From Chlorella sorokiniana (taxonomy: Eukaryota > Chlorophyta > Trebouxiophyceae > Chlorellales > Chlorellaceae), in NCBI GenBank assembly GCA_025917655.1, contig CP084615.1, forward strand, positions 1,984,001 to 2,048,000: a stretch of 64,000 nucleotides of DNA, read 5' to 3'. The notes beneath the pieces are model-generated. The model saw only the letters and a program-made list of their open reading frames with translations, made no database searches and was not told where the DNA came from. The translations under genes were made by a program, and so were the position numbers. This document shows positions 1 through 64,000 of this stretch, in pieces; position 1 is the stretch's first letter; every line of letters begins with the position of its first letter.

Positions 1-438
1 TCGCCCCCGGATCTGCCTGCAATGATGTTGAACGGGGACGCTGGCCATGCTCACGCCAAGAAAGCGGCGTGAGAGTGTCCGCGGAGGCAGTCGCATCCAT
101 GGTTTGCAACTAGTGCATTGTTCATCATTTGCAGTAGGTTACCCTCTCTTAAATTGTTTACCTGGACCAATCAACCTTTCATATTTTGCCAATCAAATTC
201 TAGGCATGTCGCAGAATTGTTTGGAGCTCCCAGGCACAAGGCGTGGTGCCCAAAAGATGCTGCTACAGTAAGCAAAGGAGCAGGTTGCGGAAGCTTTTGC
301 TACAGTATGTGCAGAGACAGAGCTGGAACGCATAAAACTAGTTGTTTGTTACAGCCAGGTGGATGGGGACTAGCATACGTGGAATGAGATGGAAAAGTGT
401 GCTGGGGGTAAGATAAACAACATGTAGGGACAGACCTG
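1..438. other. gene-free left edge
   Basis: This stretch lies downstream of the minus-strand channel gene that stops at 439. It is less GC-rich than the coding DNA. Short ORFs run across it, but none has a recognisable domain or a convincing splice-site context. I see no RNA gene or repeat. Confidence 0.5.
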
Positions 439-3400
439 CTAGGCAACCGAGGGGACTGGGTCCATGCCAGCCTGAGCAACGAAAATGACGATGACGGCGA
501 CGTTGAAGCCCACCTGCAGTTTCATGGCATAGAGCTGGGGTGTCGACGCCTCTTGAGCTGGCAACACACAGGCCCGTCCCCCAAACACACCACACACACC
601 ACCGCCAAGAAGCATGACGTCAACCACCCAACAACCATGCACCATCCGCAGCCAGATACCACTGCCTCCACCCACCAGCGTGCTCCAGAGGATGGTGCGG
701 TCGATGCGCAGGGCCACCGCCATCGCGTAGTCCTGGCTGCGCCGCATCTCCTCCCTCATCAGCCGCAGCTTGTACCAGTGCAACCGCAGCCAGCCGGGCT
801 GCGTTGGAGCCGCCACACCCCCTCCTACACCTGCAGCCCCGCTCCCACGCCCCTTCCTGCTAGGCAGCCCGCAGCACCCAGGCCGGGTGAGCCAGCCTGG
901 GAGGGCGTGTTTGGCGGCGCGCCATCCTCCTCGTCTGCTGCCGCAACGGGGCATGGCGCCTCTGAAACCCGCAGGCCGCCGTGACGAGGGCTGGACGCGT
1001 CGTCGCTGGGTGGCACGTCGCTGTCATCGTCGCCGCTGCTGCCCGCTGCATAGGCACCCATCCCTGCAAAGAAACAGCATGTCAACTCCACATGCACATT
1101 CCATACAATGCACGCGGTGCAATGAACCACACTCATGCCACAGCCACAAACTCAGCGCAACTGTCCACTCTTGGTATGAGCATGCAGCCCACCTGCTGCC
1201 AGCGGTGTAGCAGAGGGCTGTGCAGCCAGGCTGCCACCAACCACCGCTAGGCTGCTGCTGGGCGCGGGTGCAGGCCGGCTGCACTCCAAAGGAAGGGCAG
1301 GCAAGGCGGAGGGTGTGCCCTCTGCATGATCCAGCAGCTCTGCAGGGCCCATGAACCCCGCCTGCTGCTGCTGCTTGGCGGGCTGGCGCAGGCTCAGCCT
1401 GCCATCCCCGTCGGCAGGTGCCTGCTGCTGCCCCTCCAAGGCCGCCACCGCGGCAGACGCCGCAGCCACGCCCAGGCTGTGCGTGACGGACGCCCATCGC
1501 TGCGTGAACTGGCGCTGTGCCTGGCGCAGGCGGCGCCGCCGCTCGGCGGTGCGGTGCAGGTTGACCATCCAAAACACGACGATGCTGCAGATGCCAATGC
1601 CGCCCAAGATGCAGTACGAAACTGCACAGCACACAGTCAATCCTGATGCAGAGCTCACCGCGTTGACGGAGCAGCAGGAAGGGGATTGTTCTGGAGACCA
1701 CCCAACCACCCGGCCCGCACGCGCTCACCAATGATGAGCTGCTGCGTTGGCACCACGGTGTCGCTCGAAGGCAGTCCCACAGCAATCACAAACTGGAGGG
1801 CAGTCAGGCTCCTGCATGGGTGGCCAGGGGGGCTGAAGGGCGCGAATGAGCATGCGTCAAAGGGAACCTGAACCATCAAAAGGCAGGGGTTTGTGTGGTG
1901 GCAGTGTTTGACACCATCACGCACAGGAACAGCGTCACCACAATGCCGAGGCGCGTATCCAGGTGGCGCGGGTTCACCGAGAAAACCTGGGCATGATAGT
2001 GGTGGGAATGGGGGCATCCCAGCAACATCACCAGGGCAACGGGCCGATAGCTGCCGCTGCGTCAGGGCCAGCAGCGCGGCCCCTCCCCGCTTGCCCACCA
2101 GCAGCGCCAGGCATGTGTTGATGTACACAGGGAGGATGGCAATGATGATATAGTACAGCGAGATGCGTTGCACCTGGATGAAAATCTCCACGCCGTTCTG
2201 CAGTGAAGCAGGGGTGGAGGGGTGGGAATGGATGTGTAGGTGTGTGTGTGTGGCGGGGGCGGGGGCCGGGGGCGGGGGGGGGGGGGGGGCGCGGGGGGGG
2301 ATGGGGGGCGGGGGGGGACGCCGGGGGCAGCGACGCGGATGGTAGAAGACAGCACCCAATCCATCACAAGGCATGGGTGTTCAAGGCGGTCAGGTTCCGG
2401 ACAAGGCCCCACCTGCCACAGCAAGCCTTGGAAGGCGGGCTGACTGGGATCGGCCGGGTTGAGGGGCCAGGGGTCGCCTGGGGCACTGTAGGTGCTGCCT
2501 GCTACAACGGCACAGGTGGGCGGTTGCTTGAGACCCTGAACTCCCTCTGCAAATCACCGACGCATTGCAAGCGGTTTCAAACCGACAACTGGCAGACAGC
2601 GGCATCCCACCTGACTGCACCAGGTCCTGCTGAGACAGGTTGAACGTGCGCATTGTCATCCCCTTGATTGTCCATCCACTCAGCTCATCCCCGGTCGCTG
2701 GTGAGTAGAGCTGGGTGCCCGCGGCTGCATAGCCAACGCTAAGGTAAGGCGTTGGTCCATGTGCACGCGGTCTGTTCCATGCATGCGAAACAAACCATCA
2801 ACCCTGCCGCTCACCGCTGGGAACAATGTTGACGGGGGACTCTGGGTACTTGTTACCGTACTGCAGCTGCACGCTGAGGTACTGCGTGTCAAACGGGAAT
2901 GCATTGAACGACATGGGCGTGTACATCTCAGCCTGCAGACAGCAACAAGGGAGTCGAACTGTAAGCACTTCCCAAGGACCAGATGAGCCAGCCATGAGCC
3001 ACGGCGCACCTGGATGTGCTGCCACCAGGCCACCGCATCGCCCTCCCCAGCCGGACGCCATAGCGCACAACCCGGTCCTGGCTGAACCCCACCACGTTTA
3101 TGAACTCAAAGTGGGGCAGCCACACAGCGTCGCAGCACAGGTTTGTGGCGTTGGGGTTGCGGTCCCTGCGTGGCAGCCACAGCAGCGGCATCAAGGGCCC
3201 TGCCTCTGCAGCAGCGGCAGCGAGGTTTACACATATCATCGCAACAGTACTGAGGCCGTCCTGCCAGCTCACCACGCATAGATGGTGGTGCAGGGGTAGG
3301 CGCAGCCGTTGCCGTTGTTGTACGAGGGGTCAGTCAGGGCAGCCTGGGTGGAGGCGTTGACCGCAGCAGCTGCGCGGGCGTCACGCCATGTCAGCTGCAT

Positions 3401-3711
3401 GTACAGCACCACCTGCAGGGCAACGGCAAGCCAAAGCACAGAGGCCGGAGTTGGCAGGCAGGCATGGAACAGCAACGGTGAAAGCACCCCCTGCCAATTA
3501 CAAACGGGTCGACCCACGTTGAACTTGTACGCAGCATCGTCCACCGATATAAGATGATCCACGATGGCAGATACATAAACGTCAACACCCCGACTGGAGG
3601 CGTGTTTCTGCCTAGGAAGGGCGTCAGCTGCTGCCCCGCCACGCCGCTGTCGCTGCTGAGCAACAGCAAGGTCAGGAGGGCGGGCACCCACGCTGGAGCT
3701 GCCACCCTCAT
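439..3711 (-). CDS. pentameric ligand-gated ion channel, copy A (frame interrupted in exon 1)
   Basis: Tandem paralogue of the channel at 4191-7517 with the same exon order. It has an ATG and hydrophobic signal peptide at 3711. The extracellular beta-sandwich carries the loop segment LPHFEFINVVG and the Pro-loop FPFDTQYL. M1 (YYIIIAILPVYINTCLALL), M2, M3 and M4 follow, with stop TAG at 439-441. The family forms pentameric plasma-membrane or endomembrane channels gated by small ligands or protons. The Pro-loop motif is present but the two cysteines of animal Cys-loop receptors are not, as in bacterial GLIC and ELIC. In exon 1, near 3592, the copy has one base fewer than its neighbour, so the frame shifts after the segment NTPPVG. 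With the homopolymer problem seen elsewhere this may be an assembly error rather than a pseudogene. The exon 3 frame is also one base short, as in copy B. Confidence 0.75.
2236..2333. repeat. G-rich low-complexity tract in channel copy A intron
   Basis: A long plus-strand run of G with scattered C, T and A follows a short GT repeat. It lies in the intron just upstream (on the minus strand) of the M1 exon, where it forms a C-rich pyrimidine tract before the acceptor. The counterpart in copy B, at about 5993-6051, is shorter, so the tract length is unstable. Confidence 0.8.
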
Positions 3712-4190
3712 GCTAAATCATTTCCGAAGCTCTAACAGCAAGGGAACCCAAGCCACAAGGAGGAGGCTGGAGCAGAGTTCAGCTCCCTTGCGGGGGGCTT
3801 GCACCCGGGGTTTGCGGAGATCCACTTTTTCCTAGTGTTATAACGAGGCACAACGTCATGCACGGCGAAACTTTGTCCACACAGACGAAATCAGCTATGG
3901 TCTGCAGCCGAGAGAGCCGAGATGAATGTAGCAACCATGAAACAGAATCCGCCTATACACATTTGGGTCCCAATGGACTGACGGAGCCCTGACGATCCCT
4001 GGGATCTTTGCGTGCCTGGCGCCATCTCGCCAGCCAGCCGTGCATCCAAGTGCATCTTGAAAATGAGGGCATGCAAGCTTGCTGAGGACGCAGTAGAAGC
4101 ACAGTAGATGCACACGGACATGATATTTGTAATGATGAGTATAGATATAGCATATGTTGTCAAGTGCAGCCTGCGGTACAAGACAACAGG
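3712..4190. other. spacer between the two channel genes
   Basis: It holds the 5' flank of copy A and the 3' flank of copy B. It is AT-richer around 4118-4160. I see no further gene. Confidence 0.5.
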
Positions 4191-7100
4191 TCAGGCAACT
4201 AAAGGCTCAGCATCCATGCCAGCCTGGGAAGCAAAAATGGCGATGACGGCGACGTTGAAGCCCACCTGCAGAGACATGGCTCAGGGCCGGGGTGTCGACG
4301 CCTGACGAGCTGGCAAACACAGGCCCGCCCCCTTAACATACCAGTTCACCACCGCCAAGAAGCATGACGTCAACCACCCAACAACCATGCACCATCCGCG
4401 GCCAGATACCAATGCCTCCACCCACCAGCGTGCTCCAGAGGATGGTGCGGTCGATGCGCAGGGCCACCGCCATCGCGTAGTCCTGGCTGCGCCGCATCTC
4501 CTCCCTCATCAGCCGCAGCTTGTACCAGTGCAACCGCAGCCAGCCGGGCTGCGTTGGAGCCGCCACACCCCCTCCTACACCTGCAGCCCCGCTCCCACGC
4601 CCCTTCCTGCTAGGCAGCCCGCAGCACCCAGGCCGGGTGAGCCAGCCTGGGAGGGCGTGTTTGGCGGCGCCATCCTCCTCGTCTGCCGCCGCAACGGGGC
4701 ATGGCGCCTCTGAAACCCGCAGGCCGCCGTGACGAGGGCTGGACGCGTCGTCGCTGGGTGGCACGTCGCTGTCATCGTCGCCGCTGCTGCCTGCTGCACA
4801 GACACCCATCCCTGCAAAGAAACAGAATGTCAACTCCACATGCACATGCCATACAATGAACGTGGTGCAATGAACCACACTCATGCCACCGCCACAAATG
4901 CAGCGCCACTGTCCACTCTTGGTATGAGCATGCAGCCCACCTGCTGCCAGCGGTGTAGCAGAGGGCTGTGCAGCCAGGCTGCCACCAACCACCGCTAGGC
5001 TGCTGCTGGGCGCGGGTGCAGGCCGGCTGCACTCCAAAGGAAGGGCAGGCAAGGCGGAGGGTGTGCCCTCTGCATGATCCAGCAGCTCTGCAGGGCCCAT
5101 GAACCCCGCCTGCTGCTGCTGCTTGGCGGGCTGGCGCAGGCTCAGCCTGCCATCCCCGTCGGCAGGTGCCTGCTGCTGCCCCTCCAAGGCCGCCACCGCG
5201 GCAGACGCCGCAGCCACGCCCAGGCTGTGCGTGACGGACGCCCATCGCTGCGTGAACTGGCGCTGTGCCTGGCGCAGGCGGCGCCGCCGCTCGGCGGTGC
5301 GGTGCAGGTTGACCATCCAAAACACGACGATGCTGCAGATGCCAATGCCGCCCAAGATGCAGTACGAAACTGCACAGCACACAGGCAATCCTGATGTAGA
5401 GCTCACCGTGTTGACGGAGCAGCAGGAAGGGGATTGTTCTGCAGACCACCCAACCACCCGGCCCGCACGCGCTCACCAATGATGAGCTGCTGCGTTGGCA
5501 CCACGGTGTCGCTCGAAGGCAGTCCCGCAGCAATCACAAACTGGAGGGCAGTCAGGCTCCTGCATGGGTGGCCAGGCGGGGCTGAAGGGCGCGAGTGAGC
5601 ATGCGTCAAAGGGAACCTGAACCATCAAAAGGCAAGGGGTTGTGTGGTGGCAGTGTTTGACACCATCACGCACAGGAACAGCGTCACCACAATGCCGAGG
5701 CGCGTATCCAGGTGGCGCGGGTTCACCGAGAAAACCTGGGCATGATAGTGGTGGGAATGGGGGCATCCCAGCAACATCACCAGGGCGACGGGCCGATAGC
5801 TGCCGCTGCGCCAGGGCCAGCAGCGCGGCCCCTCCCGCTTGCCCACCAGCAGCGCCAGGCATGTGTTGATGTACACAGGGAGGATGGCAATGATGATATA
5901 GTACAGCGAGATGCGTTGCACCTGGATGAAAATCTCCACGCCGTTCTGCAGTGAAGCAGGGGTGGAGGGGTGGGAATGGATGTGTAGGTGTGTGTGTGTG
6001 GCGGGGGCGGGGGCGGGGGGGGGGGCGCGCGGTGGGGGGAATGGGGGCGCCGGGGGCAGCGACGCGGATGGTAGAAGACAGCACCCAATCCATCACAAGG
6101 CATGGGTGTTCAAGGCGGTCAGGTTCCGGCCAAGGCCCCACCTGCCACAGCATGCCTTGGAAAGCGGGCTGGCTGGGATCTGCCGGATGGAGTGGCCACG
6201 GGTCGCCTGGGGCACTGTAGGTGCTGCCTGCTACAGCGACGCAGGTGGGTGGTTGGGTGAGACCCTGATTTCCCTCCGCGAATCACCAAAGCATTGCAAG
6301 CGGTTTCAACCCGGCGGCTGGCATGCGGTGGCTCACCACCTGACTGCACCAGGTCCTGCTGAGACAGGTTGAGCGTGCGCATTGTCAGCCCCTTGACTGT
6401 CCACCCACTCAGCTGATCCCCACTGGCAGGGATGTAGAGCTGGGTGCCTGTGGCTGCAGGTAACAAGCAGGGCAGCGGTCACAGTACAGCAGCCTGTGGC
6501 AGCACTGCAACAAGTGCCCATTAAGGCCCTCTTAGGCCTCCGTGAAAGATGACTATTTGTAAAATTAGTTCAGTCACATTGCCTGCGGTTATTTGCTCCT
6601 TGGCACCAGCTCACCGCTGGGAACAATGTTGATGGGGGATTCTGGGTACTTGTTACCGTACTGCAGCTGCACGCTGAGGTACTGCGTGTCAAAAGGGAAT
6701 GCATTGAACGACATGGGCGTGTACATCTCAGCCTGCAGACGGCAAAAGGGAGTCGAACTGTAAGCACTTCCCAAGGACCAGATGAGCCAGCCATGGGCCA
6801 CGGCGCACCTGGATGTGCTGCCACCAGGCCACCGCATCGCCCTCCCTAGCTGGACGCCATAGCGCACAACCCGGTCCTGGCTGAACCCCACCACGTTTAT
6901 GAACTCAAAGTGGGGCAGCCACACAGCGTCGCAGCACAGGTTTGTGGCGTTGGGGTTGCGGTCCCTGCGTGGCAGCCACAGCAGCGGCATCAAGGGCCCT
7001 ACCTCTGCAGCAGCGGCAGCAAGGTTTACACATATCACAGCAAACAGGAAGAGGCTGCCCCACACACTCACCAGGCATAAATGGTGGTGCAGGGGTAGGC

Positions 7101-7517
7101 GCAGCCGTTGCCGTTGTTGTAGGAAGGGTCAGTCAGGGCAGCCTGGGTGGAGGCGTTGACCGCAGCAGCTGCGCGGGCGTCACGCCATGTCAGCTGGATG
7201 TACAGCACCACCTGCAGGGCAACGGCAAGCCAAAGCACAGAGGCCGGAGTTGGCAGGCAGGCATGGAACAGCAACGGTGAAAGCACCCCCTGCCAATTAC
7301 AAACGGGTCGACCCACGTTGAACTTGTACGCAGCATCATCCACCGAAATAAGATGATCCACGATGGCAGATACATAAACGTCAACGCCCCCGACTGGAGG
7401 CGTGTTTCTGCCTAGGAAGGGCGTCAGCTGCTGCCCCGTCACGCCGCCGCCGCCGCCGCTGCTGAGCAGCAACAAGGCGAGCAGCGCGGGCGCCCACGCT
7501 GGAGCTGCTGCCCTCAT
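4191..7517 (-). CDS. pentameric ligand-gated ion channel, copy B (Pro-loop type)
   Basis: Exons read on the minus strand: 7517-7317, 7211-7072, 6964-6809, 6732-6615, 6453-6340, 6227-6142, an M1 exon from 5945, then M2, M3 and M4 exons and a last exon 4265-4191. The protein starts with a signal peptide (MRAAAPAWAPALLALLLL). Its extracellular domain carries NLCCDAVWLPHFEF and FPFDTQYL. M2 assembles across a junction as RLGIVVTLFLSLTALQFV; with R at 0' it has Thr6', Leu9' and Thr12', the usual pore-facing set. M3 is followed by a long basic cytoplasmic loop (NLHRTAERRRRLRQ). M4 reads ALRIDRTILWSTL then VGFNVAVIAIF. The Cys-loop cysteines are replaced (Thr and Leu). Selectivity and ligand cannot be told. 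Exon 3 needs one extra base between RYGV and GDAVAWW to hold frame; copy A shows the same. The family call is firm, the exact exon ends less so. Confidence 0.85.
5993..6051. repeat. G-rich low-complexity tract in channel copy B intron
   Basis: Shorter counterpart of the tract at 2236-2333, in the same intron position upstream of the M1 exon. It contains a GT dinucleotide run, then G runs broken by single C. Confidence 0.8.
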
Positions 7518-8574
7518 CACGGGTGTTGGTGAAAGGACGCTAACGGGGCTTCAATAGGCTCCGGTAGCGAGGTGCTGGGCCACGGAGAGAGACGGGGCCG
7601 TCGTCATGAGCCGTTGAAAGCGGACATTCGACCAAATACGCTCCGATTCATGTTTAGCTGCCGCTCAAGAGCAAAGGCAAGCGAACGCCCTCGATGGGAG
7701 TGCGAGGACGCAATGCGGGGTTGTGGGTATCTCGCAGTGCTGCCGAACACCGCTGTATTAGAAGCAGTAAGATCCTGCCAGAGTTGCCCCGCAGGGGGAA
7801 GGGGGTAGACTGGGCTACCTTCCAAAACAGCAGGAGTCGAGCGGTGATGGAAGCAGCGTGAAGCCAGCGTGCCTGGCTACTGGTGGTGGTCGCCCTTACA
7901 TAGTAAAGCACCTGCTGGTGAAAGCTCTGTGAACTGCTGATTTGGCTCTAACGAAAGCATGAGGAGCCACCAACAGCAGGTGCTCAGCTCCCGGTCAAGC
8001 CTGTCTAGTCCTGTCCGCTTGGCCAGCTTCCCGCCCCATGTTCAAGCTCCCACATACAGGGCCAAGCAGACCCAACATGGAGGTGCTGTTGCACAAGCAC
8101 CGCAATAATTTCAAGGTTGTTGTTGAAAAGACAACATGTAGTCAAAGCTAATGGCACAGGCACCAAGCTCTGACATTGTCAGGTAAGCAGGTGGGAGCCA
8201 GGAGGCAGCAGCTGCTGTCCAGCGGTTGCAGCGCAGTGAGAACAAACTGCATGCTGGTTCACAAAGACAGCAGGCATAGAACTGGAGAGTGGTAGAACAC
8301 GGCCAGGCTGCCGGCAGCCCGCAGGTCAGGGCGAGCTGGGCGGCAGCTGCCGCAAAGAATGGAGGCTGCCTTGCTGGGAGGTACATAGAGTACAAGCTGG
8401 AGGCGGTGTGTAGTGAGGGAGGCCGTGGCGTGGCTGCCCAGCCTGGAACAGGACAGCGGCGGGCGCCACCGGCGTGCTAATCGAAGTCTGGGTGCAGCAG
8501 CTCGGGGTGCGTGGAGCTCGTTGCCTGCGGCCAGCAGCAGCAAGCACGGGCTTGTAGAGCAGGGCAGCCAAGGT
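7518..8574. other. gene-free stretch between channel copy B and RbcX
   Basis: It holds the promoter side of channel copy B and the 3' flank of the RbcX gene. Several short ORFs cross it in all frames without domains, signal peptides or consistent splice sites. I see no gene. Confidence 0.45.
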
Positions 8575-9942
8575 TCACGGCGTTGCGCCTTCAGCAACAG
8601 CAACGTCGTGGAGACCGTCAGCCAGGCAGCCTTTGCTGGCGCCCTGTTCTCAGGCGGGCAACCCTTGTGGGCCCACCTGTGCAGGGTCCACCACCGGCAG
8701 GTCCGCCAGCGTGAAGGAGGAGGCCACTGTCTCCCGCATCAGGATGGCATTCTCCTCAGACACCTGGGCCAGGGCAAGCGGGTGGGCATGTGTAGGGGTG
8801 GGGAGCGGGGCCCACAGCAGCCACCCAGGCCTCCCGCCAACCGCGCGGCAGCAGGCGTGTGCCCCAGGCCTGCTGCCGCCCCCTGGGATCGCACCTGCTT
8901 CAACTCTTCAATCCACTCCTTGGCTATCTGGCTGCGGATCTCCATGATGCGCTGCAGCAACCAGGCAGGCAGGCAGACTTCAGGAGAGCAGGCGGTGGCG
9001 GCTAGGCCATGGAGTTGCGCAGCCAGAGTATGTGCAGGGCATGGGCATGAGCGTGCAAAGACCTGCGCACGATTCAACGACAGCAGGGCAAGCTGAGGCG
9101 AGACCTGTGCTATGTTGCGGGGGTCCACTCCGAGCGGCGACGACTTGGCAAACATTTTGTCGCGGCCTGCACCCACTCAATACCGTGGGGTGGGGCGGTT
9201 GGCAGCATACGAATGCGCAGCCACGACATTGCAGCGATGCAGCACGCGGGCATGCATTCTCCCAGGTGGACCTCACCATAAAAATCCCAGCGAGTCTCCT
9301 CGATCGGCATGCTAAGCAGCTTGCGCAGGAAGTTTTCGCCGCTCACGTCGTCCCAGCTGCCCTCCTGCGCAGGTAGGCGGCGGGCAGAACTGGTAAGTGA
9401 GCAACCAAACCAGGCAGCAGGCGACAGCTGCATACATGTGCGGTCACAGCGGCATTGATACAAGCGGCGGCAGGGCGCCACCAGCGAGTGATGTGAGGTG
9501 GAAGCCGGCGCGTTGCATGCGCCGCCCTGAGATTCTGCGCACCCTGGGGATCGGGTTCTCCGTCATGTAGTATTCCAGCCATTGCATGAGCGTGGGGTTG
9601 AGCTCCATGAAGTAGAAGATGAGGGTCTTTGCAGCGCGCTCCGTCAGCAGCCCCATCAGCAGGTCTCGGTTAGCCACGCGCAGCGGCGTGTCGCTTGGAC
9701 TGCATGTGCCAGCAGAAACAGTTTGCTGTGATTGGCAGCGGGAGCCAGTGAAGCAAACAGCAGATACAAGGGTGGAATGCAGACCCCCTCCGCATCCCTA
9801 AGGCAGCCAAAAACAACGCTTGCTGGGCCGCTGACCCTGCAGGGCGGAGGCGGCGGGGGGCGCTGGCTTTGTGAGCTTTGCGCCTCTCCTTGATAGCTGC
9901 TGCTGCGTTGCCTGTCGCCCGGCCGCCGCTTGCTGCTGCCAT
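8575..9942 (-). CDS. RbcX: RbcX-like Rubisco assembly chaperone
   Basis: RbcX dimers are plastid chaperones that clamp the C-terminal tail of the Rubisco large subunit during L8 assembly. Exons: 9942 to about 9827, then from about 9711 to 9543, 9364-9277, 9166-9105, 8951-8895, 8763-8677 and 8643-8575, all GT-AG with matching phases. The protein is about 210 residues. A basic Ala-rich leader (about 36 residues, suited to plastid import) precedes the helical core, with VANRDLLMGLLTERAAKTL, ELNPTLMQWLEYYMTENP, ENFLRKLLSM and NIAQRIMEIRSQIAKEWIEE in order. That order and spacing match eukaryotic RbcX. A C-terminal extension of about 40 residues follows the core. The start is the first ATG in frame; a longer leader on an upstream exon is possible. 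Confidence 0.75.
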
Positions 9943-10489
9943 CGTCGCTGCCTCGCCGAAAACTGGCACCGCTGCTCACCACCTTGCCGCAGGCACCAGG
10001 CCTCGCTGTTGGTCTGCAAAGTGCAGTAGAGGATTGCATCGAAACGCAAATTGCAATTGGCCGCTGTAGGCTCTCCTGCCAAGCTCAGGACTGGTGACGC
10101 CCTGTAGGAGGCTTCTGTTTAGGGTGCCAAACAATTGATTGTGCAGTGAAAAGGTGGCGTCAGCATGTCGGGCAGCAGATCTTAGCAGGCGCTGCCGTGA
10201 TAGGCGCGAATGCATGGGCAGCGAGGGCAGGGACTGTGTAGTGACGGCGGCAGCTTCACCCACCGCCACATGATGCCCAAGCAGAATCCTGTTGCACGCT
10301 CATTTGTTGTAGCTGAAAGAATCACGAATGCCTTTTTGGAACGGGAATGCCAGACTGTGTGCGCCGCCTTTTGAGGGTCTCTTGAGTGAGCAGGCAGCTG
10401 GTCGCCGGGCAGCGGACGCGGCAGCGTACGCTGCTCGTTTCAGACAGCTTTCTTGGGTAGCCTGCTGATGTGCACTTGCGCCGCAGCAT
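9943..10489. other. intergenic, RbcX 5' side
   Basis: It lies between the RbcX start and the stop of the next minus-strand gene. I found no supported coding exon, although an out-of-frame transit-peptide-like ORF (about 10039-9950, minus) could be an extra leader exon of RbcX. Confidence 0.4.
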
Positions 10490-10849
10490 TTACTCCCGCG
10501 TGTAATCAACCTGAACTCTGTCCTTCACCAGTTTCACTGCTGGACCCAGCACGGTGCTGGACGTGCGAGTGTGCGCCTCGGGGTTGCTTGGCGCCAGTTC
10601 GGCGGCAGTGGATGTGGCTGTGCCGAGAGAATCCTTGGTGCCTGCACACCCGGAGGAATGCCAATCAGGAGATAACACGCTGGCAGCCAGTCCAGCGCAG
10701 CGCTGCACTCAGCAGTAGCCACCTTCCTCCTCCTCCAGCTGGTGCATCCCCTTCTCCGCCACGGCATTCGCTCGCTCCGCCAGCCTGCGCAGCTCGTCAG
10801 AGCCGGCGCTGCTGAACTCCTCCTTGCCCTGCCTGCTCGGATCGGCCAT
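10490..10849 (-). CDS. small helical protein, local family member 1
   Basis: Two exons, 10849-10723 and 10641-10490, encode a 92-residue protein. Exon 1 carries the shared helix ELRRLAERANAVAEKGMHQL and ends with a phase 1 GT donor after a run of four Glu. Exon 2 is Ser/Thr-rich and ends VKDRVQVDYTRE. There is no signal peptide or membrane segment. The exon 1 helix resembles those of the genes starting at 12364 and 14081, and all three have a phase 1 first intron at the same place. I do not recognise a named family. The function is unknown; a coiled or dimerising helix is the only structural hint. Confidence 0.6.
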
Positions 10850-11753
10850 TGGTTATGCTGCCTGCATTGCCAGGCAGTGCAGCAGGAAGCATTACAGTTT
10901 ACTTTAGCATTGGTGGCACTAAGCTTTTCACGCTTGACTGATGGCCTTGGACAAGATCCCCACTAGCCAGGCAACCTTGACATACTCACCTGCTTATTCG
11001 CTATGAGCACGGTCCAAGGGAAAACAGAGCTGTGAAGTTCTGAAATAGTGCCACGGGCATTTCAAGGTTGCAGCCCTTCCCAGCTACTGCCGCCACACTT
11101 TCCAACAGTGGTCACTATACAACTGCAACTGCTGTCAAACACAAGTTACATCATATTGATTTGAATCCAATTTTGCTTGTAACACTGACAAAATAAGGTT
11201 ATCAGCAGGCAGGCAGGCAGGTGGTTTGGCAAGGGCACTGGCGGGGGGTTGATTGCGGAGGTGACCAGAGAAGGTGACACTCGAGACCAATCAAAGTGGT
11301 CGCGCCTGAAACGACGCGCAAGGCTTGAATGAAAGCGGGCACTCAAGAAGCATGGATGGATGTTTCAAAAAAGCAAAAAAGGCACTGGAAGTCAAAACTG
11401 GTGGGGCAGAGCCAGATCACTGAGCTGCCAACGGTATAGTGTTCCCAGGAAGTAGTGGGCTGAGAACATGACACAATTGCGGATGCAAACACATTGCTCA
11501 GCTGTGCTTGTATAAAAGAAGTTGGCAGCCAGATGGCAGCGGCAGGTGGCAATTGTGGCAGGGAAGGGCTGCATCAGTCGTTAAGTGGCTTGTGTTTGCG
11601 CAGCTGATGTTTTAGGGGTTGCTGGCGGGCATGCTTGTGTGACGCTGCCGAGCAGCGGATCATTAACCCCGTGTTGCTGGACGGGATCATGGCTGGGTGG
11701 CCGTGTTCAGCTGCTCTCCACAAGTGGACGGGATCATGGCTGGGTGGCCGTGT
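10850..11753. other. gene-free stretch with a tandem repeat at its right end
   Basis: It holds the 5' flank of small gene 1 and the 3' flank of small gene 2. The only structure seen is a 47-bp tandem repeat beginning at 11678. No coding exon is supported. Confidence 0.45.
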
Positions 11754-11771
11754 TCAGCTGCTCTCCACAAG
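11678..11771. repeat. two-copy 47-bp tandem repeat across a stop codon
   Basis: The unit at 11678-11724 is repeated exactly at 11725-11771. The minus-strand small gene 2 ends inside the right unit (stop at 11754-11756), so the duplication copied the end of its reading frame into the 3' UTR. Confidence 0.9.
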
Positions 11772-12364
11772 ATTAAAAGCGGACAATGTGGCTTGCTGCT
11801 GCTCCGCCAGGGTCTCTGCCACTGTGGCTGCCACGGCTGCCGCCTCCGCAACCAACTCCGCGCTCGACTGGCGCAGCAAGGTGAAGGCTGTTGTGAGGGC
11901 AGACCTTGGGGTGTTGGTGGGTGTGCTGCCAGGGTTGACAGGCTGGACCTCGACCTCGATATCAGGCATGGCCAAGCTGGCCGCTGTGAGTGCGGCGTCA
12001 CAGGTAACGGCGAGGGCTGCCTGGCTGGCAGCGCTGGCTGCTGTTGTGAGGATGCTGGCCACCACAGGAGCGGTGAGCAGGGCAGCGGCTCCGGCAGCCA
12101 CCCTGGTAGCGGCGACAGCTTCTGCCTGGCTAACAGCCGCGGCGGGATCCTCGGTCGCTGCGAAGGAGAACATTGACGAAGTGAGAAGGGAGAGGAGCCA
12201 GGAGTGTTGGCTGCCAGCGGCTGCAAGCACCGAAAAGACACCAGGCGGCACACATGCGCAGGCCCTTATTCACCTGCACACTGCTCTCGTAGCAGCTCTA
12301 GGCCACGCTTGATGACATTGGCAGCCGCGGCGTGAACCTCCAGCAGGTTGGTGCTTGAAGCCAT
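11754..12364 (-). CDS. Ala-rich helical protein, local family member 2
   Basis: Exons 12364-12274 and 12157-11754 encode 164 residues. Exon 1 is MASSTNLLEVHAAAANVIKR followed by GLELLREQCA. Its helix matches the neighbouring small genes ([AN][AN]V[IL]xRG[LV]ELL), and it also ends in a phase 1 GT donor. Exon 2 is very rich in Ala, Val and Thr, with predicted long helices around LLRQSSAELVAEAAAVAATV and LAEQQQATLSAFNLVESS. There is no signal peptide. The composition recalls phasin-like or apolipoprotein-like amphipathic proteins, but nothing specific supports that. The function is unknown. Confidence 0.6.
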
Positions 12365-13528
12365 GTTGTGATATGTTGAAGGGCTGGCAAGACGGGGAAA
12401 GGGAAGGATAAGTCGCGAATGGATAACCAAGAGAGATACAGGCAGGGCCTTAGGCCCTTTTTATTGAAGACAAGCTTTTCGAAGCTGTCTGACTGGATCC
12501 TACGGAGGTAGCTGTCGGTGTATGCGCCCTCCCCGACATTCAAGCTGCAGGAAACATTGCCCGACTGTGCCATCGATGGCCGTCTTAAAGTGTTTTACGC
12601 ACATGCATGGCCTTCCAGTGATTTGTTCGTGGGCATGTTTGTGCATGTGTGAGCAGCTCAGAGAAGCGGCGCGAAGAAGCCGAGTGCTGGTACTGAGGAA
12701 GCAGCTTGGCCAGATGGCAGCAGCCACTGCTTCATTGCAGTTTGTACCCGCAGCGCTTGGCTACTCTGCGTGCTTTACAGAGAAGGACAGGAGGTCTGCA
12801 ATTGCCAGCATACACATCCCTCAGATATCACTTGCGCAGAAAGTGGCGCAAAAAACACTGAGACTGCGTGGGCGGGAGAGGGTTGGCGATGAGAGGATAA
12901 TGTTGGCTGAATCAGGGATCAGCAGAACCAGGCTGCACCATACAGTTGCGCTCTGCTTGTGGTGGCAACTCACCAAAAAAGGGGCGCGTGCGTGGCGGCT
13001 GAAAAAAAAAACGGCGCGGATGGCATAGTACGCGCACAATGGCAAGCAAGCTGGAAGCACAATCATGGAACCAAATGGGGGCAAGCGGGCTGACTGCCCC
13101 AGCTCAAGAAAGGTTGTGAGCAGGCGGTATATGGCGTAGCGGGGGCATGAAGGGTTTGCACGAAAGCTCGTGCATGAAGACTGACGACAGGCCAGTTGAA
13201 GTGGGCTGATCAGTAGGCATGGCAAAAGGAAGAGTGCATGGCACCAGTTCCCGCACTGACATGCAGCAAGATGGGCAGCATGCGGGCTGGGCAAGAACAG
13301 AGGCCTCATGGGTGGCCAGGTGCCCGCTGAGGGGCTAGCAGTGTTCTCATTCTTTGCGTATGTGGGGAGGGCCTAGCTGTGCAAGTATTCAGTGCGTCAT
13401 GTGTTGGTTGTGGGCGTTCTCTCTTGATTAGGGGTGCTGACGTCTGATCTGCCTTCGACGCGACAACTGGTCTGGCTACTTGCTGCTGTGACGGGCTGCC
13501 GATGAGGGCATCCGGCATGAGGGCGACG
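12365..13528. other. gene-free stretch between small genes 2 and 3
   Basis: It holds the promoter of small gene 2 and the 3' flank of small gene 3. Notable only for a short perfect hairpin at 12444-12458 followed by T residues. No fourth copy of the small-gene exon was found. Scattered ORFs lack support. Confidence 0.4.
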
Positions 13529-14081
13529 TCAGCTGTAGGCTGCGGCTCCAGAGCCTGCTGCTAGTCCCGCTCTGCGCAGGGCGTCGGTGAGCGCAGAGCG
13601 TGGCGTGACGGCAGCGTGCATTGCTGATGACGATGAGGGTGAGGAGGGCGGAGTGCGTGGCGGGGTGGCCTCGCTGCGCAGCGTCACTAGGCCCTCGGTA
13701 AGCAGGGCATGCGACAGTGCGCTGCGGGGGGACAGTGGGCGGACACCGTCGGCGCCGTGCAGAGCGCCAGGCATGGCTGCGCCAGGCGCGGCAGCTCCAC
13801 TGTGGCCTGAAGCAGGGAGTGGCGGGCGACTCGGAACCGTCAGCAAGGGTTACGACACCGATGCATGCACAGGCAGCGGCTGGGGGTTCGGCGCGTGGTG
13901 GCCTCGCAAAACGCATTGTATCGGCAGGCGCGGCGGCAACCTGCAGGCATAGCCAGCCCCGATACTCGCCTGCAGATGCTGAGAGCAGTTCAACTCCACG
14001 TTGAAGCACCGCGTTCGCTCTGCATGCGAGTTCCTGAAGCTCTGCCAGACTTTGGGTGGGTGGTCTCGGCGCAACTTCCAT
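13529..14081 (-). CDS. small helical protein, local family member 3
   Basis: Exons 14081-13970 and 13806-13529 encode about 129 residues. Exon 1 carries LAELQELACRANAVLQRGVE, close to small genes 1 and 2, and again ends in phase 1. The donor appears to be GC (CTGCAG then GCGAGT) because no nearby GT keeps the frame. Exon 2 is Pro/Ser-rich and contains an internal repeat, SPRSALSHALLTEGL and TPRSALTDALRRAGL, separated by a Ser/Pro linker. There is no signal peptide or membrane segment. No known family was recognised. The repeated SPR/TPR sites could be phosphorylated, which is inference only. Confidence 0.6.
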
Positions 14082-14515
14082 AGACTAGCGATCAGAGGGC
14101 ACTATGAAGGCAAATTGGTGCGAATGACAGATACAGGGAGGTTTCGCGTGAGCCTTTTGCTACCACTCAGCCGCCACAGGGGATGAACTTTCAGTGCAGC
14201 ATCCTCCGCCCCTCGATCAAACGGACGTCGCAGAAGGCGATCGAAGCCAAGGATCAAGAGGAAAGAGGGTCAGCGAAGCTTACTGAGCTCAATCTCAGCA
14301 CCAGAACATGCGCCTTGCCAGGCGCCGGCGCTAAAGGCGGCCGCAAGCCTACGCACGGACCTTTCAAATTGTTGAAAAACTTCAAAATTACAACTTCTGA
14401 GAATTTTTCAGGACAATCCATCAACACAACATTCATTGAAAAAGAAAATTCGATGGGCGACAATGGGGGTCCGGCTCCATTTCAGGAACGGAGGTGCCCC
14501 ACGCTGTGGCTGCAG
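14082..14515. other. gene-free stretch, small gene 3 upstream region
   Basis: It holds the upstream flank of small gene 3 and the 3' flank of the hydrolase gene. An AT-richer patch at about 14363-14455 may be part of a promoter. No gene is seen. Confidence 0.45.
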
Positions 14516-16966
14516 TCAGGCAGCGGCGGATCCATCCAGCTTGCCCACCCAGCGCAGCAGCTCCTTGTTCACGGCCTCCGGGTCGTCGTCGTGTGGGCAG
14601 TGACCACTGCACAGGCGCGGCACGCAGTTGCGACGTCAGAGCAGCGAGCAGCCGGCACAGCATCCCTCTGCCCGCAACGGACGGACGCCAGGTCAGCAAG
14701 GCACCGCGACGACACGTGCCCTCACCACAACAAATCGGTGCGCTCGGCCGCCGGGTAGTACTGCTGAATCATCGTGGCACGGGCAGGCACGCACCAAGGA
14801 TCCTGCGGCAGCGGCAGCGAAACACAGGGGCAGAGTCTGGAGCTGCAAGGCCGCGTGCCTGGGTTGAAGGCCGTCCAGCCGACCCCCATGCCCCTGACAG
14901 CGGGCAGCGCAAAATGCTTTCCTCCCTTCCCACAGCCCTACCTGGGCCTGGCATGCACGCGTGCGCCCTGCCCCGCCCCGCCCCGCACCCCACACCCCCG
15001 GGCTCTGGGCGCCCACACCTTGGAGCCCCACAGCAGGAACAGGGGCGTGCCCTGCAGGCGGTCCAGCAGGCGGTTCATGGCCTCCCCCGCGCGGTGATGA
15101 TGCGGTAGAAGACCTCGGGTGCGTTGGCGTCCTGGGCGGGCAGCGAGATGGAGCGCACGAGGTCGTCGTCAATGTTGCGGGGGAGGAGTAGACCTGGCGC
15201 GGAGGGGAAGGAAGGGGGAGGGAGCGGGGCGGTCACAGCAGTACGCCAGCGCCAATTGACAGCCAGCATCAGCAGCGAGCACGATGCCGGACGCAGTGAC
15301 CTGAGTGCACGCCGGGCACCCACAGCCAGGGGTGGCGTGTGCCTAGTAACCAGCAGGCCGGCTGTTCCATTGCTGCTGGAAATTGGGGAGGCTGCCGTGC
15401 CGCAGCCGCACCAAGGGTGCATCCCGACACACTGAACACGATAATTGTTTCAAGGATTCACCCCAGCCTTGTAGCAGCGCACCTGATTCAGGACCTGCCG
15501 GATGCGGGCGGGCTGCTTGGTGAAGACAAAGGAGGCGAACACGGCTGTGCGTTTCAAAGAGGTGCTGACTGCGGAGTGGGGGCACAGAGGGAAAGGGAAA
15601 GGGTGCAGGGTCAGCAACACAGCACCCCAAAAGCTCCTTGCAGGGTTGGCAGTGCAATTGGCAAGAGCTGCATCGCTGTACATCCTTTGCGCTGGCATGC
15701 AGAGGTTGTCCTGTAACAGCGGAATGCACCTACCCTGGTTTACCAGACGTGCCCACAGGCTTGGCGCCTCTGCGTCCTGGGCCGCAGCTGCGGCTGCGGC
15801 TGCCGCGTCACTTGCTTCCTCAAACCGGCCCGCGGCGTTGAGCAGCACGATGCCCCTGCAGGCAGCAGCCGCGTTACGCTGGGTGGCTCGCCGCGCCCGG
15901 CTGCTGGGCTGGGTGGGTGCACAGGGAGCGCTCGCGTCCAGCATGGAGCGCAGAGCACGCCGGTTGGCAGCGCACCTGGCCAGCTCTGGGTGCCGCGCCG
16001 CCGTCGCCAGCGCGTTGTAGCCGCCCAGCGAGTTGCCCACCAGCACCGCTGGCTCACCCCCACTACCTCCCGGATAAAGTCTGTATGGGGTGGGGGGAAA
16101 GGGAGGGTGCGGGAGACGTGGGGCAGGGAACTGGGTGCCTGGAGGCACGTGGTGCGGCGCACAGGTGATGTTAGAGTGGTCCATCGTTAGGCAGCAGCGA
16201 TGGAGAGCAGAGAGGACCGGCCCCGCCCTGCCCACCCGCAATCTGGTCGCTCCACAGGCTGTACCCGTCGTACTGCACCACCGGCTTCTCGCTCCACCCG
16301 AAGCCCAGGCAGTCCAGCGCGTACACGCGGCAGCTCTTGGCCAGCTCCGGCACGTTGTAGCGCCAGTGGTAGACCGAGGCGCCAAAGCCGTGCACCAGCA
16401 GCACCACCGGCCCGCTGCTCCCCGCCGCCAGCCAGTTCACGCGGTGGCCCCGCCACTGCCAGCTGTTCCAGCCTGCGAGGAGCGTTTGGCATGCCGTGTT
16501 GGACGTACGAGGCTGGCCAGCATGCCACTTCGGGCACGCAGGCACGCCTCATGCAGGGACGCCTCACTGCATCCATGGCTTTGTGTGCGCATCGCCACCA
16601 CGCACCTTCAGGCTGCAGCGCGAGCCGCTGCACCCCATTTGAATCCGTCTCCATGCGCAGTTCACGCAGCTCCACAGCGCCCGAGGGGATGGCTGCTGTG
16701 TCTATGCTCTCGACCGCCGCGACCGTGCCCCCAGCTGACAAGGGCGGCAGCAACGCAGCCGCCGCCGCCGAGCTGCCCAGCAGCTCACGCCGGCTCAGTG
16801 CAGAGGCAGTGTGCTGCCTGCATGCCATGCCGCGCTGCAAACGAGTGGCTGCCAGCGATGTGCGGGCGTGGGCTGCACCGCTCCTGCCGCTGCCCGGCCG
16901 CGCAGCTGCCGCTGCACTAGGGCGCGCGCTTCTTGCGCCACAAATTGATGCACAAAAAGCAGTCAT
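14516..16966 (-). CDS. alpha/beta hydrolase, chlorophyll dephytylase/pheophytinase-like, Tat-type leader
   Basis: A plastid leader is followed by a twin-Arg signal (SRRELLGSSAAAAALLPP), which suggests passage into the thylakoid lumen. The hydrolase core begins WQWRGHRVNWLAAG and has VLLVHGFGASVYHWRYNVPE (oxyanion region) and YALDCLGFGWSEKP. The nucleophile elbow is VGNSLGGYNALA. The acid residue sits in LFLLWGSK-DPW, joined across an intron, and the His in GHCPHDDDPEAVN, so a full Ser-Asp-His triad is present. The order and the GHCPHDD motif match plastid hydrolases of the PPH/CLD1 group, which remove phytol from chlorophyll or pheophytin. The start is the ATG at 16966 and the stop TGA at 14516-14518. 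An Ala-rich insertion lies after the elbow (about 15840-15780). The substrate is not provable from sequence. It is transcribed divergently from VPS39. Confidence 0.75.
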
Positions 16967-17404
16967 GTGAGTTTTGTTCTGTTGCGACTTGCAAAACAAG
17001 GCTGAGGGGGGCTTTAAGCCACAAGAGTATGAGCCTGGGCGAGAGAGCTGATAGCCGGGGAGGCCGCAAACCTTCCCGAGCTATGGTTTCTAAACCGTAA
17101 AGTTTCTGTGATGGCAAGCAGCAACAGGAAATGACAAAAGAGCAGGCAGGGCGCATAATGCAATAAGCCTGTTTCTTCCGCCTGTTTCGGCATTGCCAGG
17201 CGGTTTGCGTGTTTTTGAATGCTTTCAATTGCTTTCAACGACAGCTACCTCCTGTTTTCCTGCAGTCAAGAGCTTCCCTGTGTTCAGTAGCACTTGCTGA
17301 TCTTCCGGGTGCACTGACACCGTGTTTTAACAGCCGTAGTTAGGACATGATACTAATCTGACATCCATTGTATCTGTTTGAACAGCCCGGACTGTGGCGG
17401 CAGC
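16967..17404. promoter_or_regulatory. divergent intergenic region between hydrolase and VPS39
   Basis: The start codons face away from each other across about 440 nt, so the stretch must carry both promoters. It is less GC-rich than its surroundings. No element was recognised by eye. Confidence 0.45.
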
Positions 17405-20400
17405 ATGGAGAAGGCGGGCAAGGGGGCGGCCTGCGGCGGCGGCAGCAGCGGCGCCATAGCAGCAGACAGCGGCAAGCACATTGAAGCCTTCTCGCTGGAG
17501 CAGGTCCTGGAGGAGAAGAAGGTGGTCTGTTTGGAGACATGGGGCCAGTACATCCTTGTGGGGCTCTCAGGTCAGCATTATTGTCATGGAAACAAAAACA
17601 GGCATGAAGCATTCTGCCTGGGAGTGGGCCCTGTCAGCAGGGCCCTGGTTTGCTTGGAGAGCCAGGTGGGGTTGCTCCAGCATCGCCTGCAGATACCACT
17701 CCCCCGGTTGCCACCCTGCGCCCTGCAGACGGCACACTGCTCCTGGCATCGCAGCGCTCCCTCCCAGCCGCTGACAGCAGGGATGGCGCGGCGCAGCAGC
17801 CCGAGCCGCGATGGACGGTGGTGCAGTCGCTGCGCGGCTTCGCCACGGGGCAGGTCAAGCAGCTGCAGGTGGCGCAGGAGCGCTCCATGCTGCTTTGCCT
17901 GGCAGGTGTGCTGTGCACGGCTTGGCGGGGGTTGGGAGCGCGGTTGGCGCAGCAAGCTGCACGTCGCCTCTTGCTCGCTTGCGGCTGCTGGGCCATGCCT
18001 TACATGCTAGGCACGCTGCCAGGCTTGGTAGCCATGGCTTGTATCGTGATAAGCTTCCCTCCTGGCTTCCCTTGGTGTGCGCCTTCAGACGACGGCGTCA
18101 ACGCCTTTGTCCTGCCGGGCCTGAGGCTCAAGGGCCAGGCGGGACGCACGCGCGGCGCCTCCCTCTTCGCGTGGCACAGCGGCGGCGATGTGCTTGCGGT
18201 GGCCAGCAAGCGCAGGTGGGCTCCCGGTGCAGCCTGGCAGCGGGCCCAGCGTGCGCACAGCGCTTCCTGGCGTTCGGGGTCTCACAGTGCCCCTCCCTGC
18301 CCTCTGCCATGCCGCCCCTTGGAGCCTCGCCTTGCCCGTCTCCCTCGTCTTTCATGCCGGCCCTTGGCTCCCCCTTTCCTCGCTGACACGCTGTGCAGGC
18401 TGGCCCTGTTCAAGTACGACGGTCTGGAGTTTGTGTTCCAGCGGGAGGCAGCCCTGCCCGACACCCCCGTTGCCATGCGCATCGCTGGCGGCACCGCCCT
18501 CTACGCCGGCCTGGCGCGCAGGTGGGGCGTGGGGCGCAGGACGGCACAGCTGGGTACCCCCGCTGCCTCTGTGTGCAGGGCGGAGGGGAGCTGGTGGCCC
18601 ACCCAGCCCTTGCCTGTGTGCATAGATGCTCTGTGGCACCTCGCTCAATGCAAGACGGCTGCCGGCAGGTGCCAGGGGGCCACCGCGGCCACCGCGGCCA
18701 CTGCACCAGCTCCCTCTTCTGCGCCTCCCTGCTGCCTGCAGGGAGTACGTGGCGGTGGATTTGGCAACCGGGGCGGTCACGCAGCTGTTTGCCACAGGCG
18801 GCCCCGCCGCCGCCCTTGCCTTTGTGTCCAACACAGGTGGGCCTGCGTACAGGGCTTTTCTGGGCAGCGCTTGCACGCTGCGCCGGCTCAACCGTGCCGC
18901 CGGTACACCAGCTAGCCTGGGTTTGGTGATCGCTGCTGCTGGGCTCCAAAAGCTCTTGTTCAGCCCCACGCTCCCTCCTCTGGCCCCGCTTGCTGTCGTT
19001 GGACCCCGTGCAGAGGTGCTGCTGGCCCGGGACAGCAGCGGGGTGCTGTTCGGCCCCGACGGCCGCCCCTCCAAGGCCAACCGCGGAGCAGAGGGCGCTG
19101 TGTCGTGGTCGGCGCCGCCCGCCCTGCTAGGCATCAGCGGGCCGTATGCCGTCGCGCTGACCGAGGCGGGGGCCGAAGCGCGCCTGCTGCGCCCGCTGAA
19201 TGCGGGCGACCCCTGGCAGCAGCTGGCGCTGGTGCTGCCCGACGCTGCGACGGCGGCCGTGGTGGCTCCCACCTCGGCCCCGGACGGCTCGCTGTTTGTG
19301 GCGAGCAGGGCCACTGGCTCCATCACCCAGGCAGGCAGCCGGCCCCGCTTCTCCAACACGTGCGCAGCTTGGTGGCAGCAGGCCTTCACCACACCCTGCT
19401 CCCCTCCCCGCCCCCGCAGCTGCGCCCGTCAGCTTTGCGGCGCAGGCGCGCCAGATGCTGCTCCTGGGGGAGCACGAGGAGGCGCTGGCGCTGGCGGCGC
19501 TGCTGCCGCCCAGCCAGGCGCAGCAGCGGCGGGAGCTGGAGGATGCGGTGCACCTCTCCTTTGGGCGCCAGCTGTTCAGGGAGGGGGCGTACGAGGAAGC
19601 GCTGGCCCACCTGGGCATGAGCGGCCTGGCCGGCCCCCTCCAGCTGCTGCGCCTCTTCCCCTCGCTTGCGCCCCCAACCTGCTGGCAGCGGCGGCGGCGG
19701 AGCAGGCAGAGGGGACAGAGCGGGGCGGCGGCGAGGCGTCGGCGCAGCCGCCTGCGTCGGAGGACGAGGAGGAAAGCGTGGCCGAGCCGCAGGGCGCTGC
19801 CTTCCAGGCAGCAGTGCAGGTGCTGCTGCCCTACCTGCTCAGCCAGCGCAGCCGGCTGGCAGCGGCAGCCAGCCCGGCCAAGGGCGGCGGCGGGCCCCCA
19901 GACGGCGGCGCAGCCGCCGATGAGCGGGCAGCGAGCGGGGCGCTGCCCCCGCTGGAGCCCGAGCTGGATCCCAGCCCGTCGGAGAGGGCCGCTGGTGCAG
20001 CGGCGGCTGGAGGGCAGCGCGGCGGCGGCCCTGCTGGACACCGCGCTGCTGCTGGCGCTGCTGGCGCTGCCCGACAGCGGCGCGCTGCTGCGGTGGGCGC
20101 CGCTCGCCGCACATGCTGTGCAGCCTGCGCGAGTGTGGCCAGCAGCCTTTGCTCCCCCTCCTTCGCCAAGTGTCAAAATGCTGCCGCCCGCCGCCGCCCG
20201 CCCCCTCCCCCGCAGGTTTGCGCAAAGGGCCAACTGTGTGGATCTGGAGGCGGGCGAGGCAGCGCTGCGGCGGGCGGGGCGGTACTCCGAGCTGGTGGCG
20301 CTGTACCAGGTACCGCCTCATGCAGCCGGTCCCGCAAAAATGCGTGCCCTGGCTGTCTGGCGCGCGCCAGTCAGATGTGTAGCTTGCATCACTCGCCCTG

Positions 20401-23398
20401 CCGGCCTCAGCCCCGCCTTGGCTCTGTCGCGCAGTCCAAGCGGCGGCACTCCGCGGCGCTGGAGCTGCTGCGCACGCTGAGCCAGGCGCCCGAGCAGCTG
20501 CCAGCACCCGCGCAGGGCGCTTCCGCTGGTGAGGGCCTGCAAACGCCTTTCCCGGGCGGGTCAATGTAACAAATGCTGCCTTAACTCCAGGCTGGGCCCC
20601 TGATCGCCTCCTCCCCCTCCCCCTCCCAGACCTGCGTGGCCTGCCGGGGTGTGGGCCGCCGTCAAGTACGTGTGCCAGCTGCCTGAGGGGGAACGGGACC
20701 TGGCCCTCATCTCCACCCACGCTAAGTGAGCGCCAGGGGGAGGGCGCAGCCGCCGTCGACAGCGTAGCGCAGCAGCCTCCGCTGCTGCCCATAAGCCAGC
20801 ATGCTGCTGACGTGTCTGCCCCGCCTTGGCCTTTGTTCCCATCTCCTCACACACTGCACTGTGCACGCACGCCACCCCTTGCCCCCCTCCCCTTGCCCCC
20901 CGGGCCCGCGCCCCCACCCTCCCAGCACATCATTACTCACCTGCACGCACACACTGCCACACACACAAGCTGACGCACACACACGCGGTGCCGCACACAC
21001 ATGCTGACACACACACAGGTGGATGCTGCACTCCGACCCCGATGCTGGGCTGGAGATGTTCGGCAGCATGGACCCGCCGCTGGCGCCCTCCGCGGTGCTG
21101 CCCATGCTGACGACGTACGCGCCGCAGCTGGCAGGTGAGGGCGCAGGGGAGGTGGGATACGTTGGGTTGGGGGGTGAGGTGTCCTACTGCGTGTGTGAAG
21201 GAGGGGCGGGGCCATGTAGGGCAGCGGGGCGGCTGTGCGCGACCTCTTCTCGGAAGGGATTCATGCACTTCCTTCAACACAGAGGGTGGTCCTGCTTGTG
21301 GCTGCTGTTGCCTCGGCATGCTCAATCCACGGCAGAGGGATGGCTGCTGATCCGGAGGCTGGCGCTGGCCCCCTGCCACTGCCGCCGCTGCAGGCACGTA
21401 TCTGGAGGGGGCACTGGCCTCAGGAGCCGCCGACCCAGCTGCGTATGAACAGGAGCTGGCGCGGATCTATCTCGAGCGCATCGCGGCGGCAGCGCAGGCG
21501 CCGCACGCGGACCGCGGTGCTGGCGGCGCAGCAGGGGCGACGGCGCCAAGGGTGGGCCAGCGGCGGCCGAGGGCCAGGCGCCCAGTGAAGCCGCTGTGCC
21601 CGAGTACGACAAGCTGCAGCAGCTGGTGAGCGGGGCTGTGTGGCAACGCGCCGGCTGGGCCCCTCGAGGGCCGCTGATGCTGCGTTTGCTGCTGGCCAGG
21701 TGCCCACTCCCCCCCCTGCCCACCCCCTCCCACAGATCCTTTCCTCCTGCCACCTCGACTACGAAGGTCTGCTGCTGCTGGTGCCGCAGCGCCTGCTGGG
21801 AGTGCGGGCAGCTCTCCTGGAGCGCCTGGGCAGGTGTGGCGCCAAGAATGGGTGGGGGTGGGGGTGGCGGCGTGCTAGGAGGTCAATCTGGCGCACGAGG
21901 GGCTGCTGCCTCATAATCATCTGCGTCAAAACATCGACGATGATCCCATTTGCTTGCCATGCCTACGATTTACATCAGCAGCTCAGTGCATCCCCTGCCG
22001 CCGCCACACCTTGCCGCCGCCACGATGCATGCAGGCACATTGAGGCTCTGCGCATCCTCATTCACCGCCTGCACCAGCCTGCGGCGGCAGAGGCATACTG
22101 CGACCGAGTCTACCAGCGGCGGCAGCAGCAGCTGCGCGAGCAGCGGCATGCTGAGCTGGCCGCCGCGTTGCGGCGGCAGCGCACAGCAGCAGCCGCCTCA
22201 GCCGGCGGCGGCGCGGCGGCCGTACCAGGGCGCCCCCAGCGGCGGCGGCCCCGCAGTCGGCGGTGCCGGCAGCGACGTCGGCGGCCCCCGCACCCTGCAG
22301 CGGGGGCGGCAGCGGCGGCAGCAGCAGCAACCTGGCGGGCCATGCAGGCACGCGGCTGCAGGCGGCGGGCGGGAGCAGCGAGGACGGCGCCGACATCTAT
22401 CTAATGATGGTGCAGGTGCGTAGCTCGCGGCCGGGGGCGTGCGGAAGCGCACCCTGGCCCGGTGGCATGCTGGGCTCTCGTGTATGCCGCTGGGGAGCAA
22501 GAAGCAGCAGCACGCCGGTGTTGCCAGACGCACGCCCAAGCTTGCTGCCCCCCGCGCATCTGTCCAGGTGCTGCTGGAGGAGGCGGACGGCGGCGTCGCC
22601 TTCCGCCCCGTGCAGCACGCCCCCACTCGGGGTGTGGGGGCGAGGTGGCGCGGCTGCTGTCCCGCAAGCGCGACGCCATCCAGCCGCTGCACGCGCTGGG
22701 CCTGCTGCCGGGAGAGGTGCGGCGGCAGCCAGCACACCCCAGGCCCACTGTTTGCATGCCGGCGCACCCCCTGGCTGCCGGCTAGCCCGTGCCGGGCTCA
22801 CGCCATGGCTGTCCACACCCCCTGACTGCCTGCCTGCCTGCTCGCTCTGCCGCAGGTGCCCCTGTCCAGCGCGCTGCCCTTCCTGCAGGGCGCGCTGTGG
22901 GGCGGCGGCGAGCGGCGGCGCGCGGCAGCCATCGCGCGCAGTCTGCACCGCGCGGAGCAAGTGGCGCTGCTTGGGGAGCTGGCGGATGCGAGACAGAGGT
23001 GGGGGAGGGGGCGGCGCAGGGGGTCAGCAGCTGATCTTGAGTCAGCAGGTGAGCACGTGGACAGTTGTGCTCAGGTATTCTTGAAGCAGGGGGCGTAGTA
23101 TTTCCCCTGGCACAGTTGGTTGCCGCCAACAGATGCATGCCTGCGCCCCCGCGCCCCCGAACCCCGCAGAAGCATCTTGCTGACGCCGGAGCGCAACTGC
23201 AGCATCTGCTACAAGCGCATAGGCACAGCGGCGCTGGTGGCCTTCCCCTGGGGGCTGCTGGCGCACTACAGCTGCCACCGCCGCGCCTCCGGGGCGGGCG
23301 GGACCACTGGCGGGACGCAGTACGCAGCCAACGGGCGGCCAGCTGCGGGGGTGACGGCGGGCACCGCTGGCCCTGGCGGCGTGCGTGGCTGGGCGTGA
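17405..23398 (+). CDS. VPS39: VPS39/VAM6-like HOPS tethering subunit
   Basis: VPS39 is the Rab7-binding subunit of the HOPS complex that tethers membranes to the vacuole. The N-terminal CNH-type beta-propeller starts with FSLEQVLEEKKVVCLETWG and QYILVGLS, then DGTLLLASQRSLP and LALFKYDGLEFVFQREAALP. A helical clathrin-repeat-like region follows (ARQMLLLGEHEEALALAALL, ELEDAVHLSFGRQLF). The C-terminal zinc-binding segment ERNCSICYKRIG...HYSC is typical of VPS39/TGFBRAP1 proteins. Many exons with in-frame short introns span the 6 kb. The ATG at 17405 is the first in frame; the TGA is at 23396-23398. Frame jumps occur in C and G runs near 19670 and 20005, where one base would restore NLLAAAAAEQ and GPLVQRRLEG. 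A CA-rich intron lies at 20935-21020. The long uninterrupted ORFs in this span are not the protein, because they read through introns. Confidence 0.85.
20936..21018. repeat. imperfect CA microsatellite in a VPS39 intron
   Basis: CA dinucleotide runs are broken by short variants. They end directly at the AG acceptor of the exon that begins with codons for WMLHSDPDAG. The repeat probably serves as the pyrimidine-rich side of the acceptor. Confidence 0.8.
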
Positions 23399-23717
23399 GG
23401 CACCGGAGTTCAGCTGAAACCCTGTTGTACCCAAAGGAATGTAGATTCAAGAATCGCTTCATAGAAAATTTAAGGTGGCAGTGGTGTCTGCAAGAGGTGT
23501 GGGGTGATTGAAAGGCACACATCGTCATGCAGGGTCACGGCGGGATGCAGCAGTGTCGGGAAGCAGTGAGGTTGTTCAAAGGAGTTTGGATTGTTTGGAT
23601 TGTTTCTGTCAAGGGGCATGATGAGCCTGGTGCCGGGAATGTCGGTGAGGTCCCAGCCCCGCCATGCTCTCCCTGCTACCAATTGGGGTGGCTAAGGTTA
23701 CAGCCAGAAGGCGGCCT
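23399..23717. other. convergent intergenic region
   Basis: It holds the 3' flanks of VPS39 (plus) and the cystatin (minus). No gene or repeat is seen. Confidence 0.5.
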
Positions 23718-24421
23718 TCAGGCACCCTCCGTGTCACTCACAAACAGCACCTGCATGTCCTCAACCTGCGGCACGGCGGGGCAGTCCAGCGAGTCAACAG
23801 CCAACAGCCAGAATGGCGGGCAAGGGTGCCAGCATGAGCGGGGCGGTTGGGTGTGGCGACGGCGGCAGAGTGCTGCGCTGCGGCAGCCCTGGGACCCCAC
23901 CTGGATGGGCTCCCCTGTGTAGGGCAGGGGGCTGGAAGAGGGCGGCCTGCAGGCCCACAGCGCCTGTGCCCGCCACCGGGCAGGTGACATTCAGCTGCAC
24001 CTCGTAGTTGGTGCCTGCCACCACCTGCGGCGCACGATCCGGGAGCGCAGGAGGTACATCATGCATGTCAAAGGCAGTCGAAGGGTGTCTGCCGCTGCCG
24101 CGAGGGATCGGCCAGCAGCCGTTTTATGTTGGGGGTTGGAGTCGCTGGCCGCGCGCGCACCTGACTGCACCCAGCGGCGGACACTTGCAACTCATCGGCG
24201 TCGCAGGGAGCCCAGTTGGTGATGTTGGCGGCCAGGTTCTCCACAAAGTATGCCACGCTCGCGTCCACCACCTCGGCGGGCACCTCATCCAGGGTCGAGT
24301 AGCCGCCAGCCAGGCCACTGTCGGCGCCCGGGCAGAAGTCTGATTCGGCTGCGGCTGCGCCTGGCGCGGCGGCGGTGCACAGCAGCAGGGCGAGTCCCAG
24401 GGTAACAGCAGCCTTCAACAT
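23718..24421 (-). CDS. secreted cystatin-like cysteine protease inhibitor
   Basis: Cystatins block papain-like proteases with an N-terminal Gly pair, a QxVxG loop and a second hairpin. Here a signal peptide (MLKAAVTLGLALLLCTAAAP) is followed by AGGYSTLDEVP, the helix VVDASVAYFVENL, then QVVAGTNYEVQLNV made by joining exon 1 (24421-24161) to exon 2 (from 24024). The last part reads YTGEPIQ joined to VEDMQVLFVSDTEGA. A run of five C near 23935 breaks the frame between AALFQP and LPYTGEP; four C would keep it open. The mature protein is about 110 residues. The leader implies secretion or entry to the vacuole. It is divergent from the LRR gene. Confidence 0.75.
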
Positions 24422-25223
24422 GGTGCAAGGGCTTCAAGGCAGCAGGGAAGGGGTGAGGGCTGGCGTGCCTGCAGCACGGGAAGGACCGGCTGGCCGGCAG
24501 CGGTAAGAACACAAGTAGCGGTCGGGTGGCGAGTGCAACCCTTGCATGCACTGTGACTGACCCTCTTCAGTCAGCAAAAGAGCGAGCGTACAGCGCGCGC
24601 TGCTTTGAGCGGTGGGCCCAAGCAAAGTGGGGGACCGCGGACGCGGCCCGCCGGCGGCTACGCTGTCGTCAGGCTCACCCGGGAAGTTTGCGGCTGTTCA
24701 CTCAACAAGTGCAACTCGCGAAGAACCGCAGTCTAAAGTAAGCGCGCGAACGCGCACCGCATGTGTCATGGCACACCGCCGCCATCTGGCATCGTGCCAT
24801 GATGGCACAGGCGCCAGGGCAGAAACCTGCTGGATGGGACCAGAGAAGACAAACGCTGTGCAACATGATCACTATACAGCTGTTGTCACATGACACAGTC
24901 TCCAGCAATGCTCTGGTCCCGACCCATTCAACAGATGCACCCGCCGCTGGAGTAGACCCACCCCATGCGAGCGCTGCTGTTTGAGCGATCCCAGACAGTC
25001 GGCTGGAAGCCAGCACGCGCCCGACGGCTTTGCCTGTGTGTTTCTCTACTCTTGTGAAGGGCTTTGCATCAAGCAGGCCATCCCAAGCTGTGGTTTGCTT
25101 CCTAACGAGCAAGCGTGTCAGGTCTTGAGGCTGCTCACTCCTCAGGGCTTCAGCAACAGACAGCAAGCCCAGTGACAGGAGTCAGGAGTCAGTGGCCCGC
25201 TAGAAGCCGTCTCCTCGGTTTCA
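24422..25223. promoter_or_regulatory. divergent intergenic region between cystatin and LRR gene
   Basis: About 800 nt separate two oppositely transcribed genes with signal peptides. A minus ORF at 24702-25166 has no recognised domain and no splice-site context, so I do not call it. Both promoters must lie here. Confidence 0.4.
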
Positions 25224-26839
25224 ATGGTGCTGCCATTGCCGCCCCGCCGCCTGGCGGCCGCCGCCCTCCTCCTCGCGCTGCTGGCCAGCTGCTCGCGCCG
25301 CGCCCTGGGCTTCACGCTGCCCGACCAGTATGAGAAGATCAGTGCTTTTCGGGACGCCATGCTGGCGCGTCCCGGCCAGCAGAACTGGACCAAGGCGCTG
25401 GCCTCCTGGAGATGCCCCACCGACCCCGCCAACACTGTGGGCTCCAGCTGCGACCCCTGCGGCCAGCAGGTCTGGGGCAACTGGGAGCACCTGGCCTGCC
25501 GCGGCCCACGCATCAGCTTCACCGAGTCGCAGGCAAGCTTGCTTCGCCAGGAGCGGACAGGGACGCAGGGCAGGGCAACCACTGGGTCCCGGCGTCGCCC
25601 TTGCACGACAGCGTTACGCCCCCATGCCTCCTCATTCTCCCCGCTGTGCACCGCCGCTGCGCAGGTCCCCGGCACCGGAGTCATCAACCACATCCACATC
25701 ACCGACTACTCCATCGAGGGGCGGTGCCCCTGGAGGAGCTGTGCCCGCTCAGCGGGCTGGTGGAGTTTGACGTGGACGGCGGGCTGCTGACGGGGCCCAT
25801 CCCAACCGGCTTCGCCCGCTGCTTCCCGAACTGCGAGAGCTGGACCTCAGCTACAACCGGCTGACGGGTGGGTGGTCAGAGAACACAGCAAGAAACAGGC
25901 AGAGGGGCTCGCCCTCGTGCTGCGCAGCAATGCGGCTTGGCCGGCAGGGCAGGCGGGCCTTGCTGCATGTCGACGCGTGCTGCCGCAGCCTCCCTGCAGG
26001 CACGCATGCACCCGCCACCTCGGCACGCGCTGTGTGTGCAACTTTGGTCCTTGCCCCGCAGGCACGCTGCCCAAGGAGATCGCGCAGGTGGAGACCCTGG
26101 AGCAGTTCAAAGTGGAGCACAACCAGCTGACTGGCACCATCCCAGCCGAATACGGCACAAGCATGGGCGCCATGGTGAGGGGCGGCGGCAGCGCATCCAG
26201 GCGCGCTGGCAAGCAGACGCTCGCCATTGCGCCGAGGCTTTCCGCTACGCACACGGTGCACGCCCCTGCCGCCTGCCCCGCAGAACTGGATGCGCCTCTC
26301 CGACAACCGCCTGGTCGGCACGGTGCCCAAGTCTCTGGCTGGCACCGCCGCGCACCTGTCCCAGGCATGACAGGGAGGGCACCAGCCCCCGCCCGCGTGA
26401 ATGCAGGACCTGACCCTACTTGCTGATTGCAGGCTTTGCGGTTTTCTCGGTTAAAACCTCTCCAAACGCGCGCGCCCCCCCGCCCCCACACACACACACA
26501 CCCCTCCTCCTTCTCAGCTCACCCTGGACAACAACAACCTTGAGGGAAACTTGTACGCCCTGGCGCGCCACTCCATGATCAATGCCGACGCCGCGAACAA
26601 TCCAGACATGGTGAGTGACAGTTGGGCAGTGGCCAGGCCCTGAGGGCACAGCCATGCTTGCTTCCTCCGCCATGGAGCTAACTGAACCCCTCCCCTGCCC
26701 ACCTTGACGCTCCCAGTGCGGCATGGTACCCGTTGGCCTGAGATTCGCGCACGGGTGGAATTTCAGGAACACCCGCCTGGGGCTGCCCTGCCAAGAGGAG
26801 GTGGCTGCTGGCTGGCAAGACCTGTCTGAAATGCTGTAA
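25224..26839 (+). CDS. secreted leucine-rich repeat protein
   Basis: A signal peptide (MVLPLPPRRLAAAALLLALL) is followed by an LRR N-cap with paired Cys (WRCPTDP, SCDPCGQQVWGNWEHLAC). Plant-type repeats follow: LTGPIPTGFARCFP, RELDLSYNRLTG, TLPKEIAQVETLEQF, HNQLTGTIPAEYG, DNRLVGTVPKSLAG and LTLDNNNLEG. A C-terminal Cys cap (PDMCGMVPVGL, LGLPCQEE) closes it. No transmembrane segment or kinase is seen, so it looks like a small extracellular LRR protein. Two single-base gaps (near 25721 and 25830) break the frame between repeats that otherwise fit the consensus exactly. The stop TAA at 26837-26839 lies in a short direct duplication. Confidence 0.75.
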
Positions 26840-26863
26840 GGGCAAGACCTGAAATGCTGTAAG
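26814..26863. repeat. short direct duplication over the LRR stop codon
   Basis: A 27-nt unit at 26814-26840 is repeated, with three bases missing, at 26841-26863. Each unit contains a copy of the ATGCTGTAAG end. The first copy supplies the stop codon; the second lies in the 3' UTR. Confidence 0.8.
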
Positions 26864-27256
26864 CGCCGCCCTTGCATGCGTGGCAGCTCGTTAGCGCAGT
26901 GTTCTAGCCCCAATGCACTGTACCTGGACAGTGAAGCGTGCACACTCATGAGATTGCAAGCTTAGCAGTCTAGTCTATGTTTGTAATGGAGGGCACCGTG
27001 AGTAGAGTTAGGGCGCCGGCGGGCGGCGCAACGGGCGGCAGACGCCGCCTCCACATCCCAGAGGCCGACACTCATGGTAGGCGCCTGATGCCCTGCACTT
27101 GCATTTTGAGTCAGCTGCCCGCGCTGCATGAGTCAATCGAGGGGCCTGGCGACGTTGGACCCTGTTGTCCCTGTGCGGGTGAGTTACGTCTGAGCTTTGC
27201 ATGCGGCCCGACATCCTGAGACATCCTCCTGGCATTGTCACCGACCTTGCCACACA
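26840..27256. other. intergenic, LRR 3' to F-box/vWA 5'
   Basis: Same-strand spacer of about 420 nt. It holds the second duplication unit at its left end. No other feature is seen. Confidence 0.45.
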
Positions 27257-29407
27257 ATGGCTCCTACCCTCAGGAGTGCAGGCTCCCTGCAGAGCACGGA
27301 CCTTGCGGGGCCGTCCACTCCTGCCAAGAAGAGGGAGGCCCGCGTTCAGCCGCACTGCCGTCTGCTGGAGCTACCTCGCGAGCTTCTAGAGCGAGCGGCG
27401 TTGACAGGACAGGATTTTAAGACGCTGTGCGCCCTGGCCTCGACATGCGCCCAGCTTAGAACCCTGAGCGAGGTGGGTAGCTCCTCCGCTGCATGTGGGT
27501 GGGCATAGAAGCTGCGTTTATTTCAGAGTAGCACATGCAGTGCGTTTCCGGGGTGTGGGGCTCGCCAGGTGTGGGGAGATCGCTTCGCGCATCGCCCCTC
27601 GCGCCCGAGCCTGGGCGCGAAGCGCCCCACTCTCTCAGGACTGCGCATTGTGGCGCTTGGAGTGGGAGAACGTGTATGGAGATGTCGGGGCCGTGCAAGA
27701 GGCCGCAGCCGAGAAGGCCGGCGGGTGGAAGAAGCTCTTTGCTGCGCGTGCCGCTGCCCTCAAGGAGGCAGAGCCCTGGCACAAGCCCTCCACCTTTGAG
27801 ATTCAGGCTTCAGGTGGGACAGCATGGATTGAAATCTGCAGCATGCCATACTTCTTCTGCATTGCGCCAAGCCCACGTCTCCTTAGCAGGTTGGCCGGAC
27901 CACACCCAGAAGCGGCCGTGCACCATCTGGCTGGCCACGCTTGCATGATGGCTGCCCATCAGCGCTTGAAACCCTGGTCACCATTGATCCTCTTGCAGTG
28001 GACATGTTGACTGCGATACATGAGGCAGGACCGGCCAAGGAGGGGGCGTCCTGCCCAGCGGGCCAGGCTGCTGGAGTGGAGTCGGGCGCGCACCCTCGGC
28101 GCAGAGCCTGTGCCTGGTGTTCCTGGTGGATGGCTCAGGTGGGCGGGGTGCGCAGTCAGGCAGCGCCGGCGTGCATTGACAGTTTGAACAGCCAACTCTC
28201 TCAGGCGTGTGCCTCCCTCCCACCCCTGCTTCCCCGCCCTTTGCTCCAAGCAGGCAGCGTGACGGAGGAGGACTTCCGTGTGATGACCAACTTCATGCTG
28301 CAAGCCGTGCATGCTCTGGCGGGAGCGCCGGCCAGCTGCGATGCCGGCGGTGCGTCCGAGTCGGGCGAGCCAAGCGACGGCAGCGAGGCTGCAGCGGCAG
28401 CAGCGGCACCCCGTGCCAAGGTGGCCGTCATTCAGTTCAGCAACGACGTGCGGGTGGAGCAGGTGTGGTGTGGGGGTTGGAATTTTGTGCAGACGGCTGT
28501 GATGTGCGCGTGCAGACTGGTTGGGCCTGCCTCAAGCCCTTGCTTCAGCTGAGCAGTGACACACCGCGCAGCCCAGGCGCCATCCCTCATTTCTTCCTGC
28601 CCAACCTGAACCCCCATTTACAGTGTTCTTTTCCACGCTCGACTAGCGCATGCCTTCATTCTGCTGCTGCTGCGTGTGCACCCCTCCACTTCAATACCCG
28701 CCAGCCACCTGCTGCCACCATCAGCCGACAACATGCCCCCTTCCCACCCATCCGCCAGGGCCCCGTGGACGTGGATGTGGCAGCCTTTGAGGCGCTGATG
28801 GCAGGGATGGCTCGCATGAACGGCGGCACCAACATCGCCCTGGCAGTGCAAAAGGCGGGGCAGCTGCTGAAGCCGTTGGGCCCGGACACGCACCGCGTCC
28901 TGGTGCTGCTCACAGACGGACGCATCGACTCGCACCAGGTGGGGCAGCCTGAGGGGGAGTGCTGCAGCAGGGGGCAGCGGCGACTGCACTGTGACATGCC
29001 GCGTGCTTCTGCTCACTATGCCTGCTGCTGGCCATCTGTGTGGCGGGCGCCGGACGGGTCGCCGCTGACGCATGCCGCCACCCTGCCCCCGCAGTCGCGA
29101 GAGGCTCGGGACATGGCCGCCCGCCTTGCCGACGAGCAGGGCAACGTGCGGCTGCATGCCTACGGCGTGGGGCGGGGTGTGGACAAGCAGGAGTTGCTGC
29201 GCATCTGCGCGGCGCGGGACCCTGCCTCCGCAGAGGACAGGTGGGGCCTTCAGGCGGCATGCCGGGGCGGGTTGGACACGTTCATGCAGGGGAGCATTAG
29301 CACAGTGAGCAAGGCTGCGCGCTGGCTGATCAGGCGCTGACGAGGGCATGCCTGGGCGTCCCCGCAGGTACCTGAGCCTCATGGTCCTGGACGAGGCACC
29401 CTGGTGA
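27257..29407 (+). CDS. F-box-like and von Willebrand A domain protein
   Basis: The first exon (ATG at 27257) encodes an F-box-like helix set, LLELPRELLERA, DFKTLCALASTCAQLRTLSE, followed by DCALWRLEWENVYGDV, as F-box proteins often have. The second half is a vWA domain with a complete metal site: DGSGS (DxSxS, joined across an intron near 28136/28256), the Thr in MNGGTNIALAV and the Asp in LVLLTDGRID. It continues ARLADEQGNVRLHAYGVGRG to the stop at 29405-29407. An Ala/Ser-rich insertion (SGEPSDGSEAAAAAAAP) interrupts the vWA. One base is missing in a C run near 28092 between the linker and LVFLVDG. It could recruit a partner to an SCF ubiquitin ligase through the vWA domain; that is inference. 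Confidence 0.65.
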
Positions 29408-29905
29408 CCAACCTGGCACCCTGCGGCCTCCAGAACAGCAGCAGGACGGCGCGCCTTGCGCTGCACCGCCACGCCAGGCAGGCAGCTGTGCACAGCTCCG
29501 CTGAGGCGGGCTGCAGGCACACCGTAGGCAGGCAGGCAGGCAGACACATCACCTGTTCCGTTGCAGCCCCTGTAACTCTAAACTCCAGCTTGTGAAACCC
29601 TCCTCCCCCATGCCGTTGCATCTGTCCAGTTTTGCGCGGCTGCATGTAATAGCTTCCTTTGAACCTGTAACAACGCCCCCCTCTCCCCCTGCGCATGCTT
29701 CTTTTGTAGTCTGTCCATGGTGCAGAGATGCGCTAATGCAACATTACAGTTTGCAGTCTACATCTTCATCTGTAGAGATGTATCATTAGCCTGCTTGCCA
29801 ACTTTGTACCCCCTCCAATTGTATGATTATTACCATGTACATCAGAGCTCTTCTTCTTGTAAAGGATGCATAAGAGACGAAAGCAGGCTGTGTTCAGCAT
29901 TGCCC
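29408..29905. other. convergent intergenic region
   Basis: It holds the 3' flanks of the F-box/vWA gene and of the minus-strand membrane protein. It is AT-richer at its right end. No gene is seen. Confidence 0.5.
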
Positions 29906-31200
29906 TCACTCCTCGGTGTACATGCGGTATGCGGTGCCCGGTGCACTCCCAAACGGAGGCGGGTGCTGCGCGGCCGCGGCAGCCTTGGGGCGCCAGGTGG
30001 CGTTGTTGTCGCTGTGCTCCAGCTGCCGCTGAAGACGACCCCACGCATCCCTGCATTTCAAACAATCAAGAGGCTGTAGGTGACATATAGAAGATGACCC
30101 AACTGCCTTGCCTGTTGTAAAAGCTGCCCACCTTGTCCACCCAACAGGGGCAGGCACCAGTGTCACGGAGTTGTCAGGATGGCGATGCTCTGCAGCCGCT
30201 TCTTCTGCGTCACCCTCCAGAACTGCCTCAAGGGATGTGCAAGCCTCCTCGGCTGGCTTGTGCAGCACAAAAGGGCTGGCCAGACGGGCTATCAAGGGGC
30301 TCGTGCAGGCGTCGCGCTTGCTCGGTGGCGGCAGCTGCACAGCGCCTACAACGCCGGCGCTGCTGACGCATTCCTGCTGCCTGCGGGATACGCGCCAGCA
30401 AAAGAGGGTGGCAGACAGAGCTGCGGCCTGCAGGATGCAAACAGCACCCACGATACGCAACAGGGTTGCATCCGTCCAGGTTGCTGAAGCGACGGTGGAG
30501 GCTCGAACTAGCAGAGTGGAAGTGGTGGGCGCTATGCAGAATGGCATGATACGACGGGCCAAGGCCAAGAAGCTGGGAATGCAGAGGTCACCGGCATCCT
30601 CAAGATCTAAGTATGAGGGGCGCGCAAAGCGGCAGAGCGATGCATAGCCAGGCAAGGCAAAGCGCCCGGCTGGACTGGCAAGATTGATGGGTGCTGCCGC
30701 TTGGAGTGCCGCATCGGGGCTGTTCGCAACAGCTGCATACCGCAAGTCAAGCATGAGCGGAGCATATCCACTCAAGTCGACAAGCTGTCGAATGTGACGG
30801 GTCTCGCCCTGTGCTGCCCGAAATTGCGTGAGGGTCAGCAGGGCCAGGCGGCTTGCGGGTGCTGGGAGGTAGATGGGCACGGCAAAGGCTGCTGCCCTGC
30901 CATCAGCATGTGGGCATGCTGTTGCTGTGATAATCCCCCTCTGATGCAGCTCGATCTTCAGTGCTGTGCACTCATCTCCAGGCCTGGCATGCAGCCGTCT
31001 GTGGAGGGATCAGTGGGGTTTCAGCAGGCATGCCGTGTTGACTGCCAGTACAAGATGGCACGCCCACCAGCGCTCAGCTCTGCAAGCTGGGTTCACCCGT
31101 GAAGCACTCCATGTGCGTTGACCTCCAATCTGGCCGCTGCTAGCCCGCAGCATGCGAACAAGATAAGCGCAAACACTGGGCTTGGCTGACGCCTCACCAT
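29906..31200 (-). CDS. unknown type I membrane protein with signal peptide
   Basis: Three exons, 31200-31097, 30998-30132 and 30050-29906, sum to a clean frame of 371 residues. A signal peptide (PSPVFALILFACCGLAAA) leads into a lumenal or extracellular domain of about 230 residues with several Cys. One transmembrane segment follows (IVGAVCILQAAALSATLFCW), then a cytoplasmic tail with an acidic patch and the end AYRMYTEE. No catalytic motif or known domain was recognised. The protein is of the receptor or adhesin shape, but its role is unknown. Splice phases (2 and 2) agree at both introns, which supports the model. Confidence 0.6.
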
Positions 31201-31963
31201 TGGAGCGCAGCGTTGCAGGGCTGAATGAAAAGAACGGGAAGGAGACCCCGGTCTGTTTCCAGAGCGAGCGCTGAAATTCCAACTTTCTACTGTGCCTTGT
31301 CAGCCTTCGCATGGAATCCTGACCGTTGCGTTCAGCAGATCATGCACTTGATAAGTCTCATGGCTGCCATGGACAGCGAGTGCAGCCAACCAGCGCTCGC
31401 CAGCAAACCATGCGGTCGCCGCCAAACAGCGCCCCCAACCGGTGCAGCGCTTTGACCTGCTGTGCCAGCCAGCCCCTGCCCTGCCCTGATTTCTGTAAGA
31501 TCTTGTGCATTGTGTATGGGGTTTATAGCTGTCATAAGCTGAAAACAGAGTACTGAAGCCATCCGATGAATGGCCGTCAAGTGCCGGCGAAGCGAACAGC
31601 ATCATTTCAGGCAGCAGGAGCAGATCGGGGCAAAGGATCTGGAGGACAACAAAATGGCACTACGGGGGAAGCATACAACACAAGGGCCACTGGTGGCATT
31701 GGCCAGGGCGGGTGCACACGCGGACAGTACTAAAGGACTGCAGTTGAGATGGCCAGTTTGAGGACTGTCAAGCTCTCAAGCCGGGCCCGAAAACGCGGGG
31801 GAGGAAGTACCTCAAGCGGGCCTCGACAGGGCAGCAGCAGGGACAGCAGGGCAGGCGCACAACCGCAGCTGGCTATCATGGGGCATGGCCCATCCCTCTA
31901 CGCCTGCGCGTCGCGGTTTTGTCACTTTGACACACACGGGTCTCGGCGGGCGCTGCCATTCAC
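31201..31963. other. gene-free stretch between membrane protein and amylase
   Basis: It holds the promoter of the membrane protein gene and the 3' flank of the amylase gene. Short ORFs without support cross it. Confidence 0.45.
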
Positions 31964-34900
31964 TCAGAAGACTGCCTCCCACACCGCAAACTGGAAGCCG
32001 CTGTGCACCAGCTGCCACTTCTTCTGGCCCACGTCCACACCGTCCTTGGTGGGGCTGGCAGGGTGGGGTGGGGGCGGGGTGGGAGTTTGTGATTGAGTAG
32101 GGGGCAGGCAAGGGAGTCCGCAGGTGGCGGGGGGTTAGCGCTGGCGGCATGGCTCTGCCCAGGTGCCGGCCAAGCACACAGCAAATGCTGCACGGCAGCG
32201 ACGCAGCCTGCAGCCGCGTCCAGCTTCGAGCTTTCCCCACGCTCCCCGCTGCAGCACAGCTGCAGGCCCCAGCAAGCGCCCCCAACACACACACACACAC
32301 ACCTCCAGTCGGCCGGCCCGATCTTCATGGCCACCTTCTTCTCGATGACCGCCGCGTACAGCTCGTTGTACGCCTTGCGGATGGTCACCTCGCTCTTGGC
32401 GTGGATGCCGTGCTTCTTGCGTATGCGCAGCAGCTCCAGGATGTGGGTGCGCAGGCCCTGCTGGTAGAGGTGGTCGTAGAAGACGCAGGGCGTGCCGCAG
32501 TGGGTGAGCAGGTAGGCGTACGCCTCGGGCAGGTGGCGGGAGGGGAAGGGCCAGTGGTTGAGCGTGGAGCCTGCGCGGGGAGCAGGGGGTTGAAGGCGGG
32601 GGGTGAAGACGCGGTTGCCAAGTGTGACAAGACAGCTGGCCGGCATGTAACAGAGCTGGGCCCGCCCGCCAAACAAGAGCACAGCCTCAAGGAAAGGTGC
32701 GCCAACGACGTCAACCACCCACCCGCCCCACCCACCCGTGTCGTGGTTCTCCAGGAAGGTGACGGCGCGGGAGGGCCACAGGCCCAGCACCCCCGGCGGG
32801 CGGCCCTGCGAGTCGATGAGGCGCCAGTACTCGCGCCGCCCCACCGCCTCCTGCAGGATGCCCTTCAGCGTGAAGTCAAAGGCGGCGGCGGTGCCCCCGT
32901 GGCGTCGCACCAGTCCACGGTGCGCTGCCTGTGGGTGTCTTGGCTGTAGTTGAGCACGCCGTCTGCGCCAGACGGAGTTGACGGGGGGGCGGGCGCGAAA
33001 AGGGGTGAGGGATGCCTGGCAGGGCGGTGCAGCCATTGCCGCGCTGGCCCGCTGCGCTTTCCCGCCCAGCGGGCGCTCAGTCCCTGCACCGGCCGCCCCC
33101 ATCCACCCACCCGTGTATGAGCAGGTGTCCCAGTATTCGCCAAAGGCCATTTCAGGCACAGTGGCGTTCACATACTCGCCCACCCACCGCCCGTCGTACC
33201 CCTGCGCAACGGGACGGCGGGCAGTGCAAGGCGGTGGGATGGGCATTGAGCAACCGCAGGCAGGCGGCAGGTGAGAGCGACGAGTGGCGTGCTGCCGTGC
33301 AAAGAGCGACGCGTGGCCTGCTCCGATCTGAAGCCATGAATCTGGGCAGGCGAGCGGCGGAGGTGCCCCACTTCTCGCTCGCTGCGACGAGCGGGGCTGC
33401 CCCCGCTCCCACCTTGACGTAGTCAAAGCGCCAGCCGTCAAAGCCGATGGAGTTGCGCAGGTAGCGCATCCACTCCGCAATGTCCTTGCGCACCTCGTCC
33501 TGACAGGTGCACAGGGGGCGACGGGCAGGTGGTGCTAGTCAAGTGAGGGGAGAGCAGACGGGAGCTATTAATGGCTGTCAGGCAGAGCAGCACTGCCTCG
33601 GCGCCGCAGGGTGGCCAAGCCAGCCTGGCACTGCAAGCATCCCGGAGCGAGGCAGGCGCGGCGTTGCTGCCCGCCGCTGTTGCCCGTGAGAAGGCCCCCC
33701 GCCCTTCCAGCCCCCCACCTGCGAGTGGTCGATGTTGGGCGCCGCTGGGTAGTCCTCCGCCTGCTTCCACGCCCCCGTGCCCCCAAAGGCCGGGTTGTTG
33801 GCGCACACCGCCGACTTGTCCCAGGCCAGCCGCCCCCAAACTTGTTCCACTTGCCATCCTCGCTCTGCACAGCACAAAAAGGGTTGGCGGGCAGGCGCGC
33901 GGTTGAAGCTGACGGACCGCAACCCGCCGAGGCTGAGCAGGCTGGCAGGCAGAGCGCTGGAGCCCGCCCTCTCGCCTCCATGCGGAAACTGGCGCAGCAT
34001 CACGCCGCCGACCCCCTACCCTCCCTTTCCCCTGTTCCGCACGCCGCCTGCCGCCTCCCATTGCCGCCCCTCGCCCCTAGCACAAAACAAGGCGCACCTG
34101 GTAGTGCGCGCAGCGGTGGTTGATCACGATGTCGGCGATGACCTTGATGCCCTGCTCGTGGAAGACGGCGATGGCGTCGCGCAGCTCCGCCTCGCTGCCA
34201 AACTTGGAGTTGAGGTCGTAGAGGTCGCGGGGCAGGTAGCCCTGCGGGGGGGGCGGGGGCAGGGGGTGGGGGGGGGGGGGGGGGGAGGGGAGAGACAGGT
34301 AAAGGGGTGAGGAAAGGGGCGGGCAAGCGTGCACTTGGGGGCGGGAGGGAAAGGGAGAGACAGGCGAGGGCACCAGGAAAGGCAGGGTGGGGTGCGCAGG
34401 GCTGCACCGTCGACTTTGCAAGGTCCCTGCCACATGCAGGCATGCAGCATGGGCCCCTTGCACCAAAACCCCCGTCACAGCACCCCCTGCCCCCGCCGCA
34501 GGCGCGTGCCTGCGGGGACACCGAGTCGCTGGGCGGCGGGAACCAGATGGCGGTGAAGCCCGCCTCCGCGATCTCCGCGGCCTGCCCCGCCAGCTTCTTG
34601 TACCATGACTCCTTGCTGCTCTCCCAGTTGAAGCCCTGCAGGATGATCTCGTAGCCGTTGCCGGCAGCGGGGCCGCTGGTGCGCACCTGCACAACGCAGG
34701 AGAGGCGAGGAAAGCCGGGTTGCGCGTGGCAAACGGCTAACGAAGAGGATGCGCAGCTGGTGACCAGCTTGGAACAGGTCAGCATGCATGCTGCAACAGA
34801 GCGCGGGGAGAGCAGCTGGCTGGAGGGTGCAGGGCACAGCTCACGGTGGGGGCGGCTGCATGAAGTCCGGCAGCACTGGCGCCGCCGCCACCACCGCCGC

Positions 34901-36224
34901 CGCCGCCATCTGCCGCCGCGCCGTCAGCAGCGCCTCCATGGCGGCCAGCCGCCGCTCCAGCAGGGAAGCAGCCTCGGCGCGGTCCAGCTGCAGCGCATAC
35001 GCCGGGCAAAGAGGAAGAATCACGGCCGCTGGGTGCAGCGCACATGCCAGCGCCCCTGGCTACACAGGCGCACACGCTGCGCTGCAATGCCCGACCTGCT
35101 TGGCGGCTAGCGTGGCGGCGTCGGTGCCGTCGCCACTCAGCGCCAGCATGGTGCGCTCGATCGAGACCAGGGCGGCGGCTGCCGAGGTCATCTCCGCCGC
35201 CGCGCGCCCAGGGCATCGGGGTCGGCATCGCTGGTGAGGGCGCTGCGCACGAGGAGGAGGAGCTTCACGATTAATAGAGTGCAGTAGGGGGACACATGCA
35301 CAGGCACAGAGGCAATGCGCGGGCTGCACGGAAGCCCCGCCGTGGTAGATTAGAGGTCCACCAAGGCCTTGCGTGAGCCCCCGGCAGGGCGGCTCACCCC
35401 AGCGTGCTGGACTGGTCCTCGGCGGCCGCCATGCCGAAGATGGTGGGCTTGCTGCTGCGCGTGGTGGTGCGCAGCGCCGCCAGCAGCTGCTGACGCAGCG
35501 AGGGCCACTGCTCTGGCGGCAGCTGCGGGCAGGAGGGGGTGCAGGGGCCCAGTGTTGCTGCTTGCCTGGCACCGCCAAATGCAGCGTGAGGCCCCCCGCA
35601 GTGTGAGGCCCCCCGCACGGCAGCATCCCAGGGGTAGCTCGACCTCGGCAGCAGCAGGACCCATTGCAGCATGTGGTCCGCCGGGCGCGTTGGCAAGCGT
35701 ACGCGCCAGGGCACCCCAGCGCACCATGCGGCAGCGGGGGCCCGGCAAACGTTTGTGCTGGTGCCCCTCAACCTCCCGCACGTTGCCCTGCCCGGCCAGT
35801 ACCACTCCACCCCCACCTTGTTCCCCTGGTCGTCGGTGACGCGGAAGACGTCTCGCACCGGCCCCTCGCCGCCCCGGTGTTGATGTTGGCCGACGAGACG
35901 GAGACGCCCACCGCCGTCAGCACGTTGGTCACCTGAGCCAGCACCTCGGTGTCGTTGCGCCCAAACAGCTGCATCACCGTGCACTGGGGGTCTGCGGGCG
36001 TGGGATGGGGCGGGTGGGCGGCGAAGGTGGTGGGCGTGGCTGCAGGCGTGGGTGTCGCTAGGGGCGGGGGCACCGCTGATGGAACAACAGCGCGGGCTCA
36101 GCCTGGCGAGCGCAGTCCTTGCCCGTGCCTCACCGCTGTCGTTGTCAAACTCCACCAGCACCCCCACGCTCCCCTCCTGCTCTGCCTCAGGGGCGGCGGG
36201 TGCCGCCGCTGACAGGATCACCAT
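31964..36224 (-). CDS. AMY3: plastid-type alpha-amylase (AMY3-like, GH13) with N-terminal ACT-like domain
   Basis: The enzyme hydrolyses internal alpha-1,4 bonds of starch. Catalytic regions in order: [22 protein letters not shown] (nucleophile Asp), [10 protein letters not shown] (acid Glu) and [20 protein letters not shown] (second Asp), then [13 protein letters not shown] and the C-terminal beta domain ending [11 protein letters not shown]. The sequence is close to the plant AMY3 group. Upstream, in the same gene, lies an ACT-like segment: [32 protein letters not shown] and [13 protein letters not shown], then [14 protein letters not shown] and [16 protein letters not shown] helical linker follows. 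An Arg/Ser/Ala-rich stretch in frame as far as about 36450 looks like transit peptide but lacks an ATG, so the true start may lie upstream on another exon. Frame breaks in G runs occur near 33836 and 35876. Confidence 0.85.
34236..34297. repeat. G-rich low-complexity tract in an amylase intron
   Basis: A run of G with rare T, A and C lies in the intron preceding the exon that encodes [15 protein letters not shown] (minus strand). On the transcript it is a C tract upstream of the acceptor. Confidence 0.8.
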
Positions 36225-37304
36225 GCGGCGGGTGCGCGGCAGGCGGGGGCCGCCGCCGTGCTGCGCTGCATCGCTGCGGCCGCGCAGCAGCAGCCAGCGG
36301 CCTACGCCGCTGATGCTGCCGCCAAAGCCGGAGGGCGCCAGGGCTGCGCCGCTGCCGCTGCTGCTAAGGCGTGCGCTGGCGGTGGCACGCCGTGCGGCAC
36401 GAGCGCTGCCGCTGGCGGCTGGCCTGAGGGTCGTGCCCGCTGCTGCTGCCTGACTGAGTGGTTGATGGCTGCAGGCGGGCAGAGGACATGCCCAGCACGG
36501 GCTCTACTACTCAACCTGCAAAAAGGCAGGCACAGGCATCAGGAAACCCAACAGAAAGCAGCCAAGGCCAGAAGGCGGCTGACAGGGCGCTGGCTGCTGC
36601 CCAACCCGGGGTTTCAGGGGCTGCCCTGCGGTTGCATGCACGTTGCAGCATGCTGCTTGCGACTTGTGAATTTTGTCACAGCCAGGCTTGCTGCTTGAGG
36701 GCGGCTAGGGCACTATGTCAGGGCTGTCGCTGGTGATCGCTCGCCTGCCGGGGTTCCCCGTCAAGTGGTTCATCGGATGCTTGAGCACATGGCCCAGCCC
36801 GGTCATCAAGTGTGGAGGCCCACGCTCCCCCGCTTGACGATGCAGGGGTTGAAAGGCGGCCCGCCGGCAAGCGAGGACTGCTGATCCTAGAAATTCTCGA
36901 TGTCCGGTATCGTGCGATCGACAAATAAGCTGCATGCAAGGTTTTTCCAAAAACCTGCTGCCAATGTGGCACTCTGACTCGCAGCATGCTTAGGTCTCCT
37001 CTCTAGCTTGCTCAATGCATTTGTTTGATGAATTTGGGCGGTTTCACATATCAATCGAACACTGACTCTCGCCCGCTGCTCAGAGCAACCCAACTCTCGC
37101 TCTGGGTTCACTGGGTGGGTGGACCGGGCAACCAGGTGAGGTGTGAAGATGTGTAAACCTGTCTGGACATTGACGAGAGTTGCCCGAATCAAACGCATGC
37201 CATGGGGTTGTGCCGCCACCGCTCCCATTCCGCCACGGAGCCCTTCTGCCGTGCATGTTATCGCCCAGTCTTGCAGCCCAGCTCGTGCCCATCCAGTTGC
37301 TGCC
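36225..37304. promoter_or_regulatory. divergent intergenic region between amylase and ABC-class ATPase
   Basis: The left part (to about 36450) probably belongs to the amylase transit peptide or 5' exon. The rest must hold two promoters. It is AT-richer at about 36890-37060. No other gene is seen. Confidence 0.4.
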
Positions 37305-40300
37305 ATGTCGGAGGGCGGCCGAGGCCGTGGCCGTGGCTGGTATTATAAGGTGGGCGGTGCGATGGTGCGGTGCAACGCGGTGGGGGCCCTCACTGGCGGC
37401 TGTCTGTGCACTGTGGCTGCGCATAGATTGCCACTCTTGATGTGGCATGCCTTTCGTGCAGGCTAAGTATGGAGGCGGCAGGGGTCGTGGTGGCGGCGGC
37501 GGCCGGGGGGTATGAAGAAGGTGAGAACTGAGGACTGTACTGCTCAGAGTGGCAGCCTACCCGACTTGCTCTTGCTTTTGCGGGCTTGCGTCAGGGCTGC
37601 CAGCCTCGACGCGCTATATTTGCTCGCTCCGGTGCAGAAGGAGGCGCAGGCTACTCAGAGCAGGGCCGGCAGCACCAGCAGGCAGGAGGGGAGGAGGCAG
37701 GCGTGGGCGGCGGCAGCGATGGCGAGGAGTATGGGGCCGGGCCGGCCACGAACAGCAGAGGTGCCCCCAGCCACACCCCGCTGGCCACTGAACTGCCGAC
37801 TGATCATGCGTGCTGCACGCTTGCGCGGTGCATGTGGCGCGCGCTGTTCCATGCCTGCTGCTTCACCCCTTGCTGCGGCCCATCGCAGGCAGCGCTGCTG
37901 ACCTGGCGGCCACGCTGCGCCACATCGACGGGCGGCTACAAGGCATACAAGGACATCGAGGGGCAGTGGCACATGGGGCCTCAGCAGGGGGCCTACACCC
38001 TCTGCGTGGACTGGGTGCAGGGCGACCCGTTTGCCAGCCCCAGCCGCTGCCGTGTGCTGGTGCCCGCGGCGGCCGCGGCGCTCCCGCCTGCACTCATCGC
38101 CAGCCGCATCAGGCGCACCGCCGTCTGCGACTACTTGACTCGCAGCCGGGCGCCGCTGTGGCGGCATCCAGTGCGTGGGCCGCCTCTGGCATGATCCCAC
38201 ACCTCTGAACAAACTGCGCCGACGGGCTCGCGGCGCTTCCTGCGTAACGGCTGCCCCCCCCTCTGCTCCTGCAGGCGGCGACATCCGGCGGCAGAGCGGC
38301 GGATGGCAAGGGGAGAAGGGCGGCGAAATGAGCGTGGACAAGCCAGGTGTGGCCGTCGCCTGGCCCCGCGGCCGAATGCGCATGGCAGTGAGGGCGGCCC
38401 TCTGTAAACCTTGGCCATCCCGCCAAGTCTGCTAGATGCCCAACCTTTGCCCCGTGCGCCGTGCGCTCCTGGCAGGCCAACATGTGCTGGAGCGCACATC
38501 TGTGCTGATCCACGGCGATGGCTCGCTGGAGGCGCGCTTCACGGGTGGGAGGCATAGCAGCCATCCATGGCGGGGGCCCAGGCTGGCAACGTGGCAGCAC
38601 AAGCCGCAAGCTGCTGCCAGGCCTCACTGCCGACCTGAAGTGATGGCTGACTGGCTGCACGCGCCCCCTCCCCGCCCTCCCCCTGCCCTGCCCAGTGGCG
38701 TTGCCTGCCCGCGGCCGCACGGTGCTGGGCCAGTGGGCGTCTTCCATCCTGCTGCAGAACCTGCCTCGGTGAGGCTGGCGCAGAGGAGGGGACACGCCAG
38801 CGCAGCTGCTACCTGCTGCTGCGGGAGGCTGTTCCTGGGCTTGGGGATTGCACGCCGCGCAGGCGCCTGCTTGTTGTGCATCCACATGCGGCCTGGCTGA
38901 GCTGCTGGTAACCCCACCTGACCCCCCACCCCCACACACATATACACACACGCAGGTACGTCCACTCTGGCCTGCTGTACGCGCAGCAAGATCGCCGCCA
39001 GCTGCAGCTGCACGTGGAGTGCGTGGAGGACACAGAATACCTGCGGGACCAGCTGCCTGCCATGGGCCTGGTGGCGTTTGTGGGGACGGCGCCGTGCTGC
39101 CGCGCGCCAGCGGGGCCAGCGACGCGCCCATGGCGGCGGGCGACGCAGTGCCCTTCCTCGCCCCGACGCGCTGGCGGCCACAGTGCAGCTGCCCAACCGG
39201 GCGTGGTGCGCGGGCTGGGCATCAGGCAAGCTGGGCAGCAGCTGGCTGGCCACGGCTCGGGGACTGAATGCAGTCGCCGCGTGTGGCTCGCCGCGTCACA
39301 ACCTTGGAGCGCTGTCGCCGCCTCGCCACCGCAGGAAGGGCGTCACCCTCATCTGTGGTGGCGGCTTCCACGGCAAGAGCACGCTGCTGGAGGCGATCGA
39401 GGCGGGGGTCTACAACAAGGTGCGTGGCCCCAGCCAAACCCGCAGCTGCTTCGGCCCCCGTGCTGGCCCGCATGCTCCCTCTTGCGGAACGGTTGCCGCC
39501 CCAGCCCCAGCCTCGCTGCTGCACCCTCGCCCCAGGTGCCTGGCGACGGGCGGGAGCTCGTTGCCACCGACCCCGCCGCCGTGAAGATCCGGGCCGAGGA
39601 TGGCAGGTGGGCCGTGTGCTGGCTAGTGCCGCCCAGGCTGCCCCGCTCGCGCAGACCCCACACATTCATAACGCTCGCGCTGCCCGGCTGAGGAGCACCC
39701 CGCCTGGTCCCTGCCCTCAGCTGCACCCACGCGCGCTGTGCCCGCTGCGCTGCGCTGCACACACCCCCTTTTCCCCCAGGCGCGTGGAGGCCGTCAACAT
39801 CTCCCCCTTCCTCTCCAACCTGCCTCGCGGCAAGGGCACGCGCTGCTTCTCCACCCCGACGCCTCCGGCTCCACCAGCCAGGCGGCCGCCATCCAGGAGG
39901 CGCTGGAGGCGGGCGCCCGAACGCTGCTGGTGGACGAGGACACAACTGCCACCAACTTCATGATACGCGACGCGCGCATGCTGGTGGGCGGCGGTTGCGG
40001 GTGGGGAGCAGGCAGGGAGGGGGGCAGGGGGGGGGGTGGAGGGGTATAGGGAGCAAAGAAAGGGAGGGGAAGGGGGTGTTGGGAGAGGGAGGAAAGGAAG
40101 GGAGGGGGGCAAGGGGTGGGGTGCAGGGGGCAGGCAGCTGAGGCGGCGGCCATGCAGCCGCCTCATGCTGCGTGGGCAGCGATCCATTGGCCATGCGAGG
40201 CCACTGATGAATGGCGACCCATGGGTGGTTGCGCTTCATGCCGCCCAAGTGCCCAGCCCCAGCCCCACCCCACCCAACCCCCGCCTGGTCTGTGTCAGGA

Positions 40301-41821
40301 GCTGGTGTCTGGCGCGCGCGAGCCCATCACCCCCTTTCTCTCCCGCCTGCCGGCCCTCGCCGCCCGCGGCCTCTCCTGCATCCTCGTCATCGGCGGCAGC
40401 GGCCAGTACTTTGATGTGGCGGGTGCGCAGCGCTGCCAAAGCCACTCCCCGCCTGCCTGTTTGGCCGCCGCTTCCAGGAGTCGCCTGCCTGGCGATGCCG
40501 GGTGCCTGCCGCATGCTGCGCCACCTTGCCCCCTTCCTGCTGTGACTCCCTGCCTCGTTCGCCGGTGTGATTCACGCTGCTACTGCCGCCCTGGCGTGAC
40601 CCCTGCGACTGCTGCTGCCGCCCTTCTGTGACTCACGCTGCTGCTGCTGCTCTGCTGTGGCAGACACGGTGATTGTGATGGATGCTTACGTCCCCTCCGA
40701 CGCCACCGCCGCTGCCAAGGCCATCGCCGCACGCCACGCGGGCGCGGGCGACCGCCTGCCGCAGCTGCCCGACTACGGGAGGTGACGCCGCGCACGCTGG
40801 TCTCCGGTGCGCCCTCTGCCGCCACCTCTGCATGGATCAGCCCAGCCGCTTGTAGCGTCGAATGATGTGTGTCGAATGATGTGACATTGCTTGCTGCTGT
40901 CGCGTGCGACTGCGCTCGTCAACCGTGTGGCGTCGCCTGAGCCGCCCTCCACCCCGTCGGCCTGCCCATCTGCCCTCCCTTCAGTGCACCCGCGCCCCGT
41001 TGCGGCTCATGGGCGTGACCTGCGCGTCAAGACCCGCACCCTGCACTGCATCCAGCTTGACGAGGAGGAGCTGGACCTGAGGTGGGCGTGCTTCTTGTAG
41101 GGTGGATGTGGGGGTGTTTGTACGTGGGTGCGTGGGGGTGGGTGCCGGGTGGGTTGGGGGGGAGACAGCAGCGCTGACAGGTGAAAGAGCAGCGTGAGGG
41201 CGGAGCAGCGACACCGCGGGCAGCAAGCACTGTGCAGGAAGCCGGACAGGCGTCAGTGGCAGCAAGGAACAAAGCTGTTTGCTTGTTGAGCTTGTCCTCC
41301 ACCCCCACTCCCACCCCTTAAATTCTCCTCCTGCTGCGAGCCCAGTGGTGTGGAGCAGCTGGTGGAGGTGAGCCAGACGCGGGCCATCGCCGATGCGCTG
41401 CTGCGGCTGCGGGGCGCGCTGGCGGGCGCAGCGGCGGCGAGCTGCAGGGGCGCTCGCTGGCTCAGCTGCTGGACGGGCTGGAGGCGGAGATGGATGCGCA
41501 GGTGGGTGGGGCTGGGAGGGGGGCCCACAGATGCGTCGGGGCTTGCCATGGTTGCCTGCTACTCCCTGGCGAATCGCTGCTCAGCGTGCGTTGCCAGGTG
41601 GTGCGGGATGATAGCGGTGGCATGGCAGGGGCGGGAGCGCACGACCGCCAGACATGATGTCTCAGTTCAACCTGGTCTGTGCGCGTGGCCCGCCCCCGGT
41701 ACAGGGCCTGGATGCGCTGGCGGGGCGCAGCAAACCGGGCAACCTGGCGCGGCCGCGGCGCTTTGAGCTGGCCGCAGCCATCAACCGCCTGCGCTCGGCG
41801 AGGCTGCGCCAGCTGGCTTGA
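37305..41821 (+). CDS. predicted ABC-class ATPase (PF09818-type) with RGG-rich N-terminus
   Basis: The N-terminus is MSEGGRGRGRGWYYK then AKYGGGRGRGGGGGRG, an RGG/RG box of the kind that binds RNA. The body matches the uncharacterised ABC-class ATPase family: YKAYKDIEGQW, WVQGDPFASPSRCRV, P-loop GVTLICGGGFHGKSTLLEAI, VKIRAEDGR, GSTSQAAAIQEALEAGARTL, Walker B LLVDEDTTATNFMIRD, EPITPFLSRL, ILVIGGSGQYFDVADTVIVM. The tail (RPRRFELAAAINRLRSARL) ends with TGA at 41819-41821. More than ten exons. Single-base frame problems occur near 37925 and 41440 at G-rich runs. The family is known in bacteria and plants, but its job is not. The RGG box hints at an RNA or ribosome role (inference). Confidence 0.8.
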
Positions 41822-42009
41822 GCCTGTTTCGGCCTGCTTGTCCAACAACTGAACAGCAGTGGCTGATGTGAAAAGGTATCGAAATAAAAGAAAGGTGGTC
41901 ACCATGGGCAATTACATTCATGTGCTGATTATACAAGCCAAGGCGCAGTGCTCACAAGAGCCGACGCAGCCTCCATCGACCCCCAGCGCTGTGCTCGCGG
42001 CGGCCGGCC

Positions 42010-44693
42010 TCACGTGGCGCTGCTGCTGGCTGCCAGCAGCGCCTCGGCCTCGGCCGCCGTGGGCTGCGCGCCGATGGCCCCGGCTTGGTGCAGGTGAAGG
42101 CGCCGCAGGCGGTGGCAAACTCCACGCCCGCCGCAGCTGCACGCACGGCAGTGGCCAGAAGGCGGCAACGTGAGGTTCACGTGCCAGGCAGGCGCACGAG
42201 CTCAGCCAGGGCGGCGCCGCGGCCAGCACTGTTTGGCTGTGCTGCGAGCTGTATGGAGGTGGCGATTGTTGAGGGCCGTCTCACGCTCGCTGCCAAGGGC
42301 CTGGCACCCCTTCCCGCTCGACAGGTGGCCATGCCAAACTGTCGGCCTCCCACTTCCTCCCCCACGCCGCTCCGCGGATAACGCGCCCAGCCCCCTCTCT
42401 GCCTGGCGGGGCCCACCTTGCCAGGGTCGGCCACCAGGGAGTCCAGCCCCCCGCCATCAGCATGTAGAAGAGGAAGCCCGCCAGGAAGGCGTCCCCCGCC
42501 CCCGTTGTGTCCGCCACGTCCACCGACAGCACCGGCACCACGCCGCTGAGCGCCAGCTTGCCGCCGGGGGCGTGGAAGGCGTAGCCGCTGCCCTTCTCGC
42601 CCGCTGCGCGTGGGAGGGAGCGGGGCGGCGGCTCAGCTCTCCACGGCACCACGCGTGGCCGAGGCGGGCAAGAAGGCGGCTTGCAGCAGTGCACTGTGGC
42701 TGGAGGCGGCCCCGCGCTGGCGGCGCGTCAAGCGTGCGCCCAGAGCTGTGCAGAGTCCACGCGGCCCACCCGAGACCAGCACTCCGCGCCAGCTGCCCTG
42801 CTCCAGCACGCGTTCCGGGTGGGCCAGCGCGTCGGCGGCTGGGATGCCAAACAGCCACTCCGCCTCCTGGGCAGGCGGGGGAGGGGGCACACGGCGCTGT
42901 GCGGGCACACCATGCCTGCTGGCCTCCGGGCTGTTGCCCCGCCAGCTGGCACGAGGCCTGCTGCAGGTTGAGAGCGGGCCCCCATCCCGCACCCACGCAC
43001 CTCGTCTGTCACTTTGAGCACGTGCGCCTGGCGGATGTAGCCCAGCACCGCCTGCTTGGCGGCCTCCTCGTCGCCCCAGAACACGGGCCGCCAGTTGACG
43101 TCGACGACGACGACGCAGCGGCCGCCCTGCGGCGGGGACAGCGGCGTGGCGGGCCGCCTGATTTGGTGCGCTGCACAGCAACGCCTGCTGCAGCGGTGGC
43201 TGCCCAGTGACCGGGCAGCAGCCGGGGGCAGAGCGTCAGCCGGCGTCGGCCCGCCTGCCTCCCCAGGCCCACCTCCTTTGCTAGCTGCACCGCGCGGCGC
43301 ATCGCGTCGGGCGTCGTTCCCGCCGCCAGGCCCAGCGTGCCTGTCACCAACACATCCGCGCCCTGCAGCGGCAAACAATGCGCACAGGGCAGCGGCTGGG
43401 AGGGGTGGCCGGCTTGGCCAGTTGCGTGCCGGCAGCGGGTGCAGGCAGCGCAGGGGAGAAGCAGGCTGTGCGGAGCGAGGCCAAGGGCCGCCGTGCAAGA
43501 TGCATCCCTGAGGCCTTGTGGCTGCTCCCCCACCTTGATCCTGTCTGCCGGCAGGGCGGCAGGGTCCAAGAAGCAATCGGCATACTCGTGTGTTTCTGCC
43601 TGCACTGTTCGTGGATTTGTGGGAGTTTTGTGCAACCGTACAAATGTTGTGGCAGCAATTTGGTGGTGATGCTGGCTCTGGGGTGCATATAGTGATGGTG
43701 GTGTGTAGCAGTTGGGAGCACGCCTGGGATAAGCGCGCGACAGCTGCCGGGCTTGACATGCTTGCTTGAAAGGAAGGGTTCCAGCTGGACTACGGTCGCC
43801 GCCGCCGCCCCTTGCCCACCTTGCCAAACCCGGCAAACACGCGGTCGCCGTCAGGCTTGCGCGTCACCAGGATGTCGCGGGTGGGGCGCGCCACCCGCTG
43901 CAGGCCGTTCGTGTCCACGCCGCGCTCTGCGGGCAGCGAGAGCGATGTGCAGCATGGGCTGCCACGCGAGCCATGCCTGCGACCAGGCCCTTTCGCCCAT
44001 GCACTGCATGACGGCCATTTGTGACCCGTCTGTCGACAAACAGTCTGGTGCGTCTGTCACGTCCAGCGCTCACCTTGCAGCAGCGTCACAAACTGGTCGC
44101 CAAGGTCATCCTGACCGATCGCCGACACAAAAAGGGCGCCGGCGCCCAGCCGCGCAACGCCCGTCGCCACGTTGGCCGGGCGCCCCCGGGGTAAGGCGTC
44201 CTGCTTGCACGAGGCGGCACAAGCTAAGCTCTCCCAGACGCATGGAGAGGCACAAGGGGAAGGCTGCGGAATCCAAAATCGGTCGGGAGCGCCGCGCCAA
44301 ACCGCCAGCATATGGTGGCGGTGGCGGCAGCAGAAGGCCCATGACACGCACCAAGATGTGACCTCCTCCCTGGGCTTCCCAACTTGGTCGGCAAGGCAGT
44401 CTGCAGCCCGCGGGGCATGAGCAGAAAGGGTGTGCAGGAGCGGCGATCGCCGGCGGCTGCGGCGGCGGCAGACCCACATACTGGAGAAAAGGCCTCTCAC
44501 CGTAAAGGGCTTCTCCCAATGAGACCACATAATGTCCGTGCATTGCCTCTTTTGCCGACATGGCTACTAAAGGAGCCAGGCGAGGCCTTGATCGCCGAGC
44601 AGAGATGGAGGGGGTGTCCAACCGCGAAAGACAGGACCTGTGGTGAGCGGCGATGCTCCTGATGCTGGCTGAATTGATCGTCGTTGCTGGCAT
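42010..44693 (-). CDS. PfkB-family sugar kinase (fructokinase-like), probably plastid
   Basis: The family phosphorylates fructose, ribose or related sugars with ATP. The leader (ATG at 44693) is Ser/Arg-rich, about 45 residues (SARRSRPRLAPLVAMSAKE), as for plastid import. The core shows VVSLGEALY, DCLADQVGKPREEVTSW, TPYPGG, NVATGVARLGAGALFVSAIG, GDQFVTLLQ, RPTRDILVTRKPDGDRVFAG, VVVVDVNWRPVFWGDE, VLKVTDEEAEWLFG and the anion-hole motif DTTGAGDAFLAGFLF. All active-site residues are intact, unlike the plant FLN paralogues. Frame slips in a GCCCGG site near 44180 and in the GGGG near 42077 separate conserved pieces. The stop is at 42010-42012. Convergent with the ATPase gene, with only about 190 nt between stops. 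Confidence 0.85.
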
Positions 44694-44963
44694 GTGAGAC
44701 CGACAAAGAGCCAGCACCGCAGCTTCTCACCGACGGACAAGCAAAACAACTGAGGCTAATGCAGTGGCTTGCCAGCTTCCGATCTTGATATGAAGGAAGT
44801 CGGTCAACGATAAGACTAGTAGTTTCCCGGGACCTTGCCAGGTCGACACCCGGGTGGGGCGGCGCCAGCCCTGCCGCACATAAGCAGCCTGCTCCTGTGT
44901 CTTCGTCTGTCCTTTTATTTATATAGCGAACTTGCACATCGCTTGAAAGGCTGGATACTTGAA

Positions 44964-45907
44964 TTATGCCTGTGTTTGCTTCATAACCTGCTGCTCAAGG
45001 CTTAAACCCGCCACTTCCTGGGCCAGCACCGCTTCAACCGCCTCCACCGCCTTCTCCAGCTGCTGCTCGTAACGGTGGAACTCAGGGTCTGCCAGGGTGG
45101 CCTGAATGGGAGGCATGGAGCGGCATGCCGCATTGTGATTGTTTCATGCAGGAATGTCAGTGCGTCAGCGGTTGCCGCCCTGTCCAGCTGTCGAGCAAGG
45201 CGGCACACCGGCATGCCCTGGCACCTCACCTGCACCGCTGCCATCAGGCTCTTCTTGTCCGCATAACCAAAAAGCATTTCATCTGCCTCCTTGGTCTTGC
45301 TTTGCACGCGTTTGCCAGTTTTCGTGACCCACACCTGAGATGGTCTGCCCTCAGCCTGCTGCCCCCATGCCTGTCCGCACACTGCATTGTTGCTGCCTTG
45401 ATCTCCTCCGTGCTGCGCGGGCACTAGCTGCGGCTTGACTGCTCGCAGGCTGCCCGATTGGATGGCCTGCAGCAGTGCCCCGCACTCTCGACCTGCCTGT
45501 TCAGTGTCAAAGTGCACGGCAAACGAGCGTGTCTGCTGGATGCTGCCCGCCATGCCGGGCACCGCCAGCGTCATAAACAGCAGATGGCCGCAGCTGCCGG
45601 CATCTCCTTCACCGCCGCTGCCATGCTGCGGGCAAAGCAGCTTGAAGGCAAAGCTGCCGGGCAGCAGCGGTGCACGGACGAGCTCCACATTGCGGCGCAG
45701 GGTGCACGCCAGCAGCGGGTGCGCATCCGCACGCCACTGCACGATCAGCACGCCGCTCGCGTCGCTCCTCAGCCACACGCCGCAGCTGCTAGTTTTCAGC
45801 GGAGGCAAGCCGTTGCCTGCCTGCTGCTGGGGCTGCGCTGGGAATGGTGCCCAAGCTGCCACAGAGCCTGTCCAGCAGCAGGTTGAACTCAGCAGCAGCT
45901 CACCCAT
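44964..45907 (-). CDS. PH-like domain protein of unknown function
   Basis: The main exon runs from about 45907 to 45232 and joins in phase 0 to a short last exon that ends with TAA at 44964-44966. The N-terminal half has a PH/RanBD-like pattern of strands and a final helix (GVWLRSDASGVLIVQWRADA, CTLRRNVELVRAPLLPGSF, RSFAVHFDTEQAGRECGALL). A basic, Gln-rich linker and a C-terminal coiled segment (DPEFHRYEQQLEKAVEAVEA) follow. There is weak similarity in layout to plant PHS1 meiotic proteins, but I would not name it so. The start is uncertain because a good donor overlaps the first ATG (GATGG then GTGAGC), so an upstream exon is possible. Confidence 0.5.
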
Positions 45908-46565
45908 CGCCCTCCTGGCGGCTGTAAGAGCCTCCCCTGATGCGTCAGATCGATCAAATCGCTGGGGCGACCCAAGTGAGGCAAATGGAAGCCGGATACA
46001 AAGCCGGGTTCTGCACAGAATTGAGTAGGAACCTCCATGCAGTGTGCAGTGCTGGCACCCCTGTCAAGTCGCCACGCGCCTGCTTGTGAATGGGACTTCG
46101 TTCTGCGTTCCTTGTGTGCGCAGCCCCGTGCCAGGGGAGCCAGCGAGCAGCCATCCTCTGCTTCAACTTCAGCCTCTGCAGCTCCGTTGGCCTCGCTAAT
46201 CCCGTTGTGATCATCAAATTCATTGTTGCGAGCCAATTATAGTGCGGCGCCCCCTGCTTGTTCGACAGCGACCGCGGAGGCAAGTTTGTCTTCAGGCGAC
46301 AATTGTGCCCTCCGTTGCACATTGCGAGTGATTAAAACAATTCTGTGAAGGTGCGGGTCAGACAGCAGCGTCGGGGGCCGCAGGTGGGCTGTCTGCCAGC
46401 CGCCAGCGCCAGCCGCCAATGCTTGCCAGGCCAGGCTGCCGGCCTGGCTTTTACAGTGAGCCACTCGCTGATGGGTGCCCTTTCGTCAGGAAAGGGGTTG
46501 GTGGTCACTTCCACTGATATCCTGCTTATCCGCTTATCATGTGCAGCAGGCCCCAATCAGGAGGC
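45908..46565. promoter_or_regulatory. divergent intergenic region before the aminoalcohol phosphotransferase
   Basis: About 660 nt between opposite starts. Minus-strand ORFs at 45889-46322 could contain a first exon of the PH-like gene but are not proven. Otherwise nothing is recognised. Confidence 0.4.
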
Positions 46566-48942
46566 ATGCCGTACCTGACGCGCCGGGCCCTGGAGGGCTT
46601 GCGTGATTACGCGTACAAGCCCTCGGGCTACACGGTCCTGGACGACCTGCACCAGCCAGTGTGGAACTGTGAGGCCAACACTTTCTGGGGCGCGCTCACC
46701 CCGGCAGATGCCGGGCGCCTGCACCGCAAACGGCGTGCACTGACGCGCCGCTGTGCTGCTGCCGAGGCCTTGCCTGCATGTCACCCCCGCAGACATCACC
46801 AACCACTGGCTGCCCATGTGGCTGGCGCCCAACCTGATCACCCTGCTGGGCGTGTTTGCGCTGCTGCTCTCTTACTTCCTCTCCGCCGTCTACCTACCTG
46901 AGTTTGCGGGCTCCGCTCCCCTTTGGGTCTACTTCTTCAGGTGGGCTCAAGCCGGGTGCCGCTGCCGGAGGCCGGACCAGAGCTGCAGGGCAGTCGGCTC
47001 CTGCAGCTTGGAAGGAGCACCATGAGCAAGCGCGGGCGGCTCTTACCTAGGTTGCCTGCCATGCTCCCGCTTGTTCCTGGCCACGTGCAGCGCCGCGGCC
47101 GTCTTCTTCTACCTGCACATGGACTGCCTGGATGGCAAGCAGGCGCGGCGCACCAAGAACAGCTCACCCCTGGGCCAGCTGTTCGACCATGGTGGGATGC
47201 GCGGCGTGTGCGCTGTCTTTGTGCAACCTTGAGCGCATCGGCAGCTGCTGCAGGCACACCCGCTGCCGGGAAGGGTGCACCCCTCGTCTCGCTGTGTGCT
47301 GGCTGGGTTGCCTCGCGACGGCGGGTCTGGGGCCCAGCACTCACGGCTCCTGCTGTGCACCCCGCGCTGCGCAGGGTGTGACGCGCTGGCGGTGCACCTG
47401 GTGCTCATGAATGTGGCCTGCTCCCTCAACCTGCCCATGGGCTGGCGCGTGCTTACGGGCTGCTACTGCGTCATGGTGCCTTGGATCCTGGCGCACTGGG
47501 AGGAGTACCACACGGGTGCGGGGCGGGACGGTGGGGCCGGGAACAGGCGGCCGTCACCGCGGGCTGACTGCCGCACCCTGCTGCGCTGATGCCGGTGTGC
47601 TGGCGGCTTTGGCCCTCCACTGGCATGCAGGCACCATGGTGTACGGCAACGGATACATGGGGGTCACCGAGGCGAACTACGCCGTGGTGCTGCTGCACCT
47701 CATCACCTTTGCCATCAGGTGGGGGTCAGGGAGCAGCGGCTGCAGCTGCTGTCAGCTAGCAGCAAGCAAGCTTGTGCGGATGGGAGGGTGACGGGTGCAG
47801 CTGGCGGCACACTAAACACTCTGGGATCGCCTGGCTGTCGTGGGTGTAACACGCCGCGGCATGCTTGCAACTCGCAGACCCGAGCGCTGGCTGTGGCACC
47901 CGTTGGCGCCGCTGGCTCGCAGCGACGCGGCGGCGGCCGTGCTGCCACCCGCAGCGGCCAACTTCATGGCGGCGTTGCAGCTGAATGACCTTGTAGTGGC
48001 TGCCATCTGCTCCATGGCCGTCATGCTCTCCTGTGAGCAAATCGGCCGCGTGTTCCGGCTGAGCGGCAGCCCCGCGCTGGAGCACACCACGCTGCCCAAG
48101 CGCGAGCGTGGCCACAAGCAGCTGGGGCCCAGCCACGCAGCCAGCCACCTGGCGCAGCTCGTGGCCATGTTTGCGCTGGGCGGCGTGCTGCTGGGCATGC
48201 CGCACCCCTCGCCCGGGCAGGGCCGCTTGGTCATGGCCACCTTTGGCGTGGTGTACGCGCTGCAGGTGGGAGGGCGGCATGCAGCCAGGCCAGCATGCCC
48301 TGGTGCTGCCAGCTGTGCGCCTCCCGTAGACCCATCAGCAGCCACACAGCCTGCTGACCTGTGCCTCCCCACCGACCCTGCATGCATCAGGCCACCAAGC
48401 TCATCATGGCCCACATGAGCAAGGAGCCGTTTGCGGTTGCGGCCTGGCCCCTGGCTGCCATGGCAGCGCAGGTGGGGGCAGGGGCAGCCTGTCACTGCCA
48501 CACAGGCTGCATGTTGCTGCTGGCTCTAGCAGGGCCGCCCCGCCTGGGTGGCTGCGCAAGGTCGGCGCTTGCTGGGACCCTGCTTGAGCCGTTGACGGTG
48601 GCTGACGTTCCCTGTGCCTGTGCGTCGCAGGTGGGCAACTGCTTCCTGGGCCTGGCCGACCCCGTGCTGCTGAGCTACGCTGTGAATGCGGGTGAGGTGG
48701 CGGTAGCAGCAGCAGCCGAGCAGCCGGGCGGTGTGCAACCGGGCAGCGGGTCATGCTGCTCGTGCTGTGCGCACGTTACGTGCCACCCCTGCCCCTACAA
48801 CACATTAGCAGCTGACGGCCTTGCGCTGCTGCGCCCTGCCGCAGTGGTGGTGGCTGGCTATCTGCACTATGTGATCAGCATGGTGAATGAGATCTGCGCC
48901 TTCCTCAAGATCCCCTGCCTCACCGTGCGCAAGGTGGATTGA
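46566..48942 (+). CDS. ethanolamine/choline phosphotransferase (CDP-alcohol phosphatidyltransferase)
   Basis: It makes phosphatidylethanolamine and/or phosphatidylcholine from CDP-alcohol and diacylglycerol in the ER membrane. It starts [20 protein letters not shown] and has [20 protein letters not shown] (first membrane span). The family signature is complete: [13 protein letters not shown] then [15 protein letters not shown], i.e. DGx2ARx8Gx3Dx3D. The next spans include [20 protein letters not shown] and [19 protein letters not shown], and the end is [19 protein letters not shown]. The total is about 410 residues, usual for plant AAPT. Eight or more short introns. An upstream in-frame ATG (46539) would add nine residues. 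Sequence alone does not fix choline versus ethanolamine. Confidence 0.85.
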
Positions 48943-49825
48943 GGCGGCCGGCGGCAGGGCGGAGGTCTCAGGCTGCAGTCCAGCATCCTTGCAGCCACCC
49001 GCTCAATTCTGCCTTCACTTCTTCATGCACGTTCACGTTGGTTCGTGGCAACTGGTCTGCTGCCGTCCCCATTCTTTGCTGGGATCCCCAGCGCTGGCCT
49101 GCCTCTGGACTTAGCCAGCATCGCCACCCTCTGGCCATCCCTGCTTATTTTTTCCTGTCTCGCTTTGCCTGCCTCTTACCAATTCCTCCTACTTTTGCCC
49201 ACAGCACTGCTCCTCTGGCTCTGCCCTGTGGCTTCCGCACACCATCCATTTGTCAGAAACCGCATGCCTACCCGACCCTATTTTGTACACGTGACGCCTT
49301 CCGTTGCAAACTGGGTCCACCACTAGCCTCAGCCAGCAGTGGCAGAAAGCAGTGGCGGGGACTGAAAGCCGCCAGCGCTGGTCAACCTCCACTTGCCGGC
49401 TTGACAGGGCTACAGATGCTTGCACAACTCAGTTGATTCGGGAGTTGATGGAGCCTTTTTCGGCCTGAAGGCGTAGAAAAGAACCCGCCTGTCCGCCATG
49501 GATGTTAACCTTTTACGTGCTTGGAACTTGCCCTAAACGCAGCAAATCAATGATATAGAACACACACGGCATTGGCATGCAGCAGAAGCCGCATATCCAC
49601 TGCACACTGCACGGAATTGGCTTGGGAAGTGGGGAGGGAGGGTGCAGGAAAGTCGGGGGCCACTCTCGCCGTTTTGCCGTCCAGACACCCTTACCAAAGG
49701 ATGTCCTGCTGAATTCTTTCTCTTCATACGGTGCTGTTTGCAAGTGAAGCGCCCCTCCCCGCATCTGGCCCATCTCCGCTGAAGGCACCTTCTCTTTTCG
49801 CGACCTAAGTGCCACAAAAACAGAC
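48943..49825. other. gene-free same-strand spacer
   Basis: It holds the 3' UTR of the phosphotransferase and the promoter of the next gene. It is notably T/C-rich at 49060-49320. No gene is supported. Confidence 0.45.
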
Positions 49826-51110
49826 ATGGCTGCGAAAATTAAGCGCGCCTTGCGTGTGTGGCACTCCATCGAAGACTTTCAGGAGGTGCGGAAGCAGATT
49901 TGATGTCCCTCCCCGCCCGTTCTGGCTCCTACCCACTTCTCTAGAAGTCCTGCAACGGCCGAATAATGAGGCAGCGGCGCTGACAGGAGCGCCCCGGAGC
50001 GCCCGCCTTGCCGCAAGGGCGGGAGGCCGACGCGTTCTGGTGGCCTGTCACCTTGGCCTGCTCCTTCTCCTATCCCATGTGCACGCCTCTCATGCCCTTG
50101 ATGCTGCAGGGAGAGGAGTGGCAGGAGGCTCTAGAGGCCCTGGAGTCTGTCACCAGCCAGGTGCGCCACCTTCATGGGCCAACACACGTGGGGGCGAGGC
50201 AGCATCGCCTGCTGTTGCACCCCGCCGGGTGCCCTGCCCAACTCCACCTTCACCCATTTCACAGCCCTCTTCTTCAACAGCACACCCGCGCTTCTCTGTG
50301 CACCGCAGGTTTCGGGTGACCCCAAGGGCTTTGACCTGACGGGCGACGGCGAGCGCTGGGAGGCCGCGGGCGGCGACGAGATCAGCGAGGCCGCCGAGTT
50401 CCCCACTGTGCTGTACGACAAGTGGGTGGAGGTGCTGGGCCAGGCGGCAGAGGGCCTGGAGTGGGAGCCGGCACAGGTGGGGGGGGCCGGGGCGCGCCTG
50501 GCTACGGCTGGCGGCCATGCCTGCATGCGCTCACGTGTCGCGCACCCTGCCTCTTCATCGCACGCCATGCTCCTTGGCCGGCCTGGCCCTGGCCCTGGTT
50601 TCGCGTCCCTCCTTGGCGGCTCCACGCCCACACGTCCCATTGTTTGCAACCCCTGGTGCCGCAGTGGGAGGCGCTTTGGAAGAACCTGCAGAAGTGGGGG
50701 CGCCTCCTGTCCCGCGCCGGCCTGGACTTTGGCACCGACACCGGCATGGCGGAGCTGCAGGACATCAGTGAGGAGCCGCCCCCAACCCGCCTGCCTGCTT
50801 GCCCCCAGGCCCCTGCCTTGCCTCCTTACAGCTGCCGCCCGGTAGCTGCCAACCGCGCGGCTTGCTGCCCTGTCTGCCCACACAGCAGCCTGCCCACCTG
50901 CCATGTTGCGTGGCTTACCCCCGCGGATTTTGTGGCTCACATCGCTCGCCTGCCCCTCCCCGCCCACCTGCAGTCGAGACGTGCGCAAGCGGCGCGCCCA
51001 AGCAGCGCAAGCGCAAGGCACCTGCAGAGGAGGCGCCAGCCGCCGAGGAGGCCGCCGAGGAGGAGGAGGCTGAGCCCGCCAAGAAGGCCAAGGCGGAGGA
51101 CGACGAGTGA
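49826..51110 (+). CDS. small Trp- and Glu-rich protein with nuclear-type C-terminus
   Basis: Five exons give about 170 residues: MAAKIKRALRVWHSIEDFQE, GEEWQEALEALESVTSQ, then DPKGFDLTGDGERWE and EAAEFPTVLYDKWVEVL, then EALWKNLQKWGRLLSRAGLD. The tail has a classic basic cluster (APKQRKRKAP) followed by an acidic Ala/Glu stretch and KKAKAEDDE. The repeated Trp-containing helices (EEWQEAL, YDKWVEVL, WEALWKNL) suggest a short helical repeat domain. I recognise no named family. Nuclear localisation is inferred from the tail only. Confidence 0.6.
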
Positions 51111-51882
51111 TTGGGGAGCCACAGCCTGAGTCCCAGCAGGCTGGCCGCCTGCGGCATTGGTAGTCGCACCAGGGCCCTTCTGAACGTCAAGGGGAAGCCG
51201 CGAGCTGCCCCCACCGTGCACTCCTCACCCCGGCTCCACACTGTTTGTTCAGCCGCCTGCGGGCCTCCTTTCAACGCCAGGGAGGCCCTGGTGCACTCGC
51301 GCCCTCATGCCACAGCGACTGGGCCGCCTATTGCTTTCCTACATCACAGCCTGACACGGCGCCAGCCAGCCCAGCAATGCTGCGCCGGTTGCTGCCCATG
51401 GATGCTTCGAGCAAAGCTTGCGCAGCATCGTTGACCACCGCCTGTTGGAGGTCGGCACCGACTGATTCCGCCTTCAACCCAGCACCTTGCTTCCGCTCTT
51501 GACCATGACCCGATCCACTCCAGTTGCTGCACTCTCCTCATCCTTGCCTCCTTGTACTGAGTTTCAATTCCATTTGTGAAACATTATGCGGGGAGCGCCC
51601 CTGAGGCTGACAGCTGCCGTTTGGGGAGTGGACAGCAGGTGGAGGGACGAGACGTGGCGGAACCGGCAACACAACATCATGGCCTTGCTGAGGGGCAGGA
51701 ATAGCTTGCAGGGAAAGCAGAGAGTCAGTACAGGTGAGTGGAGAGGCATGAAATGCGTTATGAAAACTTTGCGGAAAAACCACAACACACATGGTTATGA
51801 GCCAGTGAAGGAGCTGCCAAGGCTCCCCTAGTGGCAGGGCAGGGGCACTGCATGCCAGGCAAGCGCGCCTGCCGGGGACAGA
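51111..51882. other. convergent gene-free stretch
   Basis: It holds the 3' flanks of the Trp/Glu-rich protein gene and of the membrane protein gene. ORFs on both strands have no domain or splice support. Confidence 0.45.
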
Positions 51883-53364
51883 TTACGATGCGCCGACAGC
51901 AGCAGCTAGATAGGAGGCCAGCACCTCCAGCTGCTCCTCCCCCACCAGGCCCCCAGCGCCTGCAGCACCGCGCAGCACGCCAGGCTGAGCAGCATGGCGA
52001 CGCGCAGAGAGTCGGCAAACGTGCGCATGTCACGCTCGCGGTCGCGCCGTGCCGCGGCTGCCCCCGGAAGCTGTGGATGTCCAGGTAGGCGGCGTAAAAG
52101 GCGCGCCACACGCACATCAGCCCTGGCAGCGGGGCGGGAGGCGGCGAGATCGGGGTTGGCTTCCACGTGTTGCCTGCTTCCCTGTTTTCTGCATGCTGGT
52201 CGTGGGCGGCCCTCGGCAGCATGGCGACCGCGCAGGCCAGCATGCAGGCTGCCCCACTAGCTGCTGCCCCACCAAGTGCTGAGTCCCACCCCGGCCAGCC
52301 AGTCCCCTCTCACCCAGCACGCCTGCTGCGGTTGTGAAAGGCTCGCCAGGTCCGGTGGCGGCCAGGGGCAGGCGCGAGGCAAAGCCCTCCTCCCCCACAA
52401 GCACTGCATCCTCTGCCGCCGTCAGCAGCACCAGCTGCGCCGCCGCCACGGGCATGCTGATGAGCCACATGAGGCATGTGCGGCTGCGGGGCAGGCCAGC
52501 AAGCGCAGGCAGCGTGGGCGCACATCGGGCCACGCCAGGGTTGAAGCCCCGCTAAAATTGGCACCAGGCACAGCATGCCAGCTGCCCTGCGGCCAGCACC
52601 CGCTGCGCTGGCTGGTCCCCGGGCACCTGAGCGACGATTCCATGTCGGCGGTGGCGGTGAAGCGATAGCCGCCCGCCAGGTAGCCCGAGCCCACCCAGGT
52701 GCCCATCAGCGTTGCCGCAAAACTGAAAAACTCCAGGAACCTGGCCGGGTTGAAGGCCAGCGGCGCCAGCCAGCCCGGGAAGCTGGGCAGGAAGATGAGC
52801 GCCGTGATCTGCGGGCGGCTTGCAGGGATGGGGCAGGCAGACCTTGTGATGCAGCCATGCAACAGGCTGTCGAGAGTGAAAAACGCGGCTGCAGGCAGAG
52901 GGCAGGCATACCAGCCAGCCAGACTGGGTGGCTCATCGGCGGCTCGCCTGCTTGTACAGCGCGAAGCAAAGGAGGCAGAGGCAGTCGCCAACCAGCAGCT
53001 CAGCGTTCTGCATGCGATCCTGCGGCCCGCCTCCGCCCCGACTGCTGCGCCGCTCGCAGCGAGCACCGCGCTGCCGTGCTCGCCCAGGCCGTGGCAGCAG
53101 CTGTTGCAGGGTCTGTGCGCCACATGCTGCGGTGCCCAGCCGGAGTGCCGCTGGAAAGCCGGTGCATGCCCCTGCTCGGCGGTGCAGCGCTTCTGGCTCA
53201 AGGCGACACGATGTCATGCAGCGCTGGCTTGGGCAATGTGCTGCAGCGGTGGCACCTCTCCAGCTGGGGCTGAGATGGCATGTCAGGAGGGCCCCGGCCC
53301 TGTGGCGGCACAAAGGAGGCCGGCCCTGCATGTGCTGGCTTGCGACATGGCTGACGCTGGCCAT
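51883..53364 (-). CDS. multipass membrane protein, probably plastid (DUF3054-like at best)
   Basis: A basic, Arg/Ser-rich leader of about 100 residues is followed by LLVGDCLCLLCFALYKQ (span 1), ITALIFLPSFPGWLAP, FSFAATLMGTWVGSGYLAGG (span 2), TCLMWLISMPVAAAQLVLL (span 3), GEPFTTAAG and VWRAFYAAYLDIHSFRG. The last span is SLRVAMLLSLACCAVLQALG, with the tail EEQLEVLASYLAAAVGAS. A G run near 51943 breaks the frame before that tail. The leader composition suggests chloroplast import. The WLAP and MGTWVGSG elements recall plant plastid membrane proteins of unknown function. I am not sure of the Pfam family. Confidence 0.6.
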
Positions 53365-53705
53365 TAGGCCCGTTCTGCAGCTGAAATGTCTGCAAGGAAG
53401 GTGTACAAACAGAGGAGCAGTCCAGCAAGCTCTCGAAAGCCTCCCTGCCAAGGCCTGTCGCTAGTGGGGTCCAAGGACCTTGCCGACAGTATCACTAGTA
53501 ATGTGCCTGAATGGAACGATCGCAGCACTCGTTTTGCGCCCCCTCATCCCCTCAAAGTACCGCCCAACGTACCGCCCAGCAGCTCGAGTGACCTGGGGTG
53601 TTGGCCACTCCAGATGCATAGTCAACCTTCCTAATTGGTGATGTATTGTAATTGAGCAATAAAGTCGCAGTCTGCTTCCGGTCCTGCCTACCACCGCATC
53701 AAATG
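53365..53705. promoter_or_regulatory. divergent intergenic region
   Basis: About 340 nt between the membrane protein and the RRM gene. It is AT-rich at 53605-53680. It must carry both promoters; no motif was recognised. Confidence 0.45.
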
Positions 53706-55665
53706 CAGGCCGCGACTAGGAATCAACGATATGTGCAGACATTGATGCAGCAAGTTAGACGTTCGGTATCAAGCAGCAGCCCGACACTGCAAATTCGCGA
53801 AGAGAAGGAGGGAGATGGCAAGAGGCAGCCCCGCAGCAGCAGGCAGGACGCCTATGCGCCCTGGACCCGCGAAGTCTACGGAAATCCAACGAAATCAAGA
53901 GACAGATGGGTCGCTGACACTCGGCAGGAGGCCCCGCCCCACAGCGGCAGCAGGCGGCCGCGTCGCCAGGTCGACTGGCAGCCACCGCAGGCCTCAGAAG
54001 CGCAGCAGCAGCAGCAGCAGCCGGCCACCGGATGGCAGGAACGACCACGATCAAGAGAAGTGCAGGGGGTGGCTTTCAGACCAATGTGATGGATGCTGAG
54101 ACCAGCCTGGACGGCACGGCGGGGTGGGTGCGCTGCCCCAGCCTCGTGGGACCCATTTCTTTACCAGTCAAGACAACATGCGGGAATGGGTTAACCAGGC
54201 TTGGCGTGGCAGAAGGGGAGAGTGGGGACGTGCTCTTGCATTTGCCGCTCCTCCTTCCCCTTCAAGGCGCCCGCCATGCTTGTCCCTCTCCATTCCTCCT
54301 GCCCTGCAGCCAAGTGCGCATGGCACCCCGGTTGAAGCAGCGGCACAGCCGCATGTACCCCGCCTACTTGTGCAACACGGGGCAGAGCCTGCTGCGCTCT
54401 GATGTGGCCGCCTTCTTTGACGGGTATGGGCTGGACACGGATGAGATCAGGTGGGTGTGTGGGGGCAGGTGGGGTGCGTGTGGATATGAACGTGCGGGGG
54501 CAACGTCCGAGGCTATGTTGCATGAGGCGGGCGGCTCCAGCGTGGCCACGCCCTGCTTGCAGCCCCCACACCGAGCTGCTGCACCAACGCACACCCCTTG
54601 CCTCCAGGCTGGAGTACTCCTGGCAACACTTCCGTGTCGAGCGCTTCTGGCTCAACTTTGCGTCGGCGGTGGACCGCGAGCGGGCCATGAGCCGCCGCCA
54701 GCTGGCGTACCTGGTGAGCCGGGCGCCCGCAGCGCGTCCAACGGCACCAAGGGCAGTGTTCGATGGTTGGTTTGCCGGTTGGTTTGCCGGTGTTGCCGGC
54801 ATCCTCCTCAACAGCCGGCAAGCGCGCTGCCAAGAGGCTGGTGCCACACGGGTGCCTCAGAGCGTTGTTGCGCCTGTGCGGGGGCCTCCTCTGAACCTGG
54901 CACCCGTCCACGGGAATGGCTGACCCCCTGCAGGGTACGCGGCGCGTGCTGCTGCGCCGGGCCACCGCTGGAGAGTTCACCCGCGGCATCTACAACCCGC
55001 TGGCCATGAGCAGCCGTGGGCGGTACGTGCTGGTGGAGGGGCTGGCTCCCTCGTCCACCTCAGGTGCGGGACGTGTGCATGGCGTGTGTGCGTGGTGGTG
55101 CACCTCTTTGCGTGTGTGTGTGAAGGGGGCGGGCGCGGGGCCGGGCCACCGGCAATTCGCATGAGGACGGCAAGGGGCTGGCAAAGGGGGTTGCGAGGGT
55201 CGTTGCCATACATTGTGCTGCACTCTCATTGTTGCCAGCTTGACGCCGCCATGTGTGCTACCCCCCCACCGACCCAGCCCCAAACCCCACCTCTCCCTGC
55301 ACACGCAGAGGACCTGATCCGCTTCTTCCAGGGCTTTGACCTGCACGCCAAGGCCGTCACCTACTTCCGGGATGCAGAGGTGGGCGCAGCGGCCTCGCTG
55401 GGGGCTGTGCAGCTCGCTCACCACGCAGCACCCCGCCCACGCCGCCGCCGCCGCCCTTCTCCGCCCCCTTGCTGCTTGACGGCGTGCCTGCCTCCCCGTC
55501 GATGCGCAGCACGAGGCGCCCAAGCACCGCCTGCGCAGCGACCCGGGCGCCACCGAGAAGGCGTTTGTGCGGTTCACCAGCCAGCTGGAGGCGCGGCGCG
55601 CGGTGCGAGAACGCCAGGGCGGCTTCTGCGGCAACAACCAAGTGCGGCTGCGGGTGCTGGAGTGA
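53706..55665 (+). CDS. RNA-recognition-motif protein
   Basis: The N-terminal exon (ATG at 53706) is basic with a Gln run and may be an organelle leader. The middle exons encode RMAPRLKQRHSRMYPAYLCN, SDVAAFFDGYGLDTDEIR, RLEYSWQHFRVERFWLNFAS and SRRQLAYL, including an RRM-like unit. The C-terminal RRM reads RYVLVEGLAPSSTSEDLIRF, FQGFDLHAKAVTYFRDAE and KAFVRFTSQLEARRAVRERQ. It stops at 55663-55665. RRM proteins bind single-stranded RNA. The join between the first exon and the exon starting near 54311 is not resolved, so the start is a guess. Confidence 0.55.
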
Positions 55666-56109
55666 GGGCGCAGAGCGTGCACGCCGACCGCCAGCTGGCA
55701 ACGCCCGCACTGCTGCCTGCTACAGCTGAGAGCTCTACCTCACAATGTGGCCGCAAGAAGGGAGTGGTCGGAATCATTGAAGCAAGCTTTGAAGCAAGGG
55801 AAACAGCAGGGACAAGCGCCCGGTGTGGCCAGGGGCAGCGCAGGGGTGCAGAGTTGAGCAGGACAGGTGAGCGGAACAGGGGGAGCGTACAAGAGCGTTG
55901 GGGGTTGGTGGTACACTGTATCCAAGGCAGAACACAAACGACGTGGCAACATGCGAGGAACTCGGGCGGGCGAGGCGTGCGGGGCACAGCCGAGCCTCCA
56001 AGGGAGCATTTCTGGTGCATTGCTGGTGGGGCTGGCGCAACAGGAAGCGCGCCCGAGAGAGTGAAGCAGGCGAGGGCTGGCGGCCGGTTGCGCCCGCCAC
56101 TGCCGTGCC
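55666..56109. other. convergent intergenic region
   Basis: It holds the 3' flanks of the RRM and RING genes. No gene or repeat is seen. Confidence 0.5.
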
Positions 56110-57002
56110 TCAAACCACCTCCTCCCAGCGCATTTCCGCGCTGCACACCGGGCACGTCTGCGAGCGCTCCAGCCACTCGTACAGGCACGGCAGATGGAAG
56201 TGGTGGCCGCAGCTGGTGACCACCTTGGGGTTGTCCTCTGTGGGAGGTGAGGCGGGGTGCACAGGGTGCGGGATCCAGCAAGACACCCACCGGCCACTGG
56301 TGCCAGCATCAGTCAGGAAGGTCAGCCCGCTGTGCCCTCAGCCCTGGCTCCACTGCATCGCACCTGTGTAGGCATCCAAGCAGGTGGGGCAGACATCCTC
56401 GTCATCCAGCAAGGACAGGCCGCTGGCGCTGCGCTTGGCGCCTGCCTTTGGCGAGGCGCCCTCGGGGTGCTGCCGCCGCCGCTGGCGCAAACGGGGCGCG
56501 AGCTGTCGGAGCCGGAGCGCTTGTGTTGCTGGGGCTGGGCCGTGGGGAAGAAAGGTTGCGGCATGGGCGGTGATGCGGAGGGTTGCAGGCTGCTGCTGCG
56601 GCTGGTCGAGGCGCGACCCTTGAGAGGGGGTAGGCGGTCGGTGAGGGGCAGCCGAGGCGGCGACGCAGACGCCTCAATCCCCATGGAAGCAGAGTCCTGG
56701 TGCGCAGACAGCAGCCTCTGTCCACCCTCTCTGCAGTATGCAAGGCGCAGCAGCCCAGTGAGCGGCGGAATGCACCGGCTTGTGTGTGGGAAACGGCTGG
56801 CTGGGCATCGCGCGCTCAAGTGGGCGGGAGGCGCTGGCGTCACAGTGTGATAAACCCTGCGGCGCACCCACGCTCACCCGCTATTCATGTCGGGATCCAA
56901 GCAGCACAGGCAGCGTGCCAGAGACCCCAGGCAGGAGAGCAAGGCTCCGAGCAAGCCAGAGTCTCGCTCGCCGGCCTCTCGGCCCCTGGCGGGCTGGAAC
57001 AT
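56110..57002 (-). CDS. RING-H2 E3 ubiquitin ligase
   Basis: The C-terminal RING-H2 finger assembles across an intron: [12 protein letters not shown], then [20 protein letters not shown], then [20 protein letters not shown] and a stop at 56110-56112. All eight metal ligands (C-C-C-H-H-C-C-C type) are present. The N-terminal exon (ATG at 57002) ends [18 protein letters not shown]; its Cys cluster could be lipidated and tether the protein to a membrane (inference). A Ser/Pro-rich linker joins the two. One base is missing in CCCC near 56467, between GGGSTP and EGASPKAG. The middle exon boundary is not fixed. The layout resembles small plant RING proteins with a Cys-rich head. Confidence 0.7.
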
Positions 57003-57342
57003 GATGGTCCGCGAGCCGCCAGCGGCCCTGTTTAAACCTCGTTCCAACCGAGAAGGATCGAAACAGCCCGGCTCTTTCGCAACGCGCAATTGAGACTCTC
57101 AAGCAGGTTCCCAAGAGATTGCCAGGAGTTCACTGTGTTACCGCGCGAAGACCAAGCCTTCGGCTGCGGAATGAGGAGGGCCCGCAGACCAGGCGGGCCT
57201 GTCTTGCGCCCTGCTGTGTCTATGCTGTGCGCGGCCAAAGAATTGAGGCCCACCGCATACATGCCTGCATCTGGTCACCAGCTGCATTGCGCCCTACAAT
57301 ACAGCGGCAAAAGCCCCACGGCGGTTCGGTTGAGGCGCAGTC
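57003..57342. promoter_or_regulatory. divergent intergenic region between RING and mitochondrial carrier
   Basis: About 340 nt between opposite start codons. Nothing is recognised beyond the need for two promoters. Confidence 0.45.
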
Positions 57343-58992
57343 ATGGCGGCAGCTGCTGCGCAGACCAGGTTGCAGGAGGCAGAGCCTGCAGCAGCAACGC
57401 ACGCCGCAGAACATCGGTCCTGGGCCCAAGTTAATCCTGGCAAGTGACAACGGGGCGCTGCTGCTGGCAACAACCTTCGGCTGCCGCCGCCAGCTAGGTG
57501 CTGTGGCTTTTCGCCTGCTTCTGTTGGTTGGAAAGAAACCTGTCAAGCATTTAACTCAGTTTATCTCCTATGCTTGCAGTTGTCGCAAATTTCGCAGCAA
57601 GCGGTGCTAGCGTGGCTACAGGCGAGATCAAGCAGCAGCATTTGCTGGCCGCAGATGGTGCCCTGCCGAGGCTGGCCTCAATTTCGACCTTGATGCCCCA
57701 ATGTTGACGCCTTGGCTGCAGGGGTGGTCTTAACCAACTGGGTGGATGTCATCAAGGTGCGGCAGCAGCTAGCGGGGAGCGAAGCTCGCAACCTGGCGGC
57801 CACCGGGTGGCAGGTGGTGCGGCATGAGGGGCCGCTGGCTCTGTGCAAGGGCATCACGCCCGCCGTGGCGCGCGGCGTGCTGTACGGAGGTGAGCCACGT
57901 GCCGTGGGGGGTGCAGCACGGCCGTCTGGGACGTTAAGGACAAGGTATCGAACATACAGAGTGAAGTTGAAGTATAGGTTGAAGTTGAATCAAGCTGAGT
58001 TCCTGGGATTGCTGAGCGATGCTTCAAGCACCCATTCTTCTCGGGGATCCCGTCCTGTGTTCGAGGCTGCTTGTTCAGCAGCAGCCATCCGCAGCGACCG
58101 CACCCCAGCCCCACTCTACGCCTGCTCCTGCAGGCCTGCGCATCGGCCTCTACTCCCCTCTGAAGGCGGTGCTGGGGGCGGAGAGCCGGGACAGCAGCGC
58201 CATCGCGTCCAAGGTGGCGGCCGGCATGCTGAGCGGCGCGCTGGCGGCGGGCATCTCGAACCCCACCGACCTGGTCAAGACGCAGATGCAGAAGGGCGGC
58301 GGCGCGCAGGGCGGGCCCTTTGCCGTGCTGGCGCGTGTGGTGCGCGCGGAGGGCGTGCGCGGCCTGTGGGTGGGCACAACACCCAGCATGGTGAGGCAGT
58401 GTGACAGGGCGTTGCGGTGGTTTTGCGCAGCGCGGCGGCCGTTGCAGCCTGGCCAGCTGCTGGCCTGTCTTGAGCCATGCTCAGCTGGCTGGCCGTCCTT
58501 CCCAAGAGGTTCCCCGGGCGCCTGCAGGCGCGCGCCGCGTTGCTGACGGCGGCGCAGTGCGCCACGTACGACGAGCTGAAGCTGTTCTTCGTGCGCAGCC
58601 TGGGCTGGGAGGACAACCTGCAGACACACTTTACTGGTGGGCAGGCCCCTGCTCAGCACATGCGCCGCAAGCCTCTCCTGGACTGGGGCTGGTTGCCCTG
58701 CCGCGGCCGCTCCCACCGGTCCAACGCTGCCTGCGCTGCAGTGAGCGGGCTGGCGGGGCTGGTGACCACCACTGTGACGGCTCCAGTGGACATGATCAAG
58801 ACCAACATGTTTGTGCGGCCAGACCTATACCCCACCCCCACCCAGTGCCTGCGGCTCATCGTGGCGCAGCAGGGGGTGCGCGGCCTGTTCAAGGGCTGGG
58901 GCGCGCAGTGGGCGCGGCAGGGCCCCATGACCACAGCCATCTTCTGCATCAGCGAGTGGCTGCGAGGCGCGTTCGGCATGGACAGCATATGA
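57343..58992 (+). CDS. mitochondrial carrier family protein (UCP/dicarboxylate-like)
   Basis: The family moves metabolites or protons across the mitochondrial inner membrane with three two-helix repeats. Repeat 1 starts VVANFAASGASVATG and GVVLTNWVDVIKVRQQLAG; repeat 2 has AAGISNPTDLVKTQMQKGG; repeat 3 has VTTTVTAPVDMIKTNMF. Repeats 2 and 3 keep PxDxxK, but repeat 1 has Trp in place of Pro (WVDVIK). EGPLALCKGITPAVARGVLY, VRGLWVGTTPSM and VRGLFKGWGAQWARQGP are the usual matrix-side helices. The first two introns use GC donors: 57440-57579 and 57622-57721; GT alternatives meet stops. Stop at 58990-58992. The substrate is not predictable with confidence. Confidence 0.8.
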
Positions 58993-59696
58993 CTGCTGCG
59001 GCCTCCACCATGGTTCTCCAAACCCTGGAGAGGACCCAACAATAATTTCTGAAGTGCTGGAACTGTTTCTAAACACATCCCTCGTCTGCATCATGCTACC
59101 GCCACAACGTGCACTGAGCATACTGATGTGCCCCTGACCTTGACTTTCTCTTCCCTCCCTGCAACCAGCTCTCAGCTTCTTCCATCAGTCTGCCCGGCTC
59201 TGGTTGGTTGTAAGGATGGCTGGCCGTTGCCAGCTCGGACACGCCACTTTGAAGTTAACCTCAACCTCAACCAATAGACCTATCAAGTGGTGTTTCTCGG
59301 TGATCCCTTTTGTTTGTATCAAGCATGAGCAGACGATTGAGAGGGGAGGGAGGGGTGCCGCACGGCTGCTTGAGGGATAAAAGACAAGAAACTGAACTGT
59401 TGGGAGTCAATAACCCATGCCATTAACAGTTTCCTGAATACAGGGCCAACGGCTTGCACTGATTACTAGCTGCCTCCCAGGAACCCCTCACTCCCCGGAC
59501 GCCGCCAGCCCACCGCCAGGTGTTCCACCCTGGCCGCGGCATGAGGTTCGGAAGATCCCACCGTCCGCTTGCGAGGCCGGAATCTGGAGTCGTGTGTGCT
59601 CCAGAATAGTCAAATACAGGCACTTGGAGAAGTTTGGTATCTTGCTGGTTGGCGATGTCCGTCCAAAGTGCAAGGAACTCCGTTTCATGGACTACG
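58993..59696. other. gene-free same-strand spacer
   Basis: It holds the 3' UTR of the carrier and the promoter of the KAPP-like gene. It is AT-richer than the coding DNA. No gene is seen. Confidence 0.45.
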
Positions 59697-62600
59697 CAAG
59701 ATTAGTAATGTTCTGGTGCGTTGCTGAGACTGGTCGGAGGGGCAGGGGGTGCATCGCGCACAGTGATCACTCCCACTGAGTGCTGCCTGCTCACCGCCTG
59801 CCAAGTGCCCGCGACGCCCTATTACCTCTTTTGCGTATGCAGCTCATGGGACGGCCTGGCGCTGCGGCTTTTAGCAGCTGCCGCTCTTGCCGCCGGGCTC
59901 CACGCTCTCCGCCAGCTACACCGAGCAAGGGCTGCCTCAAGCTCGGACGACAGAGCTGAAGCAGAGAAGGTGGGTCGGAGGCCCAAATGACTCCCCGGTT
60001 GGGCGAGCCCGGGAGCGTCGCCGCCTCTGCCGCCCCGCGAGCTGTCTCGTCGCCCCACTCTCACCCACGCCTCTGCGCCGCTGCAGCCGCTGCTATCGCC
60101 ACTCAGCGGGTCGAAGGATGACGAACCCCGCTCCACGGCTGGGCAGGCCTTGGATGAGTTGGCAAACGGGCCGGCGCCCTTGGCAGGCGCGCTGGCAGAA
60201 CAGCAGCAGCAGCAGCAGCCGCTGCCGCCGGAGCAGCAAGCAGAGGCGCAGGAAGGGGAGGCATGGCAGCTAGATGAAGGCATCCCAGGCCAACCGCGGC
60301 AAGGCTCCGCGTCCGCGGCACTGGAAGCAGCAGCCCTTGAAGCAGCCGCAGGCAGCGAGCCGTCTGGAGGAGCGGGAGCAGCGGGTGCCTTGGGTGCGCT
60401 CGACCCACCTCCGCTTGAGCAGCAGGGGCAGCAGCAGCACCTGGTTGAGCTTGCGGCGCCCCCTGGGCCGCCTAGCGTTGCAGCCGGCCCTGCGGAAGCA
60501 GCGCCGCAACGGGCCTCTCCAGCGCGCGACCCAGCTGACGTGCACCCAGCCGCCTTGGGCTCTCCCTTCATCCCCCCTTGCTTGGCTCAGCTGCTGCTGC
60601 TGCCGGGGACGTCGAAGCTGCTGGGCAGTCTGGGATCCCACTCTTCTCGTCTTTTGTGCCGACGCCGCCCGTTTCGGCGGAACCGGTGCCCGCGGGCGGC
60701 CCTCTCAGCGACGAACATCCGCAGGCTGGCATGCCCACCTCCGCGCCAGCGTCCGTCGCCAGCCCGCGCAGTGATGTGGGCAGCAGCATCGAGCCGGGCA
60801 GCGATGCGAGCCCCGAGGGGGCCAGGGGGCGGCCACCGCGCCACCGCCGCCAGCGTTCCCTGCTCTCGGAGGGTTTGGGCGGCTCGGCGGCGTCGTCGCC
60901 CTCCCCCGAAGAGCAGGCGGCGCAGCTGGAGCTGGAGCAGGAGCTGCTGCAGGGGCGGCGCAAGATGCGGGCCGAAATGGCGGCGTCCGAGGCTGCGCCT
61001 GCCGCGGCGGAGTCGGCGGCGGGCGTTGTGCCCGCCTCTGGCCGCCCAGACCTCCGGGTGGAGCTGCCCTTTGAGCCAGACCCCGAGCCCGCAGAGGACT
61101 TGCGGCAGCAGCAGGGGCAGGAGGTGGTGGCTCCCGGCCTGCACTTCCAGACGCCGCCGCAGCACCCTTACCAGGAGGCGGCCACGCTGGCCGGGCGGCG
61201 CACCCCGCCAGGCTTCCTCCAGCCGCAGCATGCGGAGGCGGAGGCTGCTGCCGCTGCTGCCGCCGCAGCCGCAGCAGCCTGGGGCAGCCAGCAGGCGATG
61301 CATGCGGCACACGCAGTGGGGCCAACGCCAGATTCGGTCGCTGCGGCGCTGCAGCGCGCGGTGCAGCTGGCGGCCAGCGGTACCGCGCCGCCGGGCTTTG
61401 CCGGGGTCAGCGCTGCCGCCAGCCAGGCCGCCAGCCACCACGCAGCTGCCCTCTCCACAGCACCCACAGCCGCCGCACCCGCCGTCGCCTTCCCCACCGT
61501 CAACCTGCGCGGGCCGCCCGTTAGCGCCACCTTCCGCAGCGGTGGGCAGGGGCACCACGCCCCCGCCCCACTCACCAGCCTGTACGGCCCGCCGCCGGGG
61601 GCCTGGCGGGCGCCCCCTGGGCGCCAGCGACAGCGCCTGGGGCGACGCCGGCTTCTCCATGCTGATGGAGCGCAGCCTGACGTCACGCAGCGAGCGGCAC
61701 CTGCCCAGGGTGGGACACCAGCGCCGCCCGCTTGTGGGCCCAGCTGGGCAGTTGTCCCTTGTTTTGCCGTAGCGCCGTCGTGACATCTGCCGCTCCAAGC
61801 AACCGCTCTGCTCAGCTCAAGTTCTGCTTCTCTGGTTCTCTTTCCTCCCTCACCCCCGCCCCCCCTCCCTGCCCCTCTGCAGCTGTCTGAGGAGGTGGAG
61901 GGGGTGCGCAGCAGCGCCCGACGTGGACGTGCCGCTGGCCTGCAAGCTGGACGTTGTGGCGGGGCCCTGCACCAACACCTCCTACACCAGCACAGAGGAT
62001 GTGCTGGAGGTGCGTGGCTGTTTTGTGGGGGGGAGAGGGGGAGCGGGGGGGGTTGACAGGGATATGTGGGGGTGGGGAGGCCAGGGCCGGGGCCGGCGTA
62101 GAGGGAGTTCCAGCAGCATTTGAGGCAGCTCCCAAACATGCGGGGTTTGGCTCCAGTGCACCTTTTCTGCCAGCAGCCTTGCCAGATTGCCAGCCTTGCT
62201 GGCGATGTCGCAGGGCACACGGTTGCTGCTGGCGTGCCTGGCATGCCAACTCTCGGCCGCCCTGCGGCGCCGGCCTGCCCTGCAGATCATCATCGGGCGC
62301 AACGTCGGCGCCACCATGCAGCTGAACGACGGCGAGATCTCGGGGCAGCACGCCAGCGTGCGCTGGAGCAGCGTGGACAAGTGCTGGAAGGTGGGCGGGC
62401 AGGGGCTGCGCCGAGCACACCCTCCTTGCTTGGCGTGCACTCTTCTCACCGGCCGTGCGGAGCTCAGGGGCTGAAGCAGGGGCAAGCAAGTGGGGTGGGG
62501 CAGTGTTTGCGCGTGTTTCACCCCCTTGTCCGTCCATCCCCCTCCACCTCCGCCTCCACCTCCGCCACGCCGCCGCCCGCAGGTGGCCGACCTCGGCTCC

Positions 62601-64000
62601 CTCAACGGCACCCTGCTCAACGGGGAGCCCATCAGCGTGGCGGGGCGCAAGCGCGGCCGCGACTACCGCCTGTCCACCGACGACATACTGCAGGTGGGGG
62701 GGCGGGCGCCGGGCCATGCTTGAGGCTTGGTCCGGCCCTTGCAGCCTGCGTGTCGGTTCGCCAAGTGGCAGCGCCGCTCTCTGGAGGGCCTTGAACCGGA
62801 CACGCCGCCTGGCCTTGGCGGCCTTTGTGACACCACGCACTCATACACACCTCTGCCCCCCCACACACACACCAGCTCGGCTCCTTCACCCAGCTCAAGG
62901 TGTCCACCTTCCCGCGGGACCTGCTGGACCCCATGCAGTCGCGCTGCGGCTCGCTCCCGGGTGAGCCGCCGGCCGGCTGCCCGACACGCGGCGCGATGGC
63001 GCCCGGGTCGCGTGTGCAGCCTGCCCACCCCGTTCACCCGACTGCTTGTGAGCCTGCGCCCCCGCCCCTTCCCCCCGTGTGCCGCTGCAGTTGGCTCCAT
63101 GCCCAAGAGCCTCACCATGCCCAAGCACCGCATCCCCAGCTTCAGCTCGCTGCTGTCCCCCAAGGTGCGCGGCGCAGAGGGGCAGGGCAGGCTGCGGGGA
63201 GGGCGTGAGGCTGGTCACGCCTGGGCCGCCGTGCAGACTACGCTGCCTCCCCTGCACACGCGGGCAGCATGGGAGCCGCCCCTCGGTCACACCTGGCATC
63301 ACGCCCACCACCCCAAGTTCCCGCCTAAGCACGACCCCAAGCCCCCGCTTCTCCCCTCCCAGATCACCAACACCCCCAGCAAGAAGGCCACGGTGGCGGC
63401 GGCAAGCGACGAGCTGCGCCTCGAGTGCTGCATCGTGTCCCGTACCGGCAGGGACCACCAGCGCAAGGGACAGACGTGCGAGGTGCGTCCCTGGCTGCCC
63501 TTGCATGCGGGCTGGGCGGGTAGCAAGAGGCTGGTCGGGAGGCAGCCCTGCTCAGCCGATTCAAGGCTGGTCTGTGTGGCCGAGGAGTGTTTGGCCATGA
63601 GGGCCCTGGGGCAGGGTTGGTGGAGCGCGCGTGTGAGGGTGCACGACACCGCGCCCTCTCTTGCTTCAGCTGTGTCATTTGTCTGTGCAGGACGTGGCCT
63701 GCGCCGAGTGCCCGCTGCACGGCTCCGAGGCTGCCCTCGGCGCCGAGCACCCCGCCGCCCTGTTCTGCGTGTTTGACGGGCACTGCGGGCGCGGCGCCGC
63801 CGACGCTGCCAGCGTGGCGCTGCCCGACGAGGTCTCCTCCCGCCTGCAGGGTGGGTGCTGCCGCTGCCGCTGCTGCCATCTACTTGCCGTCTACTTCCCT
63901 GCATGTGCCCGGGGCTGGGCACTCAACGGCCCCACCTCCCACCTCGCACTCTCACTCAGCTGTGCACCGGCGTCCCGCCTGGCCCCTGCAGGCGTGCGCA
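59697..64000 (+). CDS. KAPP-like membrane-anchored FHA/PP2C protein phosphatase (5' part, continues past window)
   Basis: Order of parts: a short first exon (MDYARLVMF) joins a signal-anchor helix (GLALRLLAAAALAAGLHALR). A long disordered linker of more than 500 residues with Gln, Pro and Ala runs follows. The FHA domain reads IIIGRNVGATMQLNDGEIS, GQHASVRW and DLGSLNGTLLNGEPI. The start of a PP2C catalytic domain is ECCIVSRTGRDHQRKGQ, EDVACAECP and LFCVFDGHCGRGAADAA, with the DGxxG metal site. This is the layout of plant kinase-associated protein phosphatase, which uses FHA to bind phosphorylated receptor kinases. Frame slips in C runs at about 60570 and 61612. The gene is cut by the window edge inside the PP2C domain. 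Confidence 0.75.

Follow-up and report, generated by a model that had tools for sequence, protein, structure and literature searches.

Tandem families of small proteins that belong to no curated family occur in many genomes. The three small genes considered in this study, here called A, B and C, resemble such families: they are adjacent and head-to-tail, have the same exon layout, lack a Pfam match and carry diverging tails. They differ from them in two respects: what is conserved in A, B and C is one helix, some 22 residues long, and the copies look old, not recent. A second point of comparison is EPYC1 (peptides 7jsx_q and 7jfo_q), together with CsLinker, which is described in PMC11570498 as a Chlorella pyrenoid linker. 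As in these proteins, the tail of C is rich in Ser, Ala and Pro, holds a short site twice and includes an RSAL string. Unlike EPYC1, to which their similarity stays at chance level, A, B and C contain no Trp, and their PRSAL sites number two in C, one in B and none in A.

The genes lie in a window of 64 kb, meaning the whole stretch of DNA that was analyzed, which has a high GC content (57 to 73% per 2 kb) and contains spliced genes. The neighbors of the cluster and the style of its genes suggest a green alga. On the strand that carries the cluster, an alpha/beta hydrolase gene (PF00561, E 1.2e-11) lies upstream. Downstream of gene A, and directly adjoining it, we found an RbcX-domain gene on the minus strand (about 8700-10039). 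Its match to PF02341 is just above the cut-off (28.2 bits against 27, E 2.5e-6) and its match to AtRbcX2 is weak (E 0.01), and both rest on a model whose exons were joined by eye. The Ser/Arg-rich N-terminus of this neighbor could be a plastid transit peptide. Farther away, two pieces at 57694-58989 on the plus strand match the mitochondrial carrier family (PF00153). A tandem duplication (441-3656 and 4193-7456, spacing about 3.75 kb) occupies the left end of the window. It comprises 10 repeat blocks that are 81 to 99% identical, eight of them at 93% or more; four ORF pieces of this duplication gave no Pfam match at E 0.01.

The three gene models lie on the minus strand at the coordinates given by the initial annotation, and the positions of their start (ATG) and stop codons are confirmed. 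Each model consists of two exons, the first of which falls within the claimed length of 30 to 42 residues in all three (Table 1). The first intron, likewise claimed to be in phase 1 throughout, is predicted in that phase in A, B and C; all three introns were called from splice consensus only. The predicted donors follow a shared Gly codon by 25 (A), 28 (B) and 25 nt (C). The introns of A and B are of the GT-AG type and that of C is of the GC-AG type, with the donor CAG|GCGAGT. The choice of this C intron is supported by the spliced frame of exon 2, since it holds two PRSAL sites, a motif that recurs in B. An unspliced version of C was considered as well and rejected: a 202-codon open frame exists, but the PRSAL motif sits in another frame. 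Codon usage, for which only 394 training codons were at hand, put the model frame in first place among the six in both exons of A and in exon 1 of B, in second place in exon 2 of B, in third place in exon 2 of C and in fifth place in exon 1 of C. We did not take this ranking as proof of coding; it goes against C, whose codon usage does not look coding-like.

Table 1. Positions of the exons, introns, tail motifs and candidate upstream elements of genes A, B and C in the window.
Feature	Positions	Strand	Remarks
Gene A exon 1, 42 codons + 1 nt	10723..10849	-	helix at 10736-10801
Gene A intron, phase 1, GT-AG, 81 nt	10642..10722	-	predicted
Gene A exon 2, Ser/Thr-rich tail	10490..10641	-	protein 92 aa
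Gene B exon 1, 30 codons + 1 nt	12274..12364	-	helix at 12290-12355
Gene B intron, phase 1, GT-AG, 116 nt	12158..12273	-	predicted
Gene B exon 2, tail rich in Ala and predicted to be helical	11754..12157	-	protein 164 aa
Gene C exon 1, 37 codons + 1 nt	13970..14081	-	helix at 13983-14048
Gene C intron, phase 1, GC-AG, 163 nt	13807..13969	-	predicted; PRSAL frame of exon 2 supports
Gene C exon 2, Pro/Ser/Ala-rich tail	13529..13806	-	protein 129 aa
TPRSALTTAF motif, gene B exon 2	11883..11912	-	in spliced frame
SPRSALSHAL motif, gene C exon 2, first copy	13703..13732	-	in spliced frame
TPRSALTDAL motif, gene C exon 2, second copy	13577..13606	-	in spliced frame
CCTCCCTGTATCTGTC, candidate shared upstream element, weak	14126..14141	-	ends 44 nt before C start codon
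CCTGCCTGTATCTCTC, partner of C upstream element, weak	12431..12446	-	ends 66 nt before B start codon

The feature that unites the three genes is the helix of exon 1. The initial annotation had described it by the motif L..LA..ANAV..RG..LL. As a regular expression, run over six frames of the window, this motif matches A and C, but B is not matched: it has VH in place of LA, and its Asn comes one residue later (AANV for ANAV). In gene A, K takes the place of R, and of the two final L the first is replaced by Q. Over 22 residues the helices are identical at 11 positions between A and C and at 9 between B and C. Shuffled peptides had been named as the control for this likeness, and the outcome depends on the pair: compared with composition-preserving shuffles, the exon-1 similarity stands out for A-C (p 0.0002; 0 of 5000 shuffles) and B-C (p 0.001), but it is weaker for A-B (p 0.014), a pair whose full-length similarity is weak as well (p 0.16). 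A leave-one-out profile of any two of the exon-1 helices returned the third as the top non-training segment in six frames, clearly in the case of C (E 2.4e-5), but with poor E-values for A (0.058; next chance match 0.26) and B (0.21; next 0.48).

With the A and B exon-1 peptides supplied as alignment, AlphaFold models exon 1 of C as a single helix that spans residues 12-36 (mean pLDDT 88.3). In all three exon-1 helices the hydrophobic moment is above that of shuffles (p 0.005, 0.016 and 0.022). By their spacing, the residues L, L/V, A, V, G and L/Q would form a heptad-like face, as expected of a helix that packs against a second one. The model of exon 2 of B, built alone and without an alignment, contains three helices and is of moderate confidence (mean pLDDT 72.5, pTM 0.49); none of the 30 matches up to E 10 in a fold search with this model reached E ≤0.001, the best (E 1.1) being a designed protein.

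The second exons, by contrast with what the initial annotation had stated, are not all unlike each other. Those of B and C have [ST]PRSAL in common, including the exact 7-mer TPRSALT, which is their longest common substring (p 0.002, 3000 shuffles). Allowing the wider pattern [ST]P[RK][ST]AL, we found three places in six frames of the 64 kb, one in exon 2 of B and two in exon 2 of C, in the spliced frame. Over the whole of exon 2, however, the local similarity of B and C reaches only a p of 0.07, and the internal repeat of the C exon a p of 0.06. In comparisons with 2000 shuffles each, the tail of A shows no similarity to that of B (p 0.15) or that of C (p 0.65), and exon 2 of A has no [ST]PRSAL site. 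We take the [ST]-P-R of the PRSAL sites to be a possible proline-directed phosphosite.

If A, B and C are duplicates, their likeness lies in the protein rather than in the DNA. Different codons are used at 8 of the 11 identical helix residues of A-C and at 7 of the 9 of B-C, and third codon positions of the helix are identical at 5 of 22 in every pair. Identical residues of the PRSAL sites also differ in codon (5/6, 4/8 and 4/7). Hence the copies would not be recent and, if they are duplicates, would be old. We rejected a recent duplication on account of these codon differences and of the introns and 3′ regions of the three genes, whose similarity is not significant. Upstream of the start codons of C and B there is a 16-bp element, CCTSCCTGTATCTSTC, with no further copy in the window at up to two mismatches; gene A is without it. 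The B-C upstream match is weak (p 0.046) and hardly better than a different match between A and B (p 0.054); for A-C the upstream alignment has a p of 0.10. Some smaller features of the flanks may be recorded here. An exact 47-bp tandem duplication (11678-11771) covers the 3′ flank of gene B together with the stop codon, so that the stop is duplicated too. The 3′ flank of B and that of C have a 16-bp near-repeat (94%) in common (11528-11543 and 12709-12724); the local alignment of these flanks is not significant (p 0.13). TGTAA is the polyadenylation signal of green algae. On the minus strand it follows C (at 12779) and B (at 11150 and 10896), and there is none between the stop of A and the RbcX model.

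The earlier statement that the genes belong to no named family held in Pfam searches with A, B and C and in PDB searches with C and the helix profile. The full proteins matched no Pfam-A family up to E 10 in any of the three cases. Full-length C had no PDB match by sequence, the helix profile reached E 1.2 at best, and the PRSAL segment of C had one match at E 0.89, which we regard as chance. In viral contigs the three-gene alignment, B and A gave 149, 72 and 70 pattern stretches, respectively, none of which was confirmed (tblastn, 1e-3); in prokaryotic genome contigs the alignment and C gave 239 and 447 stretches, again with none confirmed. ‘No known family’ means no curated family here, and orthologues may well exist in other algae. 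None of the titles and abstract beginnings listed in our paper searches describes an A-B-C family, and we make no claim of its absence from print.

How can the likeness of the three genes be explained? In a GC-rich genome it might be possible that unrelated short ORFs with Ala/Leu-rich N-termini look alike by chance and that the best-looking set was picked. We therefore scored the first 42 residues of every pair of ATG-ORFs that lie on the same strand no more than 4 kb apart; the B and C sequences thereby extended a few residues beyond the donor. A raw score of at least 49 was reached by 36 of 8063 pairs: 30 are copies within the left-end tandem duplication, one is A-C, and five others lie outside the duplication and so score as high as A-C. 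After removal of the ORFs with a start below 7600 (74 of 527), a pre-filter with 25 shuffles and a recheck of 168 pairs with 1000, A-C ranked second and B-C fourth of 6725 shuffle-corrected pairs; A-B was not among the best 15. The first rank went to an ORF pair that looks meaningless (+53386/+54178). Chance would be expected to yield roughly one such pair, and similarity alone is therefore no proof. The E-values at which the leave-one-out profiles reach A and B, and the codon usage of C, also speak for chance. Against it, two of the four best pairs converge on ORF C, and separate features agree: the position and phase of the intron, and a PRSAL motif that occurs in the spliced frame of B and C only. 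The convergence on C, the agreeing intron position and the tail motif are more than chance gives, and we consider a chance origin unlikely, though not negligibly so. The evidence is better read as pointing to a related trio that shares an N-terminal helix and an intron.

A related trio could also have arisen by the route that the initial annotation had favored, in which copies of the helix exon alone became attached to unrelated second exons. The tail of A, without detectable similarity to B or C, is what such copying would leave behind; yet fast divergence of a loosely constrained tail accounts for A equally, and exon-1 copying does not predict TPRSALT in exon 2 of both B and C. Since these two share a tail motif, an old whole-gene duplication fits the B-C pair better than copying of exon 1. 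The proposal thus lacks support for B and C while A stays compatible with it, and as an account of the locus we find it rather improbable. It has also to be asked whether the cluster is tied to Rubisco biology, its products being adaptors that act with the neighboring RbcX or EPYC1-like Rubisco binders. The RbcX domain (PF02341) of the next gene downstream invites this idea, as does ‘VTP-RSAL’ in C, which resembles ‘VTPSRSAL’ of the EPYC1 peptide 7jsx_q. However, gene neighbors need no functional link, and the resemblance of C is at chance level (p 0.27, or 0.08 with cheap gaps). A search of the PDB up to E 10 with the PRSAL segment of C did not match EPYC1, and the Trp of the EPYC1 peptide has no counterpart in the three proteins. 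As candidates for an EPYC1-like linker, A, B and C were rejected on both stretches (5000 shuffles each): p 0.61, 0.36 and 0.27 for 7jsx_q and 0.66, 0.75 and 0.62 for 7jfo_q. A link to Rubisco is therefore very unlikely.

Descent of all three genes by old tandem duplication would go as follows. Whole-gene duplication, best supported for B and C, would have produced the small two-exon genes, and their N-terminal amphipathic helix, with the phase-1 intron directly after it, would have been kept through divergence. B and C would have retained short [ST]PRSAL sites while the rest of the tail changed fast. The helix might serve as a docking or oligomerization module, and the tail might offer short sites to a partner, possibly as proline-directed phosphosites, so that A, B and C would be related adaptors differing in their tails. 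That the B-C pair and the A-C pair are each old tandem paralogues we regard as probable. For homology of all three, combined with some adaptor role, we lean towards yes with less assurance. The sequence shows open frames with splice consensus, the likeness of the helices, the predicted intron position and the tail motif; the homology of all three genes, the helix packing, the phosphorylation and the adaptor function in this scheme are inferred. A further-reaching version is doubtful: that the genes represent an undescribed algal family of small adaptors, built from a conserved helix and [ST]PRSAL sites and spread by tandem duplication with free tails, in which PRSAL would act as a new short linear motif with a regulatory role.

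In conclusion, nothing found here indicates a new mechanism. If the relationship is real, A, B and C would be old paralogues that are recognizable only by one helix, by where their intron lies and by a site of six residues, and that our family search misses. They would then make up an uncatalogued family of small algal genes and provide a short motif that can be tested.
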